Shown here: one piece after another, positions 1 to 64,000 of the stretch
How the letters are laid out: each line of letters begins with the position of its first letter
Numbering within the stretch: position 1 is the stretch's first letter
Source: Prolixibacteraceae bacterium
Lineage (GTDB): Bacteria; Bacteroidota; Bacteroidia; Bacteroidales; Prolixibacteraceae
DNA length: 64,000 nucleotides
NCBI GenBank assembly: GCA_028282705.1
Contig: JANQHI010000081.1
Location: 1 to 64,000, forward strand
Direction of reading: 5' to 3'
Position numbers and translations under genes: made by a program
Notes under the pieces: generated by a model
The model's database searches: none
Seen by the model: only the letters and a program-made list of their open reading frames with translations
Told to the model about the DNA's origin: nothing

Positions 1-1
1 G

Positions 2-1906
2 AAGGCTTACAATGAAGCCATAGCCAGTGGTGATTCCTACTTTAACAACAAAGAATACCAGCAATCCATCACTTCATACAAAGAAGCCCTGGATGTTAAG
101 CCAGGCGAAACTTATCCTGAAAATAAAATTGTTGAAATAAACAGGATTATAGAAGCATTGGCAGCTAAAGAAAAACAGTATAATGAGTTGGTCAAATTAG
201 CTGATAATTCTTTTGAAAACAAAGATTATGGACAGGCTAAGGAGAAATATACTGAAGCATTATCCATAAAACCTGAAGAAGAATACCCCCAAAACCAAAT
301 CACACGCCTCAATGAGTTGGTGGCTGCATTGGCGCAGGCACGTGAACTGGATAATAAATACAGTGCAGCTATTAGTGAAGGGGATAATTTATTTGATGCT
401 GAAGATTATCAAAAAGCAATAGAGGCATATCAAACAGCCTTATCATTTAAACCTTCCGAAAATTATCCTAAGCAGAGGATAGATATAGCAAATAGCAGGT
501 TGGTAGAAATTGCAAAAGAGCTTGAAAGGCAAAGAGGGGTTAACAGGGCTTACCAAAATGCCATTGCAGTTGCTGACCAAGCTTTTGGTGTGAGAAATTA
601 TAACCTGGCTGAAGAAAATTATAAAGAGGCCAGCAAGATAAAACCAGGTGAAACTTACCCATTGATCCAACTGAATAAAATAAATGAAGCCAGGGCAAAA
701 GAGATACAAGACAATTATAACAGGACAATTACCCAGGCAAATACCTATTTTGAAAATAAAGACTATCAACAAGCTAAGGGGCAATATGCAAATGCCTTGA
801 TTATAATCCCTGATGATACTTATGCTACCAGAAGGATAAATGAAATAGATAGGATTCTTCAGGAAATGGCTGATGCTGATGCTGAAAGAAGAAGGATACA
901 ACAGGAATATATGTTAGCAATTACCCAAGGTGATGAAGCTTATCAGGCCAAAGCATATACAAGTGCGTTTGGCTTTTATAATCAGGCAAAAGACTTAAAA
1001 CCCAATGAGAATTACCCTAAGGCCAGGATTAGTGAATTGGAAGAGCTTATTCGCAACCAGAAGCTTGATGAAGATTACAGGAGGATTTTGTTGGCAGCTG
1101 ACGAATTTTTCAAATTGAAGCAATACAATGAAGCCAGGGCAGAATATGTAAAAGCACTAAACCTAAAACCTGACGAAGATTATCCAGCAAGCCAGATCAA
1201 TAAAATTGATGAAATATTACGAGAACTTGAGCGCGCGCGTTTAATTGCTGAACAGCAAGCTGCTGAAAGCATTGCTAAAACTGCTGTGGTCCCTACAGCA
1301 TCAAGGAATATTATTACACAGCAGGGGCAATTTGATGATTATTTGTGGAACCAAATGATGAATGCTTATAATGGATTCCTCAACCAGGCTGATGAGGCAT
1401 TTTCTGATGAGGAATACAATATAGCAAGGTTTTATTACCAACAGGCATTAGATGTTTTTCCTGAAGAGTTATACCCAAAAGAAAAGATTAAAGAGATCAG
1501 GGGGATCATAAATGGTAGGTTATCAGACAGGCTGGAAAGGGAATACCAGCAGTCAGTTGATGAAGGGGATAAAGCCTTGGCTGAAGGGAAGTTAACTATT
1601 GCCAGGTTCCATTATAACAAAGCCTTGGCTTTAAAACCCATTGAAAAGTACCCAAAATTACAGATTGAGGAAATTCGCCAGAGATTGCTTGAAGTACAGA
1701 GCCAAAAGAATACTGAAGAATACAGGAATTTTATCAACATGGCTGATGAGGCATTTGGTAAGGGCAATTACAGTGTAGCCAGGTATTATTACACACAAGC
1801 TTCATACCTGAAACCAGCAGAAACATATCCTGTAACCCAATTAAGGAATATTGAGGACTTATTGTCAGTAGGAAATTCTTCAAGAAGGCAGGATGAGCCT
1901 GAATAG
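2..1906 (+). CDS. TPR-like repeat protein, 5' end outside the window
   Basis: The reading frame is open from base 2, so the ATG lies upstream; the TTG at 158 in the ORF track is internal. I count ten consecutive repeats of about 57-65 residues. Each begins with Y..AI..GD..F and ends with a KP.E.YP..QI..I motif followed by a charged helix. Helix A, helix B and a linker of this kind match tetratricopeptide-like solenoids, which usually act as protein-protein scaffolds. Between repeats 7 and 8 is a low-complexity linker rich in Ala, Thr and Gln. No membrane segment or catalytic motif is visible in the part seen. The C-terminus is short and charged. The gene converges on the peroxiredoxin gene with one base between the stop codons. 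The specific role is unknown. Confidence 0.85.
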   Translation, partial: KAYNEAIASGDSYFNNKEYQQSITSYKEALDVKPGETYPENKIVEINRIIEALAAKEKQYNELVKLADNSFENKDYGQAKEKYTEALSIKPEEEYPQNQITRLNELVAALAQARELDNKYSAAISEGDNLFDAEDYQKAIEAYQTALSFKPSENYPKQRIDIANSRLVEIAKELERQRGVNRAYQNAIAVADQAFGVRNYNLAEENYKEASKIKPGETYPLIQLNKINEARAKEIQDNYNRTITQANTYFENKDYQQAKGQYANALIIIPDDTYATRRINEIDRILQEMADADAERRRIQQEYMLAITQGDEAYQAKAYTSAFGFYNQAKDLKPNENYPKARISELEELIRNQKLDEDYRRILLAADEFFKLKQYNEARAEYVKALNLKPDEDYPASQINKIDEILRELERARLIAEQQAAESIAKTAVVPTASRNIITQQGQFDDYLWNQMMNAYNGFLNQADEAFSDEEYNIARFYYQQALDVFPEELYPKEKIKEIRGIINGRLSDRLEREYQQSVDEGDKALAEGKLTIARFHYNKALALKPIEKYPKLQIEEIRQRLLEVQSQKNTEEYRNFINMADEAFGKGNYSVARYYYTQASYLKPAETYPVTQLRNIEDLLSVGNSSRRQDEPE

Positions 1907-1907
1907 G

Positions 1908-2480
1908 CTAACCTTTGGCGATCAATTCCTTTATTTTTGCCAAGGTGTTACCTGTATCTTCTGAAGCATTAACTGCTTTATCAATGTAGGCAATGTTGCC
2001 TTGTTTGTCAATAATAAATGTCCAGCGCATGGTTGTAATCCCACGCACCAGATCAATAGTTCTCCCTTCAATTTCGCGTTGGATTGTACCCCCATCCCTG
2101 GTATCAACACCATAAGCTTTTGAGACTTCTCCATTGGTGTCAGAAAGGAGCGGAAAATTCAGGTTATTTGCTCTTTTAAAATATACCAGGTTCTCAGGCT
2201 CATCACCACTGATCCCAATAACAGTTGCTCCCAATTTTGTAAAATCATCTTTAAAATCGCGATAGGTACAAGCTTGTTTGGTGCATCCTCCTGTCATGGC
2301 AGCAGGGTAAAAGAATACTACTACATATTCTTTACCAAAATGGTGATTAGCATCCCAAATTTTTTTGTTTTCATCCAATGCTTTAAAGACAGGGGCTTTG
2401 TCTCCAACTGACAATTGCTGGGCATTTAAATTATGGGCTATAAATAAACCCAGGATAGTGAATAAAATAACCTGCTTCAT
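1908..2480 (-). CDS. Secreted peroxiredoxin, Bcp/PrxQ type
   Basis: A 190-residue thioredoxin-fold peroxidase expected to reduce peroxides by an atypical 2-Cys mechanism. The motif GGCTKQAC places the peroxidatic Cys near residue 66 and a second Cys five residues later, the PrxQ spacing. It is preceded by FFYPAAMT, the usual active-site loop. I chose the ATG at 2480 over the ORF-track start because it begins a clean signal peptide (MKQVILFTILGLFIAHNLNA, then QQ), which implies a periplasmic protein. The 28 residues upstream look like translated leader. It is convergent with the TPR gene and is preceded by the terminator of the isomerase-like gene, so it has its own promoter. The electron donor is not evident nearby. 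Confidence 0.9.
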   Translation of the reverse strand: MKQVILFTILGLFIAHNLNAQQLSVGDKAPVFKALDENKKIWDANHHFGKEYVVVFFYPAAMTGGCTKQACTYRDFKDDFTKLGATVIGISGDEPENLVYFKRANNLNFPLLSDTNGEVSKAYGVDTRDGGTIQREIEGRTIDLVRGITTMRWTFIIDKQGNIAYIDKAVNASEDTGNTLAKIKELIAKG

Positions 2481-2563
2481 GTTGTTTAGTTTTTTTATAA
2501 CAATAAAGGAATAATAGGGGAGATTGTTTAGTCGGAAATGCAATTTTTTTGAAATGGAAGACA

Positions 2564-2597
2564 TAAAAAAGAGGCTTCCAAATGGAAACCTCTTTAT
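2564..2597 (-). terminator. Intrinsic terminator of the isomerase-like gene
   Basis: Read on the minus strand, AAAGAGGTTTCC and GGAAGCCTC form a stem around an ATTT loop, with one wobble pair, followed by a run of six T. It sits about 40 bases past the stop of the Tat-exported isomerase-like gene and just before the peroxiredoxin. Confidence 0.8.
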
Positions 2598-2636
2598 CTC
2601 ATGTAAGGTGAGATCTAGGAATTTTATAATTTAATA

Positions 2637-3491
2637 TTAGACAAAGCTAGCATTATTTAAATAATTAAAACTTGTTTCAACACTTTCAAGGGCATCATAC
2701 TCCCTGAAACGGTCTTGTTCAACAAAGAAATATTTCATTCCTGCCTGTTCTTTAATGGCAAATATTTTTTCAAAATCAATGCGCCCTGTCCCCACAGGTG
2801 CAAAGAACATGTCATCTGTTTTAACCATATCCTTAACATGGTACAGTTCAAACCTCCCAGGATATTTCAGGATGTAATCAACAGGGTCGTAACCACCTTT
2901 TGTAACCCAATACAGGTCAATCTCAAAAGTAACCAGGCTAGGGTCAGTTTCTTCAATCAGTACATCCATGCCAATTTTGCCTTCCATTTTTTCAAACTCA
3001 AAAGCATGGTTATGGTAGCCAAAGCGTATGCCATGCTTATTGGCAATTTCACCCATTTTATTGAATTTTTCAGCAGTAGCTTTATACCCGTCAATATTCT
3101 TCCTGAAGTTATCAGGCAGATATGGGTAGATCACAAATTGTGAGCCAGCTTCAGCTGCCCCAGCACAAACTTTTTCTGCCAGGTTAAGCTCAAATACAGT
3201 GTGGCTGCTATGCAATGGCATTCCTAAGGAATTTAACTTTGCTGCAAACTCCTTGGGTTTCATCCCATAGAAAGTATTGTCAGCAGCATTATACCCTGCA
3301 GCTTCCATTGAGTTATACCCAATTTCGGCAAGCCTGTTTAATGTCCCATCCAGGTCATTCTTGATTTTATCCCTTACTGTATAGAGTTGAAGCCCAATTG
3401 TTTTTTCTTTAGTACAAGAATACATAGGCAACACCATGCTACCTGCTGCAAAAGCTGCTGAAGTTTTGAGGAAATTCCGTCTACTGGCCAT
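2637..3491 (-). CDS. Tat-exported sugar phosphate isomerase/epimerase-like TIM barrel
   Basis: A 284-residue protein of the xylose-isomerase-like TIM-barrel family (AP endonuclease 2 superfamily). The N-terminus SRRNFLK followed by a hydrophobic stretch is a twin-arginine signal, so the protein is exported folded, and the C after MYS could serve as a lipobox. Motifs typical of the family are GYHNHAFEFE, FEIDLYWVTKGG, YHVKD and GTGRIDF, which supply the His, Glu and Asp metal ligands. The substrate cannot be read from the sequence; exported members in Bacteroidota are usually linked to sugar catabolism. The gene stands alone between two terminators. Family assignment is firm, reaction uncertain. 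Confidence 0.88.
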   Translation of the reverse strand: MASRRNFLKTSAAFAAGSMVLPMYSCTKEKTIGLQLYTVRDKIKNDLDGTLNRLAEIGYNSMEAAGYNAADNTFYGMKPKEFAAKLNSLGMPLHSSHTVFELNLAEKVCAGAAEAGSQFVIYPYLPDNFRKNIDGYKATAEKFNKMGEIANKHGIRFGYHNHAFEFEKMEGKIGMDVLIEETDPSLVTFEIDLYWVTKGGYDPVDYILKYPGRFELYHVKDMVKTDDMFFAPVGTGRIDFEKIFAIKEQAGMKYFFVEQDRFREYDALESVETSFNYLNNASFV

Positions 3492-3571
3492 TAGTTTATA
3501 TTTTTAGATTAGCTTACCAATATTACAATAAATTTTTTAAAATGAGATAGGGTTCAATACCTTATTACAAA

Positions 3572-3602
3572 TAAAAAAAGACACCAGCAACCTGATGTCT
3601 TT
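3572..3602 (-). terminator. Intrinsic terminator of the decarboxylase beta gene
   Basis: On the minus strand AAAGACATCAG and CTGGTGTCTTT pair, with one wobble, around a short loop, then a run of T follows. It lies 27 bases past the stop of the oadB-like gene and closes the sodium-pump cluster. Confidence 0.85.
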
Positions 3603-3628
3603 ATATTAATAAAGTGTCTTATATCGGT

Positions 3629-5275
3629 TTACATTAAAAAGCTTAATAAAATACCAGCGCCAACAGCAGAACCAATTACCCCAGATACATTAGGTGCCAT
3701 GGCATGCATTAACAAGTGGTTGGTTGGGTCTTCTTTCAGCCCCATATGTTGTACCACCCTTGCACTGTCAGGAACTGCAGAAACTCCACTGGCTCCAATC
3801 ATTGGGTTTATTTTATTCTCTTTTTTCATAAAAACATTCATCAGTTTGGCTCCCATTACACCACCTGCAGTAGCAATAATGAATGAGCCTGCCCCTAACC
3901 CAAATATTTTAATGGATGACCAGGTTAAAAATACATCAGCCTGGGTTGAAGCCCCCACTGTTAATCCCAGTAGGATGGTAATTGTATCAATCAGTGCATT
4001 AGATGCAACATTGGCCAGGCGGTTTGTAACCCCTGATTCTTTTAGTAAGTTACCAAAAAACAGCATCCCTAAAAGTGGCAATGAAGTTGGGGCAATATAT
4101 GCAGTTAGCAATAACCCAACTAGTGGGAATATGATCTTTTCAGTTTTTGAAACAGCCCTTGATGGTTTCATTCTAATGCGCCTCTCCCTTTTTGATGTAA
4201 GAAGTTTTACTACAGGAGGTTGGATAACTGGAACCAATGCCATATAAGAATAAGCTGCTATGGCAATTGGGCCTATCAGGTTTTTTACTGTTTCCCCATT
4301 GGCCATAACGTTCAACCCATTGGCCAGTTTTGATGAAAGGAAGATAGCTGTGGGGCCATCAGCTCCCCCAATAATGCCAATTGCACCTGCTTCAGGTGGT
4401 GCAAAACCAAGCCACAAAGCCCCCAGGAAGGTAAGGAAAATACCAATTTGGGCAGCAGCTCCCAACAGCATCAGTTTTGGGTTAGATATCAAGGATGAAA
4501 AATCTGTCATTGCCCCAATACCTAAAAAGATAAGTGGGGGGTACCATCCCTGCACAACTCCTTTATACAAATAATTCATTACAGAACCAGGCTCATATAC
4601 ACCCAATTGCAGGTTGAAATCAACAGCTTGGAACATGGGTATATTCCCAATCAGGATACCTACCCCAATGGGTATAAGAAGCAGTGGTTCAAAATTATAT
4701 TTGATTGCCAGGAATATAAAGAATAAACCTACAACCATCATTATAATATGCCCCCAGGTTACATTTGCAAACCCTGAAAATTCAAAAAAATTGAATAGCC
4801 CTGAGATGGCTCCAGGATAGTTTTTATATTCAAAACCATCACCTACCAGTTTCCCATCGTCAAAATAGAGTACCCTGTTTCCCAATTGGATGTCTTCCCT
4901 GATGGTTTTATACCCCCCTGAAGTTGAATTTGGGTTAGTGTTTTTACGTAGATGGGTTGCTTTTTTAGGGTTGAATTGTAGGATGATTTCACCATTTATA
5001 ACTGACCAATGCCCTGTGTAGCGCTGCTTGGCTGAGTCAAGTGCAAAAGTGTAGTCTTCCTCAAACCCAATGGTTTTATACCTTTTTGTGGTCCTGATTT
5101 TTTCTTCTTTGGCTGATTTGGTATCATATGTGGCATTTGGAACATATCCACCACTCCTATTTATCCATTTCCCATTTGTAAGCTTTGCCTGCAATTCTGT
5201 TTCTGAACCACTTGCAAAGGTTGTTTGGGCAAGGAACAGGAACGAAAACAATAATAATTGAAATATTTTATACAT
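3629..5275 (-). CDS. Na+-translocating decarboxylase beta subunit with extra N-terminal exported domain
   Basis: The membrane subunit of a biotin-dependent sodium-pumping decarboxylase (OadB/MmdB/GcdB family). It decarboxylates carboxybiotin and moves Na+ outward. The family core spans roughly residues 150-548 and has many membrane segments. It includes GGADGPT near residue 303, the region holding the catalytic Asp of the family, and GASGVSAVPDSARV near the C-terminus, the second ion-binding region. The first 20 or so residues form a signal peptide. They are followed by about 120 residues rich in beta strand and Trp/Tyr (GKWINRSGG, YTGHWSVINGE), absent from ordinary family members of roughly 380-430 residues. 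This extension looks lipocalin-like, but that is only an impression. The start lies three bases after the biotin carrier stop, so the two are co-transcribed. Confidence 0.92.
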   Translation of the reverse strand: MYKIFQLLLFSFLFLAQTTFASGSETELQAKLTNGKWINRSGGYVPNATYDTKSAKEEKIRTTKRYKTIGFEEDYTFALDSAKQRYTGHWSVINGEIILQFNPKKATHLRKNTNPNSTSGGYKTIREDIQLGNRVLYFDDGKLVGDGFEYKNYPGAISGLFNFFEFSGFANVTWGHIIMMVVGLFFIFLAIKYNFEPLLLIPIGVGILIGNIPMFQAVDFNLQLGVYEPGSVMNYLYKGVVQGWYPPLIFLGIGAMTDFSSLISNPKLMLLGAAAQIGIFLTFLGALWLGFAPPEAGAIGIIGGADGPTAIFLSSKLANGLNVMANGETVKNLIGPIAIAAYSYMALVPVIQPPVVKLLTSKRERRIRMKPSRAVSKTEKIIFPLVGLLLTAYIAPTSLPLLGMLFFGNLLKESGVTNRLANVASNALIDTITILLGLTVGASTQADVFLTWSSIKIFGLGAGSFIIATAGGVMGAKLMNVFMKKENKINPMIGASGVSAVPDSARVVQHMGLKEDPTNHLLMHAMAPNVSGVIGSAVGAGILLSFLM

Positions 5276-5278
5276 GGT

Positions 5279-5707
5279 TTACTGTCCAATTTCGATTAAC
5301 ACATCATCCTGCATCACTGTATCTCCAGTACCTACTTTAATGGCACTGACCACCCCACTTTTCTGTGAAAGGATTTGGTTTTCCATCTTCATGGCTTCCA
5401 TAACCACAAGGTTTTGCCCTTCAGTTACAGAATCGCCAACTTTAACATTGATTTTAAGGATTGTCCCAGGAAGTGGGGCAGTTACCTGGTATCCTCCCGA
5501 AGATGGGCTCTTATGGATGAAACCTTCCCCTGGTTTTTTCTCTACTGGTTTCCTGATTAACTTTGGAGTTTTAGAAGTTTTAATTTCCTCTTCAATATTA
5601 ACATTGTAAGCTGTTCCATTTACCTCCAATTTGGCAACATTGTCCTCTATGTCTTTTATATGGACTTCATAAACATTGCCACTTATGTTGAATTTATATT
5701 TTTTCAT
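5279..5707 (-). CDS. Biotin carboxyl carrier subunit of the decarboxylase
   Basis: A 142-residue protein with a C-terminal biotinyl/lipoyl domain (about residues 70-142). The attachment motif EAMKMEN is visible, so the biotinylated Lys is about residue 107. The PLPGTI half-turn upstream is the standard start of the domain. The first 60 residues form a small beta-rich region and a Lys/Pro-rich hinge, as in GcdC and MmdC. It carries CO2 from methylmalonyl-CoA bound to the alpha subunit to the membrane beta subunit. It is separated from the gamma gene by 115 bases and from the beta gene by three. Confidence 0.93.
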   Translation of the reverse strand: MKKYKFNISGNVYEVHIKDIEDNVAKLEVNGTAYNVNIEEEIKTSKTPKLIRKPVEKKPGEGFIHKSPSSGGYQVTAPLPGTILKINVKVGDSVTEGQNLVVMEAMKMENQILSQKSGVVSAIKVGTGDTVMQDDVLIEIGQ

Positions 5708-5822
5708 CTTATTAAAATTGTTTGTTATTCTAAGGAATAAGATGGAACTCGCATAATTCTAATAATTTGCGTATATATGAAAAATTTTCTCATGCTCGTT
5801 TCATTTTCCTATTTTGATTGGG

Positions 5823-6203
5823 TTACCTGCCTGGCCAATTTTGTGTTACTTCATAAATTTTTGAACTCCATGGAGAGTATGATTTTCTCACTTTTTTGAT
5901 GGTAATAATTCCACTTTCTTCATCATGCAATTCATTGAAATACATATGCAATGCCATGCTTATAGCTGCAGTCACATTTCCCTCAATGTTATACTCTTCA
6001 TGTACTTCATCATGTCCCGGGTCAACTTTTTCCTTCCGTTTGAGGTGCAACCTCCTCAGCTTTACATTCAAAAGTTTAGGTAACTTTTGAAATACCAGCA
6101 CCAATAAGGTAAGTGCCAGTATAACAATTGAGAACCCCACTAGTGCAACAGTAAAACCAAATTCCTGATTATTAGCCAGAAGTATTAATAATAAAGGTTT
6201 CAT
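5823..6203 (-). CDS. Decarboxylase gamma subunit, OadG family
   Basis: A 126-residue protein with one N-terminal membrane helix (about residues 12-38, GFTVALVGFSIVILALTLLVLVF) and a charged cytoplasmic tail, the OadG layout. Gamma subunits hold the beta subunit and the soluble part together. I place the start at the ATG at 6203, ten bases after the alpha-subunit stop. The ORF-track start would overlap that gene and add a non-membrane leader. The tail contains HDEVHEEYNIEG and a helix with AISMALHMYF, a pattern often seen in Bacteroidota gamma subunits. The His-rich C-terminus that binds metal in the Klebsiella subunit is not seen. Confidence 0.8.
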   Translation of the reverse strand: MKPLLLILLANNQEFGFTVALVGFSIVILALTLLVLVFQKLPKLLNVKLRRLHLKRKEKVDPGHDEVHEEYNIEGNVTAAISMALHMYFNELHDEESGIITIKKVRKSYSPWSSKIYEVTQNWPGR

Positions 6204-6213
6204 TTGGCATTTT

Positions 6214-7773
6214 TTAAAGTGGTATATTTGAATGTTTTTTAGGAGGGTTGACCAGTTTCTTTGTTGCAAGGCTTTGTAATCCCCTAATGATCCTGAACCT
6301 GGTGTTTATTGGCTCAATCACATCATCAATATAACCCAATGATGCAGCTTGGTAAGGATTAGCAAATTTTTCTTTGTAATCCTCTTCATGCTCTGCAATG
6401 AATTTAGCCCTTTCATCAGGGTTATCAATTTTTTTTAATTTTTTACCCTGAAGGACTTCAACAGCACCAGCAGCCCCCATTACTGCAATCTCAGCAGTTG
6501 GCCAGGCATAATTAAGGTCACCTCTTAGTTGCTTACATGACATTACATCATGTGCACCACCATATGATTTACGCAAAGTAACTGTAATTTTAGGCACAGT
6601 AGCTTCACCATAAGCAAACATAAGCTTTGCCCCATGGGTTATGATGCCACCATATTCCTGCTTGCTGCCAGGAAGGAAACCTGGTACATCAACCAATGTA
6701 ATAATAGGGATGTTAAAGCTATCACAGAACCTTACAAACCTGGCAGCTTTCCTTGAGGCTTCAATATCTAATACACCAGCAAGGTAGTTGGGCTGGTTAG
6801 CAATGATCCCCACAGGTTGCCCATCAAATTTAGCAAACCCAACTACAATATTTTTAGCATAGTTCCTATGGATTTCAAGGAATTCCCCATAATCAACAAC
6901 CAAATGGATTACATCTATTATATCATAAGGTTGGTTTGGGTTTTCAGGTATTATTTCGTTTAAACTTTCTTCTTTCCTTTCAATTGGGTCTGAACATTCA
7001 GTTACAATTGGGTCTTCAAGGTTATTTTGTGGTAAGTAAGTCAATAATTTACGCAAAAGCATTAAGCCTTCTTTTTCATTTTCAACCAGGAAGTGTGCTA
7101 CCCCTGACTTGGAGGCATGTATCTTACCACCACCCAGGTCTTCAGTAGTAATATCTTCTCCTGTTACTGTTTTTACAACCTTAGGGCCCGTAACAAACAT
7201 GTAAGAGTTCTGCTCGGTCATCATGATAAAATCAGTAAGGGCGGGTGAATAAACAGCCCCTCCTGCACATGGCCCAAAAATGGCAGATATTTGTGGGATT
7301 ACCCCTGAAGCCAGGATATTCCTTTCAAAAATTTCTGCATAACCTGCCAATGAGGTCACACCTTCTTGTATCCGTGCACCACCTGAATCATTTATCCCTA
7401 TAACAGGTGCTCCAACTTTCATGGCCATGTCCATGATTTTGCAGATTTTCATGGCAAAAGTTTCGGAAAGGGAACCACCAAAAATGGTAAAATCCTGGGA
7501 GAACACATATACAATCCTCCCATCAATAGTTCCATGCCCTGTTACTACTCCATCACCAAGGTATTTGCTTTTGTCGAGCCCAAAGTTTGTACACCTGTGT
7601 TTTACAAACATGTCAAACTCTTCAAAGCTACCTTCATCCAACAACATCTCTATCCTTTCCCTGGCAGTAAATTTGCCTTTCCTATGTTGTGCTTCAATCC
7701 TTTTTAACCCGCCACCAAGTTTTGCTTCTGTGCGCAGGTCAATAAGTTTTTTAATTTTATCCTGGTTGTTCAT
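6214..7773 (-). CDS. mmdA: Methylmalonyl-CoA decarboxylase alpha subunit / carboxyltransferase
   Basis: A 519-residue acyl-CoA carboxyltransferase with the two crotonase-like halves of the family, close to the usual 510-520 residues. Typical motifs are [15 protein letters not shown] at the N-terminus, GGARIQEGV, the oxyanion loop [21 protein letters not shown] and, in the second half, VPGFLPG and [10 protein letters not shown]. It transfers the carboxyl group of methylmalonyl-CoA to biotin, giving propionyl-CoA. The same fold serves propionyl-CoA carboxylase beta subunits. The neighbouring gamma, biotin carrier and membrane beta subunits favour the sodium-pumping decarboxylase, although the reaction is reversible in principle. 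The epimerase gene ends 19 bases upstream, consistent with one operon. Confidence 0.92.
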
Positions 7774-7791
7774 TTTGGGTTTTAATACTTG

Positions 7792-8196
7792 TTATTCTTC
7801 TCCACAAATCTCAGTTAGTACCCCATGGGTTGATTTTGGGTGAAGGAACCCAATATTTAACCCTTCAGCACCCTTTCGGCTGGTTTTGTCAATCAGCCTT
7901 ACACCTTTTTCTTCAGCTTCAGCCAAGGCATTATTCACATTGTTTACAGCAAAAGCAATATGGTGTACCCCAGGTCCTTTTTTCTCAATAAATTTCCCAA
8001 TTGGGCCTTCAGGATCAGTTGATTCCAAAAGCTCGATTTTTGTATCACCCACCTTAAAAAAGGCAGTTTTAACTTTTTGATCAGCTACTTTTTCTATCGA
8101 GTAGCATTTAAGTCCAAATACATTTTCATAAAAAGGAATAGCTTCTTTTAAATCTTTAACAGCAATCCCAATGTGTTCAATATGTGAAATATCCAT
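7792..8196 (-). CDS. mce: Methylmalonyl-CoA epimerase
   Basis: A 134-residue vicinal-oxygen-chelate protein that interconverts (S)- and (R)-methylmalonyl-CoA, linking the B12-dependent mutase to the decarboxylase. The start HIEHIGIAVKDL and the later GPGVHHIAF and LTEICGEE supply the expected metal-binding His, His and Glu. Length and motifs fit the family exactly, and it is immediately upstream of the alpha subunit. No methylmalonyl-CoA mutase gene is in the window, so that step is encoded elsewhere. Confidence 0.95.
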   Translation of the reverse strand: MDISHIEHIGIAVKDLKEAIPFYENVFGLKCYSIEKVADQKVKTAFFKVGDTKIELLESTDPEGPIGKFIEKKGPGVHHIAFAVNNVNNALAEAEEKGVRLIDKTSRKGAEGLNIGFLHPKSTHGVLTEICGEE

Positions 8197-8240
8197 TTTG
8201 TGTTATTATTTGAGTTATAAAATTGTTTTCAAATTGGCTG

Positions 8241-8248
8241 CAAATTTA
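8241..8248 (-). promoter_or_regulatory. Candidate -7 box for the mce operon
   Basis: The minus strand reads TAAATTTG, which fits the Bacteroidota -7 consensus TAnnTTTG, about 45 bases before the mce ATG. No TTG is seen at the -33 distance. A promoter is needed here because the preceding CoA-transferase gene ends in a terminator. Confidence 0.35.
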
Positions 8249-8329
8249 ACCTGAAAATATGAATAGTTTAATGACTTTAAACCACTTATGGAGATAAGTG
8301 CTAGTGTTGAATTACATTTTTATAGTAAC

Positions 8330-8356
8330 AAAAAAGGCAGACTTCCGCCTGCCTTC
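8330..8356 (-). terminator. Intrinsic terminator of the CoA-transferase gene
   Basis: On the minus strand AAGGCAG and CTGCCTT form a seven-pair stem around an eight-base loop, followed by T's. It lies just past the CoA-transferase stop, so that gene and the mce operon are separate transcription units. Confidence 0.85.
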
Positions 8357-8367
8357 CTGTATATTGT

Positions 8368-9681
8368 TTATTTTTCTTCATCCCAAACGAAATGGTAGTG
8401 AGAACCAAACCTTTCAAAGGCAGCTTTGTCGAGTTCCTCCTGATGGTCTGGGTGGGCAATTGATATAATTAATTTTGCCCTGTCTTGTAATGCTCTTCCA
8501 TATAAATTAACAGCACCATATTCAGTCACCAGCCAGTGGATATTAGCTCTTGTGCTAACTACCCCGGCACCTGGTGTTAGGATAGGTGAGATTTTGCTTA
8601 TTCCTTTATTGGTTACAGATGGAACAGCAATAATTGGTTTCCCTCCTTTACTTAAAGATGCTCCACGCAAGAAGTCAATTTGGCCTCCAACACCTGAATA
8701 AAAACGTGTTCCAATTGAGTCAGCACAGACTTGGCCTGTTATATCAATTTGCAATGCTGAATTTATAGCTGTTACTTTTGGGTTTGTGGCAATGATGTTT
8801 ACCCTATTGGTATATTTAACATCTTGCATAGCCACTCCTGGGTTGTCATCAACAAAGTCATAAAGCGTTTTTGAGCCCATCAGGAAAGTAGCTACCATTT
8901 TTCCTTTATCAATGGCTTTGTTCCTACCATTAACAATACCTTTTTCAAATAATGGAAGGATCCCATCTGCAAACATTTCAGAATGTACACCCAGGTCCTT
9001 GTGGTTTCCAAGCATGGTTAATACTGCATTAGGAATAGAACCAATCCCCATTTGGATTGTAGCACCATCATCAACCAACTCTGCTACATAACGCCCAATT
9101 TTTTTGTCTATTTCATTAATGGGTGCTGGTTCCTTTGTAATAAGTTGGTTGTCATCCTCAACAAATATATCAATATCATCAGAATGGATCATTGCATCCC
9201 CAAAAGCCCTAGGTACATTTGGGTTTACAAGGGCAATAACAGTGTCTGCAGTTTCAACTGCTGCCAGGGTTGCATCAACAGAAGTACCCAATGAAACATA
9301 GCCAAACTTATCGGGTGGCGAAACCATGATCAATGCTACATTTACTTTAAGATAGCCTTCGCGGATTAAGCGTTGGGTTTCATGCAAAAAAACTGGGATA
9401 TAATCGGCATACCCTGCTTGTGTTTGCTTCCTAACATTATGCCCTACAAAAAAAGATTCCAGTTGGAATATTCCTTCAAACTCAGTGTCAGCATAAGGGG
9501 CAGGTCCCTCAGTATGAATGTGTTGTATTCTTACATTTCTAAACTCTTTATTCCTTCCCCTCTCGCACATGGCACTAATTAATGGCTGTGGTGTTACAGC
9601 TACACTATGTAAGTGTACCCTGTCATTTGATTTAATAATTTTGACAGCTTCTTGTGCAGTTACAAATTTGATTTGTTTCAT
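8368..9681 (-). CDS. Acetyl-CoA hydrolase/transferase family CoA-transferase
   Basis: A 437-residue family I CoA-transferase. Diagnostic stretches are MGIGSIPNAVL, HSEMFADGILPLFEKG, QVCADSIGTRFYSGVGGQIDF and a C-terminal PHPDH-like IAHPDHQEELD region. Members include acetate, succinate and 4-hydroxybutyrate CoA-transferases. Next to the methylmalonyl-CoA genes the natural role is propionyl-CoA:succinate (or acetate) CoA transfer, which releases propionate and recharges succinate, but the acceptor cannot be read from sequence. The QVCADSIG motif has Asp where I would expect Glu in clostridial relatives; I believe this form also occurs elsewhere, so I do not call it inactive. It has a -7-like box upstream and its own terminator. 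Confidence 0.88.
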   Translation of the reverse strand: MKQIKFVTAQEAVKIIKSNDRVHLHSVAVTPQPLISAMCERGRNKEFRNVRIQHIHTEGPAPYADTEFEGIFQLESFFVGHNVRKQTQAGYADYIPVFLHETQRLIREGYLKVNVALIMVSPPDKFGYVSLGTSVDATLAAVETADTVIALVNPNVPRAFGDAMIHSDDIDIFVEDDNQLITKEPAPINEIDKKIGRYVAELVDDGATIQMGIGSIPNAVLTMLGNHKDLGVHSEMFADGILPLFEKGIVNGRNKAIDKGKMVATFLMGSKTLYDFVDDNPGVAMQDVKYTNRVNIIATNPKVTAINSALQIDITGQVCADSIGTRFYSGVGGQIDFLRGASLSKGGKPIIAVPSVTNKGISKISPILTPGAGVVSTRANIHWLVTEYGAVNLYGRALQDRAKLIISIAHPDHQEELDKAAFERFGSHYHFVWDEEK

Positions 9682-9717
9682 AATTTATTTTGAAATTGGC
9701 TTGTTTAATTTCGGCGG

Positions 9718-9725
9718 CAAATATA
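9718..9725 (-). promoter_or_regulatory. Candidate -7 box for the CoA-transferase gene
   Basis: The minus strand reads TATATTTG, an exact TAnnTTTG match, 37 bases before the CoA-transferase ATG. The spacer and -33 region coincide with the inverted repeat at 9734-9783. Confidence 0.4.
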
Positions 9726-9733
9726 TAAATTAT

Positions 9734-9783
9734 AATACCATTTAGATATTTCGAATATTATTATTGCATGTTCAAATGGTATT
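9734..9783. repeat. 10-bp inverted repeat in the CoA-transferase/XRE divergent region
   Basis: AATACCATTT (9734-9743) is perfectly inverted as AAATGGTATT (9774-9783), 30 bases apart. It covers the region where a sigma factor would contact the minus-strand promoter of the CoA-transferase gene. The surrounding 299-base gap to the XRE gene is AT-rich, and the 65-residue minus-strand ORF in it has no features of a gene. An operator is possible; chance is not excluded. Confidence 0.45.
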
Positions 9784-9980
9784 GTAAATTATTTGTTAAG
9801 TACCTTGAATAGGTTTATGATTTTTATCATCTGAGCTCATGCCAATACTTCTATTGATAGTTTTAAATAAAAGGGTAGCATGTAAAAGTGAAATGTCGTG
9901 TAATTGACGGGTAAATTTATTGCTAATTTTTTGCATTGAACAAAGCCTCGTAAGTAAATTGCAATCAAAACCAGGAAAAA

Positions 9981-10841
9981 ATGAAACAACCACAATTAGG
10001 CAAGAAGCTGACTGAACTAAGGAAAAAGAAAGGGTTAACCCAGGAAGAATTAGTTGATATATGCAACATTAGTGTGCGCACTATCCAACGAATTGAGTCT
10101 GGTGAAGTTGTACCACGAACTTCTACCCTGAAAATTATTTTAGCTGCATTGGATGAGCCATTTGATAATTTAGTTAAAGAAAATGCTTCTACACATGATG
10201 GAAGTTATTTAAAGTTGGGAGAAAAATTACAAAGCTTTTTATTATTGGATTTTGATCAAAATAAAAATATTAAAGCCACAAAGGATATTATACATTATGC
10301 CTGGTTGGCTGGTGTGGTGCATATATGCTTGGGGCTGATAGTCTCGGCGGTCGATTTTATCTATGGGAATAATTTCTTTTCATTTTTCGCTATCTGGCCT
10401 TATATAGGGCTTAAAATAATAACTTTTACAGCACTAATTTTTCTGCAAAGAGGAATAATTGTTCTTGGAGCTATTTATAATAATTACCTTTTAAAGATCA
10501 CTAGCTATATTATAATAATTCATGAATTTATCCATGCCTTATATGACATAACAACAGTGTTTTATACTTCTATCGAGAAACAGCAGGTTGAATCAGGTGT
10601 TGCTATTTCAATTGGTATAATCCTCATAATTTATGGTGTAGCATTTCTGAGGCTAAAAAAGGATATTGGAAGGATAGCAAAATATGCAGGAGTTTTTTAC
10701 ATACTTTCAGGTGCTTTCCTGCTTTCATTACTATTGGCACTCATAGGGGTTATCTTGATTATACCTGCTGAGATTTTTGAAATAATCATCCTTTATAAAA
10801 CATATGAACTCATTCAGAAAAGAAAGGGTAATATCTTATAA
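9981..10841 (+). CDS. XRE-family HTH regulator fused to a multi-pass membrane domain
   Basis: A 286-residue protein. Residues 6-60 form a Cro/C1-type helix-turn-helix (LTELRKKKGLTQEELVDICN, then a recognition helix with VRTIQRIESGEV). After a linker of about 35 residues come roughly six hydrophobic segments (for example AWLAGVVHICLGLIVSAV and SIGIILIIYGVAFL). This makes a DNA-binding domain tethered to the membrane, a layout that suggests sensing of a membrane or ion signal. The start ATG follows an AGGAAAAA sequence. The gene is divergent from the propionate/Na+ pump cluster, with a 10-bp inverted repeat in the shared region, so a regulatory link is possible but unproven. The ligand is unknown. 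Confidence 0.85.
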   Translation: MKQPQLGKKLTELRKKKGLTQEELVDICNISVRTIQRIESGEVVPRTSTLKIILAALDEPFDNLVKENASTHDGSYLKLGEKLQSFLLLDFDQNKNIKATKDIIHYAWLAGVVHICLGLIVSAVDFIYGNNFFSFFAIWPYIGLKIITFTALIFLQRGIIVLGAIYNNYLLKITSYIIIIHEFIHALYDITTVFYTSIEKQQVESGVAISIGIILIIYGVAFLRLKKDIGRIAKYAGVFYILSGAFLLSLLLALIGVILIIPAEIFEIIILYKTYELIQKRKGNIL

Positions 10842-10982
10842 AAAATCAATTAAGCTTGTGTAAATAGGGGATGGCTAAACCTTTTTTGATAGTTTGATAA
10901 GCCTTATGGTTTTAACTTATTTTTGTTAATATTTCTGTTTGTAAAGAATCAGAACCTCCCATTAATTATAGTAGGTAATTTA

Positions 10983-10990
10983 TATCTTTG
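10983..10990 (+). promoter_or_regulatory. -7 box of purL
   Basis: TATCTTTG matches TAnnTTTG exactly. The TTG that the ORF track uses as a start at 10988 is part of this box, so it cannot be the start codon of a transcript that begins just downstream. No clear TTG at -33. Confidence 0.5.
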
Positions 10991-11038
10991 TCGCGTGTTA
11001 TAGAACACATTTGGTTCACCAAAATTCATGATGACAAA

Positions 11039-14000
11039 ATGATTTTATTTTTTAAAACTTCTCAAGAGACTGTAATTGCAGTAGATTCCAGGCAACCTTT
11101 AAATGATGCTACCATAACAAAATTAAAATGGCTTTTTGGAGAGGCTGAATATGTTGATACTGAAACCCTGGATGGCTGGTTTGTGGGGCCACGCAAAGAA
11201 ATGCTTACCCCCTGGAGCACCAATGCTGTCGAAATTACCCAAAACATGGGGGTAGAAGGATTAGTGAGGATAGAAGAGTTTTTTGCTGCCTCAGGTAAAG
11301 ATGCAGCCTATGACCCTATGTTGCAAGCTTTATATGAGGGGTTGGGACAAGCAATATTTAATATAGATAAAAAGCCAGACCCAATTATTGAAATAGAGGA
11401 TATTGAGGCATATAATTCTTCAGAAGGGTTGGCTCTTAGTGGTGAGGAAATTAAGTACCTGGAATCAGTTTCAAAATCTCTTAATAGAAATTTAACAGAT
11501 AGTGAGGTATATGGTTTTGCCCAGGTGAACTCAGAACATTGCCGTCATAAAATATTTAATGGGGTATTCGTGATTGATGGGGAAGAAAAAGAATCTTCAC
11601 TTTTCCAAATGATCAAAAAGACATCAAAAGAAAACCCAAATAAAATTGTTTCAGCATACAAAGACAATTGTTCTTTTGTAGCAGGCCCTAAAGTGGAGCA
11701 ATTTGCCCCTGAAACACAAGACAAGCCAGATTATTTCAAAGTAAAAGACATAGATACAGTTCTTTCACTAAAAGCAGAGACCCATAATTTCCCAACCACT
11801 GTTGAGCCATTTAATGGTGCATCAACAGGGACAGGTGGCGAAATCAGGGACAGGATTGCAGGAGGCAAAGGAAGCTTGCCAATTGCAGGGACAGCAGTAT
11901 ATATGGCCTCTTACCCAAGGACTGAAGATAACCGCCCATGGGAGCAGGCTACTGAAGAGCGCCCATGGCTGTATCAGACACCTGAAGAGATACTTATCAA
12001 AGCTTCAAATGGGGCGAGCGATTTTGGGAATAAGTTTGGGCAGCCCCTGATATGTGGCTCTGTACTTACTTTTGAACATTTTGAAAACTTTAAAAAGTAT
12101 GGGTATGATAAGGTAGTTATGCTGGCAGGTGGTATTGGCTTTGGCAGAAAAGAAGACAGCCTGAAAGATAACCCTGGTGCTGGAGACCAGATTGTATTGC
12201 TTGGGGGTGATAATTACAGGATTGGCATGGGTGGTGGAGCAGTTTCATCAGTAGCTACTGGCGAGTTTGCCAATGCCATTGAGCTGAATGCTGTGCAACG
12301 CGCAAACCCTGAAATGCAAAAGAGGGTATTTAATGCCATCAGGGCATTGAGTGAATCTGACAGCAACCCTGTGATCTCAATTCATGACCATGGGGCAGGG
12401 GGGCACTTGAACTGCTTATCAGAACTGGTTGAAACAACAGGAGGGAAAATTGATACTGCTAAACTGCCTGTAGGTGACCCAACCCTTTCACAAAAAGAGG
12501 TTATTGGGAATGAGTCACAAGAAAGGATGGGGCTGGTGATGAAACAGGATGATGTGGATTTACTGGTTAAGATTGCTGAACGTGAGCGTTCGCCAATTTA
12601 TAAGATTGGAGAAACCACAGGTGATATGCAATTTACCTTTGAGAATTCAAAAACAGGGGAAAAACCCATTGACTGGCAACTGGCATACATGTTTGGAAAC
12701 CCACCAAAAACAGTGTTGGAAGATGTGACTGAGAAGCCATCATTCAAAGCAGTGGGAACTGACCCTAAAAAGATAATTGAATATACAGAAAATGTTTTGC
12801 AGCTAGAATCTGTGGCTTGTAAAGATTGGCTGACCAGCAAAGTAGACAGGTCAGTAACAGGCAGGATTGCAAAGCAGCAAGGTTGTGGAAAATTACATTT
12901 GCCATTGAATAATGTGGGTGTTATTACTCTTGATTACCAAGGGAAAGCAGGGATTGCAACTTCCATTGGGCATGCACCAGTGGCAGCTTTAGTAGATGCT
13001 AAAAATGGTTCATTATTATCTATTGCTGAATCACTTACAAATATTATATGGGCTCCTTTGGCTGATAAAATGAGAAGTGTGTCATTGAGTGCTAACTGGA
13101 TGTGGCCTGCAAAAAATATGGGGGAGAATGCCAGGATATATAAAGCAGTAGAGGCAGCCAGTGATTTTGCCTGTGCATTAGGCATCAATATCCCCACAGG
13201 GAAAGACTCCATGTCAATGACACAGAAATATAAGGATGATGTGGTCTATGCCCCAGGTACTGTGATCATTTCAGCATCAGGTGAAGTTTCTGATGTGAAA
13301 AAAGTAGTTGAACCTGTATTGGTAAATAATCCTGAGAAAGAATTATTGTTTATTGATTTCTCTTTTGATAAACGTTCACTGGGAGGAAGTGCATTTGCCC
13401 AAAGCATAAATAGGCTAGGAGAAGATACCCCAACAGTAAACAACCCTGAAGCTTTTATTAACGCTTTTAATACTGTGCAGTCGCTTATTGAAGAAGGGCT
13501 GGTCCTTGCAGGGCATGATGTTGGTTCTGGAGGTTTGGTTACTTCTTTATTAGAAATGTGTTTTACTGATAATGAATCAGGGCTAGAACTGGATTTAACA
13601 GGCGTAGGAGAGGAAGACACTGTGAAGGTATTGTTCAGTGAAAATCCTGGGATTATCATCCAGTGTGCCGATAATGATAAAGTAAAAAGCAAGCTCAATG
13701 AGGTAGGTATAACTTTTGCAGAAATTGGGAAGCCTGCAAAGGGCAGGAAAGTTGTGGTTAAGAACTATGCTTCAGAAGTTGAATTTGATATTGATTCATT
13801 GCGCGACCTTTGGTTTAAGACATCATACCTTCTTGATAGGAAACAGAGTGGTACAGAATTGGCTTTAGAAAGGTTCAAAAACTATAAAAAAAATAATCTG
13901 GAGTTTGATTTTAAAGACTTTACAGGAAAAGTATCAGACTATGGCATTGACTTAAACAGGAGAGAGCCTTCAGGTATTAAAGCTGCCATCATAAGGGAAA

Positions 14001-14725
14001 AAGGAGTGAATGGTGACAGGGAAATGGCTTATATGCTTTACCTGGCAGGGATGGATGTAAAAGATGTCCATATGACAGACTTAATATCAGGAAGAGAAAC
14101 CCTGGAAGATATTAATATGATTGTATTTGTTGGAGGTTTCTCCAATTCTGATGTGCTGGGGTCTGCAAAAGGATGGGCAGGTGCATTTAAGTACAATGAA
14201 AAAGCAAGGATAGCCCTTGAGAATTTCTATAAAAGGGAAGACACCTTAAGCCTTGGTATTTGTAATGGCTGCCAGCTAATGGTTGAATTAGGGTTGGTAT
14301 ATCCTGGCCATGAAGAAATGCCTAAGATGCTCCATAATGAATCACGTAAGTTTGAATCAGCTTTCCTGAATGTGGAAATACAGGAAAATAATTCTGTGTT
14401 GATGCAGGATATGGTAGGCATGAAACTTGGGGTTTGGGTTGCACATGGCGAAGGGAAATTTAAGCTACCTTTAAGTGAAGAGGATTATATTATACCTGTC
14501 AAATATAACAATAGGTTCTATCCTGGCAACCCCAATGGGTCTGATTATAATACAGCAGCCATATCATCAGAAGATGGGCGCCACCTGGCAATGATGCCAC
14601 ATTTGGAAAGGGCATTTAAACCTTATCATTGGGCCTATTACCCAAGTGACAGGAAAACTGATGATATAGCTCCATGGATGCAAGCCTTTGTAAATGCCAG
14701 AGAATGGATAAAAGAAAGAATTTAA
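11039..14725 (+). CDS. purL: Phosphoribosylformylglycinamidine synthase, large fused form
   Basis: A 1228-residue single-chain FGAM synthase, the fourth step of purine synthesis: FGAR plus glutamine and ATP give FGAM. An N-terminal PurS-like region is followed by the two AIRS-type ATP-binding halves. Visible motifs are THNFPTTVEPFNGASTGTGG, GEIRDRIAGG and SIHDHGAGGH. The C-terminal class I glutamine amidotransferase has the nucleophile elbow LGICNGCQLM and the His region MPHLERAF. Length matches the proteobacterial and Bacteroidota long form rather than the separate PurS/PurQ/PurL set. I start at the ATG at 11039 (MILFFKTSQ), which resembles homologues; the ORF-track TTG lies within the -7 box. 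It is monocistronic with a strong terminator. Confidence 0.97.
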   Translation: MILFFKTSQETVIAVDSRQPLNDATITKLKWLFGEAEYVDTETLDGWFVGPRKEMLTPWSTNAVEITQNMGVEGLVRIEEFFAASGKDAAYDPMLQALYEGLGQAIFNIDKKPDPIIEIEDIEAYNSSEGLALSGEEIKYLESVSKSLNRNLTDSEVYGFAQVNSEHCRHKIFNGVFVIDGEEKESSLFQMIKKTSKENPNKIVSAYKDNCSFVAGPKVEQFAPETQDKPDYFKVKDIDTVLSLKAETHNFPTTVEPFNGASTGTGGEIRDRIAGGKGSLPIAGTAVYMASYPRTEDNRPWEQATEERPWLYQTPEEILIKASNGASDFGNKFGQPLICGSVLTFEHFENFKKYGYDKVVMLAGGIGFGRKEDSLKDNPGAGDQIVLLGGDNYRIGMGGGAVSSVATGEFANAIELNAVQRANPEMQKRVFNAIRALSESDSNPVISIHDHGAGGHLNCLSELVETTGGKIDTAKLPVGDPTLSQKEVIGNESQERMGLVMKQDDVDLLVKIAERERSPIYKIGETTGDMQFTFENSKTGEKPIDWQLAYMFGNPPKTVLEDVTEKPSFKAVGTDPKKIIEYTENVLQLESVACKDWLTSKVDRSVTGRIAKQQGCGKLHLPLNNVGVITLDYQGKAGIATSIGHAPVAALVDAKNGSLLSIAESLTNIIWAPLADKMRSVSLSANWMWPAKNMGENARIYKAVEAASDFACALGINIPTGKDSMSMTQKYKDDVVYAPGTVIISASGEVSDVKKVVEPVLVNNPEKELLFIDFSFDKRSLGGSAFAQSINRLGEDTPTVNNPEAFINAFNTVQSLIEEGLVLAGHDVGSGGLVTSLLEMCFTDNESGLELDLTGVGEEDTVKVLFSENPGIIIQCADNDKVKSKLNEVGITFAEIGKPAKGRKVVVKNYASEVEFDIDSLRDLWFKTSYLLDRKQSGTELALERFKNYKKNNLEFDFKDFTGKVSDYGIDLNRREPSGIKAAIIREKGVNGDREMAYMLYLAGMDVKDVHMTDLISGRETLEDINMIVFVGGFSNSDVLGSAKGWAGAFKYNEKARIALENFYKREDTLSLGICNGCQLMVELGLVYPGHEEMPKMLHNESRKFESAFLNVEIQENNSVLMQDMVGMKLGVWVAHGEGKFKLPLSEEDYIIPVKYNNRFYPGNPNGSDYNTAAISSEDGRHLAMMPHLERAFKPYHWAYYPSDRKTDDIAPWMQAFVNAREWIKERI

Positions 14726-14735
14726 GTTTATAGCA

Positions 14736-14774
14736 AAAAAGACCCGTTCCATCAGAAAGGGAACGGGTCTTTTT
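14736..14774 (+). terminator. Strong intrinsic terminator of purL
   Basis: GACCCGTTCC and its exact complement GGAACGGGTC, extended by an A-run and a matching T-run, form a perfect stem of about 15 pairs around a nine-base loop. It begins 11 bases past the purL stop. Confidence 0.95.
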
Positions 14775-14885
14775 ATCTTGCATTATTTTAGTCATTTATA
14801 GCCAAATTCAGCCACTTTGCCGATTTTTCCCTATACATTATTATGGTATGCCATAAATTAGCAGGGAAAACAAACAATTCATTCA

Positions 14886-15443
14886 ATGGCCGGCAACATC
14901 ATAATCATTAATGGCAATCCTGAGAATGGTTCTAATAAGCTGGATACTTATTTACTAAATTTGGAAAAGCTATTGGTATCCAGGGATATATCCTTTAAGA
15001 GATACAACTTGTCCGATGAAGATTTATACCAATGTATTGGTTGCTGGGATTGTTGGTGGAAAACTCCGGGGTTATGCAGGTTTGATGATTCAATGAGTAT
15101 AATGCTAAAAAATATAATAAATTCAATGATGGTTATTTATGCTTCTCCAATGAGCATGGGTTTTTATTCATCTTTGTTAAAACGTTTTCATGACAGGACC
15201 ATCCCATTGGTGCATCCATATATTGAAATTATTGGGGGTGAGTGCCACCATAAAAAACGTTACCCAAATTATCCTAAGTTAGGGTTTATTTTTGACTCTG
15301 AAGATTCAACTAGCCATGAAATCAATGTAGTGAAGGAAATTACAAACAGGGTTGCCCTTAATTTCCATTCAGAAGTAAAATTATTTTGCCTATTAACTCA
15401 ACTATCAGAAAAGGAGGCTTTCAATGAAATTAGCAATATTTAA
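14886..15443 (+). CDS. Flavodoxin-fold NAD(P)H:FMN oxidoreductase, Cys-rich
   Basis: A 185-residue member of the NADPH-dependent FMN reductase/flavodoxin family. The phosphate-binding loop is at the N-terminus (IIINGNPENGSNK). Residues around 52-62 read CIGCWDCWWKTPGLC, the CxxCxxC-type motif seen in iron-sulfur flavoprotein-like members, where it may bind a cluster or act in redox. YASPMSMGFYSSLLKRFHDR is the usual substrate and FMN loop. It overlaps the next gene by 20 bases, so the two are translated together and probably cooperate. The substrate is unknown. Confidence 0.85.
   Translation: MAGNIIIINGNPENGSNKLDTYLLNLEKLLVSRDISFKRYNLSDEDLYQCIGCWDCWWKTPGLCRFDDSMSIMLKNIINSMMVIYASPMSMGFYSSLLKRFHDRTIPLVHPYIEIIGGECHHKKRYPNYPKLGFIFDSEDSTSHEINVVKEITNRVALNFHSEVKLFCLLTQLSEKEAFNEISNI
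15411..15417 (+). promoter_or_regulatory. Strong Shine-Dalgarno for the second flavoprotein gene
   Basis: AAGGAGG lies six bases before the ATG at 15424, inside the end of the previous gene. Strong SD sites are rare in this window, so it supports both the start and independent ribosome entry for the downstream gene. Confidence 0.7.
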
Positions 15444-16113
15444 TGGTTCCCCAAGAGGGAAAAACTCAAATACAACCATTTTATTAAATCATTTTCAAAA
15501 AGGATTTGCAGATAATGGGGGACAAGTAACAACCTATGATTACCTGATAAATGAAAAACAACTAAAAAAGCATGTTTGGGATTTTAGGTCAGCAGAAGCT
15601 ATCCTGCTTGCTTTCCCTTTGTATATTGATTCAATGCCTTCAATTGTAAAAGCTTTTATTGAAGAAATAGGAAATTATGATGGGGTAGGTAAAAAAGTAC
15701 TATTCCTGGTGCAATCAGGGTTTCCTGAAAGTGTCCATTCAACATATGTAAAAAAATACCTTGAATTGTTGGCAGATAGGTGGGGCATGGAAAACCTGGG
15801 TGTAATTATTAAACCAGGAGTGGAGGGGCTGAAAATGAAACCTGAAAGCTGGAATAAAAAGGTATATCAAGGGATGAAAAGGTTTGGGACAATCCTTGCT
15901 TTGGATAAGAGCCTTGATGAGCGCCTGTTAAAAAAGTTTGCAAACCCTTTCAGGTTCACAAAATTTCGGATAACCATATTCAATATGCTTAAATATACAG
16001 GGTTAGTAAATTATTATTGGGATTTCAACCTTAAAAAAAACAATGCCTTTGGGAACAGGTTTGATATGCCTTATTTGACAGGTGTCCAGTATAATGTAGA
16101 ACCACCTCAATAA
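15424..16113 (+). CDS. Second flavodoxin-fold NAD(P)H oxidoreductase-like protein
   Basis: A 229-residue protein whose N-terminus (MKLAIFNGSPRGKNSNTT) is the flavodoxin-like FMN phosphate loop, with AILLAFPLYIDSMPSIVKAF as the second loop. It lacks the Cys motif of its upstream partner and has a longer C-terminal half of about 100 residues with a basic helical segment. It may be the NAD(P)H-binding or electron-transfer partner of the upstream protein. The stop is seven bases from the convergent YiiX-like gene. Confidence 0.82.
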   Translation: MKLAIFNGSPRGKNSNTTILLNHFQKGFADNGGQVTTYDYLINEKQLKKHVWDFRSAEAILLAFPLYIDSMPSIVKAFIEEIGNYDGVGKKVLFLVQSGFPESVHSTYVKKYLELLADRWGMENLGVIIKPGVEGLKMKPESWNKKVYQGMKRFGTILALDKSLDERLLKKFANPFRFTKFRITIFNMLKYTGLVNYYWDFNLKKNNAFGNRFDMPYLTGVQYNVEPPQ

Positions 16114-16120
16114 GATTCTG

Positions 16121-17380
16121 TTATAATTTGAGTTTTTCCTGAATATCTGCCTGTTCGGTAAGTATCTTACCATTAGATATCCAGCCAACAACATCAATAT
16201 CAGGGTTTAGTAAAGCCTCTTTGGCTATATTGTCAGGTGGCAAAGTGAACCTGCCAAATGTTTTTTCTGCTTTCCATTCAATAAACCCAAATGCATAATA
16301 AACCAACTCAGTACAATAAATTTTATCAGGTGATTCCACATTAAAATTGAAATCATATTTTTTCCCAATATGCCTTAATGTATTTAGGATTTGTATCTTT
16401 TGGGCTCTGTCCAGTTTATTGTATCTAATGACCATATAATCTTCACCATCTGCAAATAAAGACAATGCATTTAGTTGGGTCTTATTCCTCAAACTCTCCA
16501 GCATACAGAACTGGTTGCCTAGTTTTTTGCGATTATTCTTAACATGGGTTATGCTATCTAAACCATCCAGTTTAAGTTGCTCCACACTACCAATCCATAT
16601 TCCTACATGCCCAAAGTAGCCTGGTATAAATTTATCCGTCAGGTGTTTTCTCGATTTTGACAATACAATATCAAAAGGTTCTAAGGTTTGTGATAGGAAT
16701 TGGATGTTTTTTTTCTGGTCTGCAATTTTCCCATGGAAAAAGCCAGCCACATTACCAAAAATACTGCTGAGGAAATTAATAAATTGATACATCCCATTTC
16801 CTGCACTCTTTACCTGTACTTTTTTATGTTTTTGATACTCTTTTGCAGGTATAACCTTTTTGAATGTTCTTTTATTGGATTGGTTATTTAAATAGTGATG
16901 GACTTTGTTTAGCAACCTTTTTGGGATACTCAAAGACCAATCTCCCCTGTTAATGGTTTTGCCCAGGAACTTATTATCCCTATACAGGCTTTCATATTTT
17001 TTTGCTGAATGGTAAAGGGAGACAACCACTTCTGTTGAATCAATTTTCCCATCCAGGAGGTCATCTCTTACTTTATATTGAAGGGTTTTATCTATTTTTA
17101 AGTGGGAGCCTAAATTTTCAAACAATTGGTTTACCTCATTCCCATTTAAATATCTTCCATCTACTTTTTTCTTTTTTATAATGTGGGTAATACTATCAGA
17201 TTTGCTGAATAACTTCTTTTTTTGTGATATCAAAGATTCTGTTTTTTCATCATGGGTAGAAGGAGGCCCACTGATGTATCCTTTTTCTAATGTAATGCAT
17301 GAACTTGCAATTACTATTGCTAAAAGTAATGTAGTGTTTGCTTTTAGCTTAGAGTACTTCCATTTTTTTAGCCAAATCAC
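16121..17380 (-). CDS. YiiX/YebB-like NlpC/P60-superfamily lipoprotein
   Basis: A 419-residue protein. The N-terminus is basic, then hydrophobic, ending in IASSC, a lipobox, so it is a lipoprotein of the inner or outer membrane. The C-terminal half carries the YiiX-type permuted papain fold: FDIVLSKSR, then PGYFGHVGIWIG with the catalytic His, and YCTELVYYAFG with the catalytic Cys. Families of this type hydrolyse amide or ester bonds in the cell envelope. The first 200 residues are helical and unassigned. The start is a GTG inside the end of the DJ-1 gene (32-base overlap), with no in-frame ATG before the lipobox. Translational coupling is likely. Confidence 0.8.
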   Translation of the reverse strand: MIWLKKWKYSKLKANTTLLLAIVIASSCITLEKGYISGPPSTHDEKTESLISQKKKLFSKSDSITHIIKKKKVDGRYLNGNEVNQLFENLGSHLKIDKTLQYKVRDDLLDGKIDSTEVVVSLYHSAKKYESLYRDNKFLGKTINRGDWSLSIPKRLLNKVHHYLNNQSNKRTFKKVIPAKEYQKHKKVQVKSAGNGMYQFINFLSSIFGNVAGFFHGKIADQKKNIQFLSQTLEPFDIVLSKSRKHLTDKFIPGYFGHVGIWIGSVEQLKLDGLDSITHVKNNRKKLGNQFCMLESLRNKTQLNALSLFADGEDYMVIRYNKLDRAQKIQILNTLRHIGKKYDFNFNVESPDKIYCTELVYYAFGFIEWKAEKTFGRFTLPPDNIAKEALLNPDIDVVGWISNGKILTEQADIQEKLKL

Positions 17381-17903
17381 AGGCAGTTTTTTTATTTATA
17401 AGAAATTCAACAATTTTCAAAGCAAACTGAATGGCTACCCCAGCCCCTTTTGCTGTTACTATATTCCCTGATATAACAGCTGGGTTACCAGTTATTTCAG
17501 CACCTGTTAAATATTTTTCAAAGCCTGGGTAGCAGGTGGCTTTTTTTCCTTCCAATATGCCAAGGTTCCCAAGAACCAAAGGTGCAGCACAAATAGCCCC
17601 AAGAGGTTTGTTGTTTTTATTAAAGGCCAGTATCTGTTTTCTCAAACCTTCATGTTTATCCAGGTTCAATGATCCTGGCATGCCACCTGGTAGTACAATC
17701 ATGTCCACCTTTTTATAGTCAACATCTTCAAAAATTTGGTCAGCAACTACTTTAATGCCGTGTGACCCTTCAACTTCAAGTGTATTGACCACAGAAACCA
17801 TTATAACTTTTATTTCCGCCCTCCTTAAAACATCAATAATGCTAATTGCTTCAATTTCTTCAAAACCATGTGCTAAGTGTACTGCTACAGTTTTCATGCT
17901 CAT
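17349..17903 (-). CDS. DJ-1/PfpI family protein
   Basis: A 184-residue glutamine-amidotransferase-like protein of the DJ-1/YajL group. The catalytic Cys is in GAICAAP near residue 105, and the conserved Glu is in HGFEEIEA at the N-terminus. LPGGMPG and TAKGAGVAIQFAL are standard family stretches. YajL-like members act as chaperones or repair glycated proteins and nucleotides; which applies here is not shown. It overlaps the YiiX-like gene by 32 bases. Confidence 0.92.
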   Translation of the reverse strand: MSMKTVAVHLAHGFEEIEAISIIDVLRRAEIKVIMVSVVNTLEVEGSHGIKVVADQIFEDVDYKKVDMIVLPGGMPGSLNLDKHEGLRKQILAFNKNNKPLGAICAAPLVLGNLGILEGKKATCYPGFEKYLTGAEITGNPAVISGNIVTAKGAGVAIQFALKIVEFLINKKTACDLAKKMEVL

Positions 17904-17925
17904 TTGGTTATAATGTTGGCTAAAA

Positions 17926-17957
17926 ATAAAAAAAGATTCCCATGTATGAGAACCTTT
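17926..17957 (-). terminator. Terminator of the orphan sigma factor gene
   Basis: On the minus strand AAAGGTTCTC pairs with GGGAATCTTT, with two wobbles, around ATACAT and is followed by a T-rich run. It lies between the sigma gene and the DJ-1 gene. Confidence 0.65.
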
Positions 17958-17984
17958 TTTTCCTAACTAAACTTAACGTGATTC

Positions 17985-18491
17985 TTATCTAGCATATTCT
18001 CTTAGTGTCTTTTCCAGTTTTTTCCTTGTGAAAAATATCCTGCTTTTCACAGTCCCCAATGGCAAACCAAGCTTTTTAGCAATTTCTTTGTATTTGTAGC
18101 CTTGAAGAAACATGGTGAAAGGGACTTTATACTCATCTTCAAGTGCATTAATGCTTTTGTTTATTTCCTTTGAACTATAAAATGAATCTGGTCCAGGGTA
18201 CATTTTATCCCTTGAAAATTTCAGGTGGAACTCACTATTTGCCCCATCAAATGTACTTTTTGTCTTTACATTCCTACGATAATCATTAATGAAAGTATTT
18301 TTCATTATGGTGTAAATCCATGCCTTAAAATTGGTGTTCTGAGCAAACTTATCCCTGTAAGTTAAAGCTTTCAGGAAAGTTTCCTGAAGAAGGTCGTTTG
18401 CTTTCTCCTGATCAGAAGTCAGGCTAAGTGCATAAAAATGCAATTTGTCTTGTAACCCAAGCAGTGCGTTATTAAATTGAATCTGTGTCAT
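17985..18491 (-). CDS. Orphan sigma-70 family RNA polymerase sigma factor (ECF type)
   Basis: A 168-residue group 4 sigma factor. Region 2 (about residues 10-75) contains ANDLLQETFLKAL and FKAWIYTIMKNTFINDYRR. Region 4 (about 110-168) contains YKYKEIAKKLGLPLGTVKSRIFFTRKKLE, a helix-turn-helix for -35 recognition. Unlike the two other sigma factors here, it has no FecR or other anti-sigma gene beside it and no SusC partner. This resembles the Bacteroidota ECF group that stands alone and serves oxidative or envelope stress, but the regulon is not visible. A terminator follows. Confidence 0.92.
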   Translation of the reverse strand: MTQIQFNNALLGLQDKLHFYALSLTSDQEKANDLLQETFLKALTYRDKFAQNTNFKAWIYTIMKNTFINDYRRNVKTKSTFDGANSEFHLKFSRDKMYPGPDSFYSSKEINKSINALEDEYKVPFTMFLQGYKYKEIAKKLGLPLGTVKSRIFFTRKKLEKTLREYAR

Positions 18492-18795
18492 GATATGCGT
18501 GTTTTAAATTTCGTTTAGCGTATTTTTATTTTGTCTAAACAAATATAGGTTTAAGCCATGTAGAAAAAAAAGATTTATGACTCTTTTATTAGTTGATTTT
18601 TTCTATGCCATATCAATATTATTTATCGTGGTATTTCCCCCTTGATTGTACCTTTATTTAAAAAAGCATGAATGAAACCTTTTTATGTGTAATAGGTTGT
18701 TTATTAAATGTTTGTTGTAGGTGTTTGTGTGGTGTTGAATATTGAAGGTTGGTTTAAAATGAAATTTATACATTTGAGGCAATAATTTATTATAA
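18492..18795. other. Divergent intergenic region, no gene seen
   Basis: A 304-base AT-rich gap between the orphan sigma factor and the BtuB-like receptor. I looked for a cobalamin riboswitch because of the receptor type and found no B12-box-like GCCACTG or long paired leader. TACATTTG at 18769 fits the -7 consensus for the receptor gene. Confidence 0.5.
18769..18776 (+). promoter_or_regulatory. Candidate -7 box of the BtuB-like receptor gene
   Basis: TACATTTG matches TAnnTTTG, 20 bases before the ATG. A TTG lies 17 bases upstream rather than the preferred 19. Confidence 0.35.
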
Positions 18796-20835
18796 ATGAA
18801 CAAGGATTATTTGAATGCATTTTCAAAGCCAATTGTCACTTTTAGGCAATGGGGAAGGAAAGGCTACTCAATTTTCACAACACTGAACAAAGTAGTTGCT
18901 ATTGCATTTTTAGCAATTAGCTACCATGTGTCTGCTGAAACATTGGTCAGCCCTGTCCCTGTTGATACCACACAAGTGGTATTTGAGCTTGACCTTGATG
19001 AGATTGAGGTAAATGCACAAAGGGTACCTGTGACATACTCACAGGTAGCGCGGATTGTTTCCGTGATTGAGAGAGCTGAAATTGAGAAAGCGCCTGTTGA
19101 ATCCATCCAGGAGCTGCTCGAGTTTTTACCAGGTGTAGATGTCAGGAAGAGGGGAGGTGAAGGTGTTCAGGCTGACATAGGCATTAGGGGTGGTTCCTTT
19201 GACCAGTTATTGATCCTTCTTAATGGCATCAATATTACTGACCCTCAAACAGGACACCACAATTTAAACCTTCCTGTAAGTTTACAACAAATCCAACGAA
19301 TTGAGGTTTTACAAGGCTCTGCATCAAGGGTATTTGGTGCCAATGCTTTTTCAGGGGCCATTAACATTATTACCCACCAACCTGATGGGAATGAAGCAAG
19401 TATTTCAGCTTCAGCAGGAAATTTTGGGTATAGGAATTTAGATGTTTCAGGAGCCCTTGACAAAGGTGCGGTAAAACATTACCTTGCAGCCAATGCTAAA
19501 AAATCTGATGGTTATATAGATAACACAGATTTTGAGAGGTCAAATCTTTTTTACCAATTAAATGCTGGTTTTACAAAACACAAACTAGCTTTTCAGGCAG
19601 GATTTACAGATAAAGGGTTTGGTGCAAATAGCTTTTATACCCCTGTTTACCCTAAACAATATGAGGAGGTTAAAACCTATTTAACATCATTAAAGTGGCA
19701 GTCAATGTCTAAATTCCATGTGTCCTCATCAGTTTACTGGCGCAGGCACTATGACCGTTTTGAGTTGTTCAGGAATGAAGCACCTTCATGGTACAAATCA
19801 CATAACTACCATAGGACAGATGCTGCAGGTGCCAACCTAAATTCATGGGTTGAAACTGTTTTTGGGAAATCTGCATTTGGGGTTGAATACAGGCTTGAGC
19901 ATATTAAAAGCAATGTGTTAGGCGAACCTTTGGATAAACCTATTGATGTTAATGGGGCTGATGCCCAATACCTTTTCTCTGATTCAAGGAATATTTATTC
20001 AGCTTATTTTGAACAATCCTACCATTCCAGCAATTGGTCAATTGCAGCAGGGATTATGGCTAACAAAATTTCAGGTTCAAATGAGGAAATTAATTTTTTC
20101 CCTGGAATGGATATAAGCTTTAGCCCATTAAAACAAATAGGACTATATGCATCAATAAGCAAATCCTTAAGAATGCCAACTTTCACCGATTTATATTATT
20201 CAGGACCAACCAATATGGGCAACCCAAACCTAGAGCCAGAAACAACAAGCTCAATTGAAGGGGGCTTAAAGTTAAAAGGGAAAGATATTTTCGGGAATAT
20301 TACAGTATACCATAGTTCAGCAAAAAATGTTATTGATTGGGTAAGGTTGGTATCTGAAGATAAATGGCATACAGAAAACCTGACTAAGTTAAAACGCGCT
20401 GGAATTGGGTTTAACTTCCATTACATAAACAATGGCTATTCTGGAAATCCAATTGAAAGGATTGTCATTGGTTATCAGTATAATACACTGGATGTTAATG
20501 AAAATAATTACATCTCAAACTATACCCTTGATAACCTGAAACATAAATTCACTGCCACATTAGCCCATAAGATTATAGGAAAGTTGTCAGCATCATGGAC
20601 ATTAGTTTTCCAGGACAGGAATGGAGCATATACAGAATACCTGGATGATAGTTATGGCTCAGAAAAAGAATATAAACCTTTTGCCCTACTGAATGGCAAA
20701 ATAGTTTACCAGCATCCTTTTTTCAATGTATTTGTATCTGCATCTAACTTGTTGGATAAAAAATATTTTGATATTGGGAATGTAAGGCAACCTGGAATTT
20801 GGATTAAAACAGGGCTGGGGATTACAATAAAATAA
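18796..20835 (+). CDS. TonB-dependent outer membrane receptor, BtuB-like
   Basis: A 679-residue receptor with a long leader (FRQWGRKGYSIF followed by a hydrophobic stretch to VSAE), the extended signal peptide typical of this receptor group in Bacteroidota. A TonB-box-like LDEIEVNAQRV precedes the plug (about 85-190), which has IQELLEFLPGVDVR, IGIRGG, LNGINITDPQTGHH and VFGANAFSGAINI. The remaining 480 residues are barrel, ending in a hydrophobic strand. Relatives take up vitamin B12 or similar complexes. The methylmalonyl-CoA pathway nearby needs B12, but no riboswitch was found, so the ligand is an inference. It has no SusD partner. Confidence 0.9.
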   Translation: MNKDYLNAFSKPIVTFRQWGRKGYSIFTTLNKVVAIAFLAISYHVSAETLVSPVPVDTTQVVFELDLDEIEVNAQRVPVTYSQVARIVSVIERAEIEKAPVESIQELLEFLPGVDVRKRGGEGVQADIGIRGGSFDQLLILLNGINITDPQTGHHNLNLPVSLQQIQRIEVLQGSASRVFGANAFSGAINIITHQPDGNEASISASAGNFGYRNLDVSGALDKGAVKHYLAANAKKSDGYIDNTDFERSNLFYQLNAGFTKHKLAFQAGFTDKGFGANSFYTPVYPKQYEEVKTYLTSLKWQSMSKFHVSSSVYWRRHYDRFELFRNEAPSWYKSHNYHRTDAAGANLNSWVETVFGKSAFGVEYRLEHIKSNVLGEPLDKPIDVNGADAQYLFSDSRNIYSAYFEQSYHSSNWSIAAGIMANKISGSNEEINFFPGMDISFSPLKQIGLYASISKSLRMPTFTDLYYSGPTNMGNPNLEPETTSSIEGGLKLKGKDIFGNITVYHSSAKNVIDWVRLVSEDKWHTENLTKLKRAGIGFNFHYINNGYSGNPIERIVIGYQYNTLDVNENNYISNYTLDNLKHKFTATLAHKIIGKLSASWTLVFQDRNGAYTEYLDDSYGSEKEYKPFALLNGKIVYQHPFFNVFVSASNLLDKKYFDIGNVRQPGIWIKTGLGITIK

Positions 20836-20874
20836 AGGGCTTTATGGTAGCTTGATTTCTTTCGCAAATGGCAA

Positions 20875-20889
20875 GAATATACTATATTC
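20875..20889. promoter_or_regulatory. Perfect palindrome upstream of the DUF5606 gene
   Basis: GAATATACTATATTC has seven-base arms around one base and sits 15 bases before the ATG. It includes TATATTC, close to a -7 box, so a repressor bound here would block transcription. Its role is inferred only. Confidence 0.4.
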
Positions 20890-20904
20890 GCCAAAAAAAG
20901 AGAT

Positions 20905-21354
20905 ATGTTAAAAGGGATATTATCTATTTCAGGGCATGGAGGCCTCTTTAAAATGGTGGCGGAGGCTAAGAACAATATTATTGTTGAATCATTGTCCACA
21001 AAAAAGAGGATGCCTGCCTATTCAACATCTAAAATTAGTTCACTTGAAGATATAGCAATTTTTGCTGATTCAGGAGATATTCCCCTTAAAGATATATTCA
21101 AAAATATCTTTGAATTGGAAGATGGTAAGGCATCAATTAGCCCAAATAAAGTATCAGGTAATGAACTGAAAGATTATTTTGCGAAAGTACTTCCTGATTA
21201 TGATAGGGATAGGGTTTATGTGTCTGATATGAAAAAAGTTATAACCTGGTATAATCAGTTGCATGAATGTGAGCTTCTGAATTTTGAAGAAGAGGAAGCT
21301 CCGGAACAAGCTAATGATGAAGCTGGTTCAAAGCCAGAGAAGGAAGAAAAGTAG
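20905..21354 (+). CDS. DUF5606 family protein
   Basis: A 149-residue cytoplasmic protein. LKGILSISGHGGLFKMVAEAKNN at the start and ELKDYFAKVLPDYDRDRVYVSDMKK in the middle match the conserved Bacteroidota family DUF5606, whose function is unknown. The last 25 residues are acidic and low-complexity (EEEEAPEQAND). A perfect 15-base palindrome lies 15 bases before the start. The gene converges on the exonuclease gene. Confidence 0.85.
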   Translation: MLKGILSISGHGGLFKMVAEAKNNIIVESLSTKKRMPAYSTSKISSLEDIAIFADSGDIPLKDIFKNIFELEDGKASISPNKVSGNELKDYFAKVLPDYDRDRVYVSDMKKVITWYNQLHECELLNFEEEEAPEQANDEAGSKPEKEEK

Positions 21355-21361
21355 GGCTTGG

Positions 21362-21901
21362 TTAAAATAGCCTGTATTGGTTAGTTAAAATGGGGGATGT
21401 TGTTGATTGGTTTTCTTTCAATAAAACCTCAAGAAGCTTTACAGTTGCCAGTGCATCACCACCTGCCCTGTGCCTGCCTTCAATGGTGATACCTAAATTT
21501 GAACAAAGTTTACCCAATGAATATGAAGGATGGCCTGGAATTAATTTCCGGGCCATTTTTACAGTGCAGAGTGTCTTCCTGTTAAAATTATAGCCCAATC
21601 TTTTAAACTCCTCTTTCAGGAATTTATAATCAAATGAAACATTATGTGCAACAAATACGCGCCCTGCTGTAAATTCAACAATTTCCCGTGCTACTTCATA
21701 AAATTTTGGGGCATCTGCAACCATTGTATTATCAATGCCAGTTAGCTTGGTGATAAAATATGGGATATCTTGTTCAGGGTTGACCAATGTGGTAAAAGAG
21801 TCAGTAATCCTCACGCCATTGTATTGGTAAATGGCTATCTCAGTTATTTTACCATACTTATAAACTGTGCCAGTAGTTTCAATATCAACAATTGCAAACA
21901 T
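21362..21901 (-). CDS. DnaQ-like DEDDh 3'-5' exonuclease
   Basis: A 179-residue exonuclease. ExoI motif FAIVDIETTG carries the first Asp and Glu, FVAHNVSFDYKFL the second Asp, and HRAGGDALAT the final His and Asp, so all DEDDh residues are present. It could proofread for DNA polymerase III or act in repair. Many Bacteroidota relatives are fused to a UvrC-type GIY-YIG domain; this one ends after the exonuclease fold. It is convergent with the DUF5606 gene. Confidence 0.92.
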   Translation of the reverse strand: MFAIVDIETTGTVYKYGKITEIAIYQYNGVRITDSFTTLVNPEQDIPYFITKLTGIDNTMVADAPKFYEVAREIVEFTAGRVFVAHNVSFDYKFLKEEFKRLGYNFNRKTLCTVKMARKLIPGHPSYSLGKLCSNLGITIEGRHRAGGDALATVKLLEVLLKENQSTTSPILTNQYRLF

Positions 21902-22380
21902 GTAATCAGGTTGGTTTTCTTGTGTAAAAATAACAATAGTTTATTCCACAGGGTTTTTACTGTAACCTTATTTCACTAGGACTTTGATTTTTTTAAATAG
22001 GATATTAAAGTTAACAAAAAGTAAATTTTTATTTGGTTATAATTTCTATATGGTATATGAGCCTTTCTGTTTTACCCTATAAATGACTCCAATCTCAATG
22101 GTACTACTTTAATTGATTTAATATGTTTGTATGCCTTTGTTTTACAGTTGTTTACTGCTTGTTTTGTGAAGGCTGCCAAGGTTTTCATTATGATAAAAAT
22201 TTTATCAAAGCTAAACTTGTGTTCACAAAATACTATGGATTTGATTAAAAACCTCTTATAGTACCATTAAGAAAGGCTATTTAATTTAAACATATTATGA
22301 AGTTGGTGGTTTTGAAAGGTAAAAATTAATTCATAAATTGCTTGTTGAATTTTAAACTTTCGTTATAAACTATATTGATT
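21902..22380. other. Gene-free region upstream of the OmpA-like gene, with palindromes
   Basis: 479 AT-rich bases without a credible ORF. TGATAAAA-A-TTTTATCA at 22191-22207 is a perfect palindrome with eight-base arms. AATGGTACTA at 22097 is inverted as TAGTACCATT at 22259, enclosing about 150 bases. A long regulated leader for the porin gene, or a small RNA, is possible; neither is shown. Confidence 0.45.
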
Positions 22381-23778
22381 ATGAAAAAATTTACTCTTTT
22401 CGTTATTGCCTCTCTGTTTGTTTTAAGTGTTTTCGGCCAGACGGCTGACAAAAAATGGGGAGTTGGCCTTGATTGGGGAACTCTCCAATATAAAGGCGAA
22501 ATTGGAAACCAATACAACAAATTTGAAGACTGGACCAATGGTTATGGAATTTCCCTTAATCGCTATTTGAACCCTAGCTTTGAGGCTCAACTTCAGTTTA
22601 ATTACAATTTGCTTGATGAAGCAGGAAATGAAAGGTCTCTTGGGCGTTTCAAAGGTAATGCAACATTCCTAAACCTTAACTTGCATTACAAATTTAATAA
22701 TGGGTATATTTTTAAGGAAGATGCATTTTTGCAACCATACCTTTTGGCAGGGCTTGGATATATGGGTGGAACAACTGAAGGTTGGAGCCCTAGTTTCTCT
22801 GATAACAAAGTTTCTGGGATGAACCTGGTAGCTGGTGTGGGTACAAAGGTAAAATTATCTCCTTCTGTGTCCATTTTTGCTGAAATGGGTGAAGTGATCC
22901 AGTTCAGTGATGAATGGGACAACACAACTACTGATGATGATAACGATTTTTTCAGGAATTGGAAGTTAGGGTTGAACATCAATTTTGGAAAAGCAAAAGA
23001 TACTGATGGTGATGGTGTACCTGATAGGAAAGATGAATGCCCTGACACCCCTGCTGGTGTTGAGGTAGATGAAAAAGGTTGCCCACTTGACAGGGATGGT
23101 GATGGTATCCCTGATTATAAGGATGACTGCCCTGATGAACCAGGTCCTGCAGCATTGAATGGATGCCCAGATAAAGATGGTGATGGGATTGCAGACAAAG
23201 ATGATGACTGCCCTGATACTCCAGGATTGAAAAAATTCAAAGGCTGTCCTGATACAGATGAAGATGGTGTGCCAGATCCAAAAGACAAGTGCCCTGACAC
23301 TCCTAAAGGATGCCCAGTTGATGAAGATGGTTGCCCACTTGACAGTGATGGTGATGGTGTAATTGACTGCCAGGATGATTGCCCGACTGAACCAGGGTTG
23401 AAAGACAACAAAGGTTGCCCTGCTGACTGGGAAGAAATTGTTTTAGGCCCTGTTTATTTTGACTTTGATAAAGCAGACCTTAAACCAGATGCAATGAAGA
23501 TATTGGATGATGTAGTTGAAAAACTAAATTCAAGTGCAGAATATGATGTGGTCATTGGTGGCCATACTTGCAATGTTGGTGAAGAAGGATACAACCAGGA
23601 GCTTTCAGAAGAACGTGCTAAGTCAGTTGTAGTATACCTGGCTAAAAAAGGAATTAACAATGCATTTGTTGGGGCTTCAGGTTATGGTGAACTGCAACCT
23701 GCAGTGAAGAATACTTATGACCAACGTTACCTGAACCGCCGCGCAGAATTCCAGATTAAAATTAAGAGGAGAAGATAG
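22381..23778 (+). CDS. OmpA-family outer membrane protein with TSP3 repeats
   Basis: A 465-residue protein. A signal peptide ends at FGQ, followed by an eight-stranded-barrel-like region (to about residue 195). Next are five or six calcium-binding thrombospondin type 3 repeats with the D.DGDG.PD..D.CPD signature, and then an OmpA C-terminal domain (about 362-465) that binds peptidoglycan. In that domain FDFDKADLKPDA and NQELSEERAKSV are standard. However, the GHTDNxG loop reads GHTCNVG: the Asp that contacts diaminopimelate in characterised OmpA domains is Cys, while the partner Arg is kept. I use the ATG at 22381; the track start is a TTG two codons upstream. A terminator follows. Confidence 0.94.
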   Translation: MKKFTLFVIASLFVLSVFGQTADKKWGVGLDWGTLQYKGEIGNQYNKFEDWTNGYGISLNRYLNPSFEAQLQFNYNLLDEAGNERSLGRFKGNATFLNLNLHYKFNNGYIFKEDAFLQPYLLAGLGYMGGTTEGWSPSFSDNKVSGMNLVAGVGTKVKLSPSVSIFAEMGEVIQFSDEWDNTTTDDDNDFFRNWKLGLNINFGKAKDTDGDGVPDRKDECPDTPAGVEVDEKGCPLDRDGDGIPDYKDDCPDEPGPAALNGCPDKDGDGIADKDDDCPDTPGLKKFKGCPDTDEDGVPDPKDKCPDTPKGCPVDEDGCPLDSDGDGVIDCQDDCPTEPGLKDNKGCPADWEEIVLGPVYFDFDKADLKPDAMKILDDVVEKLNSSAEYDVVIGGHTCNVGEEGYNQELSEERAKSVVVYLAKKGINNAFVGASGYGELQPAVKNTYDQRYLNRRAEFQIKIKRRR

Positions 23779-23802
23779 CAGAAAGAAAAACTAAATATTA
23801 AG

Positions 23803-23829
23803 AGCCATACCTTTGGGTATGGCTTTTTT
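23803..23829 (+). terminator. Intrinsic terminator of the OmpA-like gene
   Basis: AGCCATACC, a TTTG loop and GGTATGGCT form a perfect nine-pair stem followed by a run of T. Confidence 0.93.
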
Positions 23830-23860
23830 ATTGTATAAAAGGTTAAAGGCAAGAAAATAT

Positions 23861-23868
23861 TATCTTTG
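23861..23868 (+). promoter_or_regulatory. -7 box of argS
   Basis: TATCTTTG matches TAnnTTTG, 21 bases before the argS ATG. It overlaps the TTG used as a start in the ORF track at 23866, which argues against that start. No TTG at -33. Confidence 0.5.
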
Positions 23869-23889
23869 CAACCTCAAATCAGGATAAAT

Positions 23890-25683
23890 ATGAATATTGA
23901 AATTTACCTTCAGGAAGAGGTTCAGAAAGCAATAAAGAAAGTTTATGGAGAGGCCATTAATAAAAGCCTGGTACAGGTTCAGGCAACAAGGAAGGAATTT
24001 GAAGGTGATGCCACATTGGTAGTGTTTCCTTTGCTGAGGATTTCTAAAAAATCTCCAGAATTGACAGGAGAGGATATTGGTAATTACCTGGTTGAAAATG
24101 CTGACTTAGTTAAAACTTTTAATGTGGTGAAAGGTTTCCTTAACCTGGTAATCGTTTCATCCTATTGGGTTAAGTTGGTTGAAGAAGCTCACCAGTCTGA
24201 AAGTTATGGCTTTAAAAAAGCAGAAGATGATGCAAAACTGGTAATGGTTGAATATTCATCTCCAAATACCAATAAACCTTTGCACCTTGGGCATATCAGG
24301 AATAATTTACTTGGGTTTTCAATTAGTGAGATTCTAAAAGCAAATGGCTATAAAGTGGTTAAAACCAACATAGTAAATGACAGGGGTATCCATATTTGTA
24401 AATCCATGTTGGCATGGCAAAAGTGGGGAGAAGGGAAAACACCTGAAAGCACTGGTATTAAAGGAGACCACCTGGTAGGTGATTTCTATGTGAAATTTGA
24501 CAAAGAATACCGCCAACAGGTAGCAACCCTGGTGGTTGAGGGGATGGAACAAAAGGAGGCAGAAAACAAAGCTCCTTTGCTTGATGAAGCCAGGGATTTG
24601 CTAAGGAAATGGGAGGCTAAAGATGAGGAGACTGTCAATCTGTGGAAGATGATGAACAGCTGGGTATATGATGGGTTTGACATCACTTATAAAGAACTAG
24701 GGGTAGATTTTGATAAAATATATTATGAGTCAGATACTTACCTTTCGGGAAAGGAAGAAGTGCTAAAGGGGGTAAATGAAGGTATCTTCTATGAAAAAGA
24801 AGACCAGTCAGTGTGGGCTGACCTTTCAGGTGAAAACCTGGACCAAAAGCTGCTGTTAAGGAGTGATGGTACATCTGTGTATATGACCCAGGACATTGGT
24901 ACTGCCAAATTGCGTTTTAATGATTACCCCATTGATGAAATGGTATATGTAGTTGGAAATGAACAGAACTACCACTTTCAGGTACTTTCCATTTTATTAG
25001 ATAAACTTGGGTTTGAATGGGGCAAAGGGCTTTACCACTTCTCATATGGTATGGTTGAACTTCCTTCAGGGAAAATGAAATCAAGGGAAGGCAAAGTGGT
25101 TGATGCTGATGATATACTGAAGGAAATGGTAGAGGTTGCCCAAAAGATGTCAGAGGAATTGGGCAAGCTGGATACATTAACCGAAGAAGAAGCCAACCAG
25201 ACTTATAAGAAAATTGCACTGGCTGCTTTAAAGTATTTTATGCTGAAGGTAGACCCTAAGAAAAATATGCTTTTCAACCCTGAAGAGTCCATTGATTTCA
25301 ATGGGAATACTGGACCATTCATCCAATACACTTATGCTCGTATAAAATCAGTACTTAGGAAAGCAACAGAAACAGGCATCCCAGTTCCTGAAAAGCTGGA
25401 TGTTGCAACACCATTAGTTAATAAAGAGATGGTTGTGGTAAAACGTGTGGCAAACTTTCCAACTATTGTAAAAGAAGCTGCTGAAAGCCACAGCCCTGCT
25501 GTTATTGCTAATTATTGCTATGAACTGGTAAAAGAATTCAACCAGTTTTATCATGACCATTCTATTTTAGGTGAAGGAGATGAAGATAAGCGCGGCTTCC
25601 GCCTGGTTTTATCTTCTGTAGTTGCTGATGTGGTTTCAAGAGGGATGGGGTTATTAGGCATCCAAATGCCTGAAAGGATGTAA
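23890..25683 (+). CDS. argS: Arginyl-tRNA synthetase
   Basis: A 597-residue class I synthetase that charges tRNA-Arg. The N-terminal ArgRS-specific domain covers about the first 110 residues. The HIGH signature appears as SSPNTNKPLHLGHIRNN and the KMSK signature as GKMKSREGKVV. NTGPFIQYTYARIKSVLRK begins the DALR anticodon-binding domain at the C-terminus. Length is normal for the family. The ATG at 23890 is chosen because the ORF-track start lies in the promoter box. Confidence 0.97.
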   Translation: MNIEIYLQEEVQKAIKKVYGEAINKSLVQVQATRKEFEGDATLVVFPLLRISKKSPELTGEDIGNYLVENADLVKTFNVVKGFLNLVIVSSYWVKLVEEAHQSESYGFKKAEDDAKLVMVEYSSPNTNKPLHLGHIRNNLLGFSISEILKANGYKVVKTNIVNDRGIHICKSMLAWQKWGEGKTPESTGIKGDHLVGDFYVKFDKEYRQQVATLVVEGMEQKEAENKAPLLDEARDLLRKWEAKDEETVNLWKMMNSWVYDGFDITYKELGVDFDKIYYESDTYLSGKEEVLKGVNEGIFYEKEDQSVWADLSGENLDQKLLLRSDGTSVYMTQDIGTAKLRFNDYPIDEMVYVVGNEQNYHFQVLSILLDKLGFEWGKGLYHFSYGMVELPSGKMKSREGKVVDADDILKEMVEVAQKMSEELGKLDTLTEEEANQTYKKIALAALKYFMLKVDPKKNMLFNPEESIDFNGNTGPFIQYTYARIKSVLRKATETGIPVPEKLDVATPLVNKEMVVVKRVANFPTIVKEAAESHSPAVIANYCYELVKEFNQFYHDHSILGEGDEDKRGFRLVLSSVVADVVSRGMGLLGIQMPERM

Positions 25684-25737
25684 ACAATTACTATAAGTTG
25701 TTGAAACTTTTTTAATTTGGGTTCCAACTATAAAACT

Positions 25738-27276
25738 ATGGATACATACAGGAAAAGGTTTTATTACCTGGTAGCCACCAATCTTATTATAAGGCTCCTG
25801 GTTGCCCTTACCACAAACTTGGGCATTGATGAGGCATACTATTTTTCATATGCTTTGTTTCCTGATTGGAGCTATTTTGACCACCCTCCTTTGGTTGGGC
25901 AAATGATCATATGGTTTAGTTTTAGTTTAGCTGTAATTTCCGACCTTTTCTTGCGTTTGGGACCTTTGGTAATTGGTACTGTCAACCTATTTATTATATT
26001 CAAAATTGGTGTCCTGATTAAAAACAACAAGGTTGGTTTTATAGCTTCCCTGTTATATTCAGCATCCTTTTATTGCTCCATCATTGTAGGGGTTTTTGTT
26101 ATGCCTGATGCCCCACAAAGTGTATTCTGGCTAGCTTCAATGTATGTATTCTTAAAATACATGTCATCACAAAAAAATGGGTGGCTGGTTTTATTTGGAT
26201 TATTTACAGGGTTGGCAATGCTTGCAAAATACCATGCAGCCTTTTTGGGGGTAGGAGTTGGGCTGTATATTTTGTTTCATAATAGGCAGCAGTTGAAGAA
26301 CCCATATTTATACCTTTCAGCTTTTATTAGCCTTGCCTTGTTCTTGCCAGTTATTTTATGGAATTATTTTGCAGAGTATTCAAGTTTTGCATTCCATGGG
26401 CAAAGGGTTGGTTCTGAATCCATGCAGTTGACATTGAAATATTTCTTTCCTGAATTTTTTGGGCAGGTATTCTATAACAACCCCATCAACTGGGTGATCA
26501 TTGTTTCTTCAACCATTTTTATTTTCAGGAATAAGCTTTTTAAAACAAATGAACAGATAAAATACCTCTTTTATACAGGCATCCCAATTATTGCTACTTT
26601 ATTGGTAATGGCTTTATTCAACAGGACTTTTCCTCATTGGAGTGGTCCTGGGTATTATGCTTTGATCTTAATTGCTTCAGTGGTGGTTGAACATAAAACC
26701 AGAGGGGTGTCAAAGCCATTTCCCACAAAAGGGGTATTGGCTTCATCTTTATTGTTTGGTTTTATTGTGGTGGTAGGAGTACTACAAATAAACTTTGGGA
26801 TTATCCCAATGCCTCAGGAAGAAAATCAAAAACGCCTGGGGAAGAATGATGTTACCCTTGACCTATATGGATGGGAGCAGGCAGGTGAAAGGTTTGAGGA
26901 ATTATTGAAAGAAGACCAACTGCTGGGGCAAGGAAACACGTTTATCATTACTCATAACTGGTTTCCAGCCTGCCAGGTTGATCTGTACATGGCCTATCCC
27001 AATAACATTGATTTATATGTTACAGGTTCTATCTTTAAACAGCACCATTACAGGGCAGTTAACCATAAGAGAGGAGCTATCCAACAAGCTGATGAAGGGT
27101 ATTATATCACCACATCCAGGTATTTCCAGGAACCTGATGAAACCATTACTTCCCAGTTTGAAACCATCAGCCAACCCAAAATAATCCCCATTAAGAGAGG
27201 AAGGAGAACTGTTGCCTATATTTATGTATATAGGTTGCAAAACCTGGTTAATACTGAATTCCAGTTTAAAGAATAA
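25738..27276 (+). CDS. GT39/ArnT-like membrane glycosyltransferase
   Basis: A 512-residue integral membrane protein of the dolichyl/undecaprenyl-phosphate-sugar mannosyl- or aminoarabinosyl-transferase superfamily (GT-C fold). The first extracytoplasmic loop holds the essential acidic pair, D31-E32 in GIDEAYYFSYAL, and the signature DHPP at 48-51. About ten hydrophobic segments follow, with LAMLAKYHAAFLG in the middle. The C-terminal 130 residues are soluble and periplasmic. It would transfer a lipid-linked sugar to lipid A, protein or glycan outside the membrane; donor and acceptor are unknown. The track start is a TTG; the ATG at 25738 is preferred. Confidence 0.88.
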   Translation: MDTYRKRFYYLVATNLIIRLLVALTTNLGIDEAYYFSYALFPDWSYFDHPPLVGQMIIWFSFSLAVISDLFLRLGPLVIGTVNLFIIFKIGVLIKNNKVGFIASLLYSASFYCSIIVGVFVMPDAPQSVFWLASMYVFLKYMSSQKNGWLVLFGLFTGLAMLAKYHAAFLGVGVGLYILFHNRQQLKNPYLYLSAFISLALFLPVILWNYFAEYSSFAFHGQRVGSESMQLTLKYFFPEFFGQVFYNNPINWVIIVSSTIFIFRNKLFKTNEQIKYLFYTGIPIIATLLVMALFNRTFPHWSGPGYYALILIASVVVEHKTRGVSKPFPTKGVLASSLLFGFIVVVGVLQINFGIIPMPQEENQKRLGKNDVTLDLYGWEQAGERFEELLKEDQLLGQGNTFIITHNWFPACQVDLYMAYPNNIDLYVTGSIFKQHHYRAVNHKRGAIQQADEGYYITTSRYFQEPDETITSQFETISQPKIIPIKRGRRTVAYIYVYRLQNLVNTEFQFKE

Positions 27277-27406
27277 ACTTAAGAAGTAAGGAAAACCCCT
27301 ATCTAGTTAATAACTTGAAACAATTTCCTTTATAGCTGTTTTTCGTTTACAGTTTATATTGCTAAATTTAAAAGCTAGTAAAAGCTAGCATTTAAAACCT
27401 ATACTT

Positions 27407-30034
27407 ATGAAAAGCCTTTTCAAACCAGCATTAGCCATCTTCCTTTTTGTTTTAATAATTTCAGTACCTGATTCTAATGCCCAGGTTAAAAGCCCTGAAG
27501 AATTCTTTGGGTTTAAGCCAGGTGCAGACAGGGAGTTGTTCAACTACCAGCCTTTAATTGATTATTTGAAATTGCTGGATGAAGCTTCTCCCAGGATTAA
27601 AATGATCCCTATTGGCAAGTCACCTATGGAAGCCACCATCTATGCTACTTTTTTATCTTCAGAAGAGAATATTAATAACCTGGATAAACTTCAGCATATA
27701 AACAAGGAGCTTGCCATTAACCCAAATTTATCAGTACCATTATACAACCAATACATTGATGAGGGTAAAGTATTTATATTGGCTACCTTGTCTATGCACT
27801 CAACTGAGGTAGGACCTTCACAGTCAGCCCCACTGGTAGCCTATGAGGTTGCTACAACCAATGACCCTGAATTATTGGGTTGGTTGGATGATGTGGTTTA
27901 TATGATGGTACCTTGCCATAACCCTGATGGGATGGATTTGGTAGTAAACCATTTTAACAGCACAAAAGGCACAAAATATGAAGGAGGCAATTTGCCAGTG
28001 GTATACCATAAATATGTAGGGCATGATAATAATCGTGACTTTGTAACCCTCACCCAGTCTGATAACAGGGCAGTAGCCAAGTTATATAACCAAACCTGGT
28101 TTCCTCAGGTATTGGTTGAAAAACACCAGATGGGCTCTTATGGGCCACGCTACTTTGTGCCACCCATGCACGACCCAATTGCAGAAAATATTGATGAAGA
28201 AGTTTGGAACTGGACCTGGATTTTTGGGTCAAACATGGCTAAAGATATGACAAGGGATGGGCTGGAAGGTGTATCACAGCATTACTTGTTTGATGATTAC
28301 TGGCCAGGTTCTACAGAAACTGCACTTTGGAAAAATGTATTTGGCTTGCTCACAGAGTGTGCCAGTGTGCAAATGGCAAAGCCTATTTACATTGAAAAGA
28401 ATGAATTGAGGACAATAGGCAAGGGGATGGGCGAATACAAAAAGAGTATCAATATGCCGTTGCCATGGGAAGGTGGCTGGTGGCGTTTGGGTGATATTAT
28501 TGACTATGAACTATCATCTACCTGGTCACTCATAAAAACTGGGGCTATCCACAGGAAAGACATCCTGGTTGCCAGGAACAGCTTATGTAAAGGTGAAGTA
28601 GAAAAAGGGGAAAACCAACCTCCTTATTTTTATATATTCCCTAAAAAACAGCATGATCCCGGGGAACTGGCCAACCTATTGGAGTTATTGGATGAACATG
28701 GGGTAAGTGTATTCAAAACAAATAGCAAGCTGGAAATACAGGGAAAAGTAGTTGAAAAAGGAGATTATGTGGTTCCATTGGCTCAACCATTCAGGGCATT
28801 TATAAAAGAGGTGCTTGAAGCCCAAAAATTTCCAAAAAGGCATTACACCCCTGGCGGGGAAATGATAAAACCATATGATATTACCAGTTGGTCATTGCCA
28901 TTGCACAGGGGTATTAGCTCATTTCCTGTTACTGCAAAAGGTGAATTGAATGTGGATAAATTAACCAAATTACCTTTTCCTATTGATAACACAATTGGCA
29001 GCCATGGTGAACTAAAATACCTCATTTTCCCAGCCAATTGGAATGAAAGCTTTAAAATGGTATTTGCTGCTTTGCAAAAAGGCATACCTGTCAAACGTGC
29101 AAAAGGAGCTATAACTTTGGCTGATGCTGAGATCAAGGCAGGGGATTTTATTATCCCTTTCAGGAAAAAGGATTTGGAAACCTGGCATGAATGGGGTGAA
29201 GCTGCTAAAAGCATCCCATTATCAACCAATGAGGAAATAGAAGGGGAGTTGGAGGATATCAAACTACCTGTTATTGCACTCATTGAAACCAATTTCCATG
29301 ATATGGATGCAGGCTGGACAAGGTACATTTTTGATACATATGGCATACCTTTTACTTCAGTAAAACCAGGTGAAGTTGCCCAATCAGATTTAACAAAATA
29401 TGATGCAATAATTTTTCCAGACAATGATAAAAATGTGCTGTTAGAAGGGAAATACAAAAGGAGTGGAGGAGCTTACAGTATTCCACCAATAGACCCTAAA
29501 TATTCAAAAGGGTTAGGAAAAAAAGGATTACAGAAATTATTGGAATTTGTGCATGAAGGTGGTAATATAGTAGCCTGGGGCAGGTCAACCCAGCTATTTT
29601 TTGGGGCTCAAAGCATCACACATTCAGAAACAGAAAAAGAAGAATTCCAACTTCCTGTAAATGATATTTCTGATCAATTGGGGAAACAAAAGCTTTATGC
29701 TCCAGGTTCATTGCTCAGGATCAACCTTAAACAAGGGCATCCTGTAACATTGGGTATGCCTAAAACTGCCAATGTGTTTTCGCGGGGGAGGCCTGTTTTT
29801 GCTACATCAATCCCATATTTTGATACTGACAGGAGGGTATTGGCAACCTATCCAGAAGATAATATCCTTGCAAGTGGGTATGCTGAGAATGAGGAATTAC
29901 TGGCTGGTAAACCAGCTATAGTTTGGGCTAAAAAAGGGCGAGGGCAATTTGTATTTTTTGGCTTTTACCCACAATTCAGGGCATCAACAGCTGGTACTTA
30001 TAAATTGTTGTTTAACTCATTGTTCCTGAAGTAG
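27407..30034 (+). CDS. Secreted M14 family zinc carboxypeptidase
   Basis: An 875-residue exported peptidase. The signal peptide ends near SNAQ. The zinc ligands are in MHSTEVG (His131, Glu134) and EKHQMGS (His240). CHNPDGMD and GHDNNRDF carry the usual Asn-Arg substrate-binding pair. The catalytic domain covers about residues 40-360. The C-terminal 250 residues include a GATase-like fold (KYDAIIFPD, LLEFVHEGGNIVAWGR), seen in a large Bacteroidota M14 subgroup. Likely periplasmic or surface peptide degradation. It precedes a secreted protein of unknown function by 186 bases. Confidence 0.92.
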   Translation: MKSLFKPALAIFLFVLIISVPDSNAQVKSPEEFFGFKPGADRELFNYQPLIDYLKLLDEASPRIKMIPIGKSPMEATIYATFLSSEENINNLDKLQHINKELAINPNLSVPLYNQYIDEGKVFILATLSMHSTEVGPSQSAPLVAYEVATTNDPELLGWLDDVVYMMVPCHNPDGMDLVVNHFNSTKGTKYEGGNLPVVYHKYVGHDNNRDFVTLTQSDNRAVAKLYNQTWFPQVLVEKHQMGSYGPRYFVPPMHDPIAENIDEEVWNWTWIFGSNMAKDMTRDGLEGVSQHYLFDDYWPGSTETALWKNVFGLLTECASVQMAKPIYIEKNELRTIGKGMGEYKKSINMPLPWEGGWWRLGDIIDYELSSTWSLIKTGAIHRKDILVARNSLCKGEVEKGENQPPYFYIFPKKQHDPGELANLLELLDEHGVSVFKTNSKLEIQGKVVEKGDYVVPLAQPFRAFIKEVLEAQKFPKRHYTPGGEMIKPYDITSWSLPLHRGISSFPVTAKGELNVDKLTKLPFPIDNTIGSHGELKYLIFPANWNESFKMVFAALQKGIPVKRAKGAITLADAEIKAGDFIIPFRKKDLETWHEWGEAAKSIPLSTNEEIEGELEDIKLPVIALIETNFHDMDAGWTRYIFDTYGIPFTSVKPGEVAQSDLTKYDAIIFPDNDKNVLLEGKYKRSGGAYSIPPIDPKYSKGLGKKGLQKLLEFVHEGGNIVAWGRSTQLFFGAQSITHSETEKEEFQLPVNDISDQLGKQKLYAPGSLLRINLKQGHPVTLGMPKTANVFSRGRPVFATSIPYFDTDRRVLATYPEDNILASGYAENEELLAGKPAIVWAKKGRGQFVFFGFYPQFRASTAGTYKLLFNSLFLK

Positions 30035-30220
30035 CCAAATTAATTTTTATCCCTAATAGCTATAATTAACTAAAGAAAAATCCTTAACTTGAAGGATAAA
30101 CTTTCTGATAATTAAGCATATGAGATAAAATGAAGTTTAATTTCCCAATTTCGCGGAGAATTCCAATTAAATTTCATCAGAATTAAATCCACAACAATTA
30201 AAAACCAAAAATTTAATGAG

Positions 30221-31084
30221 ATGAAACCAAAAATCCTAACTTTAGCACTATTGCTGGTAACCACAAGCCTGGTGTTTGCACAGCAGGTTGATTTATCAGC
30301 AGCCTCTAAAATGGCTCAGTCCAATGTAAAAGCCTTTAAAAAAGCTGGCATTAATAAAGTAATGTTTGTTGAGTTTTTTGGCGAATTTATTACCGCAAAA
30401 GAAACTGCCCCAAGTGTAATGTCACAAAGGTGGGGGCCCTCAGGGTTAAAAACCCTTGTGCAAGAAGTGGAATTGAGTGAAGATTATTATGAAACCCTTA
30501 CCAACCAAATTTATGGTATTGTTGAAAAAATTTTCACTGAAAATGGTATAGAAGTGCTTGAAAAAGAAGTGCTAATTAATAACCCTGACTATATAGCCCT
30601 TGGGTTAAAGGAAGAAAAAGGGACAAGGAGCTATACTGGCAGTGTGACAAAAAAATCAGTGACAACTGAAGGGGTAAAACGCTCAGTAACAGGGATGGGG
30701 ATGTTCAGTGAAACCCTAAAGATTGGGGCTGTAGCCAAGATCAAAAAGATGGTACCTAAGATTGCTAATGACAATGGTTGCCAGGCAGCTATCACTGTGA
30801 AGTTTAAGTATGGGTTGGGCAAAAAGAATGTACCTACCCTTAATTTCATTAACCTGGCCATGGATCATGATGTGGGTTCATCAGGAAAAGGGAAACACCA
30901 GATGTTTTTCTTTAAAAAAGGAGGCATAGCCATTTTTACCACTAAAAAAGGGTTGACTGGCTCAAGTGATTTTGATGAGGGAGGAGGTAAGTATGATGCC
31001 GCCAAATATCATGAAACTATGGTTGATATGGCAGAAAATATGGCTGGGGCTTATACTGTATTATTAAAGCAAGGTTTGCAGTAG
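30221..31084 (+). CDS. Secreted protein of unknown function
   Basis: I do not recognise this 287-residue protein. The first 20 residues are a clear signal peptide ending VFAQQ. The mature part looks alpha/beta and has no Cys pair, metal motif or repeat. Segments such as NKVMFVEFFGEFITAKE, GSVTKKSVTTEGVKRSV and NDNGCQAAITVKFKYGLGKK may help a search. The C-terminus is helical (YHETMVDMAENMAGAYTVLLKQG). It resembles in overall plan small Bacteroidota periplasmic proteins found near envelope genes. A strong hairpin follows the stop. Confidence 0.8.
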   Translation: MKPKILTLALLLVTTSLVFAQQVDLSAASKMAQSNVKAFKKAGINKVMFVEFFGEFITAKETAPSVMSQRWGPSGLKTLVQEVELSEDYYETLTNQIYGIVEKIFTENGIEVLEKEVLINNPDYIALGLKEEKGTRSYTGSVTKKSVTTEGVKRSVTGMGMFSETLKIGAVAKIKKMVPKIANDNGCQAAITVKFKYGLGKKNVPTLNFINLAMDHDVGSSGKGKHQMFFFKKGGIAIFTTKKGLTGSSDFDEGGGKYDAAKYHETMVDMAENMAGAYTVLLKQGLQ

Positions 31085-31094
31085 CATCTAGGCT

Positions 31095-31129
31095 TATTTA
31101 GCAGGTGGCTTCAAGTCACCTGCTAAATA
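31095..31129. terminator. Hairpin between convergent genes, probable shared terminator
   Basis: TATTTAGCAGGTG and its exact complement CACCTGCTAAATA, nine bases apart, make a perfect 13-pair stem. There is no long T-run on either strand, so termination would depend on the stem or on Rho. Its position between two converging stops fits a bidirectional terminator. Confidence 0.6.
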
Positions 31130-31138
31130 GTAGTTCCA

Positions 31139-34100
31139 TTATTTCTTGTTTTTATCTTTGATCCCCATGGATTGTTTTGCCCCACTGAAAATCGATTTCC
31201 ACCAATAGTTGATCATTGAGCGTTTAGGGTCTCTGGTATAAGTAAACTCCTGTGGCAGTAGTTCCTTACCTTTTGGGTTTTTAGAGTTGACAAGCAAGCT
31301 GTTGGCCATTAATGAAGCAAACCCTTCTTTTTTTATTTTTCCATCTTCAAATTCAATAACAGCCACCTTTAAGTCATTATAGCCTAACCAAAGGTTGCCA
31401 ATAGCTTGTTCATCATCAAGTTCCATGTTGAACTCAAACCTGTTGATAAGGCCATCTTCCACGGTAACCAGGGCAGCTTTTTCAGCAAAATCATTAAATG
31501 TATTCATGGGCATAGGCTGTATGTTTCCTTCTACTGAATGGGAATGTTTTTTATCAGAAAGGTCAAACCTGAACCTGGCATCAATTTTACCAGCTTGGTT
31601 CACTATTCCCTTTGCAGCTACTGATAACATAGGGGTTTTGTTAAGGTATGCTGGTATATTGGATAGCTGCCCCATTGAAATATCAATATCATCAAAAATG
31701 ATTGATGCAGCTGTATTTGAAACATCAAGCAATTCACTGTATTTGATCTTAGCCTGGTACAGCATTGTACTGTCAACCTTAAAAGGGTAGGGGATAGTAG
31801 CTAACAAACCTTTGGGCAGCAGGGGAGATTGTACTGGGTTAAAAGGATACCTTTTATTCCTGAAAATATTCGTGGATGAAGGGCCTATGTGCAGGTTCCC
31901 TGCCTCTATTTTTTGTTCATACATCCATTTGTCCACATCCAGGTTTTCAAGTTTTACAGAACTGATGTGGCTATCCAACACATCAACCTGGGTGCCAATG
32001 TGGGCAGCAAATTTATCTTTTGTGTAAACGGGTTTTATATGGATGTTTTTCAACCCTATTGAATTATCTGAAGATTGGAAAATAAATGTATCAACTAAAA
32101 AAGAATACAATCCATTTTTGCTGGCTCTGCTAATATTGTAGGTTTTCAGGAAAAAATCTTCAGCATTCAGTAACCTGCCTGGCAGTTGGTGTTCACCTAT
32201 TTCTATGTTCCTGATTGCAATATTTATATCCTCATGTTTTAATCCTTTTGCCAATGACCCGAAATCAACTTCAGCATGGTTAACTGCAAGGTTAGTAATG
32301 TTGAGCTGGTTTAAATAAGGTCCAACATATTGGTAAAAGTCCAGGCCTCGCAATTTTTTCAACCCTCCTGGTTTTAGGGTATCTCCCATTGAAATTTTAA
32401 TTGAAGGGTTAACCACATTGATTTGGCTAAGTGCATAAATATTTTCTTCATAAGCCAGGTCAGTATCAAAACCCTCCATAGCAATAGAAGGTATCTGGAT
32501 TGAAAACTGGTTTTTAGGAAGCTGCTGCAATGAAGGAGAAACATGAAAATTTTGTATATCAATGCTTTTTGCTTCTTTATGGTAGTTTAGCTGGCCAACA
32601 CTTATTTCATGGGTTTTCCCTTTTAGTGCTAACCTGAAATTCGAGACATTAGCAATAATGCCTTCAGTGCTGAATTTATCTTCATCCAGCATGAATCCAG
32701 TAGTTAATAAACCCAGGTTAAATGAACTGGTTTTATTAAGGTTTTTATCTTCTAGCTGGTAAGTGATGACCCGCCCATCATTTAATTCAATTTTCTTTAC
32801 ATCCAGGGTATTTACATGGGGAGGCAAAGGCATAGCCAGCTTCTTAAAATCAAGTGGCTTGGTTTTTCCCTTCTGAGAATAAACTTCAACTTTAGGGCTT
32901 CCTGCATGTATGTTACCTACTTTTATATCCTGGCTGAAATAAGCAGCAGGTATATCCACATCAGATAATAAAAGTTTAGGGATTGTAACCTGAAAAGTAG
33001 TGGGTTTATTTTGATAGTCGGGGGAAGTGATATCAGGATAAAATAGGGCATCTGTAAACTCTATAGATGATTTTTCAGTTGAAAAATTAATTTCTTTTGC
33101 CTGAAGGTAATGTACATTATCTGAAAGCTTAAACAACTGGTCACGTAATGAGAAAGCAATGTGGTCAGAAAATAGCAGCCTCTTTTTGTTCAATTCATTT
33201 TTATTTAGTTTGAAATTTATTAATTCAACATCAAACTTATTGGTAAGGGTGGTTGAACGTTTTTCTCCTGCATGGTTAACCCATGTAATTTCTCCTTCTG
33301 GGGCAGAAATATTCCTGATAGATATATCAGGAGCATAGTTAAATATCAGGTCATAAAGTTCAGTAAAATCACCCTGTTTCCTGTTTTTCTTTAGGTAAGA
33401 GAAGTTCTCATAATGGATAGTTGGGGTATGGAATCTTAGGTTTTCCACCTGTACATTGTTCTCAAAAAATGCCTTGTGGAGCCCTGCATTCATAATGGTG
33501 ATCCTTGGGACAAAAACAGTGTAGGCTTCTGACCTGTTATATCTTTTCAGTAACTCCTCATCAATGTTGTAGGCTACTGGCCTTAGGTGCAGGCTGTCTA
33601 TTATGACTTTTGATTCATTGCTGGATATTAGGATGTTACCCACTCTTAGTTTGTGCAGGTTGTCTACCAGTTTCATATTGTAGTTTGTAAACTGGAGGTC
33701 GAAATTAGAGGCATAAAATAGTTTGTCAGTGCTTTCAAGGCTGGTTGAATCTAATGCAAAATCAGTGAGGGAGAAATTTATTCCAGTTTCAAAAAAACCC
33801 CTAACTTTTTTCCTCCTCAGGTTTTGGATTTTTAGAGCCCCATCTTCAATGGCAACTACATTTGAGTAGACACCTTTAAGGTATGAACTGACTATATCAA
33901 ATAAAACCCCAACCTGCCCCTGTGAAGCCTTTTTCCTGGCATCAGTGTGGTAATCAAATTGTGCTGTTGGGGCTATTATTTCAATGCTTGTTGCAGGCAA
34001 TATGCGTTTGTGGTAAACATCTTTTAAGCTTATATCATTAAATGATAATTGCTGGCAGCCAATATGTAAAAATATAGGATGTTTTACATTGTTTCCTTCT

Positions 34101-35419
34101 TGTTTAGGATTTATGGACAAACCACCCACTTTAATTGTGTTGGTATAGGTTGAAGCTGAAATTGTTTCAGCCTTGAAGGTATGTATCCCATCATCCAGGT
34201 TGAGCAGGTAGCCTCCAATATTCATTTCAATTTCATCAGCAAACAGGAGTTTGTCAGGGTTTTTATTTGAAGTGGGGCTTAATGTAAAATTCTGCAACCC
34301 TACCTGGATGGTTTCAAATTTCTGCTGAAAGGTGGAATCAATTTCTTGCCTGGAGATTTCAAGGGAGGCATCATGCAACAAGAAAGTATCAACCTGGATA
34401 ATTTTAAAATCATGCTTAACCAGGTCATATAAATCAAAGTTATTGATATCCTCAATATCCAGCTTTTTCAAATTATTTTTTTGGTAGAAGTTGATTTCAG
34501 GATTGTTAAATTCACAAAAAGCAACAGACAATGAATCAGTAGTATAGATGCTAATTAAGCTGTTGCTTCTCAGGTTAAAAGAAGGGACAAAAATATCATA
34601 TAAACTTTTTTCTTTTGCTGGGTATTTAGGGAAAAGGTGGAAGTTTGAAGCTGAAAGTATTGCCTTTTTAAAAGAATATTCAAGGGCATCAATTTCAAGG
34701 AAATGGATGCTATCACCCATTTGATTCATAAAATTATTCATCCTGATGAATATATCGTCTGTCTCAAAAGGGGAAGTGGGTTTTTTAAGCAAAGCTGAAT
34801 CTGTCCTGAAGTGGGTAATGCCTACAGATATTTTTTCAGCATTTGAAACATTTGAAGTGTCCCCAACCAGGTTGTAAAATTGGTAATTAGCATCTACAAA
34901 TTCAATTTCATTTATTACAACCTCATCCAGGTATTTGTTAAACAGCAGCTTCATTTCAGCCATTGCATAATCAAAAGGTTTTATGCTGTCTTTTGATAGG
35001 TTAATAGAGCCTGAAAGGGAAAAACCTGGCTTTACAATGGACACTTTATCCATGATAAGTTGGCGTTTCTTTATGGCTTTTAAAAGTTTTAATTTCTGTA
35101 TTTGAAGGGTTGATGTTGAAAAGGAATAAAATATCCTTTCAGGGTTGGTTTGCTGTATTTCCCTTGCTTTACTTTCAATGGGGTGTAGGTTAACCCCAGT
35201 AATGGTAAAGCCTTTGTTGCGGAAGTTCAATTCAATGTTCTCAAAATTCAGTGAATAAACCCCACCTGTTTTTTCTGATACATATTGTGAGAGGTTTTTA
35301 TTCAGGTAAGGCTGTGCAATAAAGAATAAAATACCTGCTGAAATAATAGCCAAAACCAACAAGGCAGAAATACCCCAAACAAGTATTTTCCAGATATATT
35401 TCATGGCTTTCCTCATCAA
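31139..35419 (-). CDS. Very large AsmA-like envelope protein with six repeated modules
   Basis: A 1426-residue protein anchored by one N-terminal membrane helix (about residues 8-35); the rest is beta-rich and periplasmic. Residues 40-140 resemble the AsmA N-terminal region (LNFENIELNFRNKGFTITGV). I see six modules of 170-180 residues, near 215-315, 385-490, 565-675, 745-850, 905-1010 and 1080-1195. Each runs: F..D.I...L, then D.IH.L.A..I..S, then a lone IP.L or VP.I strand, then a PEI or PKV strand. The C-terminus (1210-1380) resembles the AsmA/DUF748 end. Known AsmA-like proteins form long hydrophobic grooves that carry lipids between membranes; the same role is inferred here. The start could also be the ATG five codons later. 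Confidence 0.8.
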   Translation of the reverse strand: MMRKAMKYIWKILVWGISALLVLAIISAGILFFIAQPYLNKNLSQYVSEKTGGVYSLNFENIELNFRNKGFTITGVNLHPIESKAREIQQTNPERIFYSFSTSTLQIQKLKLLKAIKKRQLIMDKVSIVKPGFSLSGSINLSKDSIKPFDYAMAEMKLLFNKYLDEVVINEIEFVDANYQFYNLVGDTSNVSNAEKISVGITHFRTDSALLKKPTSPFETDDIFIRMNNFMNQMGDSIHFLEIDALEYSFKKAILSASNFHLFPKYPAKEKSLYDIFVPSFNLRSNSLISIYTTDSLSVAFCEFNNPEINFYQKNNLKKLDIEDINNFDLYDLVKHDFKIIQVDTFLLHDASLEISRQEIDSTFQQKFETIQVGLQNFTLSPTSNKNPDKLLFADEIEMNIGGYLLNLDDGIHTFKAETISASTYTNTIKVGGLSINPKQEGNNVKHPIFLHIGCQQLSFNDISLKDVYHKRILPATSIEIIAPTAQFDYHTDARKKASQGQVGVLFDIVSSYLKGVYSNVVAIEDGALKIQNLRRKKVRGFFETGINFSLTDFALDSTSLESTDKLFYASNFDLQFTNYNMKLVDNLHKLRVGNILISSNESKVIIDSLHLRPVAYNIDEELLKRYNRSEAYTVFVPRITIMNAGLHKAFFENNVQVENLRFHTPTIHYENFSYLKKNRKQGDFTELYDLIFNYAPDISIRNISAPEGEITWVNHAGEKRSTTLTNKFDVELINFKLNKNELNKKRLLFSDHIAFSLRDQLFKLSDNVHYLQAKEINFSTEKSSIEFTDALFYPDITSPDYQNKPTTFQVTIPKLLLSDVDIPAAYFSQDIKVGNIHAGSPKVEVYSQKGKTKPLDFKKLAMPLPPHVNTLDVKKIELNDGRVITYQLEDKNLNKTSSFNLGLLTTGFMLDEDKFSTEGIIANVSNFRLALKGKTHEISVGQLNYHKEAKSIDIQNFHVSPSLQQLPKNQFSIQIPSIAMEGFDTDLAYEENIYALSQINVVNPSIKISMGDTLKPGGLKKLRGLDFYQYVGPYLNQLNITNLAVNHAEVDFGSLAKGLKHEDINIAIRNIEIGEHQLPGRLLNAEDFFLKTYNISRASKNGLYSFLVDTFIFQSSDNSIGLKNIHIKPVYTKDKFAAHIGTQVDVLDSHISSVKLENLDVDKWMYEQKIEAGNLHIGPSSTNIFRNKRYPFNPVQSPLLPKGLLATIPYPFKVDSTMLYQAKIKYSELLDVSNTAASIIFDDIDISMGQLSNIPAYLNKTPMLSVAAKGIVNQAGKIDARFRFDLSDKKHSHSVEGNIQPMPMNTFNDFAEKAALVTVEDGLINRFEFNMELDDEQAIGNLWLGYNDLKVAVIEFEDGKIKKEGFASLMANSLLVNSKNPKGKELLPQEFTYTRDPKRSMINYWWKSIFSGAKQSMGIKDKNKK

Positions 35420-35778
35420 TTATAAAGATAGGATAATTTGAAAAGGGTTGCCCTGGTGGGTTAAAAAAATGGGGTTGATGTTGAAAAAAAGATATAATGA
35501 TTAATGATGAATGATAACCAGCATCCTGCATCAAATATCCAGCTTACCTCATCCCCAGCTTTTGGCTTTGTCCCCAAATACCATAAAGGGAATTATGGCT
35601 ACACTAATATGGAAATCCTCATTTGTTAAGTATGAAACTTTAGGTGGAGTTTTCAAACAAAAAGGACTTAAATACCACTTTTTATATTGAGGGCTTAAAT
35701 CAAATAGGTATGCTCACTTAAAAAATTATTTTTGAAATCAGGTTTTTGTCGGAATGGTTTAAAGAGCAAATATTGTAT
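35420..35778. other. Gene-free stretch between the AsmA-like and TlpA-like genes
   Basis: 359 bases with no supported ORF. CCATAA and TTATGG at 35581-35598 can form a six-pair hairpin. No T-run follows the TlpA-like gene on the minus strand. I see nothing else definite. Confidence 0.4.
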
Positions 35779-36927
35779 TTAGAATATATATTTAGCTACT
35801 TTTTTATAAATATCCTCCCCTCTCAACTCTTTTTCCAGGATTTTCCCATCAGGATCAATAAGTATAATATGGGGAATGCCAGTAATGCAATATTTGTTCA
35901 TTGTGGGACTGATATCTTTTCTTTCAAGTAATATTTGATCCCAGTAACTTTTATCCTCATGAATAGCCTCTAACCATTTCTCTTTCTTATGGTCTGAAGA
36001 AACGCCCAAAACAGTAAAACCTTTATCCTTGTAAGAATTGTATGCTTTCAGCAGGTTTGGGGTTTCAAGCCTGCACCATTTGCAGCCCGAACTCCAGAAA
36101 TCAACTATAACATACATACCCCTATAATCATTTAATGTTTTTGTAGTACCAGTGGTGTCAATGCCAGTAATATCAGGAGCCACATTGCCTATTGCACACT
36201 TTTCATAATCATCTAATGTTTGGATCATTTTTTCAGCATATGCCGACTGTTTGGCTACTTCTCCAAACTCTTCTATCCGTTTGCGCCCTTCAGTTATATC
36301 TTGTACAGTATGGTATTCAAATTTGCGGAATTGTTTGGAAAAATAAAGGTACATACCAACAACATTATCTTTGTTATCTGCAATTGTTTTCAGGTTTAGG
36401 TCTTCAATAAAAGGCTCTGAGGCTTTAATCATTTTTATTTGTTCATCCTTTATTTTCTTCATTATTTCACGGTCACCTTTTTCACGAGCTGCATAGAATT
36501 GTTTGGATAGTTTATCCATCTTTTTTTGCTGGGCTATGCTGTCACTTTTATGAGTATAGGTAGCAAATATATCCTGTAATGGCGAACCACTAACCTTCCA
36601 GTTTATAATGTCTCTGTTATTACTTCCTTTTTCTAACATACCCTTTGCTTCCATGTCTGTTGCTTCTATAAAGAAACTCCCTCCAATAGTTCCGTTACCT
36701 ATAAAATACTTTTGTGGTGAAATATTTTCAAGTTTTATTTCAAACTTCCCATTCACAATCATTGCAGAGTCAATAGGTTCGTACTGCCCGTAATATTCAT
36801 TGATGATTTTGCATAAATGTATCTTATCAAATTCAGCCCCTTCTATCTCTCCTTTCAAAATGGGAGTCGAATTGCATGAATATAAGGTCGCAATTACAAC
36901 TGAAAGCGAAAATATTTTTATTCTCAT
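35779..36927 (-). CDS. DUF4369/TlpA-family thioredoxin-like lipoprotein
   Basis: A 382-residue lipoprotein with a short signal ending LYSC (Cys18). Residues 20-110 form a DUF4369 domain (LKGEIEGAEFDKIHL), then a charged helical region. The C-terminal 140 residues are a TlpA/AhpC-like thioredoxin fold with VDFWSSGCKWCRLE, a CxxC active site, and the cis-Pro region GIPHIILIDPDG. It probably reduces or isomerises disulfides in the envelope. I chose the ATG at 36927 because the lipobox follows it; the longer track ORF would overlap the MORN gene. It is the last gene of the SusC/SusD operon, 23 bases after the MORN gene. Confidence 0.9.
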   Translation of the reverse strand: MRIKIFSLSVVIATLYSCNSTPILKGEIEGAEFDKIHLCKIINEYYGQYEPIDSAMIVNGKFEIKLENISPQKYFIGNGTIGGSFFIEATDMEAKGMLEKGSNNRDIINWKVSGSPLQDIFATYTHKSDSIAQQKKMDKLSKQFYAAREKGDREIMKKIKDEQIKMIKASEPFIEDLNLKTIADNKDNVVGMYLYFSKQFRKFEYHTVQDITEGRKRIEEFGEVAKQSAYAEKMIQTLDDYEKCAIGNVAPDITGIDTTGTTKTLNDYRGMYVIVDFWSSGCKWCRLETPNLLKAYNSYKDKGFTVLGVSSDHKKEKWLEAIHEDKSYWDQILLERKDISPTMNKYCITGIPHIILIDPDGKILEKELRGEDIYKKVAKYIF

Positions 36928-36950
36928 CTTCTTTAAATTATTTATAAACC

Positions 36951-37628
36951 TTAAACCGAAATAATTACAGTCCAATTTCCTTCCTCAAATATTTCAAACG
37001 TTAGGTTGTATGAGAATTGCCCAACGCTGAAAGAGACATTGACCTGTTCTAGTGGGAATACAACATTTGTAAGGGTTAAATTACCTCCTCGATTTTCTTT
37101 TATTGTATTTTTAGGGTCACGTACTGATATTTGCTGAGCGGCAATTTGTTGCCCCCCTGCATAAACCATAATAGCCACCTGGTTTATTTCTCCTGCATTT
37201 TTCTGAAAATCAACTTTTCGTATGCCTTGTTCTGAAAACGTCCGATAAGGTTCTTTATACTTGCCTATGTAATCATTATTTTTGAAATATCCAGTAAGCA
37301 CACTGTCGGGTTTAGTTTCCTGTTTAATACGTAGTTCTCCTTGCCCCGACATTTTACCTTTTACAAACTCACCATTATATTTATTGCCATTCCCCCATGT
37401 GTAAATTCCTTTGCCATGTGGATAACCTTTTTTGAACATACCTTTATAATGATCGGTTTCACCCCATGCTTCGCCTTCACCATGAGCCAGGCCTTTTTTT
37501 ACATTGCCTTTATATTTTTTATTAATTGTTGGTATCAAGACTTTGGTTTCTTTATCTTCAGGAACTAAGGTGAATCCACACAAAACAACTAACGTCAATA
37601 GTGTACTAATAATTTGTTTTATAGCCAT
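36951..37628 (-). CDS. Secreted MORN-repeat protein
   Basis: A 225-residue protein with an N-terminal signal or anchor (IISTLLTLVVLCGFTL). Residues 38-105 hold three or four MORN repeats (YKGNVKKGLAHGEGEAW, YKGMFKKGYPHGKGIYTWG, YNGEFVKGKMSGQGEL). The last 90 residues are a beta-rich domain without a recognised family. MORN repeats make beta-strand ribbons that bind proteins or lipids. The gene lies 57 bases after susD and 23 before the thioredoxin-like gene, all in one direction, so it is probably part of the uptake operon. Confidence 0.85.
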   Translation of the reverse strand: MAIKQIISTLLTLVVLCGFTLVPEDKETKVLIPTINKKYKGNVKKGLAHGEGEAWGETDHYKGMFKKGYPHGKGIYTWGNGNKYNGEFVKGKMSGQGELRIKQETKPDSVLTGYFKNNDYIGKYKEPYRTFSEQGIRKVDFQKNAGEINQVAIMVYAGGQQIAAQQISVRDPKNTIKENRGGNLTLTNVVFPLEQVNVSFSVGQFSYNLTFEIFEEGNWTVIISV

Positions 37629-37685
37629 ATTTGGAATTGTTAAAGTTTAGGGACATCTAACTGTAGATGCCCCTATATAAATATA

Positions 37686-39089
37686 TTAATCTCGTGGGTT
37701 TAACTCCATGTCTGGATTAAAGTTGATAACATCAGCAGGAATTGGAAATATGTAATTATTTGAATTAGGAGTTAATGTGAATGTTTGATCTTTCAAAGGA
37801 TGCGTAATTGTAACCGCATATTCCGATTCTTTATTTAACCTTTTCAAGTCAAACCATCTCATCCCGGTCATGATCATTTCCCTTCGCCTTTCTTCAAGTG
37901 CAAACTTCAAGGCATCATTCTTTGTAGTTATGTCTGCTGTAGTAAGATCAGCATAGTTTTTGATTCTTTTCACGCGAAGGGTATTCAGGTCGTCCAGTAC
38001 CTGTTGTATTGTTCCATCGTTTAAACGGGCATTACATTCAGCCCTTATAACGTACATTTCACTAACGGATACACAGTGGTTGATATTCATCCTTGTTTGG
38101 TTTGTTATTTTACCGGTAGCTACTTGTTGCCATCCTGTAGCAGGGTCATAAACCCAATTAAGATCGCTAGTTATACGATTTACCCTCATATCATTAGCTT
38201 TATCAAACAAAGCAGCCAGGCCGTCCGAAAAGTGCCCATTAAAAAATCCCCTTGTATATCCGTAATAACGATAGATATATTGTTCAGCATTGTAAAGGTC
38301 ACCTATCTGTGTAGCCATGTCAGTATAATCACCTAAAGTATTTTTTTCATTTAATGCTAAGGTTGCATTGGCACGGGCTTTTTCATAATCGCCCATTTGC
38401 AAGTATACCCTAGCCAGTAATCCATAACCTGTCTCTTTGGTTGGCCGAACTATACTTTTGGGTATATTTGGTAAAAACTCTACTGATTCGTTTAGATCTG
38501 CCAGGATAAAATCATATATTTCTTTAACTGATGCCCTTCCATTGGTTTGGGCAGCTGCATCTGCTACCGTTACTTTTGGCACACCAGGATCGGATGCTGC
38601 AGTCGCCTCGTCATATTGTTTTGCAAAAGAATTCACCAATAACCAATATTCATAAGCCCTTCCAGTTCGTGCTTCAGCTTTTATACGCTTTTTGTCCTGC
38701 TCTGTATCATTTGAACTCATTAAAGAATTATCAACTTCATTAATAACAAGATTATAAGTATAGATACTGTTATATGAGTTATTCCACATTCTCACTTTTA
38801 CATTTTCCGGGAAAAGGTCTCCATCCCATCTATAATAACGGAGTAATGCATTATGAGGATTATTCAGGTCGCCTAATTTATCCTCTTCAGATACATGGTC
38901 ATCAGCTGATAAAAAAAGAAGGTCTTCATCTGAAGTGGTGTGAATTGAGTATGACCCCCCATTTAATAATAAGTCGTAATCTTCTACCTTTGAAGGGATT
39001 ACCTTTCCCTTGGGTTCAACATCAAGATATTCATCGCAACTGGTTAACAGTAACGCAAATAATAGTACATATATATGGTTCTTTTTCAT
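37686..39089 (-). CDS. SusD/RagB family surface lipoprotein
   Basis: A 467-residue lipoprotein with signal MKKNHIYVLLFALLLTSC and the typical mature start DEYLDVEPKG. Tetratricopeptide-like helices (YGLLARVYLQMGDYEKARANATLAL) and the C-terminal RRREMIMTGMRWFDLKRL and YIFPIPADVINFN are diagnostic of SusD. It caps the SusC transporter and binds the substrate outside the cell. It is 18 bases after the susC stop and on the same strand. The substrate cannot be read from sequence; the absence of glycosidases in the operon leaves peptides or another nutrient open. Confidence 0.95.
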   Translation of the reverse strand: MKKNHIYVLLFALLLTSCDEYLDVEPKGKVIPSKVEDYDLLLNGGSYSIHTTSDEDLLFLSADDHVSEEDKLGDLNNPHNALLRYYRWDGDLFPENVKVRMWNNSYNSIYTYNLVINEVDNSLMSSNDTEQDKKRIKAEARTGRAYEYWLLVNSFAKQYDEATAASDPGVPKVTVADAAAQTNGRASVKEIYDFILADLNESVEFLPNIPKSIVRPTKETGYGLLARVYLQMGDYEKARANATLALNEKNTLGDYTDMATQIGDLYNAEQYIYRYYGYTRGFFNGHFSDGLAALFDKANDMRVNRITSDLNWVYDPATGWQQVATGKITNQTRMNINHCVSVSEMYVIRAECNARLNDGTIQQVLDDLNTLRVKRIKNYADLTTADITTKNDALKFALEERRREMIMTGMRWFDLKRLNKESEYAVTITHPLKDQTFTLTPNSNNYIFPIPADVINFNPDMELNPRD

Positions 39090-39107
39090 TGTTCAATAGT
39101 TTTAAAT

Positions 39108-42100
39108 TTAAAAGCTAATGTTTATACCCATGCTATAAGATGGTTTTACAGGAAAGAACCTAAGAGCAATACCATGTGCTTCCGGATCAATTCCCTCATC
39201 ATTTTTTGCCCAGTAAAATAAATTATTACCCCTGAAACTTACCACTGCACTTTTCATAAATAATTTTTTCAGGACTTTTGGCGGTATATTATAAGTAAGG
39301 ATCAATTCACGTAATTTGATATAGTCACCATCAATAATGTTTTTAGTACTGTAACGAGCTACAGTAGGTGCATAAACATGTGCATTAATGCTTGGAATAT
39401 CCGTTTTTAGCTCATCTCCTTCTTTTTCCCAGGCCATTGCTGCATCAGCATGTACTTTGGCCGGACGGGAGCCTACATATTCACCATTATAAGTATCATT
39501 TAACAATACATGTCCGCCACTAAATACAAACATAAATGATAAACCAAAATTCTTATAGGATAAATTATTTGATAGAGCTCCTGTAAACTTGGGCTCGGAA
39601 GTTCCTGAATAAACCAGGTCTTCTTTCTTTACACTTTCCGATGGGCTAAATATTCCACCATAATATATGCTCTCATCCACAGTTATTTTATTGCCTTGGG
39701 CATTATAAATCGTTACCTGCCCTTTTTCATCAAGCCCGGCCCAGTTATACAAATAAAAACTTTGCGTAGGTTTTCCTTCAATATTCTGCAACCCTGAAGC
39801 AATAAAAGGAACATAATCTTCTTCATGCAATACCTTTGTTACACGGTTTTTATTATACCGGAACGTTAAGTTAGTATTCCAGTTAAAATGTGCTGCCTGA
39901 ATATTATTTGAACGTACTGTAAACTCAATTCCATTGTTTTTAATATTTGCATCATTTTTCATAAGATTGCTAAAACCTTGCGAGGGGTCAGCTTTTCCAG
40001 AAGCAAGGATATCTTCTGTTTTTTTGATATAATAATCTACACTGAAATCTAGTTTACGGTTAAGCATAGTAACATCTAAACCTATATTGGTTGTAGCTGA
40101 ACGTTCCCACCTTAGGTCTTCAATACTTGGTGACGATATGTACAATGAATTAACCAATCCGGCACGATAATTAAGCATGCTGGTTGCAATATTAAATGGT
40201 CCAAATTTGTTAGCTATATTACCATTAATCCCGTGTGACATTCTTAATGCCAGTTTACTGACTTGTTTCGACTGAAAAAATGGTTCTTCATTTATACGCC
40301 ACTTGCCACCAACTGACCAGAATGGTTTATAACGGTACTCAGGGGCGGTGCCAAACAGGTTCGACTGGTCGATCCTCATACTGCCTGAAAGTATGTACTT
40401 GCGTTTATAATCATAGCTAAAGTTTCCATACAGAGAGAAAAACCGGTCTGTTTTTTCATGAAAATCATCCTCCATAGGTATACCGCCTGCAATATAGCCA
40501 AAGGGGTGGTTTACATTTTCAAGGGTACCTTGTAGTGACCTAGCGTCGACCTGGTGGAATAGTAAAGTATTTTTATCAAACCCAAATTTATCAGTAGTAT
40601 TTGATGAATTAAAAATATGCCTGATCTCAGAACCTGTTAATGCAATAATATTATGGTCTCCAAATGTTCTATTAAAATCCAACTGGCCTCGCAGTGTATA
40701 TGAGTGGCGGTCAGACCTTGTTTCGGTAATACGGGCACCAAACGGAATATTCAATGCCATTGGGTCTCCTGCGAAATTTTTTGGAGAAGTATTATTTACG
40801 ATCTGGGCAATTTCATATGATCCGGACTCTGCAATTCGGGTATTTTTTGAAGAAGCTGTCTCGTATTGAAAGCCAAATATACCTTTTAACCCATTAACTA
40901 TGTCTGCATATAAACGTGCTTGCATCCTAGCGGAAAAACCTTTGATATTATTTGAATAGTTATTGATCTCTTTTACAGGATAATAGTTTTCATCCAGCAA
41001 TCCCATATTGAGCAAACGATTTAGTTCAGTAACATCTTTACCGCCAAATAAACCTGCATTGTCTGTACTACCCGAACCTATTCGCCCAATACGTACCGGT
41101 AAAGGATTACCATTCGCATCTTTAAACAATTCATAAGAACTAACCTGGTTTAACAGAACATCTTTGTCATAAGGAATATTTTCATTTTTATTCATAGAAA
41201 TATTACCTCCAATATCAACCCGAACCTTATTACTTATTTTAATATTATTTAAAACATCAAATAATATCCTTTCCGATTCGTCGCCAGTAAATGACCCTTC
41301 GTTATGGGTGTAGTTCAATGATACCCTGTAATTATTATTATCACCTCCTCCACTAACACTAAGGTTATGTTGCTCTTCAAACGGATTTTGGGTAAATATT
41401 TCTTTCAATTGCGAAAGGTTGTCAATTGAGCGTAGTCCTTCCAATTTAGAATCAGCCTGTGCCTGGGTGATCGTTCCTTCGTTTAGCTGTGCCATTGCTT
41501 CATAAACAATATTTCGGGCATATACAAAATAACTGGCATAAGCAGGAGAATTATTGATATAATACTGGTAAGTGCGTGGGTTACTACCTGCGCCTATTTT
41601 CTGGATATCTACCAGGTCAGATGATGATACCCTGTTCATGCGGTAAGCAAGGTCAGGCTTCTGGTTAAAGGTAAAATTATTCGTATAATTAACCTGTGTT
41701 TTGCCTTTTTTCCCACGTTTAGTTGTAATAACAATAACCCCGTTGGCAGAGCGTGCACCATAAATTGAAGCTGCCGCAGCATCTTTTAACACGTTTATGC
41801 TCTCTATTTCATATGGGTTAAGCAACGAAATATCGGTTTCTATCGGGAATCCGTCAACAATTATAAGTGGGGAAGAGTTGCCATTTATTGTTGCAACCCC
41901 CCTAATATTGAATCGCTTATTCCCTTCGTTGGCTGGGTCGCTTGAAATACCTAAACCAGACACTAAACCTTCAATTGTATTAAGAATATTTGACTGCCCC
42001 TTTTTCTCAATTTCTTTAGCAGTAATAGTGACTGTTGAACCGGTTGATTTTTCAACTGAAATATTCTGATAACCTGTGACAATTACTTCGCTTATATCTT

Positions 42101-42728
42101 CAATTGATTTTTGAAGTGTAATGGACAAATATTTTTTTTCGCCTGGTTTTACTTCTACAGTCTCAAAACCAACACTAGAAATAAGTAAAATCGGGTTTGG
42201 GTCATCTATGGTAATTTTAAAATTGCCGTTTTCATTACAAACTGTACCCTGTGCAGTACCTTTAATCTGGATTGCAGCATAAGGAATAGGAACTCCTTTT
42301 TCATTAAGTACTTGTCCAGTAATTGTAGTCTTTTGTTGTAAAAAGCCGGGCTTTTGTTCCTTTTCTTCTCGAGGACTTATAAGTATAATGTCATTTTTTA
42401 TGGAATGTATAAAATGGGTATCTTTTAATACCATTTCCAGTATTTCCTCAACAGAAGCATCTTGAACAGAGATATTTATCCCTTTTACGTCTCGTATTTT
42501 CTTGCTATTATAAAGAAAACCCAAGGTAGATTTTTTTTCGATCATCTTGATACACTCTTTTAAAGTAGCATCTGTTAAATCAAGGTCAATGCGGGTTTGG
42601 CTCAGCACGTTTGCCGAAATTTGGAAGTTGAAAACAAATAAAAGTAAAATAATGTTTTTCATAACCAACACCGCTTTTTTTTGCCTTTTAATATATGTTA
42701 AAAGACAGAATAGTAAGCTTTTTTTCAT
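39108..42728 (-). CDS. SusC/RagA TonB-linked transporter with STN domain
   Basis: A 1206-residue outer membrane transporter. A long leader with basic stretch (KRQKKAVLVMKNIILLLF) is followed by an STN domain (about 45-120, IDLDLTDATLKECIKMIEKK). Next come a carboxypeptidase-regulatory-like domain (GQVLNEKGVPIPYAAIQIKG) and the TonB plug with VIVTGYQN, IRGVATINGNSSPLIIVDG and ARSANGVIVITTKRG. The barrel ends in SYSMGINISF. The STN domain and upstream FecR and sigma genes indicate transcriptional self-induction by the bound substrate. Its codons contain more CpG than the housekeeping genes nearby. Confidence 0.96.
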   Translation of the reverse strand: MKKSLLFCLLTYIKRQKKAVLVMKNIILLLFVFNFQISANVLSQTRIDLDLTDATLKECIKMIEKKSTLGFLYNSKKIRDVKGINISVQDASVEEILEMVLKDTHFIHSIKNDIILISPREEKEQKPGFLQQKTTITGQVLNEKGVPIPYAAIQIKGTAQGTVCNENGNFKITIDDPNPILLISSVGFETVEVKPGEKKYLSITLQKSIEDISEVIVTGYQNISVEKSTGSTVTITAKEIEKKGQSNILNTIEGLVSGLGISSDPANEGNKRFNIRGVATINGNSSPLIIVDGFPIETDISLLNPYEIESINVLKDAAAASIYGARSANGVIVITTKRGKKGKTQVNYTNNFTFNQKPDLAYRMNRVSSSDLVDIQKIGAGSNPRTYQYYINNSPAYASYFVYARNIVYEAMAQLNEGTITQAQADSKLEGLRSIDNLSQLKEIFTQNPFEEQHNLSVSGGGDNNNYRVSLNYTHNEGSFTGDESERILFDVLNNIKISNKVRVDIGGNISMNKNENIPYDKDVLLNQVSSYELFKDANGNPLPVRIGRIGSGSTDNAGLFGGKDVTELNRLLNMGLLDENYYPVKEINNYSNNIKGFSARMQARLYADIVNGLKGIFGFQYETASSKNTRIAESGSYEIAQIVNNTSPKNFAGDPMALNIPFGARITETRSDRHSYTLRGQLDFNRTFGDHNIIALTGSEIRHIFNSSNTTDKFGFDKNTLLFHQVDARSLQGTLENVNHPFGYIAGGIPMEDDFHEKTDRFFSLYGNFSYDYKRKYILSGSMRIDQSNLFGTAPEYRYKPFWSVGGKWRINEEPFFQSKQVSKLALRMSHGINGNIANKFGPFNIATSMLNYRAGLVNSLYISSPSIEDLRWERSATTNIGLDVTMLNRKLDFSVDYYIKKTEDILASGKADPSQGFSNLMKNDANIKNNGIEFTVRSNNIQAAHFNWNTNLTFRYNKNRVTKVLHEEDYVPFIASGLQNIEGKPTQSFYLYNWAGLDEKGQVTIYNAQGNKITVDESIYYGGIFSPSESVKKEDLVYSGTSEPKFTGALSNNLSYKNFGLSFMFVFSGGHVLLNDTYNGEYVGSRPAKVHADAAMAWEKEGDELKTDIPSINAHVYAPTVARYSTKNIIDGDYIKLRELILTYNIPPKVLKKLFMKSAVVSFRGNNLFYWAKNDEGIDPEAHGIALRFFPVKPSYSMGINISF

Positions 42729-42819
42729 AATTTTACGTTGTTTAAGTGTAACTAATGAATACTATAATGTATTCGTTATTTCAAATTAACCGGGGAATGT
42801 TGCAACCATTTTCCGGTTT

Positions 42820-44004
42820 TTAATTTTTTGAAACGGTTATTGTTTTGTCATTGGCATTAAATTTTACATTGTCAATGGTTTCAAGTAGGTCAAGTATTAC
42901 ATTAAAATTTTCGAAGCGGGGTAACTTACCACTGTATATCTTATTTTTCAAAGAACTGTCCTCAAAAAATATTTCCAGGTCATACCATCGCGCTAGTTTC
43001 TGAAGGATAAATTCCAATGAATTATCTTCAAAAAGAAAATAGCCCATGGTCCATGCAGTAAATAATTCTGTAGCTACAGGTTTTATGTTAGTTTCAAAAT
43101 TGTCTTTATCAAATTGAAATTGTTGGTTAGGGGCTAGGCTGAATGTATTTTCAGGATCACTCTTTAGCCCACTAATTTCCACACTTCCTTCAACCAGGGT
43201 CGTATGGGAATTTTTAGCTTTATGGTAACTGCTTACGTTAAAAGCTGTACCCAATACATTTACATTGTATTCGTTTGTCTCAACAACAAACTGTTTGGAG
43301 GGGTCATAGGCTACTTTGAAAAATGCCTCTCCATCTAAAAAGATTTTCCTAACGTTTCCAATAAATTTTTCAGGATAAATGATTTTTGTATCTGAGTTAA
43401 TTATAACTTCTGTTCCATCACTAAGTTTAAGGTTGAATTCACCCCCTTTGGGAATCAGTAATATATTTAGTTTCTCTTCTGGAGCCTGTTCATTAGCCAT
43501 TTCTTTTTCGGCATAGCTTAACGTTCCTGACCTGCTATTTATTACACTATTTAAAGTCTCAAATTCAGAATCTGTCTTTTCATTAAGCCTTATTTTTTTA
43601 CCATCAGCCAGTATTAATGTTCCTTTTGAAGATCCGTGCAATATATCTGATGCCACAGGTGCATGCTCTGTAAATTTATTCTTATAAAGGGTGAAAAATA
43701 GGGGGATTGATATTATTAAAACAAGTAGTGCAGCATATTTCAACGTTTGCTTGAAAATCGTACTCCGCTTTTCTCTTTTTACTTTTTTCATTAACTTGTC
43801 AAATGCAACTTGGCTTTTAAACTGCTCATAATTTGCATTGCCATGCAATAGCAAATCGGAAGAGGTAATATTATTGATAAAGTTTTTATTGGCCTCTTTT
43901 TCACTACTCCATTTTGCTAATTCATCCTTTTCGGTTGAAGTAATAAGGCCTGTTATTTCCTTAAATAAAAGTTCACTTATCCTGATATATTTTTTAGTTT
44001 GCAT
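42820..44004 (-). CDS. FecR family anti-sigma factor
   Basis: A 394-residue inner membrane protein. The N-terminal cytoplasmic part (1-80) would hold the sigma factor. One membrane helix is at about 88-107 (LKYAALLVLIISIPLFF). The periplasmic FecR domain includes LILADGKKIRLNE, GTEVIINSDTKIIYPEKF and VLGTAFNVSSY, and a DUF4974 domain ends the protein (LEFILQKLARWYDLEIFFE). It receives the signal from the STN domain of the adjacent SusC. It is 179 bases after the sigma gene, more than usual, and 91 before susC. Confidence 0.95.
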   Translation of the reverse strand: MQTKKYIRISELLFKEITGLITSTEKDELAKWSSEKEANKNFINNITSSDLLLHGNANYEQFKSQVAFDKLMKKVKREKRSTIFKQTLKYAALLVLIISIPLFFTLYKNKFTEHAPVASDILHGSSKGTLILADGKKIRLNEKTDSEFETLNSVINSRSGTLSYAEKEMANEQAPEEKLNILLIPKGGEFNLKLSDGTEVIINSDTKIIYPEKFIGNVRKIFLDGEAFFKVAYDPSKQFVVETNEYNVNVLGTAFNVSSYHKAKNSHTTLVEGSVEISGLKSDPENTFSLAPNQQFQFDKDNFETNIKPVATELFTAWTMGYFLFEDNSLEFILQKLARWYDLEIFFEDSSLKNKIYSGKLPRFENFNVILDLLETIDNVKFNANDKTITVSKN

Positions 44005-44114
44005 ATAAACTCAATTTCTTTTATGACTAAATAAACCCTAAAATGGGTGGAACGGATATGTAATTTATTTAAGCCAAATGTTTTTATTAAGGCTTGCCTC
44101 AAAAATTTCCATGC

Positions 44115-44122
44115 TACCTTTG
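44115..44122 (+). promoter_or_regulatory. Plus-strand promoter-like site antisense to the sigma gene
   Basis: TTG at 44094 is followed after 18 bases by TACCTTTG, a near-ideal TTG-N19-TAnnTTTG promoter. It points away from fecR and into the 3' end of the sigma gene on the opposite strand. It is in the unusually long sigma-fecR gap. Confidence 0.35.
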
Positions 44123-44183
44123 TAGGATTTCCAGGGGTGAATTTGGATATTTATGTATCCAGCTAATGATTCCTAAAATCTAA

Positions 44184-44747
44184 TTATTTTAATAAGCTAA
44201 GGAGAAATACCCAAATTACTTGATCTTTTAAAATCTCTTTTAACAATCTTACAGCACGGGCTCTTTGTGATTTTATGGTATTTACTGAGACACCTAAGTT
44301 TTCTGCAATGTCTTTATATTTTATTCCTTCGAGGCACGACATCCTGAAAATTTGTTGTGCTTTATCGGGTAATTTGTCCAGTGCTTGAAATAGTAATCCT
44401 GTTAGTTCTTCTTTTATTAAATGATCTTGAAAAAACTCTTCTGACCAACTGTTTTTGATTTCGTTGATGTGCTTTCTGTCTGTTTCTTTTTTATTTAGGT
44501 AGGAGAGGGATTTGTTCCTAACACTTGTATATAAGTATGATTTGATGTTTATCAGGCTGTCAAATTGCCCTTTTTTCTCCCATAATTTATACATTACATC
44601 GCTTACTATGTCTTCGGCAGCAGCATCATTTTGTACAAAATGGAAAGCAAAAGAACATAACCTTGGGTATAACATGTGAAAAAGGTGCTCAAATATTTTT
44701 TTTTCATTATTGTTAGGGGGATTAGATAAGTGTATATTGCTTCCCAT
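44184..44747 (-). CDS. ECF sigma factor of the first SusC/SusD locus
   Basis: A 187-residue RNA polymerase sigma factor of the FecI-like Bacteroidota group. Region 2 contains AAEDIVSDVMYKLWEKK and IKSYLYTSVRNKSLSYL. Region 4 contains LPDKAQQIFRMSCLEG and YKDIAENLGVSVNTIKSQRARAV. The ORF track begins at a GTG at 44771, which lies in the -7 box, so the ATG at 44747 is preferred. It should direct transcription of the downstream susCD operon when released by FecR. Confidence 0.95.
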   Translation of the reverse strand: MGSNIHLSNPPNNNEKKIFEHLFHMLYPRLCSFAFHFVQNDAAAEDIVSDVMYKLWEKKGQFDSLINIKSYLYTSVRNKSLSYLNKKETDRKHINEIKNSWSEEFFQDHLIKEELTGLLFQALDKLPDKAQQIFRMSCLEGIKYKDIAENLGVSVNTIKSQRARAVRLLKEILKDQVIWVFLLSLLK

Positions 44748-44770
44748 GGACTTCTTTGTAATAATTATCA

Positions 44771-44778
44771 CAAAAATA
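44771..44778 (-). promoter_or_regulatory. Candidate -7 box of the first ECF sigma gene
   Basis: The minus strand reads TATTTTTG, fitting TAnnTTTG, 23 bases before the ATG at 44747. It overlaps the GTG used by the ORF track, which argues against that start. No TTG at -33. Confidence 0.35.
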
Positions 44779-44850
44779 AAAAAATAAAAATGCGGCTAAT
44801 GAATTTTTGTAGTGTACTGAATAATAAAACCTAACATCTTATTATTCAAC

Positions 44851-45417
44851 TTACTTCATTCCCATCTTTTTATTTTGTTCCAATAGCCTGATGGCTTCTT
44901 GTAAACGTTTTTGCCTGGTTTCTTGCCTTTTTGCAGTTGCAATCCAGCCAATATATTGCTTTTTATAGCTAGGTGCCAGGTTGTTAAAATTATCCCATGC
45001 TTTTTTGTTCTTTCTCAAAGCCTTTTCCATTTCTGCTGGGACAGTAACCTCTTTTGAAGTCTGTATTTTCACCAATTCTTTGTCATATTCAATCTTCTTC
45101 TCATAAAAAGCCAACCCAAAGGAGGTCATCTTTTTCTCTTTGATCAATTTTTCAGCCAGGCTAATATTCAAGGGTGACCATTTACTTTTGGGTTTCCTAA
45201 TGGTAAATTTACGTGCATATTTCTCATCATCAATCCTTCTCATTAACCCATCTATCCAACCAAAACAAAGAGCTTCTTTTACAGAGTCTAAGTATTCAAT
45301 GGATTGAACGCCAGTGTGTTTTTTATAATAAACCAACCATATTTCTTTCTCAGTGGCGTGGTTTACCTGAAGCCATTGGCGCCATTCTTCCCTTGTTTTT
45401 GGATAAAAGGTTTTCAT
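44851..45417 (-). CDS. YdeI/OmpD-associated family protein
   Basis: A 188-residue soluble protein. The start TREEWRQWLQVNHATEKEIWLVYYKK and the middle EALCFGWIDGLMRRID, with TIRKPKSKWSPLN after it, are hallmarks of the YdeI/OmpD-associated family. The C-terminus contains LAPSYKKQYIGWIATAKRQETRQKR, the basic helix common to it. Its biochemical role is not settled; it has been linked to antimicrobial-peptide resistance in some bacteria. It lies alone between the sigma gene and the sulfatase on the same strand. Confidence 0.88.
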   Translation of the reverse strand: MKTFYPKTREEWRQWLQVNHATEKEIWLVYYKKHTGVQSIEYLDSVKEALCFGWIDGLMRRIDDEKYARKFTIRKPKSKWSPLNISLAEKLIKEKKMTSFGLAFYEKKIEYDKELVKIQTSKEVTVPAEMEKALRKNKKAWDNFNNLAPSYKKQYIGWIATAKRQETRQKRLQEAIRLLEQNKKMGMK

Positions 45418-45562
45418 ATTACTGGATTTTATGCTAAGTGTTTAAACAACAATCAGAAACCCTATCTGGCCTCGAAGTATTCAATAAATTAGAAACCTAA
45501 TAATTACGAAAACCATGATAATATTGGTATGACAACAGATTTAGGATTTATAATATTGGTTA

Positions 45563-47149
45563 TTACCTCTTTGTAACCTCAATAGCTTTAAGGTATTCGC
45601 TAAGGAAATGTTCATTATTTTCATCACTATCACCATAGTAAAACCTTAACTCCTCTAATTTCTTATGTAACATCTCCTGTATTTCAGCATATTCAGGTGT
45701 ACCATAAACATTTTTCATTTCATCGGGGTCTGTTTCAAGGTCATATAATTCCCATTCATCAATATCATAGTAAAAGTGCATTAGCTTATACCTTTGTGTA
45801 GCTATTCCATAATGCCTTTTAACCATGTGTACTGATGGGTACTCGTAGTAGGTATAATATACTTCCTCCCTAAAATCATTTGTTTCCCCACTGACGAGTT
45901 TCCTGAATGATTCCCCTTGCATTTCCTTGGGAATTTCAATACCTGCATAGTCGAGGAATGTTGGTGCAAAATCAAGGTTTTGTACTAGGTCGTCAAGTTT
46001 AGTGCCTGGTTTTATTTCTTTGGGATACCTGATGAGTAATGGTGTCCTGAATGATTCTTTATACATAAACCTTTTATCAAACCAACCATGCTCACCTAAA
46101 TAAAACCCTTGGTCTGAAGTATAAACCACTATGGTATTTTCTTCCAACCCAGCTTCTTTTAAATAATTCAGCACTTCACCCACACCATCATCAACTGATT
46201 TGATACATCTCAGATAATCTTTTATGTACCTGTTATATTTCCATTTCCCTAACTCTTTGCCTTTAAGGTTGGCAGACTTCATTACCTCATTTTTTGGGGT
46301 ATAAGCAGCCAGCCAGTCAGCCCTTTGTTTTTCATTCAGTCGTTTAAGTTGTCTGGCCAGTTCGGTAGTATCTCCATTTGGGTCAACTACCATTTTAAAG
46401 TCATGCCCCCACATAGCATGGCCATCAATTTGCATTTCCTGTGTTTTTGCAGCAGTGCCCCTTCCTTCATAATCATCAAAATAATTTGCTGGTGGGTCAA
46501 AGGTTACATCATCATACAAGGTCAGATATTTTGGTGCTGGTTTCCAATTCCTGTGTGGTGCTTTTTGGTGGTACAACACACAAAAAGGTTTATCAGGGTC
46601 ACGTTTATTTTTCAACCAGTCAAGGGTAGTTTCTGTGATTATTTCAGTACAATAGCCTTCTTTCCTTACTTTTTCCCCATCGATCAGGAAATCAGGGTTG
46701 TAATAGTGCCCTTGCCCAGGCAACACCATTGAAAAATCAAACCCCTGAGGGATGCCATCCAAATGTATTTTCCCTATCATAGCAGTTTGGTAGCCATTAG
46801 CTTGTAAAAGTTTTGGGAAATTATCCTGGTCCCAGTTAAAGGGTTGTACATTATCTACTTTACCATTTATAAAACTGTGTTTGCCTGTTAGCAATACAGC
46901 CCTGCTGGGGGCACAAATTGAGTTGGTAACGCATGAGCGTGTAAACATGGCCCCCTCTTCAGCAAGCCTGTCTATATTAGGCGTTTCATTTAGCCCATAA
47001 CCATAGGCGCTAATAGCCTGGTAAGCATGGTCATCACTCATAATAAACAAGATATTGGGCTTTATAGTTTCAGGTACCTGGGTTGTACATTTTACAAAGG
47101 TTGCTGTGATAAGGGTTAGTAGTGAAAGTTTGACCAAGTTTAATTGCAT
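45563..47149 (-). CDS. Sulfatase lipoprotein, Cys-type
   Basis: A 528-residue sulfatase with a signal ending in TFVKC (lipobox Cys21). Calcium-binding Asp39-Asp40 are in IMSDDHAY. The formylglycine signature is [11 protein letters not shown] with Cys79 as the modified residue, so it needs a maturation enzyme not found in this window. Later motifs are MIGKIHLDG and [18 protein letters not shown]. The C-terminal [15 protein letters not shown] is typical of the family S1 enzymes acting on sulfated glycans or sulfate esters. It lies upstream of, but apparently not inside, the first SusC/SusD locus. Substrate is unknown. Confidence 0.94.
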
Positions 47150-47575
47150 TGTTGCTGTTTAATTAGGTTATTTTTTATAAAAATAGAAAAAAATGTGGTT
47201 GATGTAAGGGTAAAAAGCTTCTTGTATGTCTTAACAATAAATTGAATTTAAAATAATATCACTATCACCCTTTTAAAAAGCGGAATTAACCTTTAAGGTT
47301 CATAGTTTAGTTATAAAGATTGGCAGGGTGCCCTAAGGTGGGCACCCATTTTTGTTTTAAAAAGTGTTTTTACTTTTAGTACCTAACCCCTTGAATCCTT
47401 TCAGTTAAAATAAAAGTGGGCTGCAAACAAACTTTGATAAGTTTTTTTTATATTAGTGAAGTTATCTGGAAATTTATGGAAAAAATTTACATCCAATTTT
47501 TAACTTTCCTGCAACTAACCTATCCACCAAATGATCCACGGAAACTTTATTAGAAAAAACCAAAAACTAAATATT
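47150..47575. other. Divergent gap between sulfatase and Omp85 genes
   Basis: 426 AT-rich bases with no ORF. AACCTTTAAGGTT at 47288-47300 is a perfect 13-base palindrome, and a terminator-like hairpin follows at 47326. Both lie far from either start codon, so a small untranslated RNA or a long leader is possible. Confidence 0.45.
47326..47358 (+). terminator. Orphan terminator-like hairpin
   Basis: GGGTGCCC, six bases, GGGCACCC and then ATTTTTGTTTT form a textbook plus-strand terminator with eight G-C-rich pairs. No plus-strand gene lies upstream of it; the nearest gene upstream is the divergent sulfatase. It may end a small RNA or attenuate the Omp85 leader. Confidence 0.65.
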
Positions 47576-48907
47576 ATGAAAAAAATTGTCCTTGTACTTG
47601 CCTCTGTTTTGTTTAGTGTTTCACTTTTTTCACAGGAAGAAGTTGTAAAAGATGGCTGGAACTTTGGCGCATTGCCTACCATAACATTTGATACTGATTT
47701 GGGTTTCCAATATGGAGCCCTTGTTAATTTATATGATTATGGTGATGGCAGCAGGTATCCTAACTATAACCATTCACTCTATTTTGAAGTCTCAAGGTTT
47801 ACAAAAGGTAGTGGTATCAACCGTTTTTACTATGATTCTGATAAACTGATCAAAGGGCTACAAACCTCAGTTGATATCAGCTATTTGTCAGACCAGGCTT
47901 ATGATTTTTACGGGTTTAATGGGTATGATGCAGTGGTAAATGCAGGTTGGTTTGATGATGATGAAGATGATTATGTTACCAGGATGTATTATAAATATGA
48001 CCGCAAAATGTTCCGTTTTAAGGTTGACCTGCAAGGCAAGCTGGCTGGGGATAATTTTAGGTGGATAGCAGGTATTAATTTCCTTAATTTCAAAATAAAA
48101 TCAGTTGACCTGAAAAAGTTGAATAAAGGCAAAGACCTTGGTGATGATGATTATTTGCCTGATGTAGATGGTTTGTTTGAAGCCTATCAGGACTGGGGTA
48201 TTATTAACCAGGAAGAAGCTGATGGAGGTTTTGTCCCTATTGTGAAGGCAGGGTTAGTTTTTGATACCCGTGACAACCGCCCTAACCCTATGAAAGGGGT
48301 ATGGACAGAAGCTGTTATTGTGGCTGCACCAGAATTCCTGGGAGGTGAAAGCTCATTCTCTAAAATAAGCCTGACCCATAGGCAATATTTTACATTGATT
48401 CCCAAAGACCTGTCATTTGCATACAGGTTGGCATACCAGTCAACCATCAGTGGGCATGCCCCTTTTTATTACCAGTCACAGGTGATTACTTCAGTGCTGA
48501 AAGGGTCTTCAAGTGAGGGGCTTGGTGGTGCAAAATCATTGCGAGGTATAAGGAGGAACAGGGTAGTGGGTGATGGCTTCTTTTTTGGGAATGCTGAATT
48601 GCGTTGGAAATTTGCCAGGTTCAGGTTCATTAACAACAATTTCTACCTGGGCTTAAATGGTTTTGTTGATTTTGGAAGGGTCACCAAAAAGATAGAATTT
48701 GACAAGCCAGTTTTCAACCCATTAAGTTCTACCCCTGGAGAACCTTTCTTTTTTGATTATGATTCAGAAAAGATGCACACATCATATGGGCTAGGCCTGA
48801 GGATAGCTATGAATGAGAATTTTATTATCTCAGTGGATTATGGATTAGCTGGAAATGACCAGGATGGTGATTCAGGTATGTATATAGGGCTAAATTACTT
48901 GTTTTAA
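47576..48907 (+). CDS. Omp85-type outer membrane barrel without POTRA domains
   Basis: A 443-residue exported barrel. The signal peptide (MKKIVLVLASVLFSVSLFSQ) decides the ATG at 47576; the track ORF adds 15 leader residues. KSLRGIRRNRVVGDGF followed by NAELRW is the Omp85 signature loop and strand, and the C-terminus GMYIGLNYLF ends in Phe. There is only about 25 residues between signal peptide and barrel, so the POTRA domains of BamA and TamA are missing. Barrel-only Omp85 proteins are known in Bacteroidota; their cargo is unclear. The protein is too short for a normal BamA. Confidence 0.85.
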   Translation: MKKIVLVLASVLFSVSLFSQEEVVKDGWNFGALPTITFDTDLGFQYGALVNLYDYGDGSRYPNYNHSLYFEVSRFTKGSGINRFYYDSDKLIKGLQTSVDISYLSDQAYDFYGFNGYDAVVNAGWFDDDEDDYVTRMYYKYDRKMFRFKVDLQGKLAGDNFRWIAGINFLNFKIKSVDLKKLNKGKDLGDDDYLPDVDGLFEAYQDWGIINQEEADGGFVPIVKAGLVFDTRDNRPNPMKGVWTEAVIVAAPEFLGGESSFSKISLTHRQYFTLIPKDLSFAYRLAYQSTISGHAPFYYQSQVITSVLKGSSSEGLGGAKSLRGIRRNRVVGDGFFFGNAELRWKFARFRFINNNFYLGLNGFVDFGRVTKKIEFDKPVFNPLSSTPGEPFFFDYDSEKMHTSYGLGLRIAMNENFIISVDYGLAGNDQDGDSGMYIGLNYLF

Positions 48908-48911
48908 GGTG

Positions 48912-49228
48912 TTGTACCTAAAGGCACAAAGCAATGGATAGGGGTTTGATCTATGAATAAGTTGTCCCTAATGGGACAATAATTAGTATTGTGATAATAC
49001 AAAAATTCCAATATGGAGGAATTTGAATATACATTTTCAAACTTTGAAGTTTGATATAATTCAATTATTATCCCAGCAATAGTGAATGTTGCTATATTGA
49101 ATTTCTTGCTGAGATTTTTTGGGCAAAAAGTAAATTCTCAACTTATGTAACATACTTTTTATTCATCCTGGAGGGATGTAATATTTATAGAAATTAATGA
49201 AGAAAATAGGCTAGCCCTTTAGGAGCTA
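48912..49228. repeat. Array of short covarying palindromes, locus A
   Basis: A gene-free 393-base gap holds a series of short hairpins. They are TTGTACC-TAAA-GGCACAA at 48912, TTGTCCC-TAAT-GGGACAA at 48962, AAATTCC and GGAATTT at 49003-49024, CAAACTT-TG-AAGTTTG at 49038, AGCAA and TTGCT at 49075-49093, CATCC and GGATG at 49164-49178, and an imperfect TAGCCC-TTTA-GGAGCTA at 49212. Centres of the first three are 50 and 43 bases apart, and the last two are 49 apart. After the sixth comes ATATTTATAG. The arms vary but stay complementary. The same pattern occurs at 55.9-56.1 kb. No ORF is supported here. Confidence 0.7.
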
Positions 49229-49300
49229 AATATTTTAGCTACCTAAAATATAAAGCCTGGCCAAAAGTAAGCTAACCCATTTTCAACCAGGCCTTAACCA

Positions 49301-50623
49301 TTATTCTTTGTTCCAGTTAATATTTCTTGAGAAATACATAATTAATGCAAGGATGATAAATAAGCCTACACTTCCAACCAATAAAGCATAAGATTCCAAT
49401 TGTAGCAGTACAAAAATAAATATAAAAGAGCAGGCCATTATAAAAGTTAGAAGGGCAGAATTTAACCATTTTTGCAGGAAGGTGCGCGAATACAGGAATG
49501 CCATTATCAGCACTGCTGCTGCAGAAATAAAATAAGCCAGGTTAAACCCAAGGTGTTCAGATATGGACAAAAGCAGCAGGTAAAACATTAATATAGAGAA
49601 ACCCACCAAAATATACTGGATCACATGGGTTTTTTGTTTGGCAATAACTTCATTAAGGAAAAAAGAAAGGAAGGTAAGCAGGATGACCAGGATAGCATAT
49701 TTGGCACTCCTGGCGTTTTTCTGGTAATGGTCGTTCATTGAAACCAGTTCAACGCCAAAATCATTATTGGTTAGCTGGTAATTTTTATGTTTCCATAACT
49801 GGGGAAAGTCCCTGTTAAAGTGCAACACCTTCCACTGGGCAGTAAACCCTTCATTGGTAATTGATTTTGGGTCAGGTAAAAAGTTTCCTATAAATCCTGG
49901 GTCAGGATATGAAGATTGTAATTTAACTTCTGTCACTTCCCCAACAGGGGAAAACTGCAAAGATTGCGACCCTTTTAATGATAATGTACAGCTAAAATCC
50001 CCCCTGAAATTTTCTTTATCAACAGGAGGTAGTTGTATGGAAATCCCTTTATTCCCTAGCTGGTGGTTTACCAGTCCTGGAGAGAGGGTTAAGCTTTGCT
50101 CTCCCCAATTAAATTCAGGCAACCTAGTGATACTTCTAAGGTCATTAAGGGCAATTGATAACACAGCTTTATCCCAATGGGCATCTTCAGCTTTAACCTG
50201 TAATTTCTCAAAATTAGGAAATTCAAATGCCCCTGAAAGTTTAACATCTGATTCATAAACATTGACCTTATAAATACTCCTGTAACGTTCCTGGGGGAAT
50301 ATTTCACCTTCAATGTTTAGTGATTTTGGCAGAAAATAAGCATATTGGGTTATGGTTTCATACCTGTTATCTTTTTTATTGAATACCTCCTCATCATAAG
50401 GGATAGCCAAAATTGGCCCCCTTAATGTATGAAAAGTTGACCATTGTTTCATGATCTCCAGGGTAGTTCCTTCTGAAGTCAATTTGCGTTCATGTATTAA
50501 CCCCAGTATCATAAACTTGGGGATCAGCAATACCAGGGTAACAATACCAATAATAGCTACTTTTAAAAGAGGAGCCCAGTTGATTTTTGAGCTACCCTCA
50601 AATGGTGATTTAATTGTTTCCAT
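49301..50623 (-). CDS. creD: CreD family inner membrane protein
   Basis: A 440-residue membrane protein. One N-terminal helix (about 20-42) is followed by a large periplasmic domain (about 45-305, with LRGPILAIPYDE and GFTAQWKVLHFNRDFPQ) and about five to six C-terminal helices. The PILAIPY start and TAQWKV stretch are typical of CreD, linked to cell-envelope integrity in enterobacteria; its exact function is not established. It is last in a three-gene operon after a winged-helix regulator, 48 bases apart. This pairing is common in Bacteroidota as far as I know. Confidence 0.9.
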   Translation of the reverse strand: METIKSPFEGSSKINWAPLLKVAIIGIVTLVLLIPKFMILGLIHERKLTSEGTTLEIMKQWSTFHTLRGPILAIPYDEEVFNKKDNRYETITQYAYFLPKSLNIEGEIFPQERYRSIYKVNVYESDVKLSGAFEFPNFEKLQVKAEDAHWDKAVLSIALNDLRSITRLPEFNWGEQSLTLSPGLVNHQLGNKGISIQLPPVDKENFRGDFSCTLSLKGSQSLQFSPVGEVTEVKLQSSYPDPGFIGNFLPDPKSITNEGFTAQWKVLHFNRDFPQLWKHKNYQLTNNDFGVELVSMNDHYQKNARSAKYAILVILLTFLSFFLNEVIAKQKTHVIQYILVGFSILMFYLLLLSISEHLGFNLAYFISAAAVLIMAFLYSRTFLQKWLNSALLTFIMACSFIFIFVLLQLESYALLVGSVGLFIILALIMYFSRNINWNKE

Positions 50624-50671
50624 AATTTTGTTTTAAAGTACTTTGAAAAACAAAGTAGATAGTTAAAAAAA

Positions 50672-50968
50672 TTATTGTTGTTTTAATATCTCTTCTAATG
50701 CTTTTAGATGTTGGTCAAAAGAATCTTTCCCTTTTGCAGTGATTTTATATTCTGTATTTGGTATCCTGCCCAAAAAACTTTTATGTACTGAAATGTAGCC
50801 AATGCCCTCAAGCCTTTTTAAATGGCTGGCTAAGTTACCATCAGTTACCTCCAGCATTGATTTAAGGTCACTATAAGAGGCACTGCTGTTGACAGAAATG
50901 ATGGACATGATCCCTAAGCGGATTTTGTTATCAAAAGCCTTGTTTAATTGTTGAAAGATATTCTTCAC
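50672..50968 (-). CDS. Small winged-helix transcriptional regulator
   Basis: A 98-residue DNA-binding protein. The family feature is a single winged helix of the PF13601 (HTH_34) kind: AFDNKIRLGIMSII, then SYSDLKSMLEVTDGNLASHLKRLEGIGYISVHKSF and a wing ending in YKITAKGKDSF. It lacks a sensor domain. The start is a GTG that overlaps the TGA of the upstream gene as GTGA, so translation is coupled. It likely controls its own operon with creD. Confidence 0.9.
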   Translation of the reverse strand: MKNIFQQLNKAFDNKIRLGIMSIISVNSSASYSDLKSMLEVTDGNLASHLKRLEGIGYISVHKSFLGRIPNTEYKITAKGKDSFDQHLKALEEILKQQ

Positions 50969-51600
50969 TTGGATATTTCCCTTTTGTTTGCATCATACCT
51001 GAAATGCATTACTGTGCCATAAACAATATGCATTGCCCCAAAACCAGTAGCCCACAATATTAACCCATAACCTGGATAAATTGCTGCCACAATCCCAATG
51101 ATAATTTGACAGATACCCATATAGAAGATTTCCCTGTGTGTAAATTTTGCAGCGTTCACCAATGCCAGCCCATAAAATATTAGGAAGGAAGGGGAAATAA
51201 CCTCATAAACTCCTCTAAAGGCCATGATTAAAATGAATATCCCTCCACTTACAAGGGGGATTGCCAGGTTTACAACCATCATTCTTGCCCCTTTACTCCA
51301 GGCTTTATAGCCTGCTTTTTTCGTTTTATAATAAGTTAATATAGTGACAGTCAATAATGATAGCACCAATGTAATTATAGCCACTAATGCTAAGGGGAGG
51401 ATAATATCATTTGCCAAATGCTCCCTGTAACCTGGTGGGGGAGGAAAGTTGATAAGCCTGTATGCCACAAAGGCTCCTGCCAGGGCATAAATCCCCATTA
51501 ATATCCCAGATAAACCACTAAGTGATAGAAACCTGCTGGATTGCTCCATCATTAGCCTGATTTCCTTTAGTTCTTCCAAATATTCATTGTTTGTTTTCAT
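50965..51600 (-). CDS. Multi-pass membrane protein of the CreD operon
   Basis: A 211-residue protein with a charged N-terminal helix (YLEELKEIRLMMEQSSRFLSL) and five or six membrane segments (for example LSGILMGIYALAGAFVAYRL and DIILPLALVAIITLVLSLLTV). I recognise no family beyond frequent association with the HTH_34 regulator and CreD. It overlaps the regulator by four bases, so the two may form a membrane-sensor and DNA-binding pair. This is inferred from arrangement. Confidence 0.75.
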   Translation of the reverse strand: MKTNNEYLEELKEIRLMMEQSSRFLSLSGLSGILMGIYALAGAFVAYRLINFPPPPGYREHLANDIILPLALVAIITLVLSLLTVTILTYYKTKKAGYKAWSKGARMMVVNLAIPLVSGGIFILIMAFRGVYEVISPSFLIFYGLALVNAAKFTHREIFYMGICQIIIGIVAAIYPGYGLILWATGFGAMHIVYGTVMHFRYDANKREISK

Positions 51601-51705
51601 TTTGAAAAGTACTTTGCTTTACAAAGTTATACTTTTATCAGTAATATCAAAATAAAACAACTCCATTTTCTATTTAGGTTAAAACATTTGATCAGCTTCC
51701 ACTGG

Positions 51706-51735
51706 TTGCAGGAAAAAATTTTACAATTATCTTTG
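51706..51735 (+). promoter_or_regulatory. Consensus Bacteroidota promoter of trhO
   Basis: TTG at 51706-51708 and TATCTTTG at 51728-51735 are separated by exactly 19 bases, the best promoter in the window. The ATG of trhO is 31 bases past the -7 box. Confidence 0.75.
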
Positions 51736-51766
51736 TCGATTTTTATTTAGACTTAATTAAGATAAT

Positions 51767-52801
51767 ATGTTTTTATACAATAAGATTGATAAAGAGGTAT
51801 TAAAGAATCGGTTGCATGCAGAAGGGTTTAGAAGGAAAACAATTTCTTTTTACAGGTATCATTACCTGGAGTACCCACAAGAATTCAGGGATACTATTTA
51901 CAAAGATTGGTTTGCTTTAAATTGCTTTGGGAGGATTTATGTGGCCAAAGAAGGTATTAACGCCCAAATGAGTGTGCCAGAACACAATTTTGAGGCATTT
52001 CTTCATTCATTGGAAAAATATGAAATACTAACAAATATCCCTATTAAATATGCTGTTGAAGATGATGGAAAATCATTTTATAAACTTACTATTAAAGTCC
52101 GCCCCAAATTGGTAGCGGATGGGTTAAAGGAGCATGCGTTTGATATAACCAATGTGGGCAAGCATTTGTCAGGGGTTGAGTTCCATGGCTTGGTTGGGAA
52201 ACCAAACACAGTGGTTGTGGATATGAGAAATTATTATGAAAGTGAAATTGGGCATTTTAAAGGGGCTATATGCCCTGAAGCTGATACTTTTAGGGAAGAA
52301 TTAGAAATTGTTACCAAGCAGTTGGAAGGTCAGGAGGATAAAAAACTTTTACTCTATTGCACAGGAGGCATAAGGTGTGAAAAAGCCAGTGCTTACCTGA
52401 AACATAAGGGTTTCCAGGATGTAAACCAATTACATGGAGGGATCATTGAATATGCCAGGCAGGTAAAACAACATAACCTGGAATCAAAATTCATTGGGAA
52501 AAATTTTGTTTTTGATGAGAGGATGGGAGAGAGCATTAATGGGCAGGTTATTTCAACATGCCACCAATGTGGCAAACCCTTTGATACCCACTCAAATTGT
52601 GCCAATGACAATTGCCACCTGCTTTTTATTCAATGCCCTGAATGTGCCAAACTGCATGAAAACTGCTGTTCATTTGAATGTAAGGATGAACTCAAATTGA
52701 TACAAACGGGAAATGTTCCCTTTAAAAAAGCTAACTTTGGCAACAGGAAAAAATACCGAAAAAGTTTGCGTTTAACATTAACTGAGAAAGCTGGCAAATA
52801 G
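51767..52801 (+). CDS. trhO: tRNA uridine(34) hydroxylase, rhodanese family
   Basis: A 344-residue protein of the YceA/TrhO family, which installs oxygen at C5 of U34 in tRNA. An N-terminal ferredoxin-like domain has the family sequence YVAKEGINAQMSVP. The rhodanese domain holds the active-site loop YCTGGIRCEKA with the catalytic Cys, and the C-terminal part has four CxxC-type pairs (CHQCGKPF, CPECAKLHENC) that likely bind zinc. Three bases separate it from the dus gene, so two tRNA-modification genes form one operon. Confidence 0.94.
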   Translation: MFLYNKIDKEVLKNRLHAEGFRRKTISFYRYHYLEYPQEFRDTIYKDWFALNCFGRIYVAKEGINAQMSVPEHNFEAFLHSLEKYEILTNIPIKYAVEDDGKSFYKLTIKVRPKLVADGLKEHAFDITNVGKHLSGVEFHGLVGKPNTVVVDMRNYYESEIGHFKGAICPEADTFREELEIVTKQLEGQEDKKLLLYCTGGIRCEKASAYLKHKGFQDVNQLHGGIIEYARQVKQHNLESKFIGKNFVFDERMGESINGQVISTCHQCGKPFDTHSNCANDNCHLLFIQCPECAKLHENCCSFECKDELKLIQTGNVPFKKANFGNRKKYRKSLRLTLTEKAGK

Positions 52802-52804
52802 CTT

Positions 52805-53788
52805 ATGAATACTAATTTCTGGCAGCAATTTAAGGGACCTGTATTTTCATTGGCTCCCATGGAAGATGTTACTGACACAGTTTTCCGCGAAATTGTGTTG
52901 AGGATGTCAGCACCAGGTAAGTTGCATGTAGTTTTTACTGAATTTAGCAATGTGGAAGGGCTTAACCATCCTGTTGGTAGGGATAGGGTTTCAGAAAGGC
53001 TGATAATAAATAATTCTGAATTGTTGTTGCTTAGAAAGATGGGGGTTAAGTTAATAGCCCAGATATGGGGCAAAACTCCTGAAATATACCACTCAGTAAC
53101 CCAATGGATAACAACCAACTACCCATTTGATGGGATTGACATTAACATGGGATGCCCTGTAAAAAAGATTGTTAAGCAGGGAGCATGCAGTGCATTGATA
53201 GGCCAGCCAGGGTTAGCCAGGGAAATCATAACTGCAGTGAAAGAAGCAACCCACCTGCCAGTGAGTGTTAAAACAAGGACAGGCATCAAACAGCATGTTA
53301 CTGAGGAATGGATCAATACATTGCTGGAAACAAACCCTGCAGCCATAATCTTGCATGGTCGCACACAGCAGATGCAGTCTGATGGGGAAGCCAATTGGGA
53401 AGAGATAAGGAAGGCTGTGGAGTTGAGGAATGCAATTAACCCTGGTATCCCTATACATGGGAATGGTAATGTTTTTTCATACCAGGAAGGGCTTGAACGT
53501 GTACAATCAACAGGTGTTGAAGGAGTGATGGTAGGAAGGGGGATTTTTAAAAACCCCTGGTTCTTTGACCCAGAAAGGCTATCTGTTTCTAAAGAAGAGA
53601 GGGTACAAAAGCTATTGGAACACACCAGGCTGTTTGAGGAAACTTGGTCGGGGAAGAAAAATTTCAATATCCTGAAAAGGTTTTACAAAATCTACATCAA
53701 CCATTTTGATGGGGCTGGGAAAATCAGGGCAGATTTAATGGAGGCAACTGGCTTTAAGGATGTTTACCACTATTTTGGAAGCCAATAG
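52805..53788 (+). CDS. tRNA-dihydrouridine synthase
   Basis: A 327-residue flavoenzyme that reduces uridine in tRNA. SLAPMEDVTDTVFRE is the family start, and DINMGCPVKKIVKQGACSAL holds the catalytic Cys. SVKTRTG, ILHGRTQQMQ and HGNGNVFSYQEG, then GVMVGRGIFKNPW, build the FMN site. It is of the DusA/B/C superfamily; which uridine it modifies is not clear. Its 3' end overlaps the convergent TonB receptor gene by 35 bases. Confidence 0.94.
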   Translation: MNTNFWQQFKGPVFSLAPMEDVTDTVFREIVLRMSAPGKLHVVFTEFSNVEGLNHPVGRDRVSERLIINNSELLLLRKMGVKLIAQIWGKTPEIYHSVTQWITTNYPFDGIDINMGCPVKKIVKQGACSALIGQPGLAREIITAVKEATHLPVSVKTRTGIKQHVTEEWINTLLETNPAAIILHGRTQQMQSDGEANWEEIRKAVELRNAINPGIPIHGNGNVFSYQEGLERVQSTGVEGVMVGRGIFKNPWFFDPERLSVSKEERVQKLLEHTRLFEETWSGKKNFNILKRFYKIYINHFDGAGKIRADLMEATGFKDVYHYFGSQ

Positions 53789-55865
53789 AAACTGACAAAT
53801 AATAATTCCTTGGGTTTCCGGGATAAAAATACCTGGGGGCATTACCACCAAATGAAGGGGAATTTACTGCCAGCATGGAAGCATGGTTTACATCCAATAT
53901 ATTGTTTGCACCTGCTTTCAGGTTGAAATGTAATTTATTCCAATTTTTGTGGAAAACTACATTTAGGTTGGTTACCCCATATGGATCTGTATAACCTGAA
54001 TTCAGGTCATTAACAGGCATTTTGCCTGACAAATGCTGGCTTAACTTAATATCCATTGTTTCATTCACGGAAAAAGATAATCCTACATTCCCTGAAAACT
54101 TTGTGGTTCCTGGTAGCTGGTTTCCTGAATAATCTTTGCCATCATCTACAAAATCAGTAAAATGGTAGTTTGCCAAAGTGGTGTTTGCATAAAAAGATAC
54201 AGATGGGTATGCTCCAGGTGTAGTAAGAAACCCCTGGATGAATGATTCAAGCCCTGGGTGTACTGACCTTCCTGCATTGACCCCCACATAGGCATCTTCA
54301 GCAGTTCGCCTGGCTACCAGTAAATCAGAAACATACATCCTGTAATAGCTGGCACTAAATGTAGCCCAATTGCCAATATTCCCTTTGATGCCTGCCTCCA
54401 GGTTCCAGCCTTTTTCAGGTTTAATGTTTGGGTTTATGTTACCTTCAGGATACAATGTTTCTTCAAGGGTAGGGGGTGAGAACCCATGGCTTAGGTTGGA
54501 AAAAACAGCTAAATTTTTCAGGATTTTATAATTGATGCCCAACCTCTGAGAAACCACTGGGTCATATGAATGCTTCCCTGACTGGTCGCCATTGGCTAAA
54601 AATGAGTCAAGGTATCTATACCTGGTTCTATTCAGGTTGGCTCCAACAGAAAGGTTAAATTTATTAACTTTTGTTATTTCCCCTTGTATGAAGAAATTCT
54701 CATAATCCCTGTTTTCTTTGTTATCAGAAAGCTGGCTGCCCTCTCCATTTGAAAAAGTTCCCCATTTGTATGTTTCCCTGAAAATTTCAAATCCTGCTAC
54801 CAGTTTAATGCCCAATGCATCTATTTTGAAAGCTTGTTGAAAATTGCCCCTTGTACCAACTGCCCATGATGACTCAACCAGCTTATTGAATGGGCGCAAT
54901 TCATCAGCCTCTCTAAACTGCCCAAAAACTGAAACAGTTGCATTTGAAAGTGTTCCAGTGTTGGTTTTTGCTGATATTCCTGCCTGCCCTGTTGTATAAT
55001 CCTCAAACCCTTTTACTTCTTTCCAATTGTTGGCAGCTTTCCAGGGGGTTTCTTCAAACATTCGCCTGTTTATTGAGCTGGGGATAAAAGCTTTCATTTT
55101 AGTGAGCCTGGCCAACACAGAAGCTGAAACTTTATCACCTTTAAAAAGGGTGCTGTGGACTAAAAAATTCTTACGCGTGGTTCTGTTATTTTTCCTATAT
55201 CCTTCACGTTCAAGGTTTGATAACAGAGCATAAACAGATGCATTTTTTAATGTTGTACCTGCTGAAAAGGTTTGTTTTGAGGTATTGAATGAACCTGCTG
55301 TATTTTCAATTTTGATAAAATCCTGAGTGGGGAAAACAGGGTAAAAGATAATAGCACCTCCCAACCCTGCACCATATACTGTTGAAGTGGGACCTTTAAT
55401 TATTTCAACTTTGCTTACTCCTGATGTTTCCAGGTCCTCAAGGGTAGTTTCACCATCACCAGTGGTCAGTGGGATATCTCCAAAATAAGCCTTTATCTTA
55501 TAAGTAGAATAAGGTGACCTTGAACCAACGCCCCTTATGGTCAACCTGTTGGTATTCAGGCTGCCATGGTGCATATTTATACCTGAGACTGAATTCAGGG
55601 CTTCAACTGGTGTTAGTAAAACCCCTTTTGCAAGTGTTTCTTGGGTGATATAACCCACTGAGGCGGAGATGTCCAGCCAGTTGGCTGGAAGCCGGAATGC
55701 TGAAATTATTATTTCTTCAATGGCTTGCATAGAGCTAGAAGTATCTGTGCGTGAAATGGTATCAGGCTGTACTTCAGGGGTTGCAAAAACTGGCATTGCA
55801 ACCATAAAATTCAGCCATAAAATGGAAAATATGAATATGCTTTTAAGCTTCTTTGCCTTTATCAT
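53754..55865 (-). CDS. TonB-dependent receptor, siderophore or metal-complex type
   Basis: A 703-residue receptor with a signal peptide ending in VFATPE. The plug (about 50-180) contains EALNSVSGINMHHGSL, LTIRGVGSRSPY and VEIIKGPTSTVYGAGLGGAI, and the barrel follows. The overall pattern resembles the FecA-like siderophore receptors. The final strand reads YYLSVSIGFQ, and seven further residues (NSGKHP and a stop) extend into the end of the dus gene. It has no SusD partner, and the ligand is unknown. The gap upstream carries the palindrome array. Confidence 0.9.
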   Translation of the reverse strand: MIKAKKLKSIFIFSILWLNFMVAMPVFATPEVQPDTISRTDTSSSMQAIEEIIISAFRLPANWLDISASVGYITQETLAKGVLLTPVEALNSVSGINMHHGSLNTNRLTIRGVGSRSPYSTYKIKAYFGDIPLTTGDGETTLEDLETSGVSKVEIIKGPTSTVYGAGLGGAIIFYPVFPTQDFIKIENTAGSFNTSKQTFSAGTTLKNASVYALLSNLEREGYRKNNRTTRKNFLVHSTLFKGDKVSASVLARLTKMKAFIPSSINRRMFEETPWKAANNWKEVKGFEDYTTGQAGISAKTNTGTLSNATVSVFGQFREADELRPFNKLVESSWAVGTRGNFQQAFKIDALGIKLVAGFEIFRETYKWGTFSNGEGSQLSDNKENRDYENFFIQGEITKVNKFNLSVGANLNRTRYRYLDSFLANGDQSGKHSYDPVVSQRLGINYKILKNLAVFSNLSHGFSPPTLEETLYPEGNINPNIKPEKGWNLEAGIKGNIGNWATFSASYYRMYVSDLLVARRTAEDAYVGVNAGRSVHPGLESFIQGFLTTPGAYPSVSFYANTTLANYHFTDFVDDGKDYSGNQLPGTTKFSGNVGLSFSVNETMDIKLSQHLSGKMPVNDLNSGYTDPYGVTNLNVVFHKNWNKLHFNLKAGANNILDVNHASMLAVNSPSFGGNAPRYFYPGNPRNYYLSVSIGFQNSGKHP

Positions 55866-55943
55866 TCAAATTAGGAATTTCCAATATATTACGTTTTACA
55901 TAATAGATTGTTCAATATAAAAGTCAAAGCCTTGGAAATATTT

Positions 55944-56100
55944 AACCCTTAAAGGGGTTGATAATCTTCATGACACCTTTTCTATAAATAGGTTATCCCT
56001 CTGGGATATTTTTGTTAGTTGTAAATTTTAATTTTTACCCCATTGGGGTAAAATATTTGTAGCATAATAATTTTTAGAGAAGGTTAGTGCCATAGGCACT
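55944..56100. repeat. Array of short covarying palindromes, locus B
   Basis: Four hairpins follow each other: AACCC-TTAAAG-GGGTT at 55944, TATCCC-TCT-GGGATA at 55994, ACCCC-ATT-GGGGT at 56037 (arms extend four more pairs, nine in all), and AGTGCC-ATA-GGCACT at 56086. Centres are about 50, 42 and 50 bases apart. Spacers are AT-rich; after the third comes ATATTTGTAG, matching ATATTTATAG in locus A. Each unit keeps CC-loop-GG with a three- to six-base loop, but the outer pairs differ, so pairing is conserved and sequence is not. Confidence 0.75.
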
Positions 56101-56310
56101 GAATATAAGATAATTATTTCTCAATAAAGGGTATAGGACCAGAAATTGTGTTGTAAATCCTTCATTGCAAATGAGGGGAGTATAATAAAGCTGTATTTAA
56201 AAAATCTAAATGCTTTTGTGGCTAAAGGCATTTACCTGAATATTGCCACTAATTCATAGGATATTCACAGGGTATTTGATCAGTATATTTCTTTATTTGG
56301 CAACTTCTAT

Positions 56311-56344
56311 AAAAAAAGAAAGCCGGGAATTTTCATCCCCGGCC
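56311..56344 (-). terminator. Intrinsic terminator of the S9 peptidase gene
   Basis: On the minus strand GCCGGGGAT and ATTCCCGGC pair around a four-base loop and are followed by TTTCTTTTTTT. Confidence 0.9.
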
Positions 56345-56369
56345 TCTTAAGTTAGGTTCAGGAGTGGGC

Positions 56370-58253
56370 TTATTTTAAATGTGCATCAAGGAATGTCAAT
56401 ATCTGCCCATACCCCTTGATCTCATTTTCTTTTTTAACAAATCCATGCCCTTCATCAGGAAACAGGACATATTCAACAGGCACACCATTAGCTTTTACTT
56501 TCTCCACAATTTCATCAGACTCAACCTGAAGTACCCTTGGGTCATTAGCCCCTTGCAGTACCATCAAAGGTTTAGTAACATTTTCAGCATGGAATAGTGG
56601 GGAGATTTTGTGCAGCCTTACACTATCATCAGTAAATGGGTCACCCAGTTCTTCATACAATGCTTTCCTGGCTGATTCCCAATAAGGTGGGATTGATTTT
56701 AGCGTGCGCAACCAGTTGGTTACACCAAAAATATTCACGCCTACGTCAAAAGCTGCAGGTTCAAAAGCAAGTGCTGCCATCACCATGTAGCCACCATAAG
56801 AACCACCTATGATACCAACTTTTTCCATGTCAATGTATCCCAGGCTTGCCAAGTAATCTTTGGCTTTTATGCAGTCTTGCAAGTCACCCTCACCATGGTT
56901 TTTATCATCCATTTTGTAGAATGTTTTCCCATATCCACTAGACCCCCTGTTGTTAACAGCAATAATAGCATAATCGTGGTTAACCAGGAATTGGATCAAT
57001 GAAAAGTAACCTACCCTTGATTGCCCACCAGGACCGCCATGTACCCAAACCAAAGCAGGCACTTTGTTTTCTTCAGAGGCTGAATGAGGCTTGTAAAAGA
57101 TAGCTGGGATATCAACCCCATCAAAAGAAGGGTAACGCACAACAGTTGCCTGCACCAGGTCGTCTTCATTGATCTCAGGGTTGAGGGTATTGGTTAGCCT
57201 GTCCAGTTTTTTGGTTTCCAGGTTATAATAGTAAATATCACTTGGCGAAGTGGATGTCCCCACCCTCAGGCGCACTTTGGTTTCTGACCTTGAAATGCTA
57301 ACAGATGTGATATTACCACTTTCGAATGTTGGCAACTTAACTGCTTCTCCTGTTTCCAGGTCTTTCATATATACCACTGTTTTGGCATCTTCATTTACAC
57401 CTGTCACCCTGTATTTTTCATTAAAAGAATTGTATACATAACTTACATCCCAATCTGTTTTCCATACTTCTGATTTGTTGCTATCAGCCAGGCTGTATTT
57501 TACAACATAGGTAAACTCACTTCCTTCATTGGTGAGGAAATAGAGGTTTTTATTGGCAACATCAAAAAATTGTGGGCTGTATGTTGCATCTCCTTCATGG
57601 GCTGAAATGTGTTTTTGCTCACCCGTTTCAACATTGTAAAGGTACATTTCTGAGTTGGAGGTGGTTAATGGCTTCACCAATGCCAGGTATTTTTTGTCTT
57701 TGGAAATAGCTTCAACTTCATACCCTTCATTGTTTTCATAAACCAATGTTGGTTCAAAAGTTTCGATATTCATTTCATACAAGTCAAAGAATTTTGGGTC
57801 ACGCTTATTTGTAACAAAGAAAAATGATTTTAAATCACGTGCCCAGCCATAAAAAGCTGATTTTGAGCCATCCCATGGGGTAATGTCTGTAACATTCCCT
57901 TCAGTATCCTGAACATATAAATGGTCATTTTCGTCACCACCTTTATCATGGGTAAAGATAAAACGGTCGTCTTCAGGGAAAAATGTGACACCAAAGAAGG
58001 ACTCTTCTGTTGAATGGGTCAGCTGGTTCATTCCACTGCCATCAACAGCAAGGGCATACACATTAAAAATATCAGTTTCATTACTGGTAACCAAAAGTTT
58101 TGATTCATCTGCAGAAAACTGGCCACCATAAATGCTTTTGTTTTTATAGAATTGCTCTATGGTATATTTTGCTACAACCCTGGCTTCTTCTTTTTTTTGG
58201 GGCTGGCACGCACAAATACTTAAAATAATCAATGCAAATAGAAAGTTCTTCAT
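56370..58253 (-). CDS. S9 family prolyl oligopeptidase-like lipoprotein
   Basis: A 627-residue serine peptidase. The signal ends in ICAC (lipobox), which decides the ATG at 58253; the track ORF adds 45 unlikely residues. A seven-bladed beta-propeller-like region (residues 30-370, with repeated D.G...LT and WDGSK) is followed by an alpha/beta-hydrolase domain. The triad appears as GGSYGGYM (Ser), QGANDPRV (Asp) and DEGHGF (His). It likely cleaves short peptides in the periplasm. Divergent from the SDR gene. Confidence 0.94.
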   Translation of the reverse strand: MKNFLFALIILSICACQPQKKEEARVVAKYTIEQFYKNKSIYGGQFSADESKLLVTSNETDIFNVYALAVDGSGMNQLTHSTEESFFGVTFFPEDDRFIFTHDKGGDENDHLYVQDTEGNVTDITPWDGSKSAFYGWARDLKSFFFVTNKRDPKFFDLYEMNIETFEPTLVYENNEGYEVEAISKDKKYLALVKPLTTSNSEMYLYNVETGEQKHISAHEGDATYSPQFFDVANKNLYFLTNEGSEFTYVVKYSLADSNKSEVWKTDWDVSYVYNSFNEKYRVTGVNEDAKTVVYMKDLETGEAVKLPTFESGNITSVSISRSETKVRLRVGTSTSPSDIYYYNLETKKLDRLTNTLNPEINEDDLVQATVVRYPSFDGVDIPAIFYKPHSASEENKVPALVWVHGGPGGQSRVGYFSLIQFLVNHDYAIIAVNNRGSSGYGKTFYKMDDKNHGEGDLQDCIKAKDYLASLGYIDMEKVGIIGGSYGGYMVMAALAFEPAAFDVGVNIFGVTNWLRTLKSIPPYWESARKALYEELGDPFTDDSVRLHKISPLFHAENVTKPLMVLQGANDPRVLQVESDEIVEKVKANGVPVEYVLFPDEGHGFVKKENEIKGYGQILTFLDAHLK

Positions 58254-58440
58254 AGTGTAGTTTATTTTTATATGGTTAAAAGGACACATAAGATAAGCAA
58301 TTACGAGCGAAAATAAAAGTGGGCGTAATTTTCTTAAATTTTCTATTGACTGATAATTAGGAAGATAATAGATAAATAAGGCGAACATGTTTTAAGCTCT
58401 GTGTAAAACTATTATTTTTGGTTTTTATAATTTATTATGT

Positions 58441-59241
58441 ATGGAAGGTAAAGTTGTTATCATAACAGGTGCTTCTTCAGGTATTGGTAGGGCACTGGCA
58501 GTTAAATATGCAAAAGCAGGTTCAAAACTGGTTTTAGCAGCACGCAGGATAGAAAGGCTGCATGAATTTGAGGAGGAATTCCCACAGGCTGAAATTTTAT
58601 CAGTAAAGGCTGATGTTAGCAAAGAGGAGGACTGCAAGGTATTGCTAGAAAAAACTGTGGAAAGGTTTGGGAAAGTGGATATTTTGATCAATAATGCAGG
58701 GATTTCAATGCGCGCGCTATTTAGTGAGGTGGACCTTTCAGTATTAAAGAAAGTGATGGACATAAACTTCTGGGGAACTGTGTATTGCTCAAAATATGCC
58801 TTACCCCACCTGGTAAAAACAAAAGGTTCATTGGTAGGGGTTATTTCCATAGCAGGGTTTGTAGGGTTACCTGCCAGGACAGGGTATGCTTCTTCAAAGT
58901 TTGCTGTGCGTGGGTTCCTGGATACTGTCAGGATTGAAAACCTGAAGAATGGCCTGCATGTATTGGTGGCTGCCCCAGGCTTTACTGCCTCTGAGGTAAG
59001 GGAAGCTGCCCTAAATTCAGAAGGGAAGGCACAAGGGGAATCTCCAAGGGATGAGGGAAAAATGATGAGTGCTGAGGAGTGTGCAACACATATTTATAAA
59101 GCAGTTAAAAAAAGGAAGAGGACACTTATCCTTACCTTTACAGAAGGTAAATTAACTGTATTCCTAAGTAAATTTATTCCTAAGTTTTTAGATAAAATGG
59201 TATATAACCATATGGCCAAAGAACCAGATTCCCCATTTTAG
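58441..59241 (+). CDS. Short-chain dehydrogenase/reductase
   Basis: A 266-residue NAD(P)-dependent oxidoreductase. The nucleotide loop is TGASSGIG; the structural NNAG follows near residue 80; the catalytic Ser is in SIAGF and the Tyr and Lys in YASSKFA. Arg residues after the second strand (AARRIERL) suggest NADPH. Classical SDR length. Substrate unknown. Confidence 0.93.
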   Translation: MEGKVVIITGASSGIGRALAVKYAKAGSKLVLAARRIERLHEFEEEFPQAEILSVKADVSKEEDCKVLLEKTVERFGKVDILINNAGISMRALFSEVDLSVLKKVMDINFWGTVYCSKYALPHLVKTKGSLVGVISIAGFVGLPARTGYASSKFAVRGFLDTVRIENLKNGLHVLVAAPGFTASEVREAALNSEGKAQGESPRDEGKMMSAEECATHIYKAVKKRKRTLILTFTEGKLTVFLSKFIPKFLDKMVYNHMAKEPDSPF

Positions 59242-59421
59242 TAGGCTTAAAGATGGATAAAAATGTAATACTGAATTTACCACTTATTTTATAATGTAAA
59301 GCCATTGGTTTAAGCAAGCACAAATAATGCTTATTTAAAGTTTAGCTGTCCTTTTAGTGTTGATTTACAACAAATTAACAAAGCTTCTCGCATGGATGTT
59401 AATGTTTAAATAAAATTGTGT

Positions 59422-59429
59422 TAGTTTTG
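59422..59429 (+). promoter_or_regulatory. Candidate -7 box of the second ECF sigma gene
   Basis: TAGTTTTG fits TAnnTTTG, 22 bases before the ATG at 59452. No TTG at the -33 spacing. Confidence 0.35.
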
Positions 59430-59441
59430 TTGTTTTGATTT

Positions 59442-59446
59442 GGAGG
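59442..59446 (+). promoter_or_regulatory. Shine-Dalgarno that decides the sigma start
   Basis: GGAGG lies five bases before the ATG at 59452 and inside the coding sequence that the ORF track would start at the TTG at 59440. It therefore supports the ATG. Confidence 0.65.
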
Positions 59447-59451
59447 AAAGG

Positions 59452-60003
59452 ATGGTTGATATTATTTGGGAAAATATTAAAGATGGGGATAAGGCTGCCT
59501 TTAAAGCATTATTCGACAGGTATTATTTACCATTGTGCCATTTTACATCAACTATTACAGAGAATTATACTGTAGCTGAAGATATTGTAGTTGATTGTTT
59601 TGTTAAGCTCTGGGAAAATAGAGATGACATCATTGTTAGAAAGTCTTTAAAGAATTATTTGGTAACAGTTGTAAAAAATTCAGCATTGGATCACCTAAGG
59701 AAGAAAAAGGTGGTTAAGGTTGATATTGGAGATATTTATAAAAATTTGCCAACAGAAGAAGAAGCTGGCATAAATGAAGCAAAACTTTACAATGAACTGT
59801 ACACTGTGATTAATAAACTACCTGAAAGGCGAAGGGAAATATTAAAAATGGCAGCCTTTGAAAACAAAACTTACCCAGAGATCGCTGAAGAACTTAACAT
59901 TTCTGTGAATACTGTTAAAACGCAGATATCCAGGGCCTATAAATTTATAAAAGATGAGCTGGATAGCAAGAAAGCACCCATCTACTTGCTACTAATGTTT
60001 TAA
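59452..60003 (+). CDS. ECF sigma factor of the second SusC locus
   Basis: A 183-residue sigma factor. Region 2 has VAEDIVVDCFVKLWENRDDI and LKNYLVTVVKNSALDHLR. Region 4 has LPERRREILKMAAFENKTYPEIAEELNISVNTVKTQ. Same group as the first locus, with FecR and SusC next downstream in the same direction. The start codon is set by a GGAGG site. Confidence 0.95.
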   Translation: MVDIIWENIKDGDKAAFKALFDRYYLPLCHFTSTITENYTVAEDIVVDCFVKLWENRDDIIVRKSLKNYLVTVVKNSALDHLRKKKVVKVDIGDIYKNLPTEEEAGINEAKLYNELYTVINKLPERRREILKMAAFENKTYPEIAEELNISVNTVKTQISRAYKFIKDELDSKKAPIYLLLMF

Positions 60004-60096
60004 AAATAACCCTGTTTTTTTAATCCGAGAAAAAAATACTTTCTGCTGTCACCCTATTGAAACTTTATTACGTCAAACTGCCAAAAACGTAAAATT

Positions 60097-60984
60097 GTGA
60101 AAAAACAGGACGATATTGCAAAAAAGTTAAAGGTTGTTTTCGCCTACGACCATTTTAACCAAGATAAAGCTTGGAAGAAGGTGGAGTCCCGCATTTTTGA
60201 TAAGCCAACCCGAAACTTGTTTTCAACATTTTTAAGGCAAGCTGCAATCTTCCTGGCCACATTAGTTTCAGGGGCAATCCTTTATCATTTCGTTTCCACT
60301 ATTGATCAGGAAACAGTTTATTCTGAAATAAAAGTTCCCTTAGGGCAAATGTCAGAAGTTACCCTTCCTGATGGTTCCAATATATGGCTGAATTCAGGTT
60401 CTTCAATTAAGTACTCAAATGAGTTTGCTAAAGGAAACAGGGATATTTACCTGGATGGGGAAGCATTCTTTGAGGTTACCCCGAATAAATCAAGCCCTTT
60501 TAGCCTAAAAACCAAAAACCTGGAGATACTTGTAACAGGAACTTCATTCAATGTTTTTGCATACGGAAATGAAAAGCAACATTCTATTGCATTGGTAGAT
60601 GGGAAGGTCAACTTGTTAAGTTCTACAGGTAAAAAAATAAAAGAACTAAAACAAGGGCAGTTGGCTACCTATACTGAAGGGGACAATACAATTGTACTTT
60701 CCAGATTTGACAAAGAATTTTATACAAGTTGGGTTGATGGGACAATTGTCTTCAAAATGGAAAAACTGGAAGATATAGTACCTAAGTTAGAAAGGTGGTA
60801 TAATATAAATATCCAAATTGAAGAACCTGCTGTCAAAGAATTTAGGTTTACTGGAAAAATATTAAAGAATAAACCTGTTGAACAGATATTCAAGGCATTA
60901 CAGGTTATGGAGCCTGAATTAAATTACCAGTTTATTGTTAACCCAGTGGGGAAAGATTTAGTAAAGATAGGCTTAAAAAATTAG
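60097..60984 (+). CDS. FecR family anti-sigma factor of the second locus
   Basis: A 295-residue protein, about 100 shorter than the first FecR because the cytoplasmic part is brief. One membrane helix is at 47-65 (AAIFLATLVSGAILYHF). The FecR domain shows SEVTLPDGSNIWLNSGSSIKY, DIYLDGEAFFEV and VTGTSFNVFAY, and the DUF4974 end includes LEDIVPKLERWYNINIQIEE. The start is a GTG; no in-frame ATG fits. It is 93 bases after the sigma gene and 211 before susC. Confidence 0.93.
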   Translation: MKKQDDIAKKLKVVFAYDHFNQDKAWKKVESRIFDKPTRNLFSTFLRQAAIFLATLVSGAILYHFVSTIDQETVYSEIKVPLGQMSEVTLPDGSNIWLNSGSSIKYSNEFAKGNRDIYLDGEAFFEVTPNKSSPFSLKTKNLEILVTGTSFNVFAYGNEKQHSIALVDGKVNLLSSTGKKIKELKQGQLATYTEGDNTIVLSRFDKEFYTSWVDGTIVFKMEKLEDIVPKLERWYNINIQIEEPAVKEFRFTGKILKNKPVEQIFKALQVMEPELNYQFIVNPVGKDLVKIGLKN

Positions 60985-61150
60985 CAGTAATACTAAAAGC
61001 TTTTATTGGTGTAAGTATTAAGAGTAAGTTGATATCAAAAAATTAATTATTAACCACTAAATTATATATACATGGGAATATAAACTGAACTGACTACAAA
61101 AAAGCGATGAAAATGTTAGAGCATTTCCACCGCATTCTGAATTAAAAAAC

Positions 61151-61166
61151 AGCCGTTAGAGCGGCT
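61151..61166 (+). promoter_or_regulatory. Short hairpin in the second susC leader
   Basis: AGCCG and CGGCT pair around a six-base loop, preceded by an A-run and followed by ATTTAG, 30 bases before the susC ATG. Too short for a clear terminator; it could affect leader stability or translation. Confidence 0.35.
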
Positions 61167-61195
61167 ATTTAGTAACGTTAAAACATTGCAAATTT

Positions 61196-64000
61196 ATGAA
61201 AAAAAATGGACTTATCCTTGCCTACAAGGACAAGGGAAAAAAAATGTTATTAATTATGAAGATAACACTATTTTTAATAGTGGGATTAATGTTTTCAGTC
61301 CAGGCTGAAACTTTTTCCCAAGCTACCAAAATTGACCTCGATTTATCAAACACCAAGTTGGTCAATATACTGAACGAGATAGAAGAAAACAGCGAATATA
61401 ATTTCTTCTATAATATCAACCTTGATGAGTTTAGGGATATATCGATACATGCGAAAAATAAAACGGTAAAAGATATCCTTGATTCATTAATGGAAGAAAC
61501 TGGGCTTAGTTATGAGGTAATCGACCGTTATATTGTTATTAAAAACACTGATAATGGCAAGATAAACAACTCAGGTATACAGCAAAGCAAAAGTATTTCT
61601 GGTACAGTGAAGGATGAGGCAGGTGTCCTGCTTCCTGGTGTTACTGTCCTGGTTAAAGGGACAACCAATGGTACAGTTACCAATGCAAATGGGGAATACA
61701 GCTTGCCTAATGTAAGTGCAGGGAACACCATTGTATTTTCATTTGTAGGTATGGTAAGCCAAGAGGTTTTAGTAGGAAACCAGGCTGTTATAAACATCAC
61801 CTTGCTTCCTGATGCCATAGGTATTGAAGAAGTGGTTGCAATAGGTTATGGTACACGCAAGAAAGCAACCCTAACAGGGGCAATTTCTACTGCAGACTCA
61901 AAATTGTTTGAAACCAGGCCTGTTACAAATGCTGTTGCTGCAATACAAGGAGCACTTCCTGGCTTAGTTGTATCACGAAGCTCTTCTCAACCAGGTAACG
62001 AAGGCTTAAATATCCAATTAAGGGGTTTAAGTTCCTTGAATGGGGGCAACAGCCCATTGGTATTGGTTGATGGTTTGCAAACCACTTTATCAACCATTAA
62101 CCCAGATGATATTGAGTCCCTTTCTGTTTTAAAAGATGGTACAGCTGCCATTTATGGTAACCAAGCTGCTAATGGGGTTATATTGATAACCACTAAAAAA
62201 GGGAAAAAAGGAACTCCTACTGTTGAGTACAGTTTTACTTATGGGGGGAACAAGGCAACTTATATCCCTGAAAAGCTGACCATGAGGCATTACATGGAAG
62301 TGGTGAACGAAGGTTTTGTAAACGATGGGGCTGCCCCACTCTATGGCCAAATCTTTTTTGATGCTTTGGGTACAGACCAGGTACTGAATTTTAACCAAAC
62401 CCGTTTAGGTGGGGCTGCAAGGGAAGACAGTTATTTGATTTTCAACCAACCCGAAAATTTATATGTGGATGAGTTTTACGAAACAGGGATCAGGCAAAAC
62501 CACAACTTTAGTGTTTCTGGGGGTGGCAACAATTCAACCTATCGTTTATCACTTGGGTATTTAGATGAAGATGGTGTAGTAAACGCAAAGTTTGATGGGT
62601 TCAAGCGCTATAATGTACGTTTAAACAATACATTTGAGTTGAGCGATAAGTTAAGGCTAACATTCCAAAATTCGCTTGAAATTGGAGACCGTTCATCAAG
62701 CACTGAATTAAACACTGCAATAAGTAGGCTGAGGATGAACTGGACTTTTGGTCCAGTTAGAAGGACAGATGGTGAGTATTATACTTTCAGGGGCTTTGTT
62801 AATCCATTGGACCTATTGGCCCAGGGAGGAGAGGCAGAGTTAACAACAACCAGGTTGATCTCAAATGCTGGCCTTGAGTACGATATATTTGAAGGATTGA
62901 AGTTCAATGCAAATATTGGTATAAACCGAAATACCATTAAAGGAAGAAACGAGGTCCCTACCATCTATTTGATCAATGAATGGACTATTGACGATACCCC
63001 AGGGACAAGGATACAGGGTTATTCAAACCCCAATAGGTTAATAGAAACCAATGAAACAGAAAACTACGCCAGTATTAACGCATATCTAACCTATAATAAG
63101 ATAATTAATGAAGTGCATCAGGTTTCCTTAACAGCAGGAGGGTCGCATGAGCAAAGACGCGACAATCTTATGAGGGCTGAATCAAGGGATTTCCCTACCA
63201 ATGACCTTTTTTCGCTTAGGTTAGGTAATCTGGAGGAAGCCCGTGTTTCATCAAATGGCTTTGCATGGACGATACGTTCTCTTTTCGGGCGTTTAAATTA
63301 CACCTATAAAGATAAATACATCGTAGATGCCAATTTTAGGTATGATGGATCTTCCCGTTTTGACCCAGACAGCCGTTGGGGCTTTTTCTCTGGCTACCTG
63401 GCAGCATGGAGGCTATCTGAAGAAGGGTTTATTAAAGACCTGGGTATTTTTGATAATTTAAAACTCCGTGCATCATATGGTGAAACAGGAAACCAGCAAG
63501 GGATTGGGATTTACGACTATTTATCATTAATAAATGTAAATAGCCCAATTATTCTTGGTACTCCTACGGGAGGTATGTTTGGAGACCAGAATGAAAACCA
63601 GTATTTTGTTGAGGCTGGTGCAGTTAGTTTGGAAAGGAGTTGGGAAACAATTGCCACAACCAACTTTGGAGTAGACCTAAGTGTCTTAAATTCAAAACTA
63701 AATATGTCTTTCGACTATTTCGTTAAAAAGAATAAAGATATGTTGGTTGGTGTGGATGTCCCCACAGTATTGGGGATTGCCCCACCCGCACTCAATAAAG
63801 GGGAAATGGAAACCAAAGGTTTTGAACTGGAACTTAGTTGGAACGACAAGATTGGTGATTTTAACTATTTCATAAGAGGTACCTTGTTTAATGACAAAAA
63901 TAAATTAGTTAAACTGGAAGGTTCAGAAGGTGTTAAACGCGAAGGAATAAATAACCGCTTACTGGGTTATTCTACAGGTACCTATTTTGGGTGGGCTTAT
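61196..64000 (+). CDS. SusC/RagA TonB-linked transporter, 3' end outside the window
   Basis: The frame is open for 935 codons from the ATG at 61196 to the last base; it is missing from the ORF track because there is no stop. A long basic leader (MKKNGLILAYKDKGKKMLLI, then a hydrophobic stretch) is followed by an STN domain (IDLDLSNTKLVNILNEIEEN). Next is a carboxypeptidase-regulatory-like domain (GTVKDEAGVLLPGVTVLVKG), then the plug with VVAIGYGTRKKATLTGAIS, IQLRGLSSLNGGNSPLVLVDG and YGNQAANGVILITTKKG. About 680 residues of barrel are present. The SusD partner is expected just past the window edge. Confidence 0.95.
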   Translation, partial: MKKNGLILAYKDKGKKMLLIMKITLFLIVGLMFSVQAETFSQATKIDLDLSNTKLVNILNEIEENSEYNFFYNINLDEFRDISIHAKNKTVKDILDSLMEETGLSYEVIDRYIVIKNTDNGKINNSGIQQSKSISGTVKDEAGVLLPGVTVLVKGTTNGTVTNANGEYSLPNVSAGNTIVFSFVGMVSQEVLVGNQAVINITLLPDAIGIEEVVAIGYGTRKKATLTGAISTADSKLFETRPVTNAVAAIQGALPGLVVSRSSSQPGNEGLNIQLRGLSSLNGGNSPLVLVDGLQTTLSTINPDDIESLSVLKDGTAAIYGNQAANGVILITTKKGKKGTPTVEYSFTYGGNKATYIPEKLTMRHYMEVVNEGFVNDGAAPLYGQIFFDALGTDQVLNFNQTRLGGAAREDSYLIFNQPENLYVDEFYETGIRQNHNFSVSGGGNNSTYRLSLGYLDEDGVVNAKFDGFKRYNVRLNNTFELSDKLRLTFQNSLEIGDRSSSTELNTAISRLRMNWTFGPVRRTDGEYYTFRGFVNPLDLLAQGGEAELTTTRLISNAGLEYDIFEGLKFNANIGINRNTIKGRNEVPTIYLINEWTIDDTPGTRIQGYSNPNRLIETNETENYASINAYLTYNKIINEVHQVSLTAGGSHEQRRDNLMRAESRDFPTNDLFSLRLGNLEEARVSSNGFAWTIRSLFGRLNYTYKDKYIVDANFRYDGSSRFDPDSRWGFFSGYLAAWRLSEEGFIKDLGIFDNLKLRASYGETGNQQGIGIYDYLSLINVNSPIILGTPTGGMFGDQNENQYFVEAGAVSLERSWETIATTNFGVDLSVLNSKLNMSFDYFVKKNKDMLVGVDVPTVLGIAPPALNKGEMETKGFELELSWNDKIGDFNYFIRGTLFNDKNKLVKLEGSEGVKREGINNRLLGYSTGTYFGWAY

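Follow-up and report, generated by a model that had tools for sequence, protein, structure and literature searches.

A mirror-like four-hairpin intergenic repeat in Bacteroidota is associated with, and probably mobilized by, TnpA_Y1 subclass 1.2 transposases

The window (the whole 64 000-nucleotide stretch of DNA analysed here) contains a 504 bp gene-free gap at 55866–56369, flanked by two minus-strand genes, 53754–55865 and 56370–58388, which read as a TonB-type receptor and a peptidase respectively (names taken from the sequence, without a search). The gap holds locus B (55936–56112, + strand by nhmmer), a complete composite of four hairpins in the order hp1, tail'-hp2, hp3-tail, hp4. Hairpin 1, AACCCTTAAAGGGGTT (AACCC TTAAAG GGGTT, 55944–55959, no strand assigned), has the family form AACCCC TAAA GGGGTT. 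Hairpin 2, TATCCCTCTGGGATA (TATCCC TCT GGGATA, 55994–56008), forms a minus-strand unit with the inverted tail CTATAAATAG (55982–55991, − strand), the reverse complement of CTATTTATAG. On the plus strand, hairpin 3, TTTTACCCCATTGGGGTAAAA (TTTTACCCC ATT GGGGTAAAA, 56033–56053), runs into its tail ATATTTGTAG (56053–56062), and hairpin 4, AGTGCCATAGGCACT (AGTGCC ATA GGCACT), lies at 56086–56100. Both tails are exactly 8 nt from their own loop. The preliminary description of this DNA had noticed an ATATTTRTAG motif after one unit; this is the tail of hairpin 3, but the second, inverted tail preceding hairpin 2 had been missed. Two short conserved edges, AATATT outside hp1 (55937–55942, − strand) and GAATAT beyond hp4 (56101–56106, + strand), form the 5' and 3' borders of the copies in alignment A6. 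We read both as truncated tails, the former facing outward.

The hairpin centres are ∼ 50, 42 and 50 nt apart, in agreement with the earlier observation of four hairpins spaced by 42–50 bases in a gene-free gap, and each hairpin indeed has self-complementary arms around a CC-loop-GG core. Four such hairpins, each arm 5 bp or longer, were counted in the gap, compared with 0.10 expected from dinucleotide shuffles, and none of 2000 shuffles reached this number. The larger and more degenerate array at 48910–49241 (locus A) belongs to the same family, as the preliminary description had supposed for 48.9–49.2 kb. Part of it (49234–49121, − strand) was matched by an nhmmer profile of copies on contigs C21, C34 and C82 (E = 1.3e-5). 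Two hairpin-plus-tail units were found in locus A by our model R2: TTGTCCCATTAGGGACAACTTATTCATAG on the minus strand at 48948–48979 (E = 3.5e-5) and CATCC TGGAG GGATG TA ATATTTATAG on the plus strand at 49163–49193 (E = 7.4e-6). The unit model's top four hits in the 64 kb window were exactly loci A and B, and R2, whose 33 units include one from the source genome's C75 array but none from either locus, returned the same four with E-values from 3.1e-7 to 1.6e-4. At locus B these are hairpin 3 with its tail (56035–56065, + strand, E = 3.1e-7) and hairpin 2 with its inverted tail (R1 match 55979–56009, − strand; R2 E = 1.6e-4).

Further intergenic CC-loop-GG hairpins followed by T-rich sequence occur in the window at 23803–23824 and 47326–47347; these are probably ordinary terminators. 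No Rfam family scored above its gathering threshold in the window, and a sub-threshold match to U4 snRNA (RF00015; 21 bits against a gathering score of 46) at 55964–56092 was taken as chance. Inspection by eye, without a dedicated tool, revealed neither the identical repeats with spacers of a CRISPR nor an attC-like integron core.

A leave-one-out composite profile, built only from the copies on contigs C21, C34 and C82, matched locus B at 55937–56110 (nhmmer, E = 3.9e-15). Reading the copies side by side gave a mirror-like composite of ∼ 175 bp: hp1 (AACCCC..GGGGTT), hp2 with an inverted tail (ATCCC..GGGAT), hp3 with a tail (GCCCC..GGGGC) and hp4 (AGTGCC..GGCACT), the outer two hairpins being tail-poor. 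All four are present in the same order at locus B, which is ∼ 71–82% identical to nine other composite copies. The hairpins of locus B are thus not independent palindromes but parts of one copy of the composite. The preliminary description had taken their differing arms as covariation. Most of this difference simply reflects that each hairpin is its own component of an element whose order is constant from contig to contig; compensatory changes do exist, but between homologous hairpins of different copies.

The source genome (4.29 Mb in 85 contigs) has further copies, as had been anticipated. We found ∼ 16 composite places, some of them partial, in the portion of this genome that was covered, a lower bound like all composite copy numbers given for this genome. 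A covariance model of the hairpin-plus-tail unit found ∼ 30 places at E < 0.1 genome-wide. The composites sit in many unrelated gaps. In the 767 kb examined first there were six clusters of at least three CC-loop-GG hairpins, compared with 0 or 1 per shuffle, and by inspection all six belong to this family or to another locus of the transposase subclass described below. A search for the exact tail pattern was too strict to be informative in this genome (three matches vs 10 in a reversed control). Tails mostly point outward in the composites of the source genome but inward around the gene of the transposase described below, so that the mobile unit may be drawn in more than one way. An inward-tail composite, the reverse of locus B, has the best unit score of the genome (45.8 bits; L256/L298, G000:C7:22094–22237). 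The source-genome copies are diverged, and activity may be over.

Throughout the phylum the unit consists of a short hairpin and the tail ATATYKRTAG, which begins 8 nt past the loop. We collected 108 units from 50 loci by their C-run, loop, G-run and tail, with no requirement for pairing of the outer stem. The tail begins 8 nt past the loop in 100 of them, and stem pairs 3, 4 and 5 are Watson–Crick in 92, 94 and 89%, compared with 47, 70 and 47% after shuffling; the result holds when each locus is represented by a single unit. The covariation score of 36 units was 0.553 vs 0.220. In 15 aligned composite copies 89.7% of stem cells pair, whereas slid partners pair at ∼ 55% or below. Changes on both sides of a pair affect nine pairs and 16 cells, a result reached by none of 500 shuffles, although these counts are inflated since the aligned relatives are not independent. 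The compensatory changes that the preliminary description had proposed looking for are therefore found both among the composites and phylum-wide. These figures use a stem register anchored on the loop; an earlier, unfixed register had made the covariation test uninformative. The MAFFT alignments A2 and A3 were dropped because their loops were shifted, and loops of three bases were filled up with N in A4 and A5.

A linked transposase gene was also found. The source genome has eight Y1_Tnp matches, and one of these genes (C75:26504–26965) is flanked on both sides by hairpin-plus-tail arrays of the locus B kind. Its 153-residue product, P0001, carries the motifs DHVH, WQ and YIMNQEEHH, matches PF01797 (E = 8e-31) and is homologous to solved IS200-type transposases, including ISHp608 TnpA. 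It scores 80.2 bits with the IS200 model NF033573 and 26.3 bits with the REP-associated model NF047646, well below the cut-off of 80. TnpA_Y1 subclass 1.2 is defined by Y---Q--HH, DH[IV]H, WQ and a length of ∼ 148–150 residues, and is found mostly in Cyanobacteria and Bacteroidetes at low copy number (PMC6006769). Judged by its motifs, P0001 is a member of this subclass. Assignment to the RAYT/TnpA_REP class 2 was rejected, as P0001 has NQ instead of the NP of Y---NP and falls below the NF047646 cut-off. Of the earlier suggestion of a REP-like element moved by a RAYT, the REP-like character and the linked Y1 HUH enzyme hold, but the enzyme is of the IS200-like subclass 1.2 and is no canonical RAYT. 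No such units were found at the Y1 genes on C13, C70 and C79 of the source genome. Two more subclass 1.2-type genes of this genome, L023 (G000:C83) and L024 (G000:C35), are flanked by other hairpin types (GTTCCGTCAGGAAC and ACAGGGTTTTAACCCTGT).

In 2018 subclass 1.2 was described as generally lacking terminal secondary structures, with a 'no' in the corresponding table (PMC6006769), and a literature search covering main texts, with few subscription journals among them, returned no later paper giving it a repeat partner. We find units at most of the loci examined. R2 gave 233 matches at 80 subclass 1.2 loci, with at least one match at 69 of them and none at its threshold at the remaining 11. 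All but nine of the matches (224/233) are no more than 700 bp from the gene. Where an innermost tail could be scored, it faces the gene in 94 of 106 instances (p = 6e-17). Since R2 includes units from some of these 80 loci, the R2 counts are not fully independent; the following tests of tail and palindromes are. Near subclass 1.2 genes we counted 155 tail motifs in 157 kb, 125 of them with a stem of at least 5; beyond 1.2 kb from the gene there were 20 in 242 kb, two of them with a stem. Generic palindromes number 2.76 per 800 bp of gene flank, compared with 0.37 after shuffling and ∼ 0.55 further out. Among 37 loci of other Y1 genes there was no R2 match at E ≤ 0.1. In Bernardetia sp. Wsw4-3y2 (plasmid NZ_CP147018.1), a composite that faces inward and has the arms GTTGC/GCAAC precedes tnpA (WP_338815653.1). 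With units at 69 of 80 loci, the subclass 1.2 genes do have flanking structures; since these are not IS200-type ends, it is the description of the subclass that is corrected, and the membership of the genes is kept. Two cyanobacterial relatives that we examined showed no clear array. Repeated but quite different hairpins (AGCCACGAAGTGGTT, GGCGCGTAGCGCC, GGTGCAGCGCACC) flank the subclass 1.2 genes at L054, L055, L036, L045 and L053, which suggests that each enzyme lineage has its own hairpin.

Among 297 sampled Bacteroidota genomes, 153 have a match (E ≤ 0.001) to an alignment of subclass 1.2-type proteins, the weak ones possibly being other Y1 proteins. The exact tail pattern is only weakly linked to the gene in the whole sample (37/153 genomes with the gene, 24/144 without, p = 0.12); outside family f42 the figures are 31/135 and 7/97 (p = 0.001). 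The f42 genomes G070, G131 and G285 (loci L228, L224 and L222) are small and carry many dispersed GCCCCGTAGGGGCGGCATATCGGTAG units, and the only Y1 proteins in several f42 genomes are of a different, longer kind (ORFs of ∼ 330 residues). A genome of the same family as the source, G032, contains the exact pattern 12 times yet lacks any Y1_Tnp match. Its loci L004, L007 and L009–L018 include several symmetric four-hairpin composites, apparently an orphan family; orphans of this type could arise if the gene was lost once the repeats had spread. In Flavobacterium, genome G266 and its relative G431 have a four-hairpin composite directly past a stop codon, while in G448 and G408 these flanking genes are collinear and no composite lies between them. 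The comparison demonstrates that the composite was gained or lost, but not by what mechanism. At locus B itself the peptidase ortholog in G008 is, at 57% identity, too distant for an empty-site comparison.

These data are consistent with a model in which locus B is an old, degenerate, non-autonomous REP/BIME-like copy of a composite whose units flank subclass 1.2 genes and whose movement is likely due to that enzyme, and we hold this reading with considerable confidence. By analogy with the biochemistry of IS200/IS605 and REP systems (PMC8266576), the composites are probably mobilized by subclass 1.2 TnpA. The enzyme would bind the hairpins on single-stranded DNA, as the TnpA of IS200/IS605 and TnpA_REP do, and could measure how far the RTAG tail, which may serve as guide or cut site, lies from the loop. 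Cutting and rejoining at the RTAG tail would then copy or move composites into intergenic DNA. We infer that the copy at locus B was placed by the C75 enzyme or by its ancestor.

Three other explanations have to be weighed. That the hairpins are chance palindromes of AT-rich intergenic DNA has already been refuted and can be given practically no weight: single loose hairpins do occur genome-wide at about the shuffled rate, but no shuffle reaches the four hairpins of the gap, and the leave-one-out profile ties locus B to copies on other contigs. The array could alternatively act as RNA, being transcribed between the two genes to stabilize or terminate mRNA and kept for that function. The hairpins do lie downstream of a gene end, two of them fit a loose terminator consensus, and compensatory changes suit RNA and single-stranded DNA equally well. 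The downstream gene, however, already has a conventional terminator at 56319–56346, and terminators do not characteristically carry a short tail at a set spacing on either strand. RNA function would also leave unexplained why copies are found in many unrelated gaps and are concentrated at one transposase subclass. The RNA hairpin array proposed in the preliminary description thus gained no support, and the want of an Rfam family at gathering score points the same way; we regard this explanation as improbable. Neither chance nor a terminator nor an RNA family fits locus B.

Another enzyme, either a different Y1 protein or host processes, might instead move the composites, with the subclass 1.2 genes as frequent passengers or insertion targets. 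Genomes that carry the pattern without a subclass 1.2 gene, above all the many-copy genome without any Y1_Tnp match, would be expected in that case. However, such orphans would be accounted for by gene loss after spread, and passengers or targets would hardly produce the tight clustering and consistently inward orientation of the units at subclass 1.2 genes or their absence from other Y1 loci. We therefore consider a different enzyme unlikely too, if marginally less so than a role as RNA. Mobilization by subclass 1.2 TnpA, our preferred reading, provides a widespread transposase family, so far described as lacking a substrate, with a candidate one and offers a simple, testable recognition rule for it. 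On this reading, hairpin arrays between the genes of Bacteroidota can be mobile DNA and need not be unexplained RNA structures; if it is confirmed, class 2 is not the only group in which Y1 transposases came to be used in a REP-like way. On balance, and with some hesitation, we are inclined to go further and regard subclass 1.2, an orphan HUH family in Bacteroidota, as the driver of a distinct REP-like system whose evolution was separate from that of the RAYTs, with mirror-like four-hairpin composites and a rule of its own: a paired stem of free sequence, a loop and a 3' RTAG at fixed distance.

The closest parallels are the REP/BIME/REPIN elements with their TnpA_REP (RAYT), such as the E. 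coli REPtron, which share dispersed intergenic hairpins and a GTAG-like tag (PMC6006769, PMC8266576), inverted combinations and a Y1 HUH gene flanked by the same repeats. As with REPs, copies are dispersed and intergenic, in modest number (the composites plus partial ones) and not in hundreds. Canonical REPs, however, carry GT[AG]G 0–2 nt 5' of the hairpin foot, whereas here the tag is 3', 8 nt past the loop; the composite has four hairpins, and the enzyme has Y---Q--HH where RAYTs have Y---NP. RAYT group 5 (TnpA_REP subclass 2.6) likewise occurs in Bacteroidetes, with unusual flanking hairpins that have genomic copies and 'atypical secondary structures' (PMC6006769). It is a class 2 enzyme (YIH[QN]NP, ∼ 179 residues), and we set it apart by the enzyme. 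IS200/IS605 elements (IS608, ISDra2) have a related TnpA, subterminal hairpins and the single-strand chemistry to be expected here. They have one left-end and one right-end subterminal hairpin bounding tnpA and move as one unit. In our family multiple hairpins form inverted, inward arrays on both sides of tnpA, gene and arrays may still move as one unit, and most copies have no gene. The enzyme itself matches TnpA_Y1 subclass 1.2 (PMC6006769) in its ∼ 150 residues, DH[IV]H, WQ and Y---Q--HH motifs, occurrence in Bacteroidetes and low copy number.
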